From Candidatus Peregrinibacteria bacterium GW2011_GWA2_33_10 (GTDB taxonomy: Bacteria; Patescibacteriota; Gracilibacteria; UBA1369; GWC2-33-13), in the NCBI GenBank assembly GCA_000989565.1, contig LBOO01000005.1, forward strand, positions 1-46,806: a stretch of 46,806 nt of DNA, read 5' to 3'. The position numbers and the translations under genes were made by a program. The notes under the pieces are model-generated. The model had not been told where the DNA came from. It made no database searches and saw nothing but the letters and a program-made list of their open reading frames with translations. Shown here in pieces: positions 1 to 46,806 of this stretch. How positions within the stretch are numbered: the stretch's first letter is position 1; each line of letters starts with the position of its first letter.

Positions 1-365
1 TTCACCCAACTAGCTGTAATTTTCTTTAAATCCTCTTTTTTGATATCTCCCCTTATCCCCCATGCTTGTTTTACACATTCCAAAAATAATTCATCCTCCT
101 CCATCACTCTCTCTATCGGAAATGGTTCCTGAATTATAACTTTTCCATTAAGTTCTACCTTTTTCCCCTTCCTCTTCTTTTTCTCTCCCCCGTCCCTTCC
201 AATATCACACTCCTCCCCCACCCCCTCAATCACCTTACCTCCTATATTTTCACTCACCTTTCCTAAATCCTCATGAACTCCTGCATCAACTTCTCGCGAA
301 ACATCCTCTTTAGTTTCTTGAGGTGATAATATTAATTCATCTTGTAAATAATCAGTTGGATTCAT
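1..365 (-). CDS. Hypothetical protein, N-terminal 121 residues (cut by window edge)
   Basis: This minus-strand frame is open from an ATG at 363-365 to the window edge, so only the N-terminal part is present. The translation begins MNPTDYLQDELILSPQET. It continues through an acidic stretch and a Lys/Arg-rich patch (GEKKKRKGKK) to a conserved-looking end (KQAWGIRGDIKKEDLKKI). I do not recognise a domain and there is no signal peptide. It follows the 229-residue gene after a 9-bp gap, so the two probably share the promoter near 1103-1131. The reading is supported by the absence of stops over 121 codons in AT-rich DNA and by the close spacing. Function unknown. Confidence 0.6.
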   Translation of the reverse strand, partial: MNPTDYLQDELILSPQETKEDVSREVDAGVHEDLGKVSENIGGKVIEGVGEECDIGRDGGEKKKRKGKKVELNGKVIIQEPFPIERVMEEDELFLECVKQAWGIRGDIKKEDLKKITASWV

Positions 366-374
366 ATAATTTTA

Positions 375-1064
375 TTATTTTTGTAAATCTTTATCTAATA
401 ATCTACTCACAAAATAAATCTGGTCATTATTAACTGATAGTCCATTAAATTCCTCACCTTCACTCGGGATCCCCAATGCTTCCGCTATTTTGTTTATTCC
501 CTTGATATCGCCGTCAACACCTTCGATAGGAACTACGCCCTCTATCCAAACACATCCATCATTTGTAGTAACATTTAATAAACGACCTCTCCCCCAAGGA
601 GTATACAATTTACCCGCAGGAACTAAAGTTTCTCCACTTTGCTTAGCTATTTTTTCGTAAGTTTTTTTCATTTTAATCTCAGAAACACCTTCTTCCTTTT
701 TAGTAGCATGCCAAGGAATCGCATTTTTTACTTTAAGAACTACTTTTTCCCCTTTAATCTCACTTACAATGCAAATTCCATCTCTTTTCATTTTTTCAGC
801 AATTTCTACTGCCGGACCATCAAAATAATCCTCTCCTATTTTTTCTCTATTATCAGACACTTTTTCTTCTGCCTTTATCAATTCTCGCATCAATAAATCA
901 ACTGCAAGTTGGTAACTCCCGGTAGCAACCCCGATTTCCAAACAACCTTGTGTTTGACCTAACCTCGCTAGAATACTATCAAGCAATGCCCTAAATTGAT
1001 TAACTTCTGAAGGATCAACAATTTCAGAAATACCATCTGAAAATTTTTTGAATTCATCTTTCAT
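375..1064 (-). CDS. Hypothetical protein, 229 residues
   Basis: This is a soluble protein without a signal peptide or membrane segment. The N-terminal third is predicted helical (residues 1-80). The middle and C-terminal parts look like mixed alpha/beta with several Gly/Val strands, such as GRGRLLNVTTNDGCVWIEGVV around residues 157-177. I do not recognise the family. It is the first gene of a probable two-gene unit with the truncated gene at 1-365. A promoter (TTGACT, 17-bp spacer, TTTAAT) lies about 40 bp upstream and supports this start. The ATG has no Shine-Dalgarno sequence, as for most genes here. Function unknown. Confidence 0.65.
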   Translation of the reverse strand: MKDEFKKFSDGISEIVDPSEVNQFRALLDSILARLGQTQGCLEIGVATGSYQLAVDLLMRELIKAEEKVSDNREKIGEDYFDGPAVEIAEKMKRDGICIVSEIKGEKVVLKVKNAIPWHATKKEEGVSEIKMKKTYEKIAKQSGETLVPAGKLYTPWGRGRLLNVTTNDGCVWIEGVVPIEGVDGDIKGINKIAEALGIPSEGEEFNGLSVNNDQIYFVSRLLDKDLQK

Positions 1065-1102
1065 AAAATGAAAATTAATAAAATAATAAAAAACGAACTA
1101 GA

Positions 1103-1131
1103 ATTAAAACATAAAAAAAAACACAAGTCAA
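1103..1131 (-). promoter_or_regulatory. Promoter for the gene at 375-1064
   Basis: On the minus strand a -35 TTGACT (1126-1131) and a -10 TTTAAT (1103-1108) are separated by exactly 17 bp. The predicted start near 1096 gives a leader of about 32 nt. The same pair of hexamers with the same spacing occurs upstream of the gene at 26933. Confidence 0.55.
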
Positions 1132-1222
1132 TAAAATAAAAAACACAGAACAAAAAATAAAATTAAGCTCTAAAAATAACGTATCCTGCAATGCTGTATA
1201 AATTTATCCACTAAAAATTAAT

Positions 1223-1750
1223 TCAAAACTTACTTTTCAAATACCCCCACATTCTTTTAAAAATCCCCTTATTTTCCGGAACTCGTGAATTTAAATCAGA
1301 ATCTTTTCTCATTTCCGTTTTTTTCGTAACCATATTTCCCATCTCTCTTCCAATTCCGGTCTTCAAATTGTTAAATTTTGATTGCCATAATTTTTTATTT
1401 TTATAATCGGGAATCTGGTCTAAATAATCCATTCTATTCTGCAGCGTATCAATTTGCTGATTTAAGATTTCCATCCTCTGAAAATTTTTTAAATCTTTTC
1501 TATTAATTAAATTGATAGCTCTTCCCAAAATTTCCCGATTTTTATTTTCAATACTCAAATTGTCAGGATAGGAAGGTTTGTAATCCATTTCCTGAAATAT
1601 CTGATTATATTTATCCTGAAACCTCTTTACGGAAACTTCTTTCACATGATCTCGTTTTAAAGAGCTCTCCTGAAACCGGACATATTCGTTTGCACAAAAA
1701 TCATGTAATTTCTCCTCTCTAACCTCAACTTGTCTAGGGATATTAACCAT
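1223..1750 (-). CDS. Hypothetical helical protein, 175 residues
   Basis: This is a charged, mostly helical soluble protein. A probable coiled coil covers about residues 60-145 (many E/K/Q with heptad-like I/L/M, e.g. LNQQIDTLQNRMDYLDQI). The C-terminus is basic and ends in KRMWGYLKSKF, which could be an amphipathic helix. No signal peptide, no cysteine cluster and no known motif are visible. It lies between unrelated genes with 158- and 73-bp gaps and is probably transcribed alone. No family recognised; function unknown. Confidence 0.6.
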   Translation of the reverse strand: MVNIPRQVEVREEKLHDFCANEYVRFQESSLKRDHVKEVSVKRFQDKYNQIFQEMDYKPSYPDNLSIENKNREILGRAINLINRKDLKNFQRMEILNQQIDTLQNRMDYLDQIPDYKNKKLWQSKFNNLKTGIGREMGNMVTKKTEMRKDSDLNSRVPENKGIFKRMWGYLKSKF

Positions 1751-1823
1751 AAATTATAATTTTCATTTCTCCTGTTCTAATCCAAAAGCTATCCTAAAGT
1801 CAATAAAAAATATTTATTAAAAT

Positions 1824-4800
1824 CTATTTACTTAATTCCTTAATTTCTTCCTCGCTCAACGCATAATCAAAAATCTTCACATCATCGATTTTTCCGATAT
1901 AGCCAAAACCTCCATTGTAATATCCACCGATTGTTACAGCATCATTTGTTTTTTTAATCTTGCCTTGCTTGGCAATTGACTGAACCAAATTTCCATTTAC
2001 ATAGGCTTTCAAATATTCACCGTCATAAGTAAATGCCACATCATTCCATTCCCCCGGATTAATAGCTAAAAATTTATTATAAACAGTTCTAACGCCGTCT
2101 TCAGTGATTACTCCGAATCTAAAAGCCCTCCTTAATGGATTTGCGTTAACAGCCAATTCAAAATTCAACTTTTTTGTCACTACAAGCTGATAACGATGAT
2201 CTTCTATTTTATCCGGATTTATTCTGGCAAAAACAGTTATATAATCAGAATTTAAAGATTCATTTGAATCAACAATCAATAATTTATAAATATTATTAAA
2301 ATAAACTCCCAAACTTTTTAAAGTTATAATACCGGATAAAGGACAAAAATCCGCGTTCGGATAACATTTTGGATTGTTTTTTGATTCCGAAATATCAAAA
2401 AAATTCTGTAAACCTTCTTTTTCATCAAAATTCAAATCCAATATCTTTTTACCCAATTGCAAAGGTGCCTTCACTAAAAACTGCGCGCTTTGGCTAATCT
2501 CATGAATACCATTTGAAGCTTTAAAAATAATTTCAAAAGTTTGATCAATTTGAGAAACCGCCGGAGTCCAAAAGAACTCGCCTGTTTCCTCATTAAAACT
2601 TGCATCTGAAGGGATATTTTCAATAAAATAATTAATCTGATTTCCGTAATTATCAGAAGCCTCAACTTTAAAAGCAAAAGAATTTCCGGCAATAATTTCC
2701 TGATCCGCGATATGAGTAATCCATTCAGGCTTAGCAAAATTTTCAGGATAAAAAGCTTTTAAATTTAAAGCAGGATCTCCGAAATAAGTAAAATTCGTAG
2801 TTTTTAAATAATTACCTTTATTACTATCCGGAGGTATGTTTTTTCTGATTTTTTGAATAACTTCTCCCAAATATTTATCCTTTTCTTCAAAAATAAATTT
2901 ATATAAAAATTTTTCAATCTGCTCGGCATCCGGACTAATGGCAAGCCCCGGGAAGCCAATTGATGCCACTGAACCATTTTCAACATTCAAAAATTTTTCC
3001 GCGATACTGGAAATAATTCCACTCGAATTAACCGTATTATACAAACCTCCAAAACAATTCAATGAAAGCAAAATCGGATATTGCGTATTTTTCAAAGAAT
3101 AAACATGATTATTGTCAAGATAGGCGGCTTTATAAAAAATCCCGTTCCATGAATCAATATGTCCATGCCCGATATAATTGACTATCATTTGTCCTAAATT
3201 CATTTTTTCAATAAAATCCGCTCTCGCCGCGCTAATGGAATTTTCAAACATTTCAGGCGAATTTTTAAAATAACCGTAACTTTCAGGTAAATAAGCTTTA
3301 ATTGTAGGTTCAAGTAAGTCTACGTAAGGACTTTGCGCACTAAGATTAAACACATTCTTTTTAACAACATCGGCATAAAAATCACTCTCAAAAACAAAAA
3401 TTTTCTCAACGATATTATGTAATTCATCTTTATTTATTACAGGAAACCTGCCTGTAATGATTTCTCCGGTTGTATTTTTATTTTCAACTACAAAATCAGA
3501 AAACAATTCATCATCAGGAAGCTCATATTCCGTATCATTTTGAAAATCCTTCACAGGAAAATAATCATAAATTGTTGGAATATAATCTTTAATTTCAGTT
3601 TTCAAATGATTTTTCGGATCAAAAGTCGTATTACCGATCAAAAGCAAATATTTCGGTTTAATTTGCCAATTATAATAAGCATCCGACAAAAAACTTTTTA
3701 TGGCTTGCGGATCTTTAATCCCGAAATTGTACTTGTTGTATATTTCCGTAACAGTATAAACATTTACAACAAAATTATCATTAAACTCCCTATATTCTTT
3801 TAATCGTAAAATATCGGAACCGGATTTTAAAGATTTATCTTCTGTGAACTCCATCAAATCAGGATGAGAAATAATAATATAATCCGCTCCCAAAGGATTA
3901 TTATAAAAATTATTCTGTTCTATTAAGGAAATATTATCAGGAATCAGATAATTATCTTCAAAAATCAAATGATATTTCCGGTCATTCATATTATCAGAAG
4001 CGAACAACAAACCATCCTCCACAATCTTCACATCAGCTTCGTCTATTTTTGTTATTTCCGTATTCGAAGTTACTTGAAAAATATCAAAATTCTGCCTTAA
4101 ACCGGATATAATCTTAAATCCGGCCTCATTTAAAGCATTAAATGTAAAATATTTCTGACCGGAATCTAAAATAATATTGCGTGGATAATATAAATCAAAA
4201 TTATCAAGGTATAATGTATTACCGGAATTTTCTAACTTGATCTCTAAACTGTTTTGCGCTTTCAAAAGTTCAGTATTAAAATTAATCTCCAAAAATTGAT
4301 TATTATAAATCTGATTTTCCAAAACATTCTCTTTTATTATCCGGCCATTTAAGTAAACATCAAAATAAGCACTCACTTTATTAGTATCAAATCGTATCGT
4401 TTTTAAAATAATTTTAGAATTCGGATTGGAATAATCCATATTTTTTAAAACGAAATCAAATTTAAAATTCTTTGGATAACTGAAAGATGACCAGAAAAAA
4501 TGATCTCTTCCAATTCCATTTTTCAAATTGAAATTATAAAATTTATTTTCCTCAAAATGCGTTTTTTCTAAATATGAATTTGAAAACAAAGTTGGAGACA
4601 TCAAACTCAAATCTGCTTTATTAATTATCGCGTTTCCAATATCGCCGCTATTAATTTGTTCCAAAAAATAAACATTTTGAGAAGTATTCAAAGAACTGAT
4701 CTTCTCAGCATAAAAAACCAATGCGTTATTATCTATTGAAAAAGGGACCTCTTGTCCCTTATTGGACAATTTTACATTTAAAACATCTGTCCTAAAACCT

Positions 4801-4967
4801 TTAGCCACCAATTCCTCAAAAGTAATTTTATGAAACCCTTCTTTGGAAGTTGAAATTTTTAACAGCGGATTCGCTGATTCAGCTGTCGCGAAATTAACGG
4901 ACAAATCAGAAAAAAAATTTATTGTAAGAGCTAAAATTACAAATAAAATTAATATTTTCTTTGACAT
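1824..4967 (-). CDS. Secreted C25-type (gingipain-like) cysteine peptidase with Ig-like and LamG domains
   Basis: This is a 1047-residue extracellular protein. Residues 1-30 form a signal peptide (hydrophobic ILILFVILALTINFF, then ATAES). A long beta-rich N-terminal region is followed by a caspase-fold C25 domain at about 360-740. Its signatures are YLLLIGNTTFDP (440-451), ITGRFPV (504-510), the catalytic His in YIGHGHIDSWNG (598-609) and the catalytic Cys in LLSLNCFGG (633-641, Cys638). The domain ends at TYFGDPAL (727-734). An Ig-like or He-PIG-type domain (about 748-834) and a concanavalin-A/LamG domain (about 842-1045) follow, and may bind glycans. The order is that of the C25 secretion-associated peptidases such as PorU and gingipains, but no type IX sorting domain is seen. 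It stands alone, divergent from the helicase gene. Substrate unknown. Confidence 0.85.
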   Translation of the reverse strand: MSKKILILFVILALTINFFSDLSVNFATAESANPLLKISTSKEGFHKITFEELVAKGFRTDVLNVKLSNKGQEVPFSIDNNALVFYAEKISSLNTSQNVYFLEQINSGDIGNAIINKADLSLMSPTLFSNSYLEKTHFEENKFYNFNLKNGIGRDHFFWSSFSYPKNFKFDFVLKNMDYSNPNSKIILKTIRFDTNKVSAYFDVYLNGRIIKENVLENQIYNNQFLEINFNTELLKAQNSLEIKLENSGNTLYLDNFDLYYPRNIILDSGQKYFTFNALNEAGFKIISGLRQNFDIFQVTSNTEITKIDEADVKIVEDGLLFASDNMNDRKYHLIFEDNYLIPDNISLIEQNNFYNNPLGADYIIISHPDLMEFTEDKSLKSGSDILRLKEYREFNDNFVVNVYTVTEIYNKYNFGIKDPQAIKSFLSDAYYNWQIKPKYLLLIGNTTFDPKNHLKTEIKDYIPTIYDYFPVKDFQNDTEYELPDDELFSDFVVENKNTTGEIITGRFPVINKDELHNIVEKIFVFESDFYADVVKKNVFNLSAQSPYVDLLEPTIKAYLPESYGYFKNSPEMFENSISAARADFIEKMNLGQMIVNYIGHGHIDSWNGIFYKAAYLDNNHVYSLKNTQYPILLSLNCFGGLYNTVNSSGIISSIAEKFLNVENGSVASIGFPGLAISPDAEQIEKFLYKFIFEEKDKYLGEVIQKIRKNIPPDSNKGNYLKTTNFTYFGDPALNLKAFYPENFAKPEWITHIADQEIIAGNSFAFKVEASDNYGNQINYFIENIPSDASFNEETGEFFWTPAVSQIDQTFEIIFKASNGIHEISQSAQFLVKAPLQLGKKILDLNFDEKEGLQNFFDISESKNNPKCYPNADFCPLSGIITLKSLGVYFNNIYKLLIVDSNESLNSDYITVFARINPDKIEDHRYQLVVTKKLNFELAVNANPLRRAFRFGVITEDGVRTVYNKFLAINPGEWNDVAFTYDGEYLKAYVNGNLVQSIAKQGKIKKTNDAVTIGGYYNGGFGYIGKIDDVKIFDYALSEEEIKELSK

Positions 4968-5163
4968 ATTTATTTTTTATTAAAAAATTTAAAACTAAAA
5001 CAGTTTATTCAGAATTAAACTACTATTCAAGAGAAAAATTTCAAAAAAATTTCTTTAAAACCCAAAAACTTTTCTAACTTGCTTTTTTAGTAAAAATATA
5101 TTAATATTTCCACTCGATCTTTAAATGATTTTAAGCATCTACAGCAAATAATGAGTTTGAAGA

Positions 5164-5172
5164 TGATATAAT
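5164..5172 (+). promoter_or_regulatory. Extended -10 promoter of the DEAD-box helicase gene
   Basis: TG (5164-5165), one base, then TATAAT (5167-5172) forms a perfect extended -10 element. No good -35 is seen. The expected start near 5179 would leave a leader of only about 9 nt before the ATG at 5188. The rest of the 4968-5187 divergent gap is AT-rich with no other clear signal. Confidence 0.55.
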
Positions 5173-5187
5173 TTCTTAAAAAAATAC

Positions 5188-6816
5188 ATGATCAAATTTG
5201 AAAACAGTGGTTTAAAACCCGAAATTCTTTCAGCGTTAAAAGAATTAAATTTTATTGAGCCAACGCCGATCCAGAAAAAAACAATTCCGCATTTGTTGAC
5301 TTCCAAACAAAATTTAATTGCCTCCGCTCAAACAGGAACCGGAAAAACAGCGGCTTTTTCATTGCCTATAATTCAACAAATCGATGTTAATGACAGAAAC
5401 ACGCAAGCAATGATACTTTGTCCAACCCGAGAATTATGTTTACAAATAACTAAAGATATCCACAATTTCAGTAAACACCTCGCAAAAATTGATACAGTGG
5501 CGATTTACGGCGGAGACAGCATTGATAAACAAATCAATTTACTGAAAAAAGGAGCGCAAATAGTAGTTGGAACTCCGGGCCGTGTCAATGACCTAATGGA
5601 TAGAAAAAAGCTCAATATATCCGCAATAAAATGGCTTGTACTTGATGAAGCTGATGAAATTTTAGATATGGGATTTAAAGATGATCTGGATGCCATATTG
5701 GAAAGAACTCCTGACAGCAAACAAACTCTGCTTTTTTCAGCCACAATGCAGAAAGGAATAATGGAAATCGCCCGCAAACACATAAAAGACGCGCACCGAA
5801 TAAGCATGGGTGATCAAAATATTAGCGCTGAGAATATTACCCATGAATTTTATATTACACATGCTAAAGACCGCTTCGACGCATTAGTACGAATCTTGGA
5901 TTCCAATCCTGATATTTATGGCATATTGTTTTGCCGCACTCGCCAAGAAACTCAAGAAGTGGCCGACAAATTAAAACAATTTAAATACAATGCTGAAGCC
6001 CTTCACGGAGATGTTTCACAAAACATGCGCACTCAAATCATGAGTCATTTCAAAAGAAAAAATATTAAACTTCTGGTTGCCACAGATGTTGCTGCCCGTG
6101 GAATCGACGTGAACAATTTAAGCCATGTAATAAATTTCAGCTTACCCGACAGCCCTCGAACTTACATCCATAGAAGCGGAAGAACAGGAAGAGCAAGCCA
6201 AAGCGGAATTTCGATTTCCATTCTGAACATGAAAGAAATGAGAAAAATCCAACTGATTGAAAAAATCGTCGGCAAAAGATTTACTCAGAAAAAAATTCCG
6301 TTGGGAACTGAAATATGCGAAAAACAATTATATAATTTCGTTGATAAAATAAAAAATATTGACCTGAACGAAACTCAAATAACGCAATATTTACCGCCAA
6401 TCATGGAAAAACTGAAAGACATGACTCGTGAAGAAGTCATCAAACGATTTATATCAATTGAACTCCACCAAATATTAAGCCATTATAAAAATTCAGCGGA
6501 TTTGAACAGCAATATTCACGATCACGAAAAAGAAATCGGTTATAATAAAGGAAAAAGCAAAAGAGATAATAGAGGTGTTTCTTTCGCTGCTTTTACGATT
6601 AACTTGGGAAAAAAACACAGATTTAACCATAAACTTTTTTTCGAACTGATCACGATGCATCCAAGACTCCGCAAAGTGCGTATAGGAGACATTAGAATCG
6701 GAGAAAACAGTACGTATTTTGAAATCGACGAAAGTTATGACAGAGAAACAATGAAATGCATGAACAATATGAGATTTAAAGGCACAGAAATCATCACAAA
6801 TCCGGCAAGACAGTAA
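5188..6816 (+). CDS. DEAD-box ATP-dependent RNA helicase with C-terminal RNA-binding domain
   Basis: This RNA helicase unwinds RNA duplexes in ribosome assembly, mRNA decay or cold adaptation. All family motifs are present: Q motif EPTPIQ (24-29), Walker A AQTGTGKT (47-54), PTREL (79-83), TPGR (129-132), DEAD (153-156), SAT (184-186), ATDVAARGID (298-307) and HRSGRTGR (328-335). A linker helical region (about 380-460) leads to a DbpA/CsdA-type RRM-like domain (about 464-538, GVSFAAFTINLG...VRIGDIRIGENSTYFEID), which in DbpA binds 23S rRNA. At 542 residues it is close to CsdA/DeaD, but domain content alone does not separate CsdA from DbpA. It has its own extended -10 promoter and converges on the holin-family gene with a 29-bp gap. 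No cold-shock box is visible. Confidence 0.93.
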   Translation: MIKFENSGLKPEILSALKELNFIEPTPIQKKTIPHLLTSKQNLIASAQTGTGKTAAFSLPIIQQIDVNDRNTQAMILCPTRELCLQITKDIHNFSKHLAKIDTVAIYGGDSIDKQINLLKKGAQIVVGTPGRVNDLMDRKKLNISAIKWLVLDEADEILDMGFKDDLDAILERTPDSKQTLLFSATMQKGIMEIARKHIKDAHRISMGDQNISAENITHEFYITHAKDRFDALVRILDSNPDIYGILFCRTRQETQEVADKLKQFKYNAEALHGDVSQNMRTQIMSHFKRKNIKLLVATDVAARGIDVNNLSHVINFSLPDSPRTYIHRSGRTGRASQSGISISILNMKEMRKIQLIEKIVGKRFTQKKIPLGTEICEKQLYNFVDKIKNIDLNETQITQYLPPIMEKLKDMTREEVIKRFISIELHQILSHYKNSADLNSNIHDHEKEIGYNKGKSKRDNRGVSFAAFTINLGKKHRFNHKLFFELITMHPRLRKVRIGDIRIGENSTYFEIDESYDRETMKCMNNMRFKGTEIITNPARQ

Positions 6817-6845
6817 AATCATTCAAAACCGAGAAGTATAAAATT

Positions 6846-7184
6846 TTACACATCCAAAACATTATACACAACCATTGACACAAGGGTTAAAACAAGACTG
6901 AAAACAACCGCCCACCAAAAATTTTTGACTTCAAAACCGGAAACCAGTCTATCAGCCAACATAACTAAAAGTGCATTTAGTACAATCGTAAAAAGACCTA
7001 AAGTTAAAACGTTAATCGGCAAAGTCAAAAAAAGCAAAACCGGTTTTACAAAAGTATTGATTAAAGCCAAAACCAAAGCTCCAATTATCGCAGCTGACAT
7101 ATTTTTAACCTGAATACCGGGTAAAAGTCGCGCGGTAATTAAAATTGTAATTAAAACAGCTAAAGATTTTATTAAAAAATTCAT
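6846..7184 (-). CDS. Phage holin family 4 / YvlD-type membrane protein
   Basis: This 112-residue protein is almost entirely membrane-embedded, with four predicted helices at about residues 4-22, 30-52, 57-80 and 88-110. The pattern LINTFVKPVLLFLTLPINVLTLGLF (about 41-65), with a Pro-containing hydrophobic loop, is typical of the superfamily annotated as 'phage holin family protein' (YvlD/DUF360). Despite the name, members are ordinary chromosomal membrane proteins of unknown role and need not cause lysis. No phage genes are nearby. It converges on the helicase gene. Start chosen at the only in-frame ATG before the first helix. Confidence 0.85.
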   Translation of the reverse strand: MNFLIKSLAVLITILITARLLPGIQVKNMSAAIIGALVLALINTFVKPVLLFLTLPINVLTLGLFTIVLNALLVMLADRLVSGFEVKNFWWAVVFSLVLTLVSMVVYNVLDV

Positions 7185-7256
7185 AATCTTAGATTAAGAA
7201 ATAATTTATGATTATAGAAAAAAAAACAAATATATGCAAATATTTAAATGTTTTTA

Positions 7257-7265
7257 TGGTATAAT
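7257..7265 (+). promoter_or_regulatory. Extended -10 promoter of the E/K-rich protein gene
   Basis: TG, one base, then TATAAT (7260-7265) forms a perfect extended -10 element 32 bp upstream of the ATG at 7298, giving a leader of about 26 nt. No convincing -35 is present. Confidence 0.55.
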
Positions 7266-7297
7266 TATAATCTAAGAATAAATTTTTTAGACTTTAG

Positions 7298-10200
7298 ATG
7301 GCCAATCAACAAAACACATCATCAGCTCCAAGCACACAAAATGAGGACATTCAAACTCCTACCACTCTTAATAATCCCGAATTAAAAAAATATGAAAATA
7401 TTCCCGCTTTAATAAAATCCGTGGAAAAACATAAAATTCCGGATAATTATAAAAAATTTCTTAACAATTTTAAAGGTGATGAAGATCAATACAAAGAATA
7501 TTTAAGAAAATACCTGGCAAAAGAACTGAAAATAAACAATCGCGATTTAAATATTAGCCCTACTTTAAGGCAAGCTTTTGATACAAAAGTAAACTCATTA
7601 TATAAAAATGCGCTATTTGAAACACAAGCAAAGCCGGAAGAAATAAAAGATAAATTAAATGATGTATTCAAAAAAGAAGAAAAATCGTTTGACATGAATA
7701 CGTCCACAAATATAGAAGCATTTACAGCTCAAATAATGGAAAAAATGCAAAAAGAATTGACTCCTGAGCAATTTGAAGCATTTAAAAACAATCCGGAAAC
7801 ATTAAAACAAATCGAAATTAAATTTCAGGAAAATCAAAAAATATCACAAAAAATTATAGATGAGACAAATAAAGAAATTGATGATAAAACCTCTGTTTCC
7901 AATGAAAACCTTCTTACTTTCTCAAAAGAAAAAATAAACGATAAAGTGAAACAACCTTTGGTCTCTTACCTAAAAGGAAAAGGAAAAAATATTTTAAATT
8001 TCTTCCTGCCTACCCTAGATAGTAAAATCGAATCCGCCATTGATAAAAAATTCAAATGGCGCGGCTCCATTAATGACAAAGCACAAGCATCAATAAAAGA
8101 TTTATCGTTAAGTCCGACTGATTTGGATGACGTAAAATACCTCAATGACAAAGCATCATTCAGCACTTTGCTAAAACAGAAATTAGGACATGAAATGGAT
8201 GATGACAGTAAACTTTTACTACCTCAATTAAAAGATCCGATTGATAAAAAAATTGATGATCTTTATCTGCAATACAAATCGAACCACCAAGAAAAATCAA
8301 CACAAGCTCTGGCAGATGCCAAAAAAGCATTAAAAATAAACTTTGAAAAAATTGATGAATTGCCTTCTGACAAAGATAAATTTAAAGAGTATTTTACAAA
8401 AAAAATGCATTCTTCAGTTGGCGATAAAAACATCCAATATATTGAAAATCATTTAATTGGTTTGTATGGAGAAATCCATACTCTGTTTGAAGATTATCAA
8501 AAAGAAATAAAAAGAAGAGAAGAGGAAGAAGAGAATGGCAAAGACAAAGAAAAAGGTTCTGACGTGATAAGCTATAAAGAAGCAAAAAAATTAAATCCGA
8601 ATTTAGATCGAGAACACTACGATAAAGCAATCAAAAGAATGGCGCGTTTAAACCAAGTTTTTGGATATAAAGAGCTAATGTTAAAAACAAATGGAAAAAT
8701 GAACAATTTTATATTCATGGCCATTTCCACGCTTGAAGATAACGACTTCAGCCAATTACATGAAAAATTGCTCAAACACTCGCCTGACCACAAAACATTT
8801 TTCCTTAATTTTTTCCATGATCCATTAATAGCAGAGTCCGTTTCGACCATGAAAGGCAAAACAATGGAAAGCTGGAGTGAATTTGAAAAAGGAGTGCAGG
8901 ATATTGGAATTAATCCTAAAGAATTCTTTAAAGAAGAAAAAGAAGAAACAGAGGATAATAAATCCTCGGAAGAAAAAGAAGAAGAAAAAGATAATATTTT
9001 AGAAGAAACTCCGAAAACAGAAGAAAAAATTACTGACAAAGAAAAAATTAAAACTGAAATTTCCTCAGATAATGCTCAAAAATTCGAAGAATTCAAAATA
9101 GAACAAATAAACGACGAACAAAAAATACCAACAAAAAATGAAGAAGAACAAAATGTTATTGATAATGCTCAAACGGAAAAAACAGAAAAAATTGAGGATA
9201 TACAAAAAGAAATAACAGACAAAGATTCACAAGAAGATGTTAAAGAAACCGAGGCCGAAGAAGAACAAAATGAAGAGAAAAAAGAAACAAAGGAAGAAAT
9301 AAAAGAAGATGTTAAAGAAACTGATGTCGATACGGAAAAAGTTGAAAACGAAGAGGAACAAGATGAAAAAACAGAAAAAACACAAAAAGATGAAGAGAAA
9401 AAAGAAACTGTAGAAGAACAAAAAGAAGATGTTAAAGAAACTGATGCCCAAACGGAAAAAGTTGAAAACGAAGAAAAAGAAGATATTAAAAAAACTGATG
9501 TCCATACCGAAAAAATTGAAAACGAAGAAAAAGAAAAACAACAAGATGAAAAAAAAGCCGAAGAAGAAAAAAATGAAGAGAAACAAAAAACAGATGAAGA
9601 ACAAAAAGAAGATGTTAAAAAAACTGATGTCCATACCGAAAAGATTGAAAACGAAGAAAAAGAAAAACAACAAGATGAAAAAAAAGTCGAAGTAGAACAA
9701 AATGAAGAGAAACAAGAAACAGATGAAGAAGAAAAAGAAGATATTAAAAAAACTGATGTCCATACCGAAAAAATTGAAAAAGAAGAAAAAGAAAAACAAC
9801 AAGATGAAAAAAAAGCCGAAGTAGAAAAAAATGAAGAGAAAAAAGAAACAGATGAAGAAATTAAAGAAATCATTGATAATTCCTCTACTCAAATAAAAAC
9901 TGACAATATTGAAGAAAAACCGGCTGAAAAATCTCAAAACATCAAAATAAAATCAGATATAGAAGAAAAAACAGAAGAAATACAAAAAGAACCTGAGATA
10001 AAACCAAAAGAAGAAGCCAAAACAATAATAACTGATTCTAACATTCTTTTTGAAACTCACGAAAATCCGGAAGAACAGCAAGAAGAGGAAGAAGTAGAGG
10101 AACAAAGAGAAGAAACCGAAAAAGACCACAGCTTTAAAAGATTAATCAAATTAAAACAATATTTTGAAGAAAAAAAGAAACTAAAAGAAAAAATTGATGA

Positions 10201-10438
10201 ACAAGAGCTGCAAAAAGCCGCGGAAATAGCTTATCAACTATGGCTTAAATTAACTCGGGAACGACTCTTGGACCGTGAAAATATGACATTGGAAATATTG
10301 ATAGAACTACTAAAAGAAGAAGCTTCCGAAAACCAATCCGCTCAAATTATTCAAAAAATTATGGATTTATTAAAAGACTATCCGGAATTTCAAAAATATT
10401 TACTTCAAATATTGGAAGCATTAAAAAAGGAAAAATAA
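7298..10438 (+). CDS. Large acidic E/K-rich repeat protein, 1046 residues
   Basis: This protein of unknown function lacks a signal peptide or membrane segment. Residues 1 to about 440 are helical, non-repetitive and rich in FxxYFxKK-type segments. A second conserved-looking block (about 425-545) follows. Residues about 545-965 are extremely rich in Glu and Lys and predicted disordered or single-helix. Inside that region a 43-residue unit (starting KEDVKKTDVHTEKIENEEKE) is tandemly repeated, with three near-identical copies at 729-857 and more diverged copies upstream. The last 80 residues form a compact helical domain (from about DHSFKRLIKLKQYF onward). It could be a cytoplasmic scaffold or spacer. 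It has its own promoter and ends 3 bp from the convergent K+ channel gene. Long minus-strand open frames opposite the repeat are composition artefacts. Confidence 0.8.
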   Translation: MANQQNTSSAPSTQNEDIQTPTTLNNPELKKYENIPALIKSVEKHKIPDNYKKFLNNFKGDEDQYKEYLRKYLAKELKINNRDLNISPTLRQAFDTKVNSLYKNALFETQAKPEEIKDKLNDVFKKEEKSFDMNTSTNIEAFTAQIMEKMQKELTPEQFEAFKNNPETLKQIEIKFQENQKISQKIIDETNKEIDDKTSVSNENLLTFSKEKINDKVKQPLVSYLKGKGKNILNFFLPTLDSKIESAIDKKFKWRGSINDKAQASIKDLSLSPTDLDDVKYLNDKASFSTLLKQKLGHEMDDDSKLLLPQLKDPIDKKIDDLYLQYKSNHQEKSTQALADAKKALKINFEKIDELPSDKDKFKEYFTKKMHSSVGDKNIQYIENHLIGLYGEIHTLFEDYQKEIKRREEEEENGKDKEKGSDVISYKEAKKLNPNLDREHYDKAIKRMARLNQVFGYKELMLKTNGKMNNFIFMAISTLEDNDFSQLHEKLLKHSPDHKTFFLNFFHDPLIAESVSTMKGKTMESWSEFEKGVQDIGINPKEFFKEEKEETEDNKSSEEKEEEKDNILEETPKTEEKITDKEKIKTEISSDNAQKFEEFKIEQINDEQKIPTKNEEEQNVIDNAQTEKTEKIEDIQKEITDKDSQEDVKETEAEEEQNEEKKETKEEIKEDVKETDVDTEKVENEEEQDEKTEKTQKDEEKKETVEEQKEDVKETDAQTEKVENEEKEDIKKTDVHTEKIENEEKEKQQDEKKAEEEKNEEKQKTDEEQKEDVKKTDVHTEKIENEEKEKQQDEKKVEVEQNEEKQETDEEEKEDIKKTDVHTEKIEKEEKEKQQDEKKAEVEKNEEKKETDEEIKEIIDNSSTQIKTDNIEEKPAEKSQNIKIKSDIEEKTEEIQKEPEIKPKEEAKTIITDSNILFETHENPEEQQEEEEVEEQREETEKDHSFKRLIKLKQYFEEKKKLKEKIDEQELQKAAEIAYQLWLKLTRERLLDRENMTLEILIELLKEEASENQSAQIIQKIMDLLKDYPEFQKYLLQILEALKKEK
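9482..9868 (+). repeat. In-gene tandem repeat, three 129-bp units
   Basis: Three copies begin at 9482, 9611 and 9740, each 129 bp (43 codons), marked by the shared core AAAACTGATGTCCATACCGA. Diverged or partial units begin at 9308 and 9428. Copies are nearly identical at DNA level, which suggests recent expansion by slippage or recombination. Confidence 0.85.
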
Positions 10439-10441
10439 AAT

Positions 10442-11305
10442 TTATTTCTTTCCCTTCTTAACCTTATCCTCTAATTCTTCAACTTTTGCTGTTTCCAAAT
10501 CCTCAGATCCAAAAAGCGAAGTCATCATGGTTTTTCCAATAACATTCATCAACAAGCCAAATAAAGCCAAACCGGAAAGCATGGTAGCGGAAGCTACAAT
10601 TCTCCCTAAAGTTGAAGTAGGATACATATCTCCATACCCGACAGTTGTAATCGTCACAATACACCACCACATTGCTTTTGGAATATTTGTAAATGCCGTA
10701 CCCTCAACCCCTCTTTCAATGTAATACATCAAAGTACTGAACAGAACCACAACTGAAAAAAGCGCGATAAAATAAATTTGTAAATCCATTTTAATAGTAT
10801 TCTCCTTGCCTTTCAATTTACTTTCCTCATACCCGCTTGTCGCGGTTTTCGCCAGTTTTAAAAGTCTTAAAAGCCTCATTAAACGCAAAAATCTTAAAAT
10901 ACGCAAAACTCTTAAAACTTTAATCGCTCTTAAATCTATATGACCAACAACTGATACCGGCACAAAAATTCCCACTACCAAATTTATATAAGTTGGAATA
11001 ATAGCCAAAAAATCTATAATTCCCCATCCTCCAAAAACATAATCAGTCTTTCTTTTAGCCGCATAAATATTTAATAGATATTCCAAAGTAAAAATCCCCA
11101 CAATAACTTTCTCGGAAACATCAAACAATAATTGATGTTTCAAATAAAATTCTTCCACAGACGCGGCAATAATCGAAATTACCGACACAAAAGTCAAAAG
11201 CACAATCACATCATTAACAATCCTATATGCCCGAGACCTTTCATTGCCAAAAGCCTCTAAAATAAGATTATTTAATTTTCCTAAAAAAGATTTATCATTA
11301 ACCAT
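10442..11305 (-). CDS. Voltage-gated potassium channel subunit
   Basis: This is a six-helix voltage-gated K+ channel subunit of 287 residues. S1 to S3 lie at about residues 30-110. S4 is a striking arginine ladder, RAIKVLRVLRILRFLRLMRL (126-145), with Arg at nearly every third position. S5 (about 175-195), a pore helix, the selectivity filter TVGYGD (221-226) and S6 (about 233-255) follow. TVGYGD is the K+ signature, so the ion is assigned with confidence. The tail after S6 is short (about 30 charged residues), with no RCK or cyclic-nucleotide domain, so gating is probably by voltage only. As a tetramer in the cytoplasmic membrane it would conduct K+ outward and set membrane potential. It has its own extended -10 promoter. 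Confidence 0.93.
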   Translation of the reverse strand: MVNDKSFLGKLNNLILEAFGNERSRAYRIVNDVIVLLTFVSVISIIAASVEEFYLKHQLLFDVSEKVIVGIFTLEYLLNIYAAKRKTDYVFGGWGIIDFLAIIPTYINLVVGIFVPVSVVGHIDLRAIKVLRVLRILRFLRLMRLLRLLKLAKTATSGYEESKLKGKENTIKMDLQIYFIALFSVVVLFSTLMYYIERGVEGTAFTNIPKAMWWCIVTITTVGYGDMYPTSTLGRIVASATMLSGLALFGLLMNVIGKTMMTSLFGSEDLETAKVEELEDKVKKGKK

Positions 11306-11361
11306 AATTTAATATTAATTTATTTTTGTTTTTATATTTGAAAAGACAACTAATCTGTAAA

Positions 11362-11370
11362 TTATAGCAT
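11362..11370 (-). promoter_or_regulatory. Extended -10 promoter of the K+ channel gene
   Basis: On the minus strand TG (11369-11370), one base and TATAAT (11362-11367) form a perfect extended -10 element. The leader to the ATG at 11305 would be about 50 nt. Confidence 0.55.
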
Positions 11371-11466
11371 GAATAAAGTAATAAATCCAAATGTCCGGAT
11401 GTTATTTGTTAAATTTATAAACTTAAAACAAAAAAATGATTATAAAAACCTTCAAACATGAATAAC

Positions 11467-11595
11467 AAGAGAGCGCTTTCTAAAGTGCCAGATATGGCTT
11501 TTCTTTGGAAAAAAATAATGTGAACGTAGTAGTCTACGTGACCATTATTTTTTTCCAAAAAAAGTCGCAGATGGCACTTTAGAAAGCGCTCTCTT
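11467..11595. repeat. 129-nt long hairpin element (MITE-like or giant terminator)
   Basis: The outer arms 11467-11490 and 11572-11595 are a perfect 24-bp inverted repeat (left arm begins AAGAGAGCGCTTTC). Inside are a partly matched stretch, a perfect 17-bp inverted repeat (11504-11520 with 11533-11549), and a final ACGTAG/CTACGT stem (11524-11529 and 11534 region) around a TAGT loop. Almost all 129 nt can fold into one rod. It starts exactly at the stop codon of the ATP-grasp gene, so it may also end that transcript, but no terminal T-run follows on either strand. No second copy is in this window and no clear target duplication is seen. Confidence 0.75.
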
Positions 11596-14029
11596 AAATT
11601 AAATTCGTCTGCAAGTGATAATACGGAGGCCTATTTTTATAACGTTTAATCGCCAACCTTATAATTTCCTCCAAAAAATCCCCATAATCCATTCCCGCTA
11701 TCTTCGCAACCAGCGAAACACAGTCTACTTTATCAATGGATGGATTCGGATTTAATTCAAGCACGTATGGATTATTATTTTCATCAACTTTAACTTCCAC
11801 TCTACCATAATCATGACAATCCAAAATATTGTAAGTATCCAAAGCGATTTCTGTAATTAAAGAAGTCAACCGTGAAGACAATCCTTTTGGCGGACGCTGT
11901 ACTATAATATTATCATTATAAACATTATGTTCCGGTCCGAATTTCGCCTCCTGAGCATAAATATGCCAATAGCCTTTCGGTAAATTTTTAAAAATCGATC
12001 TTGATAAAGGCAAAACTCGCAGATCATCTTCCTCGCTGCCTAAAATTGAAACATCATATTCATCACCACTGATGTATTCTTCAATTAAAGCCGGCGACCC
12101 GATATCCTCAACAATTATCCGAAGCTGACGCATTAATTGTTTTTTATTCGTAACAACGGAATCATTGGTAATCCCGATTGAATTATCAGTATTCGCGGGT
12201 TTAACAATCAAAGGATATTTCAGATCATTGCGAATATCATCATCCAATGAATAAACATAATCCCATTTCGGAGTCGGAATATTATGATAAGTCAATAATT
12301 TTTTAACCCTGATTTTATCAATGCACAAAGATAATGTAAACGGATTTGAACCGGTATAAGGAATTTGGAAAATATCCAAAAGAGACGCGGCATGAGGCTC
12401 AAGCAAGCTGGAATCATTGATTCTCTCGCAAACATTAAAAACAATATCAATATTACTGGCTTTTAAATCATTTATAGCTTGTTGCCAATTGCTAAAATCA
12501 AAAAATGAAACTTTATATCCCCTTTCCTCCAAATGATTCATTATTGATTTACTTATATTCATTAAATCCTTCTCAATCAAATCACCTCCATCAGCGTACA
12601 AATTTCCGGCAATTCCAACATGTAAATTTCTCTGATCTTTAATGGACATTTTTCTTATCCTTTCAATTTTACTATAACCAACTAAACTTTTACTTTTTAA
12701 AAACGTTGGAGAATAAGCATTTTTCCTCAAAGTTTTACCAATAAAAGATCCTTGATTGAATTTTGAAATCTCATATTTAACCAAATTATAAGCTTCATCC
12801 AAATTTTCAATCGCTTCAATTCTGGAATCACCGGAAACATTTATCCATCCCAAATACTCATATCCATAAGGAGGAGCCATAACCGAATCTCCAACTTTTT
12901 TATAAAAATTAACCTCCTCTATAAATTTTTTCTTTTCCAAATCAGGATGAATATTATACTGAGAAAGAATCCCTGAATGATCCGGCAAAAAATACTTGCT
13001 GGCCAAATATTTATATGGAAATTCCGGTTTTTTAATTTTTGGAATATAAATTCCCAATGCTATTTTTAAAGCATTTTCAACCAAATCAACCTTCCATGCT
13101 CGTTTAACCAGATTATATACATCATCACCCCCCATTCTCAAATTTACTTCAATGGGAACAGGCCCCTTGCTCGACATTTTTGCTTCAAAATGAATACAAC
13201 CATTTTGAATATTCAACTTTTCCAAAGTCTCATCAGCCATATTTATTAACGCATGCTGATCATGATCCGACAAATTGGAAGGAATCGCGCCTCCTGTTTC
13301 CACAAAAAACGGCTCTTTAGTTTTACAATTATCAGATATGGAATAAAACTTGATTCTCCCGTTTTGAATTAGAATATCTATATCCACCTCTTCTCCGTCA
13401 ATGTATTCCTCCGCTAAAATATCCAAACCATCATTTAAAGCGGATTCAATGTTAGGAGAAATATTCGTTCTTAAATAATTATACATTTCATCCAAATTGT
13501 TTTTATTTTCAACTTTCACCACAAAAGCACTGCTTGATCCATAAACCGGCTTAAGCACAATTGGAAAATTCAAATTTTTCTTAACAATCTGCAAATCATC
13601 AACATTTTTAATTAAAAAATGATCCGGCGCGTAAATATTATGTTTGCGGCAAAAATCTCGAAAATTGTATTTATTCCGAACTCTTTTTACCACACTGTAA
13701 GGAATACCGATCAAATTAAGTCTATCAGCTATTCTTGAAGTCAAAATCACGTCATCTTCCCAAAAAGTCAAAACTCCATCAAATTTAACTTCAGGATGCG
13801 AGCTCAAAAAATTCAAAACAGCCTGCAATGCCTCATTGTGATGAGTAGTATCAGCTATAATAAAATGGTCCACATAACTTTGCGCCCAATTTTTTTCTTT
13901 ATGCAAAACAACAATCTTTAAACCCGATTTTTTTAATTTTTGAATAATAAATCTTTTTTTAATAGAACCTGTATTAACCAATAAAATGGTTTTTTCTTGA
14001 AAATTTATAGGAAAATTATAAAATACCAT
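11594..14029 (-). CDS. Fusion of two ATP-grasp ligase modules, 811 residues
   Basis: The protein holds two complete ATP-grasp modules. Module 1 (about 10-410) resembles the carbamoyl-phosphate/BacD/carnosine-synthase type: a Rossmann-like start, LNFPIVLKPVYGSSSAFVV (153-171), EEYIDGEEVDIDI (207-219) and the Mg-binding IEVNLRMGG (293-301). Module 2 (about 468-800) resembles D-Ala-D-Ala ligase: HVGIAGNLYADGGD (470-483), YPLIVKPANTDNSIGI (605-620), LIEEYISGDEYDVSI (648-662) and VLELNPNPS (756-764). Such enzymes join a carboxylate to an amine or thiol through an acyl-phosphate. Two modules in one chain suggest two successive ligations, for example of a dipeptide or capped amino acid. It is not a standard Ddl (about 300-360 residues), and substrates cannot be read from the sequence. 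It stands alone, ending in the hairpin at 11467-11595. Confidence 0.85.
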   Translation of the reverse strand: MVFYNFPINFQEKTILLVNTGSIKKRFIIQKLKKSGLKIVVLHKEKNWAQSYVDHFIIADTTHHNEALQAVLNFLSSHPEVKFDGVLTFWEDDVILTSRIADRLNLIGIPYSVVKRVRNKYNFRDFCRKHNIYAPDHFLIKNVDDLQIVKKNLNFPIVLKPVYGSSSAFVVKVENKNNLDEMYNYLRTNISPNIESALNDGLDILAEEYIDGEEVDIDILIQNGRIKFYSISDNCKTKEPFFVETGGAIPSNLSDHDQHALINMADETLEKLNIQNGCIHFEAKMSSKGPVPIEVNLRMGGDDVYNLVKRAWKVDLVENALKIALGIYIPKIKKPEFPYKYLASKYFLPDHSGILSQYNIHPDLEKKKFIEEVNFYKKVGDSVMAPPYGYEYLGWINVSGDSRIEAIENLDEAYNLVKYEISKFNQGSFIGKTLRKNAYSPTFLKSKSLVGYSKIERIRKMSIKDQRNLHVGIAGNLYADGGDLIEKDLMNISKSIMNHLEERGYKVSFFDFSNWQQAINDLKASNIDIVFNVCERINDSSLLEPHAASLLDIFQIPYTGSNPFTLSLCIDKIRVKKLLTYHNIPTPKWDYVYSLDDDIRNDLKYPLIVKPANTDNSIGITNDSVVTNKKQLMRQLRIIVEDIGSPALIEEYISGDEYDVSILGSEEDDLRVLPLSRSIFKNLPKGYWHIYAQEAKFGPEHNVYNDNIIVQRPPKGLSSRLTSLITEIALDTYNILDCHDYGRVEVKVDENNNPYVLELNPNPSIDKVDCVSLVAKIAGMDYGDFLEEIIRLAIKRYKNRPPYYHLQTNLI

Positions 14030-14246
14030 AAAATAAAGTAATTTAATAAATTAACTTAAATAAAATAAAAAATCAAAATTTATTTATACCGTCGGGAGGT
14101 TCTTCTTCAATTTTTTTATAAATTTTCACAAAAAAATATTAAATGAATTAATTATTAATTATTCCTATAAATATCAAATGTCAAATTTTTTTTAAACAAA
14201 AAACAGAGTAAAATAATACTAAATTTTAACTATCAAATCATTAATT

Positions 14247-14654
14247 ATGTCAATCCCCGATTTGCCTCCTGAATATAGAAAAAAAGCCGATAATTTAAAA
14301 ATGGATTTTTATCAAATTCAAGAAAAATTTATTCGCGGTAGTGGCGCGGGCGGCCAAAAAATAAATAAAACTTCAAGCTGTGTTCAACTTATCTATCCTC
14401 CATTAAATATTGACGTGAAGTGCCAAAAACATCGTGAACGGGAAAAAAATCGAATAAGTGCCTACAAATTATTGATAAATAAAATTGAACTCCTTAAAAA
14501 AGGTTCAGAATCAACCTTAATGAAAAAAATGTACAAAATACGAAAACAAAAACAAAAAAGAACAAAAAGAGCAAAAGAAAAAATGCTAGAGCTTAAAAAA
14601 AGAAGAGGAGTTCTTAAGAAAGAAAGGAATAAAATCGTAATCCCTAATCAGTAA
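14247..14654 (+). CDS. GGQ-motif peptide chain release factor-like protein
   Basis: This 135-residue protein consists of the peptidyl-tRNA-hydrolysing domain of class I release factors with GSGAGGQKINKTSSCVQL (about residues 31-48). GGQ is the catalytic motif that enters the peptidyl transferase centre. The codon-recognition domains of RF1/RF2 are missing. A strongly basic C-terminal tail (about 90-135, many K/R) follows, as in ArfB/YaeJ and mtRF-R (C12orf65), which use it to enter the empty mRNA channel and rescue stalled ribosomes. Rescue of non-stop or stalled ribosomes is therefore likely; ArfB and RFH-like subfamilies cannot be separated here. Its last codons (VIPNQ) lie inside a TTACGGATT-family repeat, so the native C-terminus may have been altered. 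Confidence 0.85.
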   Translation: MSIPDLPPEYRKKADNLKMDFYQIQEKFIRGSGAGGQKINKTSSCVQLIYPPLNIDVKCQKHREREKNRISAYKLLINKIELLKKGSESTLMKKMYKIRKQKQKRTKRAKEKMLELKKRRGVLKKERNKIVIPNQ

Positions 14655-14702
14655 AAAAACAAATTAATTTTAAGATTTTTCAATTTACGGATTACGAATT
14701 AC
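14636..14702. repeat. TTACGGATT-family hairpin repeat between convergent gene ends
   Basis: The left arm CGTAATCCCTAATCAGTAA (14636-14654) is followed by an AT-rich loop and the right arm TTTACGGATTACGAATTAC (about 14684-14702). The right arm matches units at 28795-28884 and 46583-46700. The element overlaps the last codons and stop of both flanking genes. Confidence 0.65.
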
Positions 14703-17214
14703 TCCCCCTAATCAATCTGTACAAATTCTCACTTATACCCGCCCTGGTCATTATTCCGCCGGGAATATATTCATTTCCTGTTTCTTCTAGAATATCCAAC
14801 TCCTTAGCTCGATAAACATAAGGCGCATACCATTCCTTCAAATCAACATCAAAAAAAGGATTAACATAAATCGCCAAAGGCAACTTAACTTTTTGTATAT
14901 TTAAAAGCATTTTCAAAGCTTCAACTTTATTGACTTTTTGTTCCGGACGAAAATAACCGTCAGGATAACCTTCAATCCAATTTTGTTCTTTCGCGTAACA
15001 AACATATTTTGCATACCATTCATCTTTCACATCAGGAAAACAATTTGCGTACTTGGTTTTCTCGACTTTAATACCGGCACCTTCAATTAAAATTTTTAAT
15101 AATTCAGCTCTGTTTACAGCATTCAAAGGTTTAAACGATCCATCAGGATAACCATTTATAACCCCTTTTTCTTTCAAGTATAAAATAGCGTCTTTATTTT
15201 TATTAAACTCGCTTACATCAGTAAAAATATTACTGATCTTTAATTTTGCTTTCTTAATGTTTTTTACAAAAAAATCCGATATTTGAAGGACACCTCCATC
15301 ATATCTCTCCAATTTTATTGTTAATGTATATCCTTTCTCATCAACCAAATGAAGTTTTTTATTGGAAATTTTCAATAAAGTTGGCGAACTGAAAGCATTA
15401 TTCAAAGTATAACTAAAATCATTGCTGCTGAATTGCCCGTTATTTGACAAAATCGTAACATCCATTTTTTTCGCAAAAAAATCTCCTTTTATATACAAAT
15501 AATCCTTATCATACCAAGCATCCGTAAACTTTATCTTGCTCAAATCATTTTTTGTGGGTAAATATTGCATTAATTTCTGAATATTCAAGAGTTTCCCCAA
15601 TTGATTTTGATATTCCAACTGATTTTGCGAATCAATTGAAGTACCACTATTTCGAATATATTCATTTACCTCCCATGAAGTCAATTCCGGTCTTTTGGAT
15701 AAAAGCAAAGCTGCTGCTCCGCTTACTTGAGGCGCGGCAAAAGAAGTACCGCTATCAATGTCATATTCAGAACCGATACTGGAATATGAAGGATGGCTTA
15801 AACTGAAAATTTTTGTTCCGAACGCCGACACATCAATACAATTCGCGCCATAATCGGAATATTCCGATTTTTGCCCGCCATATTCAATACTGGCTACTCC
15901 GATAACCTGTCGGCCATTGGAATCATTGCACACAGGCGAATTGGGAGCATTATTTAAATTTCTTCCATAATATATTCCGCTTTCAGAAGACAATTGTTCT
16001 CCATTTCCGGCAGCACTGACAATAATCACATTTTTTTCATAAGCATAATTGACTGCCTCATTAAAAAGCTCAGTATAATCATAAAAACTACCTAATCCGG
16101 ACAAACTTAAATTAATAATTCTCGCGCCATTATCTGTAGCATACTTAATTGCCTCAGCAATGGCGTTTTGATCACAATAAACATCATCACAAACAGTTAA
16201 AGGCATTATTTCAGCATTCGGCGCAATACCCACTATCCCAATATCATTATTTGTAATTGCGCTAATAATTCCGGCAACCATTGTGCCATGTCCGTTATTC
16301 GGATTAGGCATTATTCCCGAATCCGTCACAAAATTATATCCATAATAATCGTCGATGTATCCATTTTTATCATCATCCAGCGAATTATTGGGTATTTCTT
16401 TTTCATTTTTATAAATATTTTTTAAAATATCTTGATGGTTCCAATTAACCCCTGAATCAATAACCGCCACAATAATATTATCACCGTACGCTTTATTTTC
16501 TTTTAACGCTTCAGGTAAATAAAGCCACGACAAATATGTTTGATAATAAAAATATTGATCATTGAAATAATCGCTGTTTAACATAATTTTATAATTGCTG
16601 GCAACGCCAAACTGATTCTCAATGGAAAAAGTTGAAGTAAAAGACTTTACCTTGGGAACTTTTAAAACAATTCTTTGATTTGCCCAACTAATGACTTCCG
16701 TTTCCTTATCCCCAAATTTCACTTTGCCCGATTTGCTGCCAAAATATTCACCTTTAATTTGCATTTCCACATTAGGTTTTAACACATACGCAAAACCTTC
16801 CTGCATTTCATATTCTTCATTATCAATTATAATTTTGGAAACAAAAGGAAGCACCGTAATCTGAGGCCCTGAAATATAATCCCAATCACCTAAACATTCA
16901 CCACCATTATTTTCGGCGCAATTATTATAAAATCCAACAAGTAATTCCCCTCTCTCTGCCATTCCCGTAGTGTTCATTACAAACACAATCTCATTTTCGC
17001 TCCACGACTTAATCGCACTTTCCGCCAAACAGGTATCAGCCCAGCAAACTTGCCCTTGTTTCGCGCTCGAACCAAATCCGCTACCACGAATAACATATTC
17101 CCCCCAAACTTTAATTTCCGTGGCACTGATGCTTTCAATACTGGCAGCTTCCGCTCGATCTATAAAAATAAATATAAAAAGTAAAATAAAAAATATATTA
17201 ATAAATTTTCGCAT
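14692..17214 (-). CDS. Secreted subtilisin-family (S8) serine peptidase with IPT-like and three SLH domains
   Basis: Residues 1-24 are a signal peptide ending DRAEAAS. Two IPT/TIG-like beta-sandwich segments occupy about 25-210. The subtilase domain spans about 240-520 with the complete catalytic triad: Asp253 (VAVIDSGV), His309 (NNGHGTMVAG) and Ser491 (SGTSFAAPQVSG), plus the oxyanion Asn404 (AAGNG). A beta-rich region (about 560-660) leads to three S-layer homology repeats at about 663-715, 722-775 and 785-840, with GYPDGSFKP and GYPDGYFRP signatures; the third is diverged (EETGNEYIPGG). SLH repeats bind secondary cell-wall polymer, so this is a cell-surface-anchored protease. It has an extended -10 promoter at 17245-17253. 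The final GSNS residues derive from the repeat at 14636-14702. Confidence 0.93.
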   Translation of the reverse strand: MRKFINIFFILLFIFIFIDRAEAASIESISATEIKVWGEYVIRGSGFGSSAKQGQVCWADTCLAESAIKSWSENEIVFVMNTTGMAERGELLVGFYNNCAENNGGECLGDWDYISGPQITVLPFVSKIIIDNEEYEMQEGFAYVLKPNVEMQIKGEYFGSKSGKVKFGDKETEVISWANQRIVLKVPKVKSFTSTFSIENQFGVASNYKIMLNSDYFNDQYFYYQTYLSWLYLPEALKENKAYGDNIIVAVIDSGVNWNHQDILKNIYKNEKEIPNNSLDDDKNGYIDDYYGYNFVTDSGIMPNPNNGHGTMVAGIISAITNNDIGIVGIAPNAEIMPLTVCDDVYCDQNAIAEAIKYATDNGARIINLSLSGLGSFYDYTELFNEAVNYAYEKNVIIVSAAGNGEQLSSESGIYYGRNLNNAPNSPVCNDSNGRQVIGVASIEYGGQKSEYSDYGANCIDVSAFGTKIFSLSHPSYSSIGSEYDIDSGTSFAAPQVSGAAALLLSKRPELTSWEVNEYIRNSGTSIDSQNQLEYQNQLGKLLNIQKLMQYLPTKNDLSKIKFTDAWYDKDYLYIKGDFFAKKMDVTILSNNGQFSSNDFSYTLNNAFSSPTLLKISNKKLHLVDEKGYTLTIKLERYDGGVLQISDFFVKNIKKAKLKISNIFTDVSEFNKNKDAILYLKEKGVINGYPDGSFKPLNAVNRAELLKILIEGAGIKVEKTKYANCFPDVKDEWYAKYVCYAKEQNWIEGYPDGYFRPEQKVNKVEALKMLLNIQKVKLPLAIYVNPFFDVDLKEWYAPYVYRAKELDILEETGNEYIPGGIMTRAGISENLYRLIRGSNS

Positions 17215-17244
17215 ATAATAATTTAAAAAAGATATTGTCTAAAA

Positions 17245-17253
17245 AATATAACA
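17245..17253 (-). promoter_or_regulatory. Extended -10 promoter of the SLH subtilase gene
   Basis: On the minus strand TG, one base and TATATT (17245-17250) lie about 31 bp before the ATG at 17214, giving a leader of about 24 nt. No clear -35. Confidence 0.45.
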
Positions 17254-17276
17254 AATTTAGGGGAAGATCAATTACA

Positions 17277-17318
17277 GAAAAAAGCGATCAGAAAAAAAAT
17301 GCATTATTCCTGATCGCT
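17277..17318 (-). terminator. Rho-independent terminator of the DsbA-like lipoprotein gene
   Basis: On the minus strand the stem AGCGATCAG (17310-17318) pairs with CTGATCGCT (17283-17291) across an 18-nt loop. The 3' arm is followed at once by a T-run. It lies 25 bp past the stop at 17344. A second copy of the AGCGATCAG arm sits at 17331-17339, so the terminator may have arisen within a short duplicated sequence. Confidence 0.65.
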
Positions 17319-17343
17319 GATGTCTGATTCCTGATCGCTACCA

Positions 17344-18348
17344 TCAATGGCAGCTTGCATTTGCGCTATCAACATCCGCGCTTCCAAAACCAAACCCTGC
17401 GCTTGGAGTATCTTTTGACAATTCCTTCCCGCAGTCTTCAGGCTGTACGGAAAAACCTTCGCATACCGCCTTTAACATGGAATTCGGATCTCTGTTTGAT
17501 TCTTTCTGCACTCCATTAATCACTATAGAAGGAGACCCCTTAATCCCATAAAGATCATTTTCGTCTTTATTGATATTAAATTGCGGAAATTGACCGCTAA
17601 CCCAAGAGCTTTTATCAGCAAACAATTCTGAAATCTTAAATTCTTTATCGGTTTTCTCCACACATTTTGTTAAATTCTTTTTATCGATTCCCGCTCTATC
17701 TAAACAACCCGCACCATCGCTATCAACCAAAAAACATTTCAAATAAGTATCAAAATTATCACTTTGTTCTTTTTGAATACAGTATTGATTTAACTGCTCA
17801 TCAACTTCCGTTTTCCCATGCATGGCATAATCAACAAATTTAATTGAAAAATCAATCTTATCCTTTAAAAGTTCTTTAACCGGTAATATTCCTTTTTCCG
17901 TCTGTGTACCATAAGGACAATGACTCATAACAAAAAGTTCGACTTTTGGTTTCGCTGTTTTGGGAATCTCTTTATTTTTAGCGGCTTCCAGCGATTTCTG
18001 TTCCTCAACCTTTTTCTTATAATCTTCAATATCTAAAGCTTCAGCAAAAAAATACTTACCGTCACTACTTATAAATGAACTGACTTCTCTCCCATCCGGA
18101 AGTTTGATTTTAAACTTATTAATCTCGACTTTCTCAAAATCATCACCCAAGGTAGCTTTGCTTTCTGAATCAAACAATAAATAGTTATTTACAAAATCCA
18201 AAGAATTTTCTTTAAGCTCTTCAGAACTTAAAAAAACTTGTTTCTTATCAGCTTTGTCTTTTTCTTTCTCCCCCGAATCACTCGCCACATTCGCGCAACC
18301 CGTGATAACTAAAACCAAAATTAACAATAAAACATTAATTTTTTTCAT
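17344..18348 (-). CDS. Lipoprotein with DsbA/thioredoxin-like domain and single-cysteine CPYG motif
   Basis: Residues 1-18 are a lipoprotein signal with lipobox VITGC (Cys18), so the protein is probably membrane-anchored and faces outward. A Lys/Glu-rich spacer and a small domain (about 40-110) precede a thioredoxin-fold domain (about 133-300). That domain has VELFVMSHCPYGTQTEKG (136-153) and the cis-Pro loop YGIKGSPSIVING (267-279). The active-site position reads CPYG rather than CxxC, so only one of the two redox cysteines is present. Several other cysteines (190, 205, 215, 229, 296, 306, 333) sit in the helical insert and tail. It could act in isomerisation or thiol capture rather than as a normal oxidase. 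It is transcribed alone and ends in a rho-independent terminator. Confidence 0.8.
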   Translation of the reverse strand: MKKINVLLLILVLVITGCANVASDSGEKEKDKADKKQVFLSSEELKENSLDFVNNYLLFDSESKATLGDDFEKVEINKFKIKLPDGREVSSFISSDGKYFFAEALDIEDYKKKVEEQKSLEAAKNKEIPKTAKPKVELFVMSHCPYGTQTEKGILPVKELLKDKIDFSIKFVDYAMHGKTEVDEQLNQYCIQKEQSDNFDTYLKCFLVDSDGAGCLDRAGIDKKNLTKCVEKTDKEFKISELFADKSSWVSGQFPQFNINKDENDLYGIKGSPSIVINGVQKESNRDPNSMLKAVCEGFSVQPEDCGKELSKDTPSAGFGFGSADVDSANASCH

Positions 18349-18459
18349 ATCATTTTTAAATTAATAAATAAAACCTCCACAACTTTACAATAAATTAAAT
18401 TAAAAAAAAATAGAAATACTGTTAAAATAACTAATAATTTATTTTTTTACCATAAAACT

Positions 18460-18624
18460 ATGCCTAACTTAAAATTAGAAAACGAATTGTCACCAAAACA
18501 ATACAAAGATTTACTTAACATCTTAAAAACCCCAACTAGCTTATTCGCTTCTTTAAGCATTTTCTCAGGAGTCCACATGTTATGCGACGGGACGAAAACT
18601 CCCAACACGGCGCTTCCTAGCTAA
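18460..18624 (+). pseudogene. Start of an interrupted gene (DUF4256-like N-terminus)
   Basis: An ATG at 18460 opens a frame MPNLKLENELSPKQYKDL and continues LNILK. This resembles, from memory, the N-terminus of DUF4256 proteins (ELSxEQxEELLxTLKARFEKN). At 18522 the sequence switches to the ~141-bp direct repeat, after which the frame reads unrelated residues and stops at 18622. The rest of the gene is not found beyond the second repeat, so it was truncated by the insertion or a linked deletion. The family assignment rests on about 20 residues and is tentative. Confidence 0.4.
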
Positions 18625-18662
18625 TCACTAAGTACTGTATCATGTACGATACATAAGCATTA
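18522..18662 (+). repeat. Direct repeat copy 1 flanking the IS110 remnant
   Basis: About 141 bp beginning CTTAAAA-CCCCAACTAG and ending at GATACATAAGCATTAT. It matches 19068-19208 with about 8 differences including one 1-bp gap. It holds small inverted repeats (GTATC-ATGTAC-GATAC near 18638-18653, and GGGA/TCCC arms within 18588-18604), so its RNA could be structured. Confidence 0.85.
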
Positions 18663-18942
18663 TATGAACAGCTCTCTTACTTTGTATGCGCGTAATTAAA
18701 GGATTAATAACAAATACCGTATACTTGGCATTTGTAGCCAAAAACGATAACTGGAGATGATATGAACCTGTTGATTCCAAACCCAGAAGAGTATTAGTAT
18801 TAAAAAAACGATTTTGTTTCAAGTAATTGAGAAAATACAATATCCCTTCCTTCGTATTATCGAATTTCAATACATCTCCAATATCACTGAAACATGCGTG
18901 AAAATCACGTTTAGAGATATCAATGCCTATATAATTTTTCAT
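18640..18942 (-). pseudogene. IS110-family DEDD transposase, N-terminal fragment
   Basis: The first 90 residues match the RuvC-like DEDD domain of IS110 transposases: MKNYIGIDISKRDFHACF with catalytic Asp8, then LLGLESTGSYHLQLS with Glu56, then VFVINPLITRIQSKR. Intact family members have about 300-400 residues. Here the frame runs into direct repeat copy 1 after about residue 91, adds about ten unrelated residues and stops. The second half of the DEDD domain and the C-terminal transposase domain with the Ser nucleophile are gone. Non-functional. Confidence 0.8.
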
Positions 18943-19362
18943 AATCTTGATTTTTAGGTTGTATCAAGCATAAAATTAAAAGAGAAAAAGAAGAGAAGAA
19001 AAAGAGAAAGTGGGTAGCTGCAAAGACTCCTAGAGATTGCCAAAGCAGGTTCGTATATTGTTCGGGGCTTAAAATCCCCAACTAGCTTATTCGCTTCTTT
19101 AAGCATTTTCTCAGGAGTTCACATGTTATGCGACGGGACGAAAACTCCCAACACGGCGCTTCGTGGCTACTCACTAAGCACTGTATCATTACGATACATA
19201 AGCATTATTCGAACTAACCATATCCCCATCAACAATATTTCCATTAAATTTAACAATTCAGGAGTCATTATCACGCGCATTAAAATCCAGGGGGTTGAGG
19301 GATGTGTAATATACCAACAAATCAGCATAAAATAATTTACTTACAATTAACCACTAAATTCT
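18943..19362. other. Gene-free region: IS110 upstream sequence, repeat copy 2 and unassigned DNA
   Basis: 18943-19067 is the non-coding leader of the transposase fragment, with a purine-rich tract (about 18975-19010) and several short stem-forming segments. 19068-19208 is direct repeat copy 2. 19209-19362 shows no recognisable gene. A 70-codon plus-strand frame (19123-19335) starts inside the repeat and has no protein-like character. Confidence 0.5.
19068..19208 (+). repeat. Direct repeat copy 2 flanking the IS110 remnant
   Basis: About 94% identical to 18522-18662 over about 141 bp, in the same orientation. Differences cluster at the CTTCGTGGCTACT/CTTCCTAGCTAAT segment. The left border is CTTAAAA in both copies, but the flanks differ: interrupted gene on copy 1, IS leader on copy 2. 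Confidence 0.85.
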
Positions 19363-19560
19363 ATGACTAAAAAAAAAGATACCTATAGCTACCAAGGATG
19401 GCTAATTTCAGACAGTTTCATCAAACGGAGTATGGCATCTGTAGGTTATCATATCATGGGATCTTTATTTATCTGGTTGGGATTACTGTTATTTGCATTA
19501 GTTGTGGGAGGAGTTATAGGAATAGTTATGGTAACATTAGATAGAATGGGAATATTTTAA
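19363..19560 (+). CDS. Small membrane protein, 65 residues
   Basis: A hydrophilic N-terminus (MTKKKDTYSYQGWLISDSFI) is followed by a long hydrophobic segment (about residues 30-58, GSLFIWLGLLLFALVVGGVIGIV). It ends in a short tail, DRMGIF. One or two membrane passes are possible. No family is recognised. It lies between the IS remnant and the U32 peptidase gene with a 75-bp gap and could be cotranscribed with it. The clean hydrophobicity pattern and the absence of an overlapping gene argue that it is real. Confidence 0.55.
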   Translation: MTKKKDTYSYQGWLISDSFIKRSMASVGYHIMGSLFIWLGLLLFALVVGGVIGIVMVTLDRMGIF

Positions 19561-19635
19561 TTACAAATTTATCACTCAACTACCTACCCACTCCCCAAAT
19601 TTTCCTATATACTACCCCCGCACTAACACTCCCTA

Positions 19636-21249
19636 ATGCAAAAAAAAACCCCCGAACTCCTCTCCCCTGCCGGTTCCCTTCAGAAACTCAAAACCGCGAT
19701 CCTTTACGGCGCTGATGCGGTTTACTGCGGCACGCCTGATCTTTCTATGCGTACTCAATCCAAATTTACGCTTGAGGAGATTATTGAAGGTGTTAAATTC
19801 GCCCATGAACATAACAAAAAAATATATTTAACTTTAAATTTATACACTCATAATAAAGATGTTGAAAAACTTCCGGAATTTTTAGAAACAATAAAAAAAA
19901 TAAATCCCGATGGCTTAATCATCTCTGATCCGGGCGTATTTCAATATGTCAAAGAACACGCGCCGAATTTAAAACTTCATATTTCCACGCAAGCAAACGT
20001 TTGCAGCTATTTAACCGTGGATTTTTGGCAAAAAATGGGTGCTGAACTTTGCGTTTTGGGACGTGAAGTCACTTTTGAAGAATTAAAAGAAATTCGAAAA
20101 AAATGCCCAAATATCAAACTGGAAACCTTTATCCACGGCGCCATGTGCATGTCATATTCAGGAAGATGTCTAATTTCCAATTTTCTGGCGGAAAGAGGAG
20201 CAAATCAAGGAAACTGCGCTCACTCATGCCGTTGGAATTACAAACTTCATCTGAAATTAAAAGATGGAAGACTGGAAGAATTGGAAATAAATGACAATAA
20301 TAAAGAATTATTTGAATTTTTAGCCGAAGAAGAATTTCGACCCGGAGACTTTATGCCCATAGAAGAGATTCAAGATGGAACTTATTTATTCAATTCTAAA
20401 GATTTATGCCTATTGCCGAAAATCGACAAATATCTGAAAATCGGTATAGACTCGTTAAAAATAGAAGGAAGAAACAAAACAAATTATTACGTTGCCCTGA
20501 CAACATTAGCATACAGACAAGCAATCGATGATTGGCTAAAAAATCCTGAAAATTGGCAACCGGAAAAATACATGGGCATTCTTTACTCTTTACAAAATCG
20601 CGGATACACAATCGCCTTCCACGAAGGACGATTAAAAAACCTTTCTCACAATTATTTAAGCGCGAAATCCGTTTCTGAATTTGAATATGCCGGATTTATT
20701 TGCGAATGGGAAAATAATGAAATGATATTTGAAATAAAAAACACATTGGAAAGCGGAGATTTAATGGAATTCATAACTCCTGCGGGTAAGATTATCCGCT
20801 TGCGATTAGAAGAATTTATTGATAATGATACAAAAAAAATAGTCAAAAAAGTATCTCCCGGCCAAAAAAAAGCAATAAGAATCCCGAAAAATATTTTCCA
20901 AAGTGAAGACCAAAAAAATATAAAAAAAATTCTTCCGGTTTTAACAATAGCTCGCAAAAAAAACACCATCACGGCAAGCGACAAAAAAAGGTTGATTTTG
21001 GATCTCGAAAGTTATGAATCCGAATTGAATAACATGGATATTGACCGAATAAAAAAGGAAAACCTGATTAAAGAAATTAAAAATGAAAAAAATAATATTC
21101 AAAACCTTTCAATAAAAAAAACAAAACCGGTAATAAATTCCTGCTGCGGCAAAGGATGCAACGGCTGTTCGATTTTTCTGCATGATCCGAAATTCGAACA
21201 TGCCCGCCAAGAATTAAAAAACAAAAAATTAGGAGAAAAATTAACTTAA
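19636..21249 (+). CDS. Peptidase U32 family protein (TrhP/YegQ-like)
   Basis: This is a 537-residue U32 family protein. The TIM-barrel-like N-terminal domain starts LLSPAGSLQKLKTAILYGAD (8-27) and carries the U32 signature ETFIHGAMCMSYSGRC (163-178). Four conserved cysteines (171, 178, 194, 198, in NCAHSCRWNY) are the set linked to cofactor or Fe-S binding in this family. A beta-barrel-like domain (about 330-430) follows. The tail has a second Cys cluster, SCCGKGCNGCSIF (about 504-516). Characterised relatives are TrhP (YegQ), which helps hydroxylate U34 of tRNA, RlhA (23S rRNA) and UbiU/UbiV; genuine protease activity is doubtful. Prephenate is a hydroxyl source for TrhP, but no partner gene is nearby. 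The start is the ATG with no usable upstream alternative. Confidence 0.9.
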   Translation: MQKKTPELLSPAGSLQKLKTAILYGADAVYCGTPDLSMRTQSKFTLEEIIEGVKFAHEHNKKIYLTLNLYTHNKDVEKLPEFLETIKKINPDGLIISDPGVFQYVKEHAPNLKLHISTQANVCSYLTVDFWQKMGAELCVLGREVTFEELKEIRKKCPNIKLETFIHGAMCMSYSGRCLISNFLAERGANQGNCAHSCRWNYKLHLKLKDGRLEELEINDNNKELFEFLAEEEFRPGDFMPIEEIQDGTYLFNSKDLCLLPKIDKYLKIGIDSLKIEGRNKTNYYVALTTLAYRQAIDDWLKNPENWQPEKYMGILYSLQNRGYTIAFHEGRLKNLSHNYLSAKSVSEFEYAGFICEWENNEMIFEIKNTLESGDLMEFITPAGKIIRLRLEEFIDNDTKKIVKKVSPGQKKAIRIPKNIFQSEDQKNIKKILPVLTIARKKNTITASDKKRLILDLESYESELNNMDIDRIKKENLIKEIKNEKNNIQNLSIKKTKPVINSCCGKGCNGCSIFLHDPKFEHARQELKNKKLGEKLT

Positions 21250-21312
21250 ACTCCGCCACTTTTAAAATTATGGAAAAAGCAGTAAGTAAAAATCTGATTA
21301 GAATTATTAAAT

Positions 21313-21831
21313 ATGATTAAATTAATAAAACCGACTTTGAAATTTAAAAACAGTTTTATAAAAGCTGTAATGGAATATCAAAAAGAAGGATACAGATACA
21401 TTGATTTAAATGTATATGAATTAAAAAACGATTTTCCATCTTACTTAAAATCCCTTGCCAATCATGAAAAAGGAATAAATTTAATAAACTATCAAGTCCC
21501 CCAAATAACTTTTTGGCTGGTAAAAAACACTGAATTTATTGGAAGTACAAGAATTCGATTGAAATTAAACGATAGATACCATAAGCAAGGAGGAAATATC
21601 GGATATGACATTCGGCCTTCAGAAAGAAAAAAAGGATATGGCAACAATCTTTTACGATTAGCTTTAAAAAAAGCAAAAAAAACAGGTCTTAAAAAAGCAC
21701 TTTTAACCTGCCAAAAAGATAATATCGCCTCTCAAAAAATTATTGAACGAAATGGTGGAATAAAGATTAAAGAATCAGAAAAAGACAAACACTATTCACC
21801 CGAAAAAACAAAATATTGGATTAACTTATAG
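21313..21831 (+). CDS. GNAT-family N-acetyltransferase
   Basis: This 172-residue acetyltransferase shows the GNAT fold. Beta strands around IGSTRIRLKLN (76-86) and NIGYDIRPSERKKGYG (95-110) contain the acetyl-CoA pyrophosphate-binding motif A (RPSERKKGYGNNLL). Then LTCQKDNIASQKIIERNGG (131-149) is the usual motif B, in which an Asn and aliphatic residues orient the substrate. The pattern is close to the COG3981-type acetyltransferases often adjacent to unrelated genes. The acceptor is unknown. It follows the U32 gene by 63 bp and overlaps the convergent dehydrogenase gene by 11 bp at its 3' end. Confidence 0.9.
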   Translation: MIKLIKPTLKFKNSFIKAVMEYQKEGYRYIDLNVYELKNDFPSYLKSLANHEKGINLINYQVPQITFWLVKNTEFIGSTRIRLKLNDRYHKQGGNIGYDIRPSERKKGYGNNLLRLALKKAKKTGLKKALLTCQKDNIASQKIIERNGGIKIKESEKDKHYSPEKTKYWINL

Positions 21832-22819
21832 AATTGACCAAATTTCCTTTTTTAAATCCTTCAATACTTTCCACTGTAGTTTCCAAAATTCTTTCCAAAG
21901 CTTCTTTGCTGTAAAATCCAATATGCGGCGTAAACACCACATTATCTCGGCTGAGCAAAATATGATCCTGAATCAAATGACTCATGGATTCCAAATTTTT
22001 CTCATCAAAATTAAGCTTTTTCTCTTCCAAAACCATTTCTTCACCTTCCAAAACATCAATACCAACCCCCGACAACAACCCCTTGTCCAATGCCTCAATT
22101 ATAGCTTGTGTTTCAATAATTCCACCTCTGGCTGTATTGATTAAAATCGCGCCTTTCTTAACCAAACGCAAATTATCTTTATTGATTAAATGATGAGTAT
22201 ATTTATTATAAGGCACGTGAAGAGTGATGATGTCGCTTGCTTTTAATACTTCCTCGATTGTGCCATAAGAAAAATCCAAAATTTCCGAAATGAATTTATC
22301 TCTGTTTAGATCAAAAGCCAATACATTCATTCCAAAACCTTTCGCGATACGAATAACATGCAAACCGATTCTGCCCGCACCAATAACCCCCAAGGTCTTC
22401 CCTTTCAAATCAAAACCCATCAATCCGGTAGTCGAATAATCTCTTCTTAAAGTTCGCAAATAAGATTTATGAACATTTCTTGAAAGAGCTAAAATCAAAG
22501 CGAAAGTATGTTCCGCCACAGTATTTTCCCCATAGAAAGGAACATTACAAATAGATATACCCTTATTTTTACACGTTTGCGCATCAATATGATCAAAACC
22601 GGTAGATCTCGTTGTAATTAATTTTAACTTAAGTAATTTATCTAAATTTTTCTTATTTACTTGAGAATAAATAAAGACAGACAGGACTTCGCAATCTTTA
22701 ATCTTTTTTATATTTTCCTCATTTAAATTCTCATTTATAAAAATCAACTCATCATCAGGCAATCGCCTTCTTAAAAAAATTTTATCACTCTTGGAAACTT
22801 CCAAAAAAGCAATTTTCAT
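21821..22819 (-). CDS. D-isomer-specific 2-hydroxyacid dehydrogenase (D-lactate dehydrogenase-like)
   Basis: This NAD-dependent dehydrogenase interconverts a 2-keto acid and a D-2-hydroxy acid. It has the N-terminal catalytic part and a Rossmann NAD domain with GAGRIG (147-152) and an acidic residue (Asp170) favouring NAD over NADP. The catalytic set is complete: Arg231 in NTARGG, Glu260 or nearby in GIDVLEGEE (253-261), and His299 in FTPHIGFYS. RSTGFDHID (71-79) is the D-LDH/VanH-like substrate-site pattern. At 332 residues it fits D-lactate dehydrogenase (LdhA). Fermentative NAD+ regeneration from pyruvate is the simplest role. D-lactate for cell-wall precursors is an alternative. It has its own extended -10 promoter. 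Confidence 0.9.
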   Translation of the reverse strand: MKIAFLEVSKSDKIFLRRRLPDDELIFINENLNEENIKKIKDCEVLSVFIYSQVNKKNLDKLLKLKLITTRSTGFDHIDAQTCKNKGISICNVPFYGENTVAEHTFALILALSRNVHKSYLRTLRRDYSTTGLMGFDLKGKTLGVIGAGRIGLHVIRIAKGFGMNVLAFDLNRDKFISEILDFSYGTIEEVLKASDIITLHVPYNKYTHHLINKDNLRLVKKGAILINTARGGIIETQAIIEALDKGLLSGVGIDVLEGEEMVLEEKKLNFDEKNLESMSHLIQDHILLSRDNVVFTPHIGFYSKEALERILETTVESIEGFKKGNLVNSIS

Positions 22820-22857
22820 GAGTTGTTGATTAGTGGTTGATTAAAAATCATCCTATG

Positions 22858-22866
22858 ATTATAGCA
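22858..22866 (-). promoter_or_regulatory. Extended -10 promoter of the D-2-hydroxyacid dehydrogenase gene
   Basis: On the minus strand TG (22865-22866), one base and TATAAT (22858-22863) form a perfect extended -10 box. The expected leader is about 32 nt to the ATG at 22819. Confidence 0.55.
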
Positions 22867-22990
22867 CAGAGATCAGGAATCAGCAATTACTAATCTCCCC
22901 TTGCCCCCCCTTCTTTTTCATTTCAAAACCGTCATTAAATTTTCAACTTTTCGCTTCTTTTAAAACCTCTTTTCAATTTTAATTTTTCAT

Positions 22991-23018
22991 TTGACGACCC
23001 AAGATATAGTGATAAAAT
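22991..23018 (+). promoter_or_regulatory. Promoter of the nrdR-nrdD operon
   Basis: The -35 is TTGACG (22991-22996) and the -10 is TAAAAT (23013-23018), with a 16-bp spacer. The extended element TG lies at 23010-23011. The start would be near 23025, leaving about 77 nt to the nrdR ATG. NrdR box 1 fills the spacer and box 2 covers the start site. Confidence 0.7.
22997..23012 (+). promoter_or_regulatory. NrdR box 1
   Basis: ACCCAAGATATAGTGA matches the 16-bp NrdR operator consensus (ACACWATATATWGTGT) at most positions, with the central ATAT preserved. It sits exactly between -35 and -10. Confidence 0.75.
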
Positions 23019-23028
23019 GAAAGTTACC

Positions 23029-23044
23029 ACACAAGATATTGTTA
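23029..23044 (+). promoter_or_regulatory. NrdR box 2
   Basis: ACACAAGATATTGTTA matches the NrdR consensus in its first half almost fully. It starts 32 bp after box 1, about three helical turns, which is the usual spacing of paired NrdR boxes. Confidence 0.75.
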
Positions 23045-23101
23045 TTCGCTTCTTTTTCATTAAAACTTGAAGTCTTAAAGCATATTAAACTTTTTAATCC
23101 T

Positions 23102-23557
23102 ATGCGCTGTCCAAAATGCCGATACTTTGACACTAAAGTTATAGATTCTCGGGAAACAAATGAAAATCGGGAAATTCGCCGCCGACGAGAATGTCTGAAA
23201 TGCAATTTTCGTTTTACCACCTTTGAAAAACTGGAAGCAAATAACTTAATTGTAATAAAAAAAGACCAAACCCGAGAAAAATACGATCGTCAAAAAATTT
23301 TAAAAGGAATTTGGCAGGCTTGCGAAAAAAGATTGATATCTGAAGCTGCTATTGAAAAATTTATTGATGAACTGGAAGAAAAATGGACTTTTGAACGCAA
23401 AAAAGAAATTGAAACACAAGAAATAGGCAATCAAGTAATGGATTTTTTGAAAAAACTCGACAATGTTGCTTATATCCGGTTTGCCTCAGTATATCGCCAA
23501 TTTAAAGACATTGAAACATTCAAAGAAGAATTACAAAAACTTACTTTAAATAACTAA
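23102..23557 (+). CDS. nrdR: Transcriptional repressor NrdR
   Basis: NrdR represses ribonucleotide reductase genes when dATP is high, binding paired 16-bp operators. The 151-residue protein starts MRCPKCRYFDTKVIDSRE, the standard NrdR N-terminus. Its zinc ribbon uses Cys3, Cys6, Cys31 and Cys34 (CPKC and CLKC). An ATP-cone domain (about 49-139, starting VIKKDQTREKYDRQKILKG) senses ATP/dATP. A longer frame open from 23039 would add 21 residues that are foreign to the family and would start inside NrdR box 2, so the ATG at 23102 is chosen. It is the first gene of the operon, 15 bp before nrdD, and its own promoter carries two NrdR boxes, so it is autoregulated. Confidence 0.95.
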   Translation: MRCPKCRYFDTKVIDSRETNENREIRRRRECLKCNFRFTTFEKLEANNLIVIKKDQTREKYDRQKILKGIWQACEKRLISEAAIEKFIDELEEKWTFERKKEIETQEIGNQVMDFLKKLDNVAYIRFASVYRQFKDIETFKEELQKLTLNN

Positions 23558-23572
23558 CCCCCCCACCCAATC

Positions 23573-25669
23573 ATGCGTCATATCATAAAAAGAAACGGCA
23601 GCATTGTGGCTTTCTCTCAAGACAAAATAACACATGCCATAAATAAATCATTTATATCGGTGAATAAAGAAGACCCTTCAAAAATACAAAATATTTCCAA
23701 TCAAGTAATGGCTGTTATTGAAGTTCAATTTAAAGAAGATCATTTCCCTACGGTTGAAGAAATTCAAGACATCGTGGAAAAAATATTAATTAAAAATGGA
23801 GAATCCGAAGTTGCCAAATCATATATCCTATATCGTGATCAGCATCAAAAAATGCGAAACATTGAAAACATGTTCGTAGATGCTGAAAAAACAATGAACG
23901 AATATCTCAAAAAAGCTGATTGGCGCGTAAATGCCAACGCCAACCAAGGATATTCTCTGGGAGGATTGATTTTGAATTCCGCAGGAAAAATAACCGCCAA
24001 TTATTGGCTTTCACACATTTATTCTAAAGAAGTCGGCCAAGCTCATCGTAATGGGGATTATCACATTCATGATCTCGATATGTTCTCGGGATATTGCGCA
24101 GGATGGAGTTTGCGCCAATTATTGGAAGAAGGATTTAATGGCGTGGCCAATAAAATCGACTCTTGCCCCCCAAAACATCTTGAAGCGGCAATCGGCCAAA
24201 TGGTTAATTTTCTTGGAACACTTCAAAATGAATGGGCCGGAGCCCAAGCGTTTTCCAGTTTTGATACATACCTTGCTCCTTATGTTCGAAAAATAAAAAA
24301 TTCTCTTAAAAAAGATTTAAAAGATACGAACTCCTCATTGTCCGAAGAAGAAGCAAACAATCATATTGAAAAAAAGACATACAGAAGAGTTAAACAATGC
24401 ATACAACAATTCGTGTTTAATTTAAATGTACCGTCTCGCTGGGGCACACAAACTCCTTTTACGAATATCACTTTAGATTGGACATGTCCTGAAGATTTGA
24501 TTAATCAAAAAGCTAAAATCGGCGGAGAACCTCAAGAATTTACTTTTGGCGAACTCCGAAACGAAATGGATTTAGTGAATAAAGCCTTTATTGAAGTAAT
24601 GACTGCGGGAGACGCGAAAGGCCGTGTTTTTACTTTCCCTATACCAACCTATAATATTACAAAAGATTTTGATTGGGATGATCCCAAAACAGACCTGCTT
24701 TTTGAAATGACAGCCAAATACGGCATGCCATATTTTCAAAACTTTATTAATTCCGATTTAAAACCCGGGATGATTCGTTCAATGTGCTGCCGTCTACAGC
24801 TTGATCTTCGAGAACTTTTAATGCGCGGAAACGGTCTTTTTGGCAGTGCGGAAATGACCGGCAGCATAGGAGTTGTTACCATCAATACAGCTCGTCTGGG
24901 ATATTTGTTTAAAGGAAAAAAAGAAGCTTTATTGAAAAGATTACAATATTTAATGGATCTGGCCAAAGAATCATTGGAAATTAAAAGAAAAGTTATTCAA
25001 AGAAATATAGATAACGGCCTACTCCCTTTTACAAAAAGATATTTACCGACTTTAGACAATCATTTTTCCACTATTGGAATTAACGGAATGAATGAACTAA
25101 TTCGCAATTACACAAACAATAAGCATGATATTTCCGATGAAGAAGGCAAAAAAATAGCCATAGAAATATTGGATTTTATGCGTAAAAATCTTCAAGATTA
25201 TCAAGAAGAAACAGGCAATTTATACAATCTTGAAGCCACACCGGCCGAAGGAACAACATATCGTTTCGCCAAAGAAGATCAAAAACGATATGAGGGCATT
25301 ATTCAGGCCGGAACCCTAGATGCGCCTTACTACACTAATTCCTCCCAATTACCTGTAAATTACACTGATGATGCTTTTGAAGCTCTGGAATTACAAGATG
25401 AACTGCAAAAAAAATACACAGGAGGCACAGTATTGCACTTATACATGGGAGAACGCATATCAAATTCCCAATCCTGCAAAAAGATTGTCAAAAGAGCATT
25501 GGAAAACTTTAAACTGCCTTATATTACCATCACCCCGACATTTTCCATTTGTCCCAAACACGGCTACTTATCCGGCGAACATGAATTTTGCCCGAAATGC
25601 GATGAAGAAATAGGATATACGGAAAATCCAAATAATCATAAAAACCTTAATCAAAAAATTTTTATATAA
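23573..25669 (+). CDS. nrdD: Anaerobic ribonucleoside-triphosphate reductase, large chain lacking the glycyl-radical segment
   Basis: This is a class III ribonucleotide reductase, reducing NTPs to dNTPs without oxygen. An N-terminal ATP-cone (3-93) gives allosteric control. The ten-stranded barrel carries active-site cysteines including the CC pair in RSMCCRLQLDLREL (402-415). NGLFGSAEMTGSIGVVTINT (420-439) is a family signature. The C-terminal zinc site is Cys660/His663/Cys673/Cys676 (CPKHGY and CPKC). The chain then stops at 698 in a short tail (NQKIFI). In ordinary NrdD the zinc site is followed at once by the glycyl-radical loop (RVxGY). Here that loop is in the next reading frame as a separate gene. 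The large chain should therefore be inactive alone. Confidence 0.93.
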   Translation: MRHIIKRNGSIVAFSQDKITHAINKSFISVNKEDPSKIQNISNQVMAVIEVQFKEDHFPTVEEIQDIVEKILIKNGESEVAKSYILYRDQHQKMRNIENMFVDAEKTMNEYLKKADWRVNANANQGYSLGGLILNSAGKITANYWLSHIYSKEVGQAHRNGDYHIHDLDMFSGYCAGWSLRQLLEEGFNGVANKIDSCPPKHLEAAIGQMVNFLGTLQNEWAGAQAFSSFDTYLAPYVRKIKNSLKKDLKDTNSSLSEEEANNHIEKKTYRRVKQCIQQFVFNLNVPSRWGTQTPFTNITLDWTCPEDLINQKAKIGGEPQEFTFGELRNEMDLVNKAFIEVMTAGDAKGRVFTFPIPTYNITKDFDWDDPKTDLLFEMTAKYGMPYFQNFINSDLKPGMIRSMCCRLQLDLRELLMRGNGLFGSAEMTGSIGVVTINTARLGYLFKGKKEALLKRLQYLMDLAKESLEIKRKVIQRNIDNGLLPFTKRYLPTLDNHFSTIGINGMNELIRNYTNNKHDISDEEGKKIAIEILDFMRKNLQDYQEETGNLYNLEATPAEGTTYRFAKEDQKRYEGIIQAGTLDAPYYTNSSQLPVNYTDDAFEALELQDELQKKYTGGTVLHLYMGERISNSQSCKKIVKRALENFKLPYITITPTFSICPKHGYLSGEHEFCPKCDEEIGYTENPNNHKNLNQKIFI

Positions 25670-25694
25670 AACCAATCCATTAACCAAATAAAAT

Positions 25695-25898
25695 ATGACA
25701 ACCTCAACATTGCAAGAAACTGCTGCTGAAACGCTTAATACAACTCAACAAACCAATCGCACCCGCTGCGAAGTTTGGACCAGAGTAATGGGATACCACA
25801 GACCTGTTTCCCAATTTAATCTGGGTAAAAAAAGTGAACACTCCCAAAGAACACATTTCACTGAATGCAAAACCTGTAAAAACTCTTTATTCAACTAA
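25695..25898 (+). CDS. Stand-alone glycyl-radical subunit of class III ribonucleotide reductase
   Basis: This 67-residue protein carries TRCEVWTRVMGYHRPVSQFN (23-42) and GKKSEHSQRTHF (44-55). That is the NrdD glycyl-radical loop, with Gly33 in RVMGY the predicted radical site. A Thr-rich leader of about 20 residues precedes it, and it ends with a CxxC (TECKTCKN) not usual for NrdD. It follows the large chain by 25 bp in the +1 frame. A TAA at 25689 closes that frame just before the ATG at 25695, so the two are not joined by a simple frameshift. It should assemble with the large chain and be activated by NrdG. The glycine loop of pyruvate formate-lyase has a comparable separate version (YfiD), although that one is a repair part. 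Confidence 0.85.
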   Translation: MTTSTLQETAAETLNTTQQTNRTRCEVWTRVMGYHRPVSQFNLGKKSEHSQRTHFTECKTCKNSLFN

Positions 25899-25900
25899 AA

Positions 25901-26152
25901 ATGGAATTAACATTATTCACAACTGAAACCTGTCATAATTGCCCACCGATAAAAGAATTTCTGGAAAATTACAAAAATCAGCATCAAAATATTAAAATTA
26001 ATTTTATTAATGCCGGCCAACCCCAAGGATTGGACATAGCGCGAGAAAAAAGAGTCAGCCGGGTTCCCACGTTAATCATCAACGATACTGATAAAGAGAT
26101 TGCCAGATTTCACACATTGGAAGAAGCGGAAGAATATCTTACTAAATTTTGA
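25901..26152 (+). CDS. Thioredoxin/glutaredoxin-like protein (probable NrdD reductant)
   Basis: This small 83-residue thioredoxin-fold protein has the redox motif CHNC at residues 11-14 (TTETCHNCPPI) and a cis-Pro loop (SRVPTLIIND). It lies 2 bp after the glycyl-radical gene and 2 bp before nrdG, so it is tightly coupled to them. Some class III reductases (NrdD2 type) take electrons from thioredoxin, glutaredoxin or NrdH instead of formate. The context suggests this protein supplies electrons to NrdD here. The CHNC sequence differs from the common CGPC and CPYC motifs. Confidence 0.85.
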   Translation: MELTLFTTETCHNCPPIKEFLENYKNQHQNIKINFINAGQPQGLDIAREKRVSRVPTLIINDTDKEIARFHTLEEAEEYLTKF

Positions 26153-26154
26153 TT

Positions 26155-26853
26155 ATGCGAATATCCGGATTTCAAAAACTCACATTACTTGATTATCCCA
26201 ATCAAATTGCAGCCATAATATTCACTCTTGGCTGCAATTTTCGTTGCGGTTACTGCCATAATCCGGAATTTGTCGATCCTAAATTAACAAAAAATGTACC
26301 ACTTATTCCTGAAGAAGAAATATTCAAATTTTTAGAAAATAGAAAAAAATTGCTGGACGGAGTTGTGATTAGCGGCGGCGAACCAACGATTCAGCCGGAT
26401 TTAATCCCGTTTATAAAAAAAATTAAAGCCCTGAACTATTTAGTAAAACTCGACACAAACGGCTCTAATCCTCATATTTTAGAACAGTTGATTAAAAATA
26501 AATTAATCGATTTTATTGCCATGGATATAAAAGGAAATTTAAAAAAATATTCAGAAATTGTGAATGTAAAAATTGATACAAAACTTATAAAACAAAGTAT
26601 CGAATTAATAAAAAAAAGCGGTATAGATTACGAATTTCGCATGACGACCCTACCTTTGCACCACAACGAAGAAGACATCAAAAATATCGGAGAATTAATA
26701 AAAAATTGTAATAATTTTTACATTCAAAATTTCCGCTGCCACAGAACCTTAAATCCAAAATATCAAAAAGAAAAAAGTTTCCAAAATGCAAATCTGCAAA
26801 AATTTGCCGAAATTATGAAAAACTATGTCAAAATTGTACAAATAAGAGATTAA
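26155..26853 (+). CDS. nrdG: Anaerobic ribonucleotide reductase activating protein (radical SAM)
   Basis: This radical SAM enzyme generates the glycyl radical on NrdD. The motif CNFRCGYC (Cys27, Cys31, Cys34 from the chosen start) binds the [4Fe-4S] cluster that cleaves S-adenosylmethionine. SGGEPTIQPDL (about 79-89) is the SAM-binding GGE motif. The start MRISGFQKLTLLDYPNQ is typical of the family. A TTG 6 bp upstream would overlap the previous stop and is less likely. At 232 residues it is longer than E. coli NrdG (154) and resembles the pflA-like or NrdG2 forms. Its target should be Gly33 of the 67-residue subunit. Last gene of the nrd operon. Confidence 0.93.
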   Translation: MRISGFQKLTLLDYPNQIAAIIFTLGCNFRCGYCHNPEFVDPKLTKNVPLIPEEEIFKFLENRKKLLDGVVISGGEPTIQPDLIPFIKKIKALNYLVKLDTNGSNPHILEQLIKNKLIDFIAMDIKGNLKKYSEIVNVKIDTKLIKQSIELIKKSGIDYEFRMTTLPLHHNEEDIKNIGELIKNCNNFYIQNFRCHRTLNPKYQKEKSFQNANLQKFAEIMKNYVKIVQIRD

Positions 26854-26869
26854 ATTTAGTATTTCACCC

Positions 26870-26898
26870 TTGACTTTTTTTAAAAAACAATCTTTAAT
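26870..26898 (+). promoter_or_regulatory. Promoter for the gene at 26933
   Basis: TTGACT (26870-26875) and TTTAAT (26893-26898) are separated by 17 bp. The start near 26905 gives a 28-nt leader. This pair is identical in sequence and spacing to the one at 1103-1131. Confidence 0.6.
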
Positions 26899-26932
26899 GT
26901 TGCGGTTTGTTTTTTTTAAAAGTTATAAATTT

Positions 26933-27376
26933 ATGAAAGGGCCTTCAGAAGCAAAAAGTTTACAAGAGGAAGATCAACAAGAAATATTTGAGCAACAAAC
27001 ATGGATCCCTGCTATTTCTCGGGAAAAATTAATAAACAACTGCAATCCCGAAATATTAGAAGAAATTACCCGTCTAATTATAAGCGTACAGAATTCAATT
27101 ACTCACTTAAAAGGCCTCATCAAAAATCAAAATTACTATATGGCATTCTGCTCTTTTGGAGATATATATACATTACCGGAAAAATTGGCAACATATCGTA
27201 ACCACAACGGAGAAAATCAAATAAGTCATATCAATCCCATTTTATTCTCTAAAGAATATCTTGCACAAATAAAACAAACGCCTCCCAGTATTAATAATCC
27301 TAAAATTTCTCTTGAAGAAAATAGAAAAAATTATATGCCCTTTTTGAAATTAATTAATACGGAAACAATTAATTAG
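26933..27376 (+). CDS. Hypothetical protein, 147 residues
   Basis: This unrecognised soluble protein starts MKGPSEAKSLQEEDQQEIFE. A helical part (about 30-75, EEITRLIISVQNSITHLKGL) and an aromatic segment (NYYMAFCSFGDIYTLPEKL) follow. An open frame reaches back to a TTG at 26870, but that codon is the -35 hexamer of a good promoter, so the ATG at 26933 is preferred; the ATG at 26897 overlaps the -10. It follows nrdG but has its own promoter, so it is probably not part of the nrd unit. Function unknown. Confidence 0.6.
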   Translation: MKGPSEAKSLQEEDQQEIFEQQTWIPAISREKLINNCNPEILEEITRLIISVQNSITHLKGLIKNQNYYMAFCSFGDIYTLPEKLATYRNHNGENQISHINPILFSKEYLAQIKQTPPSINNPKISLEENRKNYMPFLKLINTETIN

Positions 27377-27385
27377 AAGAAAAAT

Positions 27386-27907
27386 TTACTTTCTTTCATA
27401 AAACAAAAATTCATATTCAATCCGTCCATCATTTTCCTTCCCTAAACTATTTTTAAATTTATATTCTTTGGGAATTTCCGGAAAAAACGCATCACACTTA
27501 AAATCTCCCCTTACTCTGGTCAAATAAATGCCTGTTAATTCAATATTTTCCAAAACCTGCTTATAAATATTCGCTCCTCCAATAAAAAACACATTTTCAA
27601 CGTCTTTTCTCATTTCCGCGATTTTTAAAGAGTCATCTAAAGAAAACGCTACTTCCGCCTTTTCAGCCTTAAAATCTCTGTTTTTACTTAAAACAATATT
27701 TAATCGATCTTTTAAAGGACGATGCTTTTCCGGTATCGAAATCCATGTATTCGACCCCATAATTACAGCATTTTTTTTCTTATTATCTTCGGTTTTTAAT
27801 GTCATTTGCTGAAAAAACTCCATATCTTTCTTTAATTTCCATGGTAATAAGCCATTTTTACCAATCCCATTTTTCTCGTCCGCGGCGACAATAATATATT
27901 TTTTCAT
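27386..27907 (-). CDS. folA: Dihydrofolate reductase
   Basis: Dihydrofolate reductase reduces 7,8-dihydrofolate to tetrahydrofolate with NADPH, recycling the dihydrofolate made by ThyA. The 173-residue protein matches the family: [19 protein letters not shown] (5-23), the active-site acid Asp28, [12 protein letters not shown] (48-59) for NADPH binding, and [12 protein letters not shown] (106-117). The start codon overlaps the thyA stop by 4 bp, so the two are translationally coupled, a common thyA-folA arrangement. No terminator is visible after it; the 9-bp gap leads to a convergent gene. Confidence 0.95.
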
Positions 27908-28719
27908 ACAGCAACTGGAAATTTAATAAAAGGTTCGAAAGTATAATCCAACAATTCAAAATCCTCCAATTTAATATCAAAAAAAGATTTTTTCTTTAAT
28001 TTCAAAGTCGGCAATTTATGTGGAATTCTGTTTATTTGTTCTTTTAATCCGTCCAAATGATTCAAATAAATATGCGCGTCTCCTAAAGTATGCACAAAAA
28101 TTCCAGGGGTTAAATCGCATTCCTGAGCCATCATGACCAAAAGCGCCGAGTAACCGGCAATATTATAAGGAACACCCAAAGCAATATCCGCGCTTCTTTG
28201 ATAAAGTTGCAAATCAAGCCTTCCATCTACAACATAAAATTGAAAAAACGCATGACAAGGAGGAAGAGCCATTTTTTCAATATCCGCCGGATTCCAGGCA
28301 GAAACAATAATTCTTCTTGAAGTAGGATTATGTTTAATCAGATCAATCGCCTGTTTAATCTGATCTATATGGGATTTTACATAAATTTTTTTCTTCTCAT
28401 CCCAGTCAAATTTTTCCCATTTTCTCCATTGATAACCATAAATCGGCCCCAATTCTCCATTTGGATCAGCCCAAGCATCCCACATTGGCGTATATTGAGT
28501 TAACTCATCATTGATATTCGTACTTCCTCTTAAAAACCATAATAATTCCAAAATAATAGCGTCAAAACGCACTTTTTTAGTAGTAATCAAAGGAAATCCC
28601 TCTCGTAAATCATATTTCTTCTGCGCTCCAAACATAGAAATAATACCTGTCCCGGTACGATCATCTTTTTTAATTCCCTTTTCCATCACTTCCTTAACCA
28701 GTTCCAAATATTGCTGCAT
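27904..28719 (-). CDS. thyA: Thymidylate synthase (ThyA)
   Basis: ThyA makes dTMP from dUMP using methylene-tetrahydrofolate. The 271-residue protein is complete. DDRTGTG (19-25) is the phosphate-binding loop, [11 protein letters not shown] (58-68) is characteristic, and the catalytic Cys155 lies in [30 protein letters not shown] (174-190) and the C-terminal PVAV close the active site. It is first in the unit with folA. Presence of ThyA rather than flavin-dependent ThyX fits the folA partner. With the nrd operon next door, the region is a deoxynucleotide cluster. Confidence 0.97.
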
Positions 28720-28794
28720 AAGTATATGTAAGAATAAAGTAACTCTATATTAAAATTTTAAAAACAGGCAGTCAATTAATTTGATAAGCAAAAG

Positions 28795-28884
28795 CGTAAT
28801 ACGTAATTCGTAACACGTAATCCGTGAATTGAAATTAATATTATAAATTCCTTTTACGAGTTACAGATTACGGATTACGATTAA
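28795..28884. repeat. TTACGGATT-family inverted repeat
   Basis: The left arm, beginning CGTAATACGTAATTCGTAAC, and the right arm TTACAGATTACGGATTACGA are built from approximate 9-bp units of TTACGnATT on opposite strands around an AT-rich centre. It is the same family as 14636-14702 and 46583-46700. The region 28720-28953 otherwise holds only the palindrome at 28910-28931. Confidence 0.75.
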
Positions 28885-28909
28885 CACTAAATTTTCCTCT
28901 AGCAATTTT

Positions 28910-28931
28910 GTAAGTATAGTACTATCCTTAC
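28910..28931 (+). promoter_or_regulatory. 22-bp palindrome overlapping a probable -10 box (operator candidate)
   Basis: The half-sites GTAAGTATAGT and ACTATCCTTAC form a palindrome with one mismatched pair. TATAGT at 28915-28920 could be the -10 of the gene at 28954, so a dimeric regulator bound here would block transcription. The -35 region is weak. Confidence 0.5.
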
Positions 28932-28953
28932 AAATCGAGCTTAATCCTCTCAC

Positions 28954-29379
28954 ATGAGCTGCCAAACCTTTGATGAAATCGTAAATATCACCATAAATAG
29001 CAAAAACGAATTATCAGATTATTCCCTAAACAAACAAAATTGCTTAAAAAGTGTGGGAAATCCGCAACTGCTTTTAAATATATTAAAAAATAAATCAATA
29101 GATGAAATTGAAAAAATGGACTTTGAAAATGATATATTAACCAAATTAACAAAAAAAACTTTGCTTCATGAAGTAATCTATCAGAAACATTTCCGAGCCA
29201 TAAAAAACACTTTAGAAATCTATAATGGCCATGCCCGTAATCATAAATTAATCCAAAAAATTAAATTCCATAGAGATAACTCCACGCAAATTCAAGCCTT
29301 GGTACCCTACATGTTCGAAATGCCAAGCCAATCACAAAACGTATGTAGTTGCGGAGTACGGGTCACAGGCCACTCCTAA
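28954..29379 (+). CDS. Hypothetical protein, 141 residues
   Basis: This soluble, helical protein starts MSCQTFDEIVNITINSKNEL. The middle is Leu/Lys/Ile-rich (LLLNILKNKSIDEIEKMDF). The C-terminus is distinctive, with CSCGVRVTGHS at residues 131-141, whose two cysteines and a histidine could bind metal with Cys3 or Cys29. I do not recognise a family. It ends 1 bp before the stop of the convergent L,D-transpeptidase gene. A palindrome just upstream hints at specific regulation. Function unknown. Confidence 0.55.
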   Translation: MSCQTFDEIVNITINSKNELSDYSLNKQNCLKSVGNPQLLLNILKNKSIDEIEKMDFENDILTKLTKKTLLHEVIYQKHFRAIKNTLEIYNGHARNHKLIQKIKFHRDNSTQIQALVPYMFEMPSQSQNVCSCGVRVTGHS

Positions 29380-29910
29380 TTAATACGTCTCCACCTTCAA
29401 ACTCTCCCCATTCGCCAAATAAGTCTGATAAATCAAATCCAAAACATCATCTGTAACCAAAATACACCCATAACTCCTATAATGATTATTGGAATCCAAC
29501 ATTTCTTGAATATATTTATGACTGTGAATTCCATAAGAAGTCCTCTGATCCATACCATTTTTTACATCAAATAATCTTAAAAATCGACCGGTTGGACCGA
29601 AAGTATAATAATCACCCTTATAATCAACGGATTTTACTTCCCAATTCTTCTTTGGCGTACCCGCGAAATAATGCATTCCCAAATAATAAACATATCTCTT
29701 TTGCCCTGTCAAAATCGGAAAAGACAAATACGATCCATCAAAATGTATTAAATATCCTATATTGTTTTCCGTATCTACCCGCAATTCATCCCATTTTTTA
29801 GGTTTCCAACTCTCTTTATCAATTATTACAGGCTCCTCAGCATTTAAAATAAAATAATTATTAAAAAAAATTAGAAAAAATAAAATTACTGTCAATAAAC
29901 GCTTAATCAT
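29380..29910 (-). CDS. L,D-transpeptidase (YkuD-type)
   Basis: This exported enzyme forms 3-3 peptidoglycan cross-links or attaches proteins to peptidoglycan. Residues 1-24 are a signal peptide (ILFFLIFFNNYFILNAEE). The YkuD domain covers about 45-170. Catalytic residues are present: His129 in YGIHSHK and Ser146, Gly148 and Cys149 in HYRSYGCILVTDDV, the HX(15-20)SxGC signature. No LysM or other wall-binding domain is present, so it is a minimal form. Its promoter lies back to back with that of the paired-cysteine protein gene at 30063, which suggests joint control. Confidence 0.9.
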   Translation of the reverse strand: MIKRLLTVILFFLIFFNNYFILNAEEPVIIDKESWKPKKWDELRVDTENNIGYLIHFDGSYLSFPILTGQKRYVYYLGMHYFAGTPKKNWEVKSVDYKGDYYTFGPTGRFLRLFDVKNGMDQRTSYGIHSHKYIQEMLDSNNHYRSYGCILVTDDVLDLIYQTYLANGESLKVETY

Positions 29911-29943
29911 AAATTTAGGTTAATTTTAAAACAAAGGTTTACT

Positions 29944-29971
29944 TATATATCAAAGTTAACCCCCTTGTCAA
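29944..29971 (-). promoter_or_regulatory. Promoter of the L,D-transpeptidase gene
   Basis: On the minus strand a perfect -35 TTGACA (29966-29971) is followed after 16 bp by TATATA (29944-29949), with an extended TG at 29951-29952. Leader about 27 nt. Confidence 0.65.
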
Positions 29972-29974
29972 ACA

Positions 29975-30003
29975 TTGACCAATAGATAAAATTATAATAT
30001 AAT
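29975..30003 (+). promoter_or_regulatory. Promoter of the paired-cysteine protein genes
   Basis: TTGACC (29975-29980), 17 bp, then TATAAT (29998-30003). The -35 is only 3 bp from the -35 of the divergent L,D-transpeptidase promoter. The leader to 30063 is about 53 nt. Confidence 0.65.
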
Positions 30004-30062
30004 TACAAGATTTAAGGAAAACTTTTTAAATATTTTTATTTATTTTATAATTTTATAAAAAA

Positions 30063-32522
30063 ATGTCTGAAAAACAAAAATCAAACAAAAAGCTGATAAA
30101 ACTGGTCATCAGCTTATCAATAATGCTTGTTCTTATAGCTGCGGCATTATTTGCCATTAATGGCTACAATAATACCAATACCGAAAAAGGTAGCGCGAAA
30201 CTGCAAATCGAGAAAAAAAATTCACCTAAAAAAATTAAAGACGCGTCAAAAATTATCTCGCAAGCTACCGCGACTTTTGATGCTTTAGACATCAACATCA
30301 ACACTTTTATCGATTGGTATCTGATTTACGCCTCCAATGATCCTGTAAAATTAGAACAAGCTATAAAAAATGCCTGCGATAATTTTATTAATACTCAATC
30401 GAGTTTGGCTAAAACAGATGCTAACAAAACAAAATGCGCCAATACCCTTACGATAATTTTCAATGATATCAAAAAATACAAAGTATCTTCTGAAGAAACA
30501 ACCACCAGTACTGAATATGTCAGCGTAAAAACCTATACTCAACTTGCTGAAATTATAATCAATGATTTGCGCGCGGCAGAAAGCGCCGGTAACGACACTA
30601 TCCTTTTCTTCAATGCTCAAGAAATGAGAATGATAATGGATGAAATCGAAGCCATTCAAAAAGCTTCAGATGATGAGAAAAAAGCCGCGATAATCAAAGC
30701 GGCAAAAGATATTTCCAAATTGGCTGCAAATAAAGCCGACATTACCGCTTTAAACTCATACTGCGACACAAATTTTACCGATGAACAATTGGAAATATGT
30801 AAATTGGCCATCAGTTTAATTGAAATATATAAAGGAAGTGAAAGTCTGAACGGTCAAGTTTCTTCTGTCGTGATTCCTAAAATCTGCGAAACATACGCTC
30901 CGGATTATTCGGATTGTGCCGTAATTTTAAATATAATCGCCAAAAACATTCAAGAATATTATGTCGCTTACAGTAAAAACACCTCATTGGTAGAACCTTT
31001 TGTAGTAAGCGTTATAACTGATTTGATGAATTCCGGTTATCTGAAAATTACTTTGGAAGATATTCAAAAAATTACAAATAGTGTAAACGCGATACAACTA
31101 GCAATTGCCAACGGAGATATAAAAACAGCAGTCACTTTATCCCAAGAATTAGCCAAAGAAATATCAACAATTGTGGTAACTGAAGAAAATATCCAAAAAG
31201 CATTAATTTTCTGCAACCAAGCTGAAAATGAAAAAACCGAAAATATATGTATTTTGCTGGCAAAATCCGCGGCTCTCTACACGGATTCGGAATTGGTGAA
31301 TGGTGATATTATAGAAGAAGTTTGCGAAAACACTTTTACCACGGAAGAAAATATAGGCAAATGTATGATTGGATTGGAAATAATAGTTAAAGAAATTGAG
31401 GATTGGTATAAAGGCGGCTATAGCGTAGTGGATATGGAGCAATATTTAGTATCTATTATTGATGAATTATATAAAGCCGGCGCGATCACGGATGAAGAAA
31501 ATTATCAACAAATAGTTACCATCATCGAAAGCGCGAATGCTTTCCACAAGGCAATAATTGAAAAAGATAAAGAAGCGATGAAAAAAAGCGCGGAAACTTT
31601 ATCTGTAGAAATCGCTAAATTAATTAAAAATAATGTAACGATTGAAGATCTCGAAAAAGTATGCGAAAAATCAACGAAAAGCGAACTTTGTAAAACATTT
31701 ATAGAAACTACCATAATATTAAATGAATATGGCATTAAAACAAAAGAAGATGTAAAACCTACGTTAATCGCTTTGAGCTGTCAAAAAGCTTTCCCTGAAG
31801 ATACTGACAAACAACAATCTTGTGTCAATGCTATGACAGCAATTTCAGACTTGGCAAAATACTATTATGAAACTTTCGACATTAATGAATATCAAGCCAA
31901 TAAAGATGAAAACAACAATGGTATAAACGATTATATTGAAACCATGACAAAACAATTCTTAAATGATGTTGTAAATATATTGACTGCGAACATACAATCC
32001 CAAGATTTACAAAATTTTGTCAAAGCTCTAAAAAATTATAATGAATCTGAAAAAACACAAGAAGATAAAGAAAACCTTAAAACTTCCTCTAAAGAATTAG
32101 GAAAATCTCTTATAACAAACGAAAAAGCAGTAGAAACAGCAAAAAAAGTTTGTGAAGAAAAAATTACCGATGAAACATTGCAGGAATCATGTAAAACTGC
32201 TGTTTTAGCCTTGGAAATTTATCAAAACTCTCAAAACGCCAATAAAAGCGATGAAGATAAACAAGAAGATATGAGCGAACTCATAAGCAGGATTTGCTCA
32301 AAATCCGATGACCCGACAACCTGTACAAAAAGCCTGAATGCAATAAACAATACAGCAAAAAAATATTACCCTGAATACAAATCCACAGAGGAAAGCTTGG
32401 AAAATTACTTAACTGATACCAAAAAACAAGAAATTGTCGCAACTCTGGCAAAAGAATTATTTATTGCCGAGGTTATAACAATAGGTGATTTAATCGCTAT
32501 TCTTGAAGCTTCTCAAAACTAA
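30063..32522 (+). CDS. Membrane-anchored helical repeat protein with nine cysteine pairs, 819 residues
   Basis: A short basic N-terminus and a single membrane segment (about 11-33) place the rest outside the membrane. The remainder is almost all helical. There are 18 cysteines, every one in a close pair: 105/125, 234/246, 275/285, 384/396, 421/434, 534/543, 573/587, 698/710 and 745/754. The first members of alternate pairs recur about every 150 residues (234, 384, 534, 698; and 105, 275, 421, 573, 745). This gives a repeat of about 150 residues with two cysteine hairpins, most likely disulfide-stapled helices. No known domain is recognised. It is first in a unit with a 663-residue paralogue 62 bp downstream. 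Ligand and role unknown; a surface scaffold or adhesin is possible. Confidence 0.8.
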   Translation: MSEKQKSNKKLIKLVISLSIMLVLIAAALFAINGYNNTNTEKGSAKLQIEKKNSPKKIKDASKIISQATATFDALDININTFIDWYLIYASNDPVKLEQAIKNACDNFINTQSSLAKTDANKTKCANTLTIIFNDIKKYKVSSEETTTSTEYVSVKTYTQLAEIIINDLRAAESAGNDTILFFNAQEMRMIMDEIEAIQKASDDEKKAAIIKAAKDISKLAANKADITALNSYCDTNFTDEQLEICKLAISLIEIYKGSESLNGQVSSVVIPKICETYAPDYSDCAVILNIIAKNIQEYYVAYSKNTSLVEPFVVSVITDLMNSGYLKITLEDIQKITNSVNAIQLAIANGDIKTAVTLSQELAKEISTIVVTEENIQKALIFCNQAENEKTENICILLAKSAALYTDSELVNGDIIEEVCENTFTTEENIGKCMIGLEIIVKEIEDWYKGGYSVVDMEQYLVSIIDELYKAGAITDEENYQQIVTIIESANAFHKAIIEKDKEAMKKSAETLSVEIAKLIKNNVTIEDLEKVCEKSTKSELCKTFIETTIILNEYGIKTKEDVKPTLIALSCQKAFPEDTDKQQSCVNAMTAISDLAKYYYETFDINEYQANKDENNNGINDYIETMTKQFLNDVVNILTANIQSQDLQNFVKALKNYNESEKTQEDKENLKTSSKELGKSLITNEKAVETAKKVCEEKITDETLQESCKTAVLALEIYQNSQNANKSDEDKQEDMSELISRICSKSDDPTTCTKSLNAINNTAKKYYPEYKSTEESLENYLTDTKKQEIVATLAKELFIAEVITIGDLIAILEASQN

Positions 32523-32584
32523 AAAACAGCTTCTTCTATTCGAAGCCATTTAAAATATTTTATATTCATTTAATAAAAACAAAA

Positions 32585-34576
32585 ATGACAGACCAAAACA
32601 AATCAAACAAATCTAAAAAAATAATTTTTGGATTGGCAGTACTCCTCGTTTTCGTAATAACTATAGTTTTTATAGGCTCACAAAACTATAAAGGAGATAA
32701 AGATCCCGGCAGCGCTCAATTACAATTACAGAAAAAAAGTGCTCCAAAAACAAAGCCGGCTTCCATAGCTTCAATTATTTCTAAAAACGCTGAAGCCTTC
32801 AAAGCAACGGAAGATAAAATCGCGCTTCTGATCAAAATTTATCAAATTGCAAAAGACCCGTCTGAAGTTGCAAAATATATAGATTCAGCTTGTAATAAAC
32901 AATTCACGCCTGACTCAGATGCGGCTAAAAAATGTATCGCAATCTTAAAAGCGGCTGACGTACAATTACGACTTTATTATCAAGCAGCAGAAAAACCAAC
33001 TGCAAAAACATTAATGACTAATATGCTTGTTGACCTTACTACACCTCCGGAGGATGTACTTTCCCCAAGTTTGGTAACTGATATTCCAACTATAAACGCA
33101 AGCCTTCAAGCTCTGATTAAAGCTGTTGAATCAGGAAATAAAGAAGAAATTGTAATTGCTGCCACTAAACTGGCCGGCGACATTTATACTTTAGCTGAAA
33201 ACGCAGGCACATTACAAAAAGCAATGGATTATTGCGTTACACAAAGCAAATACGAAAATCTATGTAAACTGGCTGTAAGTATCAAAAACTTTTATGACAC
33301 ATACACAATTGAGGGAAAAGAAGACTTGGCTCCCGCTTTAATCGATGCCGCTTGCAATAAAGCATTTGCTGAAAATTCAGCTGAAAATTTGGCAACTTGT
33401 GTTGATGTCGCGACTATTGCTTTAGAAACATACCAAAACGGCAGCTACACAAAAGACAAAACAGGTTTTGAAGCCTATGTTAAAGACGTAATGACCGCTT
33501 TAACGTCCGGCGAAAATCCCGTGATTAAAATCAATGAAAATTTAACTGCTGTAATTCAAAGCTTCACTGCTTTAGCTGAAGCAATGCAAAATGAAGTTGC
33601 GGGAGACGAACAAGATGCCGCGAAAGCATTTGCAATGGAAATGGCAAAATTAACATTAAACATTGCGTCTGAAGATTTGGCCGCGACCAAATCTGCATGT
33701 TTGGCACAACTTGAAAATGAAAATGAAGAACAAATTTGCGAATATTTAATCACCGGTATAAATCTTTTAAATAATTATATTGCCACCGGAGAATCAGGTG
33801 AATTGAACAAAGAAGCAATAGTTGATACTGCTTGCGAGTTGGCTATAGACAAAATGAACAGCGAAGATAAACCGGCTGCCAAAGAGAAATGTAAAAATAC
33901 AGTCAATGCTATTATGGAAATAACTGCAAAATATAAAACTGAATATCAGACTGAAAAAGAAACAAATCCCGATCTTACCGTAAAAACATATTTAACAGAC
34001 AACGAAAATGCAACTTTAATCGCATTCATACTTGACTTAAGCAATTCATTGGCTTCAATCAATCTTTCAGCGGAAGAATTAACTTTAATAACAAATGCTC
34101 TTAAAGCTTTCAAAGATGTTGAAAATTTAGAAGGATTCATCAAAACATCGGCAAATTTAGGTAAAACCTTATTATCTATTGCTGATACGGAAATTTTAAC
34201 TGACAAATGTGAACAAGTTGAAGATCCTGAAATGTGCAAAACAGTGGTTGGCTTGATTGCGATCTATCAAGACGCTGAAAAAAGCGGAGACAGCTCAAAA
34301 CAAGCTATTATAGACAGCAGTATAAATTTGGTTTGCGCTGATGATGAAAGCGAAACAGGAGTTGATGAAAATTGTGTCGGAGCATTGACTGATTTAACAA
34401 AATTAACTCAAGCCGAATATGAATTATACAAAAATTCAGGCTATGATAAACCTCAAGACTATATAGACGCGAATTCAGACAAAATCAATGAAATAATTTT
34501 AAATGTAATTAAAATAGCATTTAAATACGAATACATCACAGTTGAAGAGGCCATGAAAATCATAAAAGGACTATAG
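32585..34576 (+). CDS. Paralogous membrane-anchored paired-cysteine helical repeat protein, 663 residues
   Basis: This is the paralogue of the preceding gene, with the same layout: basic start, one membrane segment (about 12-31), the shared GSAxLQ(I/L)xKK motif, then extracellular helical repeats. It has 14 cysteines in seven pairs: 103/117, 217/227, 257/272, 372/385, 417/436, 542/551 and 584/597. The spacing of about 155-170 residues matches its partner, but there is one repeat fewer. Typical pair contexts are DAACNKAFAENSAENLATC and DYCVTQSKYENLC. The genes probably arose by duplication, followed by loss or gain of a repeat. It is followed by a strong terminator. Function unknown. Confidence 0.8.
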   Translation: MTDQNKSNKSKKIIFGLAVLLVFVITIVFIGSQNYKGDKDPGSAQLQLQKKSAPKTKPASIASIISKNAEAFKATEDKIALLIKIYQIAKDPSEVAKYIDSACNKQFTPDSDAAKKCIAILKAADVQLRLYYQAAEKPTAKTLMTNMLVDLTTPPEDVLSPSLVTDIPTINASLQALIKAVESGNKEEIVIAATKLAGDIYTLAENAGTLQKAMDYCVTQSKYENLCKLAVSIKNFYDTYTIEGKEDLAPALIDAACNKAFAENSAENLATCVDVATIALETYQNGSYTKDKTGFEAYVKDVMTALTSGENPVIKINENLTAVIQSFTALAEAMQNEVAGDEQDAAKAFAMEMAKLTLNIASEDLAATKSACLAQLENENEEQICEYLITGINLLNNYIATGESGELNKEAIVDTACELAIDKMNSEDKPAAKEKCKNTVNAIMEITAKYKTEYQTEKETNPDLTVKTYLTDNENATLIAFILDLSNSLASINLSAEELTLITNALKAFKDVENLEGFIKTSANLGKTLLSIADTEILTDKCEQVEDPEMCKTVVGLIAIYQDAEKSGDSSKQAIIDSSINLVCADDESETGVDENCVGALTDLTKLTQAEYELYKNSGYDKPQDYIDANSDKINEIILNVIKIAFKYEYITVEEAMKIIKGL

Positions 34577-34600
34577 TAAACACAGTAAATTGACACCTAA

Positions 34601-34640
34601 AAAGCTGAAAGGAATTGATTTCCTTTCAGCTTTTTTAATT
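34601..34640 (+). terminator. Rho-independent terminator after the paired-cysteine genes
   Basis: A perfect 14-bp stem (AAAGCTGAAAGGAA at 34601-34614 with 34620-34633) closes a 5-nt loop. The stem is preceded by A-rich and followed by T-rich sequence. It lies 25 bp after the stop at 34576. Confidence 0.9.
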
Positions 34641-34654
34641 TTAAAATAAAAAGT

Positions 34655-34810
34655 AACCAGTGATTGGACTAAAGTAAACGGTTTTTGTCATACCGAGCGT
34701 AGCGTAGCGGAGTCGAGGTATCTAGGGACAAAACAACGTTAAACTTTTTACCGTTCCCGGATTCCTCGACTTCGCTCGGAATGACATAAACCGGCCACTG
34801 GTCACCGGCC
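34655..34810. repeat. TGTCAT-CCGAGCG family inverted repeat (REP-like)
   Basis: The left arm begins TGTCATACCGAGCG at 34686. The right arm, ending 34786, is its complement (ATTCCTCGACTTCGCTCGGA then ATGACA). Outer arms (ACCAGTG near 34657 and CACTGGT near 34796) extend the pairing. The family TGTCATTCCGAGCGAAG...GAGGAATCT is dispersed in many bacterial genomes. A second member starts at 46731. Confidence 0.8.
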
Positions 34811-34816
34811 ACTAAC

Positions 34817-35620
34817 TTAAAACCACCCCACAGCATTCTTAAAAATCGCCAATCCATCACCTACCTCAGCCAATTCCTTACCGCTTCTAAGCCTCATCTC
34901 CTTTTCCAAAGTCCATAAATCCGATTGAGTAAAAAAAATTGCTCTTTCCGGATGTGGCATCATACCCATAATCCTGCCGGATTCATCGCAAACCGCCGCA
35001 GTATCAAGCAAGGCTCCATTCGGATTGATTGGAAATTCACCATTCGCCAAATCCCCATGAGAATAAGAATATTTTAACGGAATTTGCTGATTTTCTTCCA
35101 ATCTTTCCAAAGTTGAATTCTCCGCATAAAAATTGCCTTCTCCATGAGCGATTGGAATATGCAAAACATCAAGACCCCGCGTAAATACACATTTCTCTGA
35201 ATTTGCCTTCACGTCAACAAATCTACATTCATATCTAGCCGTAGAATTATGGCGAAACGCGACCTGAGGTTCCCCGTATTTACCAAAAGTAGCCGGAATT
35301 AAGCCCGTTAAAGACAAAATTTGACAACCATTACATATTCCGAGTATTAGAGTCTGCCTTTTTACAAAATCTAAAATTTGCTCTTTCAAATTATTTTTAA
35401 GCTTATTCGCGTACGCATTACCACTCCCCGTGTCATCGCCGAATGAAAAACCGCCCGGAATAGCTAAAATTTGATAATCTTTTAAATTTTTAACACCATC
35501 AATCAAATCATTAATATGTACAATTTCTGACTTAGCTCCCGCTTTATCAAAAGCAAATGCGGTTTCTTCCTCGCAATTTATTCCATAACCTGTTAACACA
35601 ATAACTTTTGGATTTGCCAT
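34817..35620 (-). CDS. purQ: Phosphoribosylformylglycinamidine synthase, glutaminase subunit
   Basis: PurQ releases ammonia from glutamine for the PurL reaction (FGAR to FGAM, step four of purine synthesis). The class I glutamine amidotransferase has nucleophile Cys96 in LGICNGCQIL and the His223/Glu225 pair in MMPHPERA. FSFGDDTGSG (58-67) is the PurQ-specific N-terminal signature. At 267 residues it is longer than the short PurQ of Bacillus (about 227) and like the form paired with large PurL. It follows purL by 26 bp in the same direction. A REP-like repeat lies past its stop. Confidence 0.95.
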   Translation of the reverse strand: MANPKVIVLTGYGINCEEETAFAFDKAGAKSEIVHINDLIDGVKNLKDYQILAIPGGFSFGDDTGSGNAYANKLKNNLKEQILDFVKRQTLILGICNGCQILSLTGLIPATFGKYGEPQVAFRHNSTARYECRFVDVKANSEKCVFTRGLDVLHIPIAHGEGNFYAENSTLERLEENQQIPLKYSYSHGDLANGEFPINPNGALLDTAAVCDESGRIMGMMPHPERAIFFTQSDLWTLEKEMRLRSGKELAEVGDGLAIFKNAVGWF

Positions 35621-35646
35621 ATAAATTAAAATTAAAAATAATAAAA

Positions 35647-38640
35647 TTAGTATTTACTTAGCCTTTTTCTGTAACTTCCATTCAATTTATCCAAATCTTC
35701 ATCAACAATCACATTTCCTTTCAAACCGCGAATAGTGATTTTATTGGTATTTACAACTTTTCCGACCAAATCGCATGGAAGACCCCTCATGACACTTTCG
35801 AATTTTTCTTTTTTAGAAGGATCAACTGTCACGATAAACCTTGATTGACTTTCAGAAAATAACAAATAATCATCTCTTTCCACATCGCCACTAATATCAA
35901 TTTTACTTAAATTAACTTCTATTCCCAATTTTCCGGCCAAAGCCTTTTTTGCCAAAGCTACTCCAATACCTCCAAAATCCACGCTCTGGCATGAAACAAC
36001 TAAATCTTTTTGTATTGCTTCATACATTTTTCTATATATATTTTTAGCCAAATCACTATCAACTTCAGGCATTTTATTCCCGATAAATTTTTCTTTTCCA
36101 TCCTTCTCTCCCAAATAAGCAAAATATTCACTTCCTCCAAGCTCTTCTTTTGTTTTGCCAATCACATAGATCAAATCACCATCAAATTTACAATCCATGG
36201 AAACACATTTCCGAACGTCTTCAATCACTCCAATCGAAGAAATAAGCAATGTAGGCAAAACTGAAATATCAATTGGATTTCCATCTCGATCAAAACCCTT
36301 AAAATCATTAAACATACTGTCTTTTCCTGAAATTAAAGGCGTACCAAAACTCACCGCGTAATCATAACAAGCTTTTGCCGCATCCTTCAACTGTCCAAGT
36401 CTTTTAGGATCCTGACTACTACACCAACAAAAATTATCAAGCAAAGCCAAATGATCCAAATTTCCTCCAACGGAGATTGCGTTTCTGATAGCGTTATCAA
36501 TTGAACAAGCAGCCATATGATAAGCATCTATCTCGCTATAATTCGGATAAAGCGCCTGTGAAACCACCACTCCTTTATTGGAATCCAATCTCGGTTTAAT
36601 CACATAAGCATTAGCATTTACTTTCCCTTTTCCCTGCAAAGGCAATAAACAAGCGCTGCCTTGGACCATGTGATCATATTGATAAGAAATAAAATCATAA
36701 CTGCAAATATTCAATCTTCCTATCATATCATTTAAAACCTCACCCAATTTTTCCGGAACAGGCATATCGGGTTCATCAAATTTAACTTTATAATCCTCTG
36801 TTTTAAGTGGATAATATTCCAAACCTTCATGCAAAAACTCCATATCCATATTCATGATTTCTTTACCGTTGAATTTCACAATAGCGCGATCAGTATCGTT
36901 AAATTCTCCAATAATCACAGCTTCAACACTTCTTCTTTCCATCAATGACTTAAATTCTGCCCATTTTTCTTTCGACACGGATAAAGTCATTCTTTCCTGA
37001 GATTCGGAAATCCAAATTTTCCAAGGCTCCAGATTAGGATATTTCAAAGGAACTTTTTCCAAATCAACAACAAACCCGCCGCATTCTTTAGCCATTTCAG
37101 ACACGCTACAAGAAATACCTCCGGCCCCATTATCCGTGATACTGTTATAAAGATGCTTATCCCTTGCTTCTTTTACAATCGCGTCACTAAGCTTCTTTTG
37201 CGTAATCGGATCTCCGATTTGCACAGCAGTCGCAGGACTGCCACTATCCAAAGCTTCGGAAGAAAAAGTAGCTCCATGAATACCATCCTGCCCGACTCTA
37301 CCTCCAACACAAACAATATAATCTCCTGATTTTGCTTTTTTAACATGACCTTGTTTACCATCAACATCTTTTGGCATCAAACCAACCGTTCCCACAAAAA
37401 CAAGAGGTTTGCCTTTATATCTTTTATCAAAATATTTAAAACCGCATGGCGTTGGAATTCCCGAACAATTACCCCCGAAATTAACCCCGGCCACAACTCC
37501 CTCCATTATTCTTTTAGGTGAAAGCATTTTATTCGTTCTCTTTTGATCTCTATATAGTGGCCATTTATCTTCCGGGTCAGCAAAACAATAACCATAACGA
37601 TTCAAAATCGGTTTTGCCCCCAATCCAAAACCTATACAGTCGCGATTAACTCCCACAATTCCTGTAATCGCGCCTCCAAACGGATCCAAGGCCGAAGGAC
37701 TATTATGAGTTTCCACTTTATCAGTAATCATATAATCGTCATCAAACTCAATAGCACCGGAATTATCTTTAAACACGGAAATACAAATATCTTCTTTCCC
37801 TTTATCCTTCCTCACCTTTTCAGTCGCGCCTTTAATATATTTTTTATAAATTCCTTCACTTATATCATCCATTGGACTGGCAAAAATCGTATGCTTGCAA
37901 TGTTCGCTCCATGTTTGCGCCACAGATTCAATTTCAATATCATAAGGATTACGTTTTTCCACATTTTTAAAATAATCTCTGATCAATTTCATAAAATTCA
38001 AAGACAAAGCCAAAGGCCCTCTAAATTCCCCGTTTTTCGGATCTTTCACTCCTTTTTTACCGATTTCTAAAAGCTCGTCATCTGACATTTCAGCCAAATT
38101 AATCTCATCAGCTTCAATGTTTCCATGTAATTTGACTTTTGGCACAATAGTATTCATACCCAAATCTTCTTTAAATTGAGCTTTGTTTTTAATTCTCACC
38201 CTTTGAATAATCGGATTATATAAACTATCCGCAATAGCTTTAACTTCATCTTCAATTAATTGCCCTTTAATAAAAGTAATCTGAGAAGTATAAACACCCT
38301 CCCCATCTTTAAACGTCATTTTCAAAAGATCCTCGATAGTTTCCTTAGCCGTATGCCCAATATTATCAGTCACCCCGGGCAAAAATCCCACTTCAATCGC
38401 GAAGTCAAATTCTTTAGGAATCAAAGCCTCATCCACAACAAACTTTTCAATCACCTTATTGGACAGCACGCAACCAATTTTATTTAAATCATCATTGGAA
38501 AAATCATGATCAATAGTATAAACATCGTTCAAAAAAACCTCTTTAATTTTTTCCCCAAATTCAAAATCATTAAATCTCCTTTTCCTAACCTGCGCCCGAG
38601 TATCATCAATCTTAAAAGCAACTTCAATTTTATTTGCCAT
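35647..38640 (-). CDS. purL: Phosphoribosylformylglycinamidine synthase, synthetase subunit with PurS-like N-terminus
   Basis: PurL uses ATP and ammonia from PurQ to turn FGAR into FGAM. The 997-residue protein has an N-terminal region (about 1-160) that looks like PurS-type segments (KIEVAFK...; FAIEVGFLPGVTDNIGHTA 80-98). The linker and FGAM synthase core follow. AQTWSEHCKHT (241-251) contains the catalytic His. ETHNSPSALDPFGGAITGIV (310-329) is the ATP-site signature. AIR-synthase-like repeats run to the C-terminus. There is no glutaminase domain; PurQ is encoded next door. It is thus intermediate between the small PurL plus PurS system and the single-chain 1300-residue enzyme. No separate purS is present in the window. 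Transcribed with purQ. Confidence 0.93.
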   Translation of the reverse strand: MANKIEVAFKIDDTRAQVRKRRFNDFEFGEKIKEVFLNDVYTIDHDFSNDDLNKIGCVLSNKVIEKFVVDEALIPKEFDFAIEVGFLPGVTDNIGHTAKETIEDLLKMTFKDGEGVYTSQITFIKGQLIEDEVKAIADSLYNPIIQRVRIKNKAQFKEDLGMNTIVPKVKLHGNIEADEINLAEMSDDELLEIGKKGVKDPKNGEFRGPLALSLNFMKLIRDYFKNVEKRNPYDIEIESVAQTWSEHCKHTIFASPMDDISEGIYKKYIKGATEKVRKDKGKEDICISVFKDNSGAIEFDDDYMITDKVETHNSPSALDPFGGAITGIVGVNRDCIGFGLGAKPILNRYGYCFADPEDKWPLYRDQKRTNKMLSPKRIMEGVVAGVNFGGNCSGIPTPCGFKYFDKRYKGKPLVFVGTVGLMPKDVDGKQGHVKKAKSGDYIVCVGGRVGQDGIHGATFSSEALDSGSPATAVQIGDPITQKKLSDAIVKEARDKHLYNSITDNGAGGISCSVSEMAKECGGFVVDLEKVPLKYPNLEPWKIWISESQERMTLSVSKEKWAEFKSLMERRSVEAVIIGEFNDTDRAIVKFNGKEIMNMDMEFLHEGLEYYPLKTEDYKVKFDEPDMPVPEKLGEVLNDMIGRLNICSYDFISYQYDHMVQGSACLLPLQGKGKVNANAYVIKPRLDSNKGVVVSQALYPNYSEIDAYHMAACSIDNAIRNAISVGGNLDHLALLDNFCWCSSQDPKRLGQLKDAAKACYDYAVSFGTPLISGKDSMFNDFKGFDRDGNPIDISVLPTLLISSIGVIEDVRKCVSMDCKFDGDLIYVIGKTKEELGGSEYFAYLGEKDGKEKFIGNKMPEVDSDLAKNIYRKMYEAIQKDLVVSCQSVDFGGIGVALAKKALAGKLGIEVNLSKIDISGDVERDDYLLFSESQSRFIVTVDPSKKEKFESVMRGLPCDLVGKVVNTNKITIRGLKGNVIVDEDLDKLNGSYRKRLSKY

Positions 38641-38698
38641 GAAAAGAAATTAAAATACAAAAGATTTATTAAGCAATCTTTTTATAGCAAAAAAAGAA

Positions 38699-38729
38699 TG
38701 AAAAATAAAGTAGGAGATTCTCTTACTTT
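38699..38729 (-). terminator. Terminator of the MFS transporter gene
   Basis: On the minus strand the arms AAAGTAAGAG and CTCCTACTTT (38707-38729, one mismatch) enclose a 3-nt loop. They are followed by ATTTTT. The stem overlaps the stop codon at 38728-38730. The rest of the 87-bp gap to purL shows no clear promoter. Confidence 0.6.
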
Positions 38730-39924
38730 AATTATCTCTCAACCCTTCCTCCCCTTTAACTGAAAACGCCACATGCGTAACATACAACATCAATAAAAAT
38801 AAAGCTAAAAATATAAATTTATAAGGCAATATTAAAAGTATTGCAGCAAAAATTACCCTTCCTAAAATCGAACCAATATCAATGGAAGACATATAAGGAC
38901 CGTAATAATGCCTCACTGAATTTTCAGGAACTAATTCCCAAAAATAAGATTCTCTCGTAGGTTCGATAAAAGCTACGGGAATACTTGCAAAAACAAATAA
39001 AACCATCAAAAGATAAATATTATCAATAAAAAAAGCAGCAAGCGCGACAGTTGATAAAATAGAATTCCCGACAGTAAACAATTTTTTTGCCCCGATTTTA
39101 TGCTGATATTTTCCCACAAAATACTCCAAAAAAATAAGAGGAATCGGTATAGCGGCAAGAAAATAACCCACCCAAATAACAGATAAAGATTCGGAAATTA
39201 ATAAAGGCAAATAAATATAAATTATAGTCCACCAAATATACAATCCCACACTGATTAAATAAGTTTTTTTAAGCTCTTTATGCTGCCAAATATATTTAAA
39301 ATTCTGTAGAGAACAAAAATTTTTGTTCCCTACATTTATTTTAATTTTATGAGAAGAATCCTTAATCTTAAAAATAATGAACACTGCCAACGCAAATAAC
39401 AAAAACACCGCTGAAAATACATAAATTTTTCTAATCCCATATTCCTCAGCCACAAAACCCGCAATAAGCGGCCCAATCAACCACCCCAAATTAGCCAGCA
39501 TATAAACTAACCCCTGATTCTTCGAAATCGAACGTTTTTCCGAATTGCCCCTAATCAAAAGACCATACGATTCCCTTCGTAAAACAAGCGAAATAACCAA
39601 ACAAATCGTAATAAGAAAAAACACCCAAAAATTCTCAGTAAAATAATAAATCAAATAAGACACAATCGACGTAATCATACAATAAGCAAACAATTTCGCT
39701 TCATCGGACTTTTCCACCAATGGAACAAAAAAGAAAAAAGCCAAAGTGGAAATAAACGTAAATAAGCCCGACAAAAAGCCAACCATTGAATCGCTCTTAA
39801 TAAATTCTTTCATATAAACGGCCCAAAAAGTATCCCCCATCGCCCACCCAATAGTCATAATCACACCAACAAAAGTAAGTTCAGCGATTCGATGCGGTTT
39901 TCTATGTGTAAAATTAATAGGCAT
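38728..39924 (-). CDS. Major facilitator superfamily transporter
   Basis: This 398-residue membrane protein has about 12 hydrophobic segments in two groups of six. The first begins TFVGVIMTIGWAMGDTFWAVYM (17-38). An MFS-like loop after helix two (PLVEKSDEAKLFAYC, about 68-82) is recognisable. The region QGLVYMLANLGWLIGPLIAG (about 138-157), with NxGWxxGPxxxG, is the helix-five motif of many drug and sugar exporters. The substrate cannot be named. It is transcribed from its own promoter and ends in a terminator, separate from purL. Start is the ATG just downstream of the promoter. Confidence 0.88.
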   Translation of the reverse strand: MPINFTHRKPHRIAELTFVGVIMTIGWAMGDTFWAVYMKEFIKSDSMVGFLSGLFTFISTLAFFFFVPLVEKSDEAKLFAYCMITSIVSYLIYYFTENFWVFFLITICLVISLVLRRESYGLLIRGNSEKRSISKNQGLVYMLANLGWLIGPLIAGFVAEEYGIRKIYVFSAVFLLFALAVFIIFKIKDSSHKIKINVGNKNFCSLQNFKYIWQHKELKKTYLISVGLYIWWTIIYIYLPLLISESLSVIWVGYFLAAIPIPLIFLEYFVGKYQHKIGAKKLFTVGNSILSTVALAAFFIDNIYLLMVLFVFASIPVAFIEPTRESYFWELVPENSVRHYYGPYMSSIDIGSILGRVIFAAILLILPYKFIFLALFLLMLYVTHVAFSVKGEEGLRDN

Positions 39925-39946
39925 ATTAAAATAAAGTAATCTATTA

Positions 39947-39975
39947 ATTTTACCTTAAATAAGCTATAATTTCAA
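39947..39975 (-). promoter_or_regulatory. Promoter of the MFS transporter gene
   Basis: On the minus strand TTGAAA (39970-39975), a 17-bp spacer and TAAAAT (39947-39952). The leader to the ATG at 39924 is about 16 nt. It occupies most of the gap between the two genes. Confidence 0.6.
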
Positions 39976-39984
39976 TTTACTAAT

Positions 39985-42900
39985 TTAATTACCCTGCTCT
40001 TCAATAATTCTTGTTCCAGTAGTGATCTGTCCATTTGTTTCTAGACGAGCACCTGAGATACGACCCTCGTCATCAGCATGTTGATCAACATTAATAAACT
40101 GAATACCCATATACTCTTGTACCCTGTTTCCTGATCCTAAATCTGAATGACCGAATACGAAACCGTTTATCCCAAGATCGTCTCTAAAATAATTTAATAA
40201 ATCTGAATCCAAACTACGAATTTGCTCTTCAGCTAAAGTTCTATTATTGGTATCCAAAAAAGTATCAAATAAATAATTATATCTTTCTTTATCATAAGCC
40301 TTACCCTCTAAAAGTTTTGCTCTGAGTACAGCCTGAAACTTCGCATTAATAGTTTCTATATCTTCATTTTTTATTAATTCTAAAATCTCGCTAGTAGGAT
40401 CTGTATGTATATGAATTCTATTTTTTCTTCTAACACATAGCTCCCATTTAGAAATCTCTTCTAAAATTGCCCTACCTTCAGGATAATTACGCATATTATT
40501 TAAAATTTCATCTGCATTTAACCTGCTTCCCTCAAAATCAGGTCCAAAAAAACTTTCTATCATTTTTGATTTACCATCTTTCCCTCTTTGTCCGGAAAAT
40601 TTAGTAAATTCTAGAAGTCCTCTCCCTTGATCATATAACATTGCCGGACCTAGGCCGTTTTTATGAACTCCTCCTCTATCTAAAAGCCATGAAAAAACAA
40701 AATCATCATGATTTCCAGCTATAACATCAAAATCCTGTCCTTGAACAGCAGCTTGTTCTCTTAATTTTGAAAGATGTAAAATAATTTTAAAACTATCGCA
40801 AGAACGATCTCCCATAATATCCCCATGGATAACTGGATTTGCATTTGGAAGCAAATCTCCATTTTCGTCTATCACGCCGGTAAGCCTCATACATTTCCAA
40901 TAAGTTTCCCATCTGCCATTTGTGTCCCCAATAGCCAAAACCCGTCTTTCTTGATCATAGTCATTTGATTCCGCTAACCTAGATACTTCCTCAGCTTTTA
41001 TTACATCAGTAAGAGCCATTAAATTTTCTTCAGGGTTATTAAGATCATTCTGATCAATAAAAGATGTGAGAGAGCGGTCATTTTCGCCTTGTAATATCAT
41101 TTTAGACAATCCGCCTCTACTATCTCTTCTAATATCAACAATTCTCCATCTGACATTAGGAGCCCGTGTTAAGATAATATCTCCAATATCAGCTCTTTCT
41201 AGCTTCTCAACAATACTTGGCTTAAAATTCATCGCTTCTCTTTGTTCCCCTCCCCCCGGTCTTTGCTGAGGAATATTAGACCTTCCTTTTGGGGATGAAC
41301 CCTTTTCAATTCTATTTACAAAAGTCGGCATTTGATCTAAATCTAATTCCCATTTCTCATTGTCTTGAGATAATAACCTAAATCTAGGATTACCTTCATA
41401 ATCATAAGTAACATCAATTACCTTATGTTTTACCCCGAACGAAGTAATTATCAAATCACCAACTTGAAGATTTCTAACCTGTTCCTCTAACTTCTGATTC
41501 TCTTTTCTCTCAGATTTAATAACATCCGTAAAGGCACCTAAATTCTCGTCAGGATCTCTTAAATCATCCTCGGTAATAGTGCTGGTAAGAGATGGATCAT
41601 TTACTTCTTGCAAAGACATAGAAACTAAATTGCCTCTACTGTCTCTTTTAATATCAATTATTCTCCATCTTACATTTGTCGCTCGCGTTAGGATGATATC
41701 TCCGATCTGAGCTCGCTCTAGCTTTTCAACAATTTTCAATTTCACCCGCAAAGGTTCTCTTTGCTCAACATTTAATCTTTGTTGAGGAGATTGAGAAGGT
41801 AATTGAATCTTATACGCCAATCCATTTGTGGAAACATCCATAATAGTTACCTTATCTCCATTCCTTCTAATCTTTAAATGTTGGCCTGAAACAGTGCGAG
41901 GCAAATTCGGATCAGTATCTCGTCCCCAACTTATTACTTGCCCACTTATAACGGTTTCCGGAGAACCTTCAGCGTAACCTTTAATAATAAAGTCACTTCC
42001 TCGCTTAAAAATCATCCCGAATGGAGTTTGTGTGTTCTTTGTATATAATAAAGTCCTACCAATAGGCACTATCTCAAACGACTTACCTCTTTCAACAACA
42101 TTAGGAATAGATTCCCTCTGTATTCCTCCCAAATATCCCTCTCTGATCAATTTGGCCGCTTCTTTTAAAGAACATCCCATCATTTTTGCTGCTTCCTCAT
42201 CTTTAGCCTTTAAAAAAGATAATCCCTTCTTTTCTCCAATATTTTGAAAAAATTCATGATCAGGATTATGTACTTCTCTAAACCATGTTTTTTGTTCATC
42301 AGTTAACTGCCGCCCAAATTTCTTTTCTATTTCAACAATTCTGTCATCCAAAGATAGTTGGCTAACCCTTGTCACTTCAGGAGTAATATCTTTATTTACA
42401 GGTTTTAAAACTGTGACGTTTCTTCCCGCATCGTTTTCGATAGTAATTATCATATCTCCATTATCCCTTTCAAAACTGGCTCCCGGAATATTCTTATAAT
42501 ATTCTTCCACTACATTTTGCTTTTCAGGTTCATACAGTCCTTCACTCTCATCAAAATATGATACAGCATCATGTAATTCCGGCTTCGAAGGACCTTGCAT
42601 ACACATAGTTAAAGAAGTCAAATAGGCTAATATCGCGCCTAAACCTATCTTCTTCCCGGCAATATCAATGCCACCTAATCTTTTATCAAGTTGGTTTCCT
42701 ACTTCTCCCATGATCCCTTCAATCACTTCCTCCAAATGTTCAGATAACAATTCTCGCGATAATTTATTAAAAATAGCCTTTTCCGTTCCCTCCAGTCCTC
42801 CCTCTGCCATAGTAAATGTATTTTTTAAATTCACTAAATTTCGCTGAACAATTTCAGCGCCTTCTCCAATTACGCCTTGAAGTCCTTCTTTCCCGCCATA

Positions 42901-44949
42901 GCGCGCAACTAAAATTTTTAATCCTTGGCCAGATAAATTACCTAATCCAATTATTGCGAATGTACTTGCAAAATTCATAAAAAATTCCGGCCCAAACGTA
43001 TTAACCAGTTCTTGAATAGCTTCTGTATTTAATTTTCCATACTTTTCTGTAATTTGTACTGCTCTCGATTGAACATTTTCTGAATCGGTAAGTTCGTGAT
43101 AAAATGCAGCGTAGGTTTCTCCTCCCAATATTCCTCCCGCTGCTCCTAAAGCTGACACTAATGCAATTCCCCCAATTCCACCAACAGGCAATGTAGCCAT
43201 AAAAGTTGTAATAAGAACAACTGAAGTAGTTATAGATGCAATCATCCTGGCCCCGTCCTGCTCGAGCCATTTACCAAAATCATCATGATCAAAATCTCGA
43301 TGATTTACTTTATTTAAAAATTTTTCTAAACCCCCTTTGTCTAAATTGTCAGCAATTTCAGTATATGCAACTTCCAATTCTCTGATTTGCCTTTCAAATT
43401 CATCAGTGATTAACCCCGGATTTAATTCCCGTAATTCCCTTAAAGCATCCTGAGCCTTCGGAATTTCTAACTTTAAAAAAGAAATATTTACCATTAAAGT
43501 GTCAGCTTTACCGCGTACCAAATCAACAAAATTTTCCGGTTTTTTCCCCATCATACCTGCTCTATATAGCTTCTGAATTTCTAATAAGTCTGTTTGGAAT
43601 AAAGAAGAAATTTGTGATACTGCATTTATATGCCGATTTGTACCTAAAGATGTTTTTAACTTTTCTCTAGCTGCGAAATTTTCGTTTTTGATATTCTGGT
43701 TCCCGACGATATGTAAATCCTCAAGCTTAATAGACTTTATAAATTCTTGCGATTGTCTGTCTTCAGGATTTAAAATGCTCATTTCATCCATTGTTAAAAT
43801 TACTCCCGCTTCTTCTTTCGTTAGAATCTCATTTTTTAACATTTCGATTTGAAGATTTAAATTTTCAGGTACTTTATCTTTAAATCTTTTTATTACCTGA
43901 AGTGCGAATTTCAACCGATCATTCCATTCATTAGCAGGGCTTAATTTTTTTGAAAATTCATCAATAACCGAATTATCATATTCAGGATTATTTCTATTAT
44001 GCTCTGTCAAAGCTTGTTTTAAAGCTTCATTGTCTTTGCCCAACAAAATATTTTCATAAAAATTCAATTCAATTCCACTTCTCTCCTTCTTTTGTAACTC
44101 CCCTCTTAAAACAAATAATTGCGTAGATATAAACGCAGGCAAATCCGCACCAAATTCCCGCATAGCGTCTACCAATATTTTTTCCATTTCTTCCTGGTCT
44201 CTTACTTTATTAATTTTTTCTAAATAAGTTGCTTCCCTTTTTTCTTTTTCTTTCTCTAAAAATGGATTTAAAATAGATTGCAAAATCAAATTTGCATCTT
44301 GAATTTCAGTTTCTATTTTATTTAAATCATCTATCGTAGCTGAAATTTCCTGATCATTAACACCAACACCCATAATAAATCCTCTTGCCCCCACTTTACC
44401 GGCACTTTTATTTCTACTTACGAGTAATATTATTCTTTGAAACAAATTTTCTTTCCTTAAATTAGCTGCTTGTATCAACTCATATTGTTTTTCAATAATC
44501 TTCAGTTGTTCAGGATTCAAAGCTAAATTATCTAAATTTTTAAATCTTTCCAAAAGTCCATCAGTCACTTCACGCAAATTAGCTTTATTTAACGAACCCA
44601 AACTTTGTTCAAAATTATCTAACTCTGATAATAAATTCTCAATCAGAATCTTTAATTCTTCTTCCGAATCTCTCTCAATATTGTGCAATTCGTCTTCTCT
44701 GTCTTTTAAAATATTTCCTAAATCTGATTTCAATCTCTCCTTATATTCTCTATCTAAACCTGAATTCTCAATCTTTTGTTCAATCTTATTAAATTTCTTT
44801 TTGATATCCTCATCTCTAATTTCTTCATCTTTCTCAGGTGATAATTGAAGCGTCTTTTCTCTAGCATCTACAGCTTTAGAAAAATTCTCCGCTTCTTGGT
44901 GATAAAAAACCAATCTATTTTTTCCAAATATTTCGTTTTTGTTTTCCAT
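39985..44949 (-). CDS. Giant protein with coiled coil, FHA domain, duplicated module and PPP-like metallophosphatase, 1654 residues
   Basis: Residues 1-560 are helical, with coiled-coil character and no signal peptide. Two Gly-rich hydrophobic segments (569-612 and about 767-784) could insert in the membrane. An FHA domain (about 985-1055) has SWGRDTDPNLPRTVSGQH and DVSTNG, the phosphothreonine-binding signature. A module of about 77 residues (IVEKLERAxIGDIILTRAxN) is present twice, at 1073-1150 and 1246-1320, with a diverged third between (LQVGDLIITSFGVKHKVIDV). The C-terminus is a calcineurin-like phosphoesterase with all metal motifs: GDTNG (1341-1345), GDIMGDR (1376-1382), GNHDD (1412-1416) and GHS (1600-1602). 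Joining phosphothreonine reading to a Ser/Thr phosphatase suggests phosphosignalling; no kinase is in the window. It is preceded by a small gene 9 bp upstream. Confidence 0.85.
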   Translation of the reverse strand: MENKNEIFGKNRLVFYHQEAENFSKAVDAREKTLQLSPEKDEEIRDEDIKKKFNKIEQKIENSGLDREYKERLKSDLGNILKDREDELHNIERDSEEELKILIENLLSELDNFEQSLGSLNKANLREVTDGLLERFKNLDNLALNPEQLKIIEKQYELIQAANLRKENLFQRIILLVSRNKSAGKVGARGFIMGVGVNDQEISATIDDLNKIETEIQDANLILQSILNPFLEKEKEKREATYLEKINKVRDQEEMEKILVDAMREFGADLPAFISTQLFVLRGELQKKERSGIELNFYENILLGKDNEALKQALTEHNRNNPEYDNSVIDEFSKKLSPANEWNDRLKFALQVIKRFKDKVPENLNLQIEMLKNEILTKEEAGVILTMDEMSILNPEDRQSQEFIKSIKLEDLHIVGNQNIKNENFAAREKLKTSLGTNRHINAVSQISSLFQTDLLEIQKLYRAGMMGKKPENFVDLVRGKADTLMVNISFLKLEIPKAQDALRELRELNPGLITDEFERQIRELEVAYTEIADNLDKGGLEKFLNKVNHRDFDHDDFGKWLEQDGARMIASITTSVVLITTFMATLPVGGIGGIALVSALGAAGGILGGETYAAFYHELTDSENVQSRAVQITEKYGKLNTEAIQELVNTFGPEFFMNFASTFAIIGLGNLSGQGLKILVARYGGKEGLQGVIGEGAEIVQRNLVNLKNTFTMAEGGLEGTEKAIFNKLSRELLSEHLEEVIEGIMGEVGNQLDKRLGGIDIAGKKIGLGAILAYLTSLTMCMQGPSKPELHDAVSYFDESEGLYEPEKQNVVEEYYKNIPGASFERDNGDMIITIENDAGRNVTVLKPVNKDITPEVTRVSQLSLDDRIVEIEKKFGRQLTDEQKTWFREVHNPDHEFFQNIGEKKGLSFLKAKDEEAAKMMGCSLKEAAKLIREGYLGGIQRESIPNVVERGKSFEIVPIGRTLLYTKNTQTPFGMIFKRGSDFIIKGYAEGSPETVISGQVISWGRDTDPNLPRTVSGQHLKIRRNGDKVTIMDVSTNGLAYKIQLPSQSPQQRLNVEQREPLRVKLKIVEKLERAQIGDIILTRATNVRWRIIDIKRDSRGNLVSMSLQEVNDPSLTSTITEDDLRDPDENLGAFTDVIKSERKENQKLEEQVRNLQVGDLIITSFGVKHKVIDVTYDYEGNPRFRLLSQDNEKWELDLDQMPTFVNRIEKGSSPKGRSNIPQQRPGGGEQREAMNFKPSIVEKLERADIGDIILTRAPNVRWRIVDIRRDSRGGLSKMILQGENDRSLTSFIDQNDLNNPEENLMALTDVIKAEEVSRLAESNDYDQERRVLAIGDTNGRWETYWKCMRLTGVIDENGDLLPNANPVIHGDIMGDRSCDSFKIILHLSKLREQAAVQGQDFDVIAGNHDDFVFSWLLDRGGVHKNGLGPAMLYDQGRGLLEFTKFSGQRGKDGKSKMIESFFGPDFEGSRLNADEILNNMRNYPEGRAILEEISKWELCVRRKNRIHIHTDPTSEILELIKNEDIETINAKFQAVLRAKLLEGKAYDKERYNYLFDTFLDTNNRTLAEEQIRSLDSDLLNYFRDDLGINGFVFGHSDLGSGNRVQEYMGIQFINVDQHADDEGRISGARLETNGQITTGTRIIEEQGN
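40990..41742 (-). repeat. In-gene duplicated module (two ~230-bp copies) of the giant protein
   Basis: Copies at about 41512-41742 (residues 1070-1146) and 40990-41220 (residues 1244-1320) encode near-identical segments. Both contain GDIILTRA, NVRWRI and DSRG. A diverged third copy lies between. Likely an internal duplication. Confidence 0.8.
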
Positions 44950-44957
44950 AAACTAAT

Positions 44958-45263
44958 TCAAATATTATTTAATTTATTTTCTAAATCAGCTTTCTCGTTT
45001 TTTGTTGAATCTAATTCCATTTCTTTATAAGCATTTCGAATCTTACTTCTTGAAAAATCATCAAATAATTGCATCATTTTTTTATTTAAATTTTGAATCT
45101 TTTTATTTTTTTGGAGTATAATATTAAATTTATTTTTCAAGGCTTTACCTAAAATAAATTCTAAATTCTTTTTTTCTTCTAAAGACAATTTTTCACTTAT
45201 TTTTTCCCATTTCTCTATTATTTCTTTTGGTAGATCTAATTGTTTAAGTAAAACTTGCAACAT
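44958..45263 (-). CDS. Small helical protein cotranscribed with the giant FHA/phosphatase protein
   Basis: This 101-residue, strongly charged protein (LPKEIIEKWEKISEKLSLEE) has coiled-coil propensity throughout. It has no signal peptide, cysteine or known motif. It lies 9 bp upstream of the giant gene in the same direction and shares its promoter (extended -10 at 45298-45306). It may be a helical partner of the giant protein's N-terminal coiled coil. That is inference from position only. No family recognised. Confidence 0.6.
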   Translation of the reverse strand: MLQVLLKQLDLPKEIIEKWEKISEKLSLEEKKNLEFILGKALKNKFNIILQKNKKIQNLNKKMMQLFDDFSRSKIRNAYKEMELDSTKNEKADLENKLNNI

Positions 45264-45297
45264 AAATTATAACAAAAATATTAGATATAATCTTATA

Positions 45298-45306
45298 ATT
45301 ATAACA
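45298..45306 (-). promoter_or_regulatory. Extended -10 promoter of the 44958/39985 unit
   Basis: On the minus strand TG, one base and TATAAT (45298-45303) lie 35 bp before the ATG at 45263, leader about 28 nt. A second TGTTATAAT at 45266-45274 is too close to the ATG to serve. Confidence 0.55.
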
Positions 45307-45334
45307 TAATTTAATTTTATTTCCAAACCTGCAT

Positions 45335-46474
45335 TTAACTTTTAATTTTCATCACCTTTTCTAAACCCCAAAAACTCATCAAAAATATTCCAACTACCAC
45401 AAAACTTAACATAAACACATATAATCTATAATTTTCACTAACCCCATTCTCAAAAAATATTGAAGTCAAAATCTTAATTAAAATTCCATGAAAAAGTAGC
45501 ACCCACAAAGAATGCTTCCCCAATAAAGAAACAGTAATCCAAAAATTAGTTACTCTTATTCTTCCTAAAATCAAAATAAAAAAAATATAAAAATTAATTG
45601 AATATAAAGCCAAATAACCGTTAAAATAAGCGAACCTCTGCACCCAAGAATCAACAATAAAATCTCTATAATGTAAAATGCCGAACAAAACAGTTAAAAT
45701 CAAAAACAATATTGTTAATAAATTCTTATAATTATATTTCTTGAAATAAGGCAAAACTTTCTCTAAAAATAAACCAAATCCAAAATAAACCAGATAAAAT
45801 TGGATTTGCGCCAACTCCTGCGTATAAGAAATAAATAAATTATTTAAATATACAAAAAAACTTTTATACAAAGGAAATTTTGCTGCCAAGAGAAATAAAA
45901 ATTGCGTAAATGTATAAGGATTAAAACAAAAATATATTGAAATTAAACTTAATATAAGCCAAACATACAAATATGATTTTTTAAAAATCCGCGTGATCAA
46001 AAAATGCAAAATATAAATCTCCAACAAAAGCGGAATAAACCAATGACCATAATCAGCTCTTCCATTTAACAAAACCTGCCAAAAAATCGACCAATTAAAA
46101 TCTCCCCAAAAAATATAATATGATAAAAATGTAGCAATAAAAAAAGGAATTAAAATTTTTAAAACAATCTTTTTCAAAAAATTCAAAAAATACATTTTAT
46201 TCATCCGGCAACTGAAATATCCCGAAACAATCAAAAAAAACGGCACACAAAACCGCCAAAAACCACTCATCTCAAAAAAAGGTTCATAATAGTTAGATTT
46301 AATATTCACCAAATAATTTAAACTATGAACTAAAACCACGGCAAAGATCGCCACTGACCGCAAAACATCAATACAAATATCCCTATAACCGCTTTCGCCA
46401 AAATTAAAAAAGCTTAAAGCAGCAGAAAAAATAGAATAAAAACTACCAATCTTTCTTTTCAAATACATAAACAA
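45335..46474 (-). CDS. Membrane-bound acyltransferase (acyltransferase 3 family)
   Basis: This 379-residue protein has about ten membrane segments and the OafA-type signature. CIDVLRSVAIFAVVLVHSLN (34-53) carries Arg39 and His50, the conserved catalytic or binding pair. FFLIVSGYFSCR (79-90) is the second family motif. WFIPLLLEIYILHFLI is another conserved helix. Such enzymes move acetyl or other acyl groups to extracytoplasmic sugars or lipids (O-antigen, peptidoglycan, exopolysaccharide). No SGNH domain is fused. The acceptor is unknown and no glycan gene adjoins it here. The start could be the first or third residue (MFMYLKRK); the first is listed. Confidence 0.9.
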   Translation of the reverse strand: MFMYLKRKIGSFYSIFSAALSFFNFGESGYRDICIDVLRSVAIFAVVLVHSLNYLVNIKSNYYEPFFEMSGFWRFCVPFFLIVSGYFSCRMNKMYFLNFLKKIVLKILIPFFIATFLSYYIFWGDFNWSIFWQVLLNGRADYGHWFIPLLLEIYILHFLITRIFKKSYLYVWLILSLISIYFCFNPYTFTQFLFLLAAKFPLYKSFFVYLNNLFISYTQELAQIQFYLVYFGFGLFLEKVLPYFKKYNYKNLLTILFLILTVLFGILHYRDFIVDSWVQRFAYFNGYLALYSINFYIFFILILGRIRVTNFWITVSLLGKHSLWVLLFHGILIKILTSIFFENGVSENYRLYVFMLSFVVVGIFLMSFWGLEKVMKIKS

Positions 46475-46582
46475 AATTTTTAATCTTCTCTATTTAACAA
46501 AATTTCTGAATAAATGACAATGAGAACTCTTTTTCCAATTACCAATTACTGAATTTACCTCCACCAATAACTGCTCACAGCT

Positions 46583-46700
46583 CGTAATCCGTAATTCGTA
46601 ATCTGTAATCCGTAATTCGTAAAAAGAATAATTTTATTATAATAAAATTCAATTTACGGATTACGGATTACGAATTACGAATTACGGATTACAAATTACA
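46583..46700. repeat. TTACGGATT-family long hairpin repeat
   Basis: The left arm (about 46583-46621) is built of CGTAATCCGTAATTCGTAAT-type units. The right arm (about 46654-46700) repeats TTACGGATTACGGATTACGA. The loop is itself a 20-bp perfect palindrome (AATTTTATTATAATAAAATT). The whole 118 bp can form one hairpin. It is the longest of three family members here. Confidence 0.85.
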
Positions 46701-46730
46701 AAACACCAGTAACGACTCACTGAGATAATA

Positions 46731-46806
46731 TGTCATCCCGAACGAAGAGAGGGATCTTTGGAATAAAAGTTATATTCAATATTCTTTTTATTCCAAAGAT
46801 TCCTCC
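46731..46806. repeat. Partial TGTCAT-type inverted repeat cut by window end
   Basis: The left arm starts TGTCATCCCGAACG and continues GAGGGATCTTTGGAATAAAA. After an AT-rich loop the complementary TTTTATTCCAAAGATTCCTC begins and runs to the window edge. The rest of the right arm should lie just outside. Related to 34655-34810. Confidence 0.7.

Follow-up and report, generated by a model that had tools for sequence, protein, structure and literature searches.

Two paralogous, N-terminally anchored proteins built from a four-cysteine, predicted helical repeat in a Candidatus Peregrinibacteria genome

The window analyzed in this work is a stretch of 46,806 nucleotides (contig LBOO01000005.1) from Candidatus Peregrinibacteria bacterium GW2011_GWA2_33_10, whose genome (1.26 Mb in 30 contigs, 86.8% complete) is placed in the order that holds Ca. 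Peribacteria/Peregrinibacteria. An initial annotation of this DNA had described two open reading frames at 30063-34576 as paralogous surface proteins that follow a single N-terminal membrane anchor; the coordinates proved exact, and one N-terminal hydrophobic segment was found in each protein. The two genes, here called A and B, and the elements that belong to them are the following:

29975-30003, forward strand: candidate promoter TTGACC-17-TATAAT, about 60 nt upstream of A, proposed from its consensus match only (11 of 12 positions)
30063-32522, forward strand: gene A, 819 aa with 18 Cys; N-terminal anchor, half-unit, four full units and C-terminal helical cap
30096-30161, forward strand: hydrophobic anchor of A, residues ~12-33, following a Lys-rich N-terminus (sequence)
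30243-30485, forward strand: half-unit A0, residues 61-141, with C105/C125, a pair of the C3/C4 type only (Cys pattern, profile, model)
30528-30971, forward strand: unit A1, residues 156-303, C234/C246 and C275/C285 (Cys pattern, profile, model)
30981-31412, forward strand: unit A2, residues 307-450, C384/C396 and C421/C434 (Cys pattern, profile, model)
31425-31874, forward strand: unit A3, residues 455-604, C534/C543 and C573/C587 (Cys pattern, profile, model)
31923-32366, forward strand: unit A4, residues 621-768, C697/C710 and C745/C754, also modelled alone (Cys pattern, profile, models)
32415-32519, forward strand: C-terminal helices of A, residues 785-819, a probable cap (predicted models)
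32585-34576, forward strand: gene B, 663 aa with 14 Cys; N-terminal anchor, half-unit and three full units
32618-32677, forward strand: hydrophobic anchor of B, residues ~12-31 (sequence)
32762-32989, forward strand: half-unit B0, C103/C117 (Cys pattern; A0 and B0 are mutual best matches)
33023-33454, forward strand: unit B1, C217/C227 and C257/C272 (Cys pattern, profile, unit alignment)
33488-33949, forward strand: unit B2, C372/C385 and C417/C436 (Cys pattern, profile, unit alignment)
33998-34429, forward strand: unit B3, C542/C551 and C584/C597 (Cys pattern, profile, unit alignment)
34599-34635, forward strand: intrinsic-terminator-like hairpin after B, 16 pairs followed by a U-rich tail (sequence)

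The gap between A and B is 62 bases, so that the two genes are likely to be transcribed together. The divergent neighbour at 29380-29910 matches the YkuD L,D-transpeptidase family of Pfam. A foreign origin of A and B was considered and finds no support in composition, the GC3 of both genes being close to that of the neighbouring genes. The proteins are 25-29% identical (BLASTP 4e-22), which bears out their paralogy, and they differ by one repeat, as had been noticed earlier. At the DNA level BLASTN detects no similarity between them; the duplication is thus old, with the cysteines retained.

The cysteines listed above are all those present in A and B. Their numbers agree with the initial annotation, as does the observation that every one of them lies in a pair whose members are 9-20 residues apart; placing the cysteines at random produced pairing as tight in 1 of 200,000 trials for A and in 32 of 200,000 for B. 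The recurrence about every 150-170 residues is equally confirmed, given that the spacing between the first cysteines of successive full units is 150, 150 and 163 residues in A, and 155 and 170 in B. Two features had escaped the earlier description: the pairs are of two types, which together form a four-cysteine unit (C1-x8-12-C2-x24-34-C3-x8-18-C4), and both proteins open with a half-unit that bears the second pair only. A repeat profile recovers five stretches in A, the first of which is the half-unit, and four in B, whose initial half-unit is recognised by its cysteine pattern. The sequences of the full units have diverged widely (~18-27% identity to the reference unit in a first alignment, 21-26% in a second); in an alignment of the seven full units with 253 columns, the 28 cysteines all fall in four invariant columns, and only two other columns, one Ala and one Tyr, are invariant. 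As A0 and B0 carry the second pair without the first, the C3-C4 pair is self-sufficient; this favours a connectivity C1-C2 plus C3-C4, which would be the simplest reading of the pattern. The possibility that, within a unit, the two types of hairpin share an origin by duplication is not supported by the comparison of their profiles (probability 0.7%).

The composition of A and B is also unusual. Arg, His and Trp together make up 0.73% of A and 0.15% of B, the two lowest values among the 624 proteins of at least 250 aa in this genome, where the mean is 6.25% for proteins without an N-terminal anchor and 4.47% for those with one. B contains one Arg and neither His nor Trp in 663 residues, and A has at most one His. 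Both are acidic (pI 4.68 for A and 4.55 for B), with Lys as almost the sole basic residue. Such a composition agrees with an extracellular structural protein that is cheap and abundant, were A and B indeed abundant. S-layer-type surface proteins are likewise acidic, have hardly any basic residue other than Lys and are very poor in His, Trp and Arg. In general, S-layer proteins are Cys-poor and are not all-helical repeats; Pfam reveals no SLH domain in A or B, and they show no known S-layer fold.

The genome encodes a likely means of oxidizing exported cysteines. A VKOR-family oxidase, with a match well above the cut-off, is present on another contig (C2:45567-45965), and within the window we noted the following gene:

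17344-18348, reverse strand: candidate extracytoplasmic thiol oxidoreductase with a lipoprotein-like N-terminus and a CPYG motif (Thioredoxin_4, E=0.025, a weak match below the curated cut-off)

It is possible that this protein helps in disulfide formation; given that the thioredoxin match is sub-threshold, the assignment is a guess. On a genomic scale, using simple custom scripts for gene calling and hydrophobicity, we counted the cysteines of all proteins with at least two of them, leaving out A and B and taking as exported those with one N-terminal hydrophobic segment. An even number was found in 39 of 47 proteins with such a segment, against 271 of 485 without it (Fisher p=2.8e-4); the latter also have a slight even-Cys bias (p=0.011). 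In the exported proteins, again without A and B, 66% of sequential cysteine pairs lie within 20 residues, versus 32% at random placement. Local pairing is consequently usual among the exported proteins of this genome, which supports disulfides in A and B, yet makes their pairing less remarkable. Two other large exported proteins illustrate the trait: one of 1060 aa (C10:41771-44953), which has 18 Cys, mostly in close pairs, and PPPPDG repeats rich in Pro, has no Pfam family above the cut-off, and one of 1332 aa (C8:27905-31903), which has paired cysteines as well (24 Cys in total), has no Pfam match at E<=0.01. With an even number of cysteines, an N-terminal hydrophobic segment and a VKOR encoded in the same genome, A and B agree in these traits with disulfide-bonded exported proteins, and an extracytoplasmic location is supported. 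The disulfides proposed in the initial annotation have in this way gained strength from the invariant cysteine columns, the VKOR and the even-Cys bias of exported proteins; the sulfur distances near 2 angstrom that were expected with them are not established.

The structural models are of low confidence. AlphaFold predicted full-length A, from an alignment of two rows, as entirely helical (pLDDT 39.1, pTM 0.24), and the same was true for unit A4 with seven paralogous units as alignment rows (pLDDT 58.3, pTM 0.47). Both models concur in seven helices per unit, with the cysteine pairs at the turns between helices 4 and 5 and between helices 6 and 7; in the A4 model C697 and C745 lie close to the ends of helices 4 and 6, and C710 and C754 early in helices 5 and 7, respectively. 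The helix boundaries that the full-length model gives for the remaining units of A place their pairs in a similar manner. Fold searches with these models returned no match at E<=0.001, the PDB included. The helical solenoid suggested at first is therefore upheld as to its helical and repetitive nature, while at these pLDDT values the solenoid itself is not established; moreover, an odd number of helices per unit (seven) fits a simple antiparallel stack poorly, and a regular solenoid is accordingly not assured.

The failure of the first reading to match a known family was reproduced in every collection. Pfam, NCBIfam and PHROGs gave chance-level matches only, and the PDB gave nothing significant either by sequence or by unit profile. 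The unit profile found no convincing match in the order (89 genomes, 88 besides its own), the class (353 genomes, 352 besides its own) or a sample of the phylum (380 genomes), where the residual matches outside its own genome are weak (15-18 bits). Four of these weak loci were inspected and discarded as unrelated or due to chance (translation-factor-like, TPR-like and DnaK-like proteins, and a short non-homologous frame), and of a fifth only a fragment was read. In its own genome A and B are the sole strong matches, and the next is a short ORF of 14 bits. Phages, with A as query, and plasmids, with B as query, contained no homologue, and scans of the genome and viral contigs with a few sequence patterns, whose reach is close relatives only, yielded no further match. 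The purL-purQ pair is kept in 15 relatives, in which the downstream genes are unrelated to A and B, and a convincing relative was likewise missing from 124 purL-linked loci. The genomes searched included no other member of the bacterium's own taxonomic family. The repeat family, which was detected in no other genome searched, is likely to be lineage-specific.

Taking these results together, we favour, as somewhat more probable than not being so, the interpretation that A and B form a disulfide-stapled rod or scaffold of helices at the surface of the cell, encoded by a two-gene unit and with a structural or adhesive job. The products would be single-pass, signal-anchored extracytoplasmic proteins, whose outside part would be a tandem array of units of ~150-170 residues with mainly seven helices. 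In each unit two consecutive turns (h4/h5 and h6/h7) would each be pinned by a local disulfide, C1-C2 and C3-C4, which the VKOR-type oxidase and a thioredoxin-like partner would introduce once the protein is exported. These pins could stiffen a long, acidic rod of helices on the outside of the cell with no need of further covalent attachment, and the length of the rod would be tuned by the number of repeats. Such a rod may serve as a spacer or scaffold, or for contact with a host, on the envelope of a Peribacteria-like cell that is small and probably host-associated. In this scheme the helix positions and the cysteines at the turns are predicted with low confidence, and we infer the disulfide connectivity, the rod shape, the abundance and the structural or adhesive role, the last of which finds no support in gene neighbourhood, domains or homologues.

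The most serious competitor, although on the unlikely side, is that A and B are generic exported repeat proteins with the usual local disulfides, whose units are independent globular domains of helices, strung one after another, and not a continuous solenoid. Exported proteins throughout the genome, such as the two large ones on contigs C8 and C10, show local cysteine pairing, pTM is low, and the full-length model of A predicts no packing between units; in contrast, the spacing of the units is regular, the first helix of the next unit adjoins the preceding one, and the linkers are short, with few Gly or Pro.

Disulfide-pinned helix hairpins have a precedent in solved bacterial proteins (PMC12904459): HcpB and HcpC of Helicobacter, with Sel1-like repeats, and Csep1P of Campylobacter are alpha-hairpin solenoids pinned by disulfides (PMC12904459; PMC4746701). 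Like these, A and B would be extracytoplasmic helical repeats with local cysteine pairs (9 residues apart in Csep1P), their helices being predicted. The presumed use of the same mechanical device raises the idea of a divergent Sel1-like/TPR protein of the Hcp type with degenerate repeats, which we regard as improbable. No Sel1 or TPR profile matches A or B at E<=1 in Pfam, nor does any NCBIfam family; there is no PDB sequence match to HcpB or HcpC, and neither is among the listed fold matches, although models of this low confidence could miss a superposable fold. In addition, the unit of ~150-170 aa with about seven predicted helices differs from the short two-helix Sel1-type unit, only two predicted turns would be pinned by the four cysteines present per ~155 residues, and A and B carry a membrane anchor. 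With neither the profile match nor the unit size of Sel1-like proteins, they are not classed as members of that group, though they may work alike. The binding of a metal or cofactor (e.g. haem, Zn) by the cysteine pairs, conceivable in principle for regular pairs borne on helices, is very improbable considering the variable within-pair spacing (9-20), the lack of CxxC or CxxCH motifs, the near absence of His, and the predicted location outside the membrane of a cell with a VKOR.

Returning to the stapled rod, large exported Cys-rich proteins with a proposed role in attachment have been described in Peribacteria, together with one encoded disulfide-formation protein (PMC4736985). Those of Ca. 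Peribacter, for which rigidity or attachment has been suggested as a role, contain 7.2% Cys on average and are similar to Myxococcus Cys-rich repeats or to FG-GAP proteins (PMC4736985). A and B belong to the same order-level group and are likewise large, exported and Cys-bearing, in a genome with a disulfide-forming protein; in contrast, they have ~2.1% Cys, are predicted to be all-helical and are unmatched in the order, since the profile gave no convincing match to this Cys-rich set in its 88 other genomes. That the seven-helix, four-cysteine unit is a new repeat fold from one Peribacteria-related lineage, building disulfide-stapled host-contact surface rods, is a tentative proposal that we judge to be fairly unlikely. 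The mechanical principle of disulfide-pinned helix repeats was already known; this repeat family is apparently an orphan, and adds to the poorly known surface of the Patescibacteria. If the fold proves to be new, it would represent a rigid rod of natural origin, made of disulfide-pinned helices. The exported proteins of this Peribacteria-related genome moreover bear, as seen with an internal control, an even-Cys signature in the presence of a VKOR, a general mark of oxidative folding.

Other regions of the window also deserve mention. A predicted protein of 1046 aa (7298-10438), which contains a tandem repeat rich in Lys and Glu (~3.1 copies with a period of 129 bp, at 9470-9868), has no Pfam match, and one of 1654 aa (39985-44949) has no Pfam family above the cut-off. 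Near the end of the contig, 7-bp tandem repeats are located at 46583-46699.
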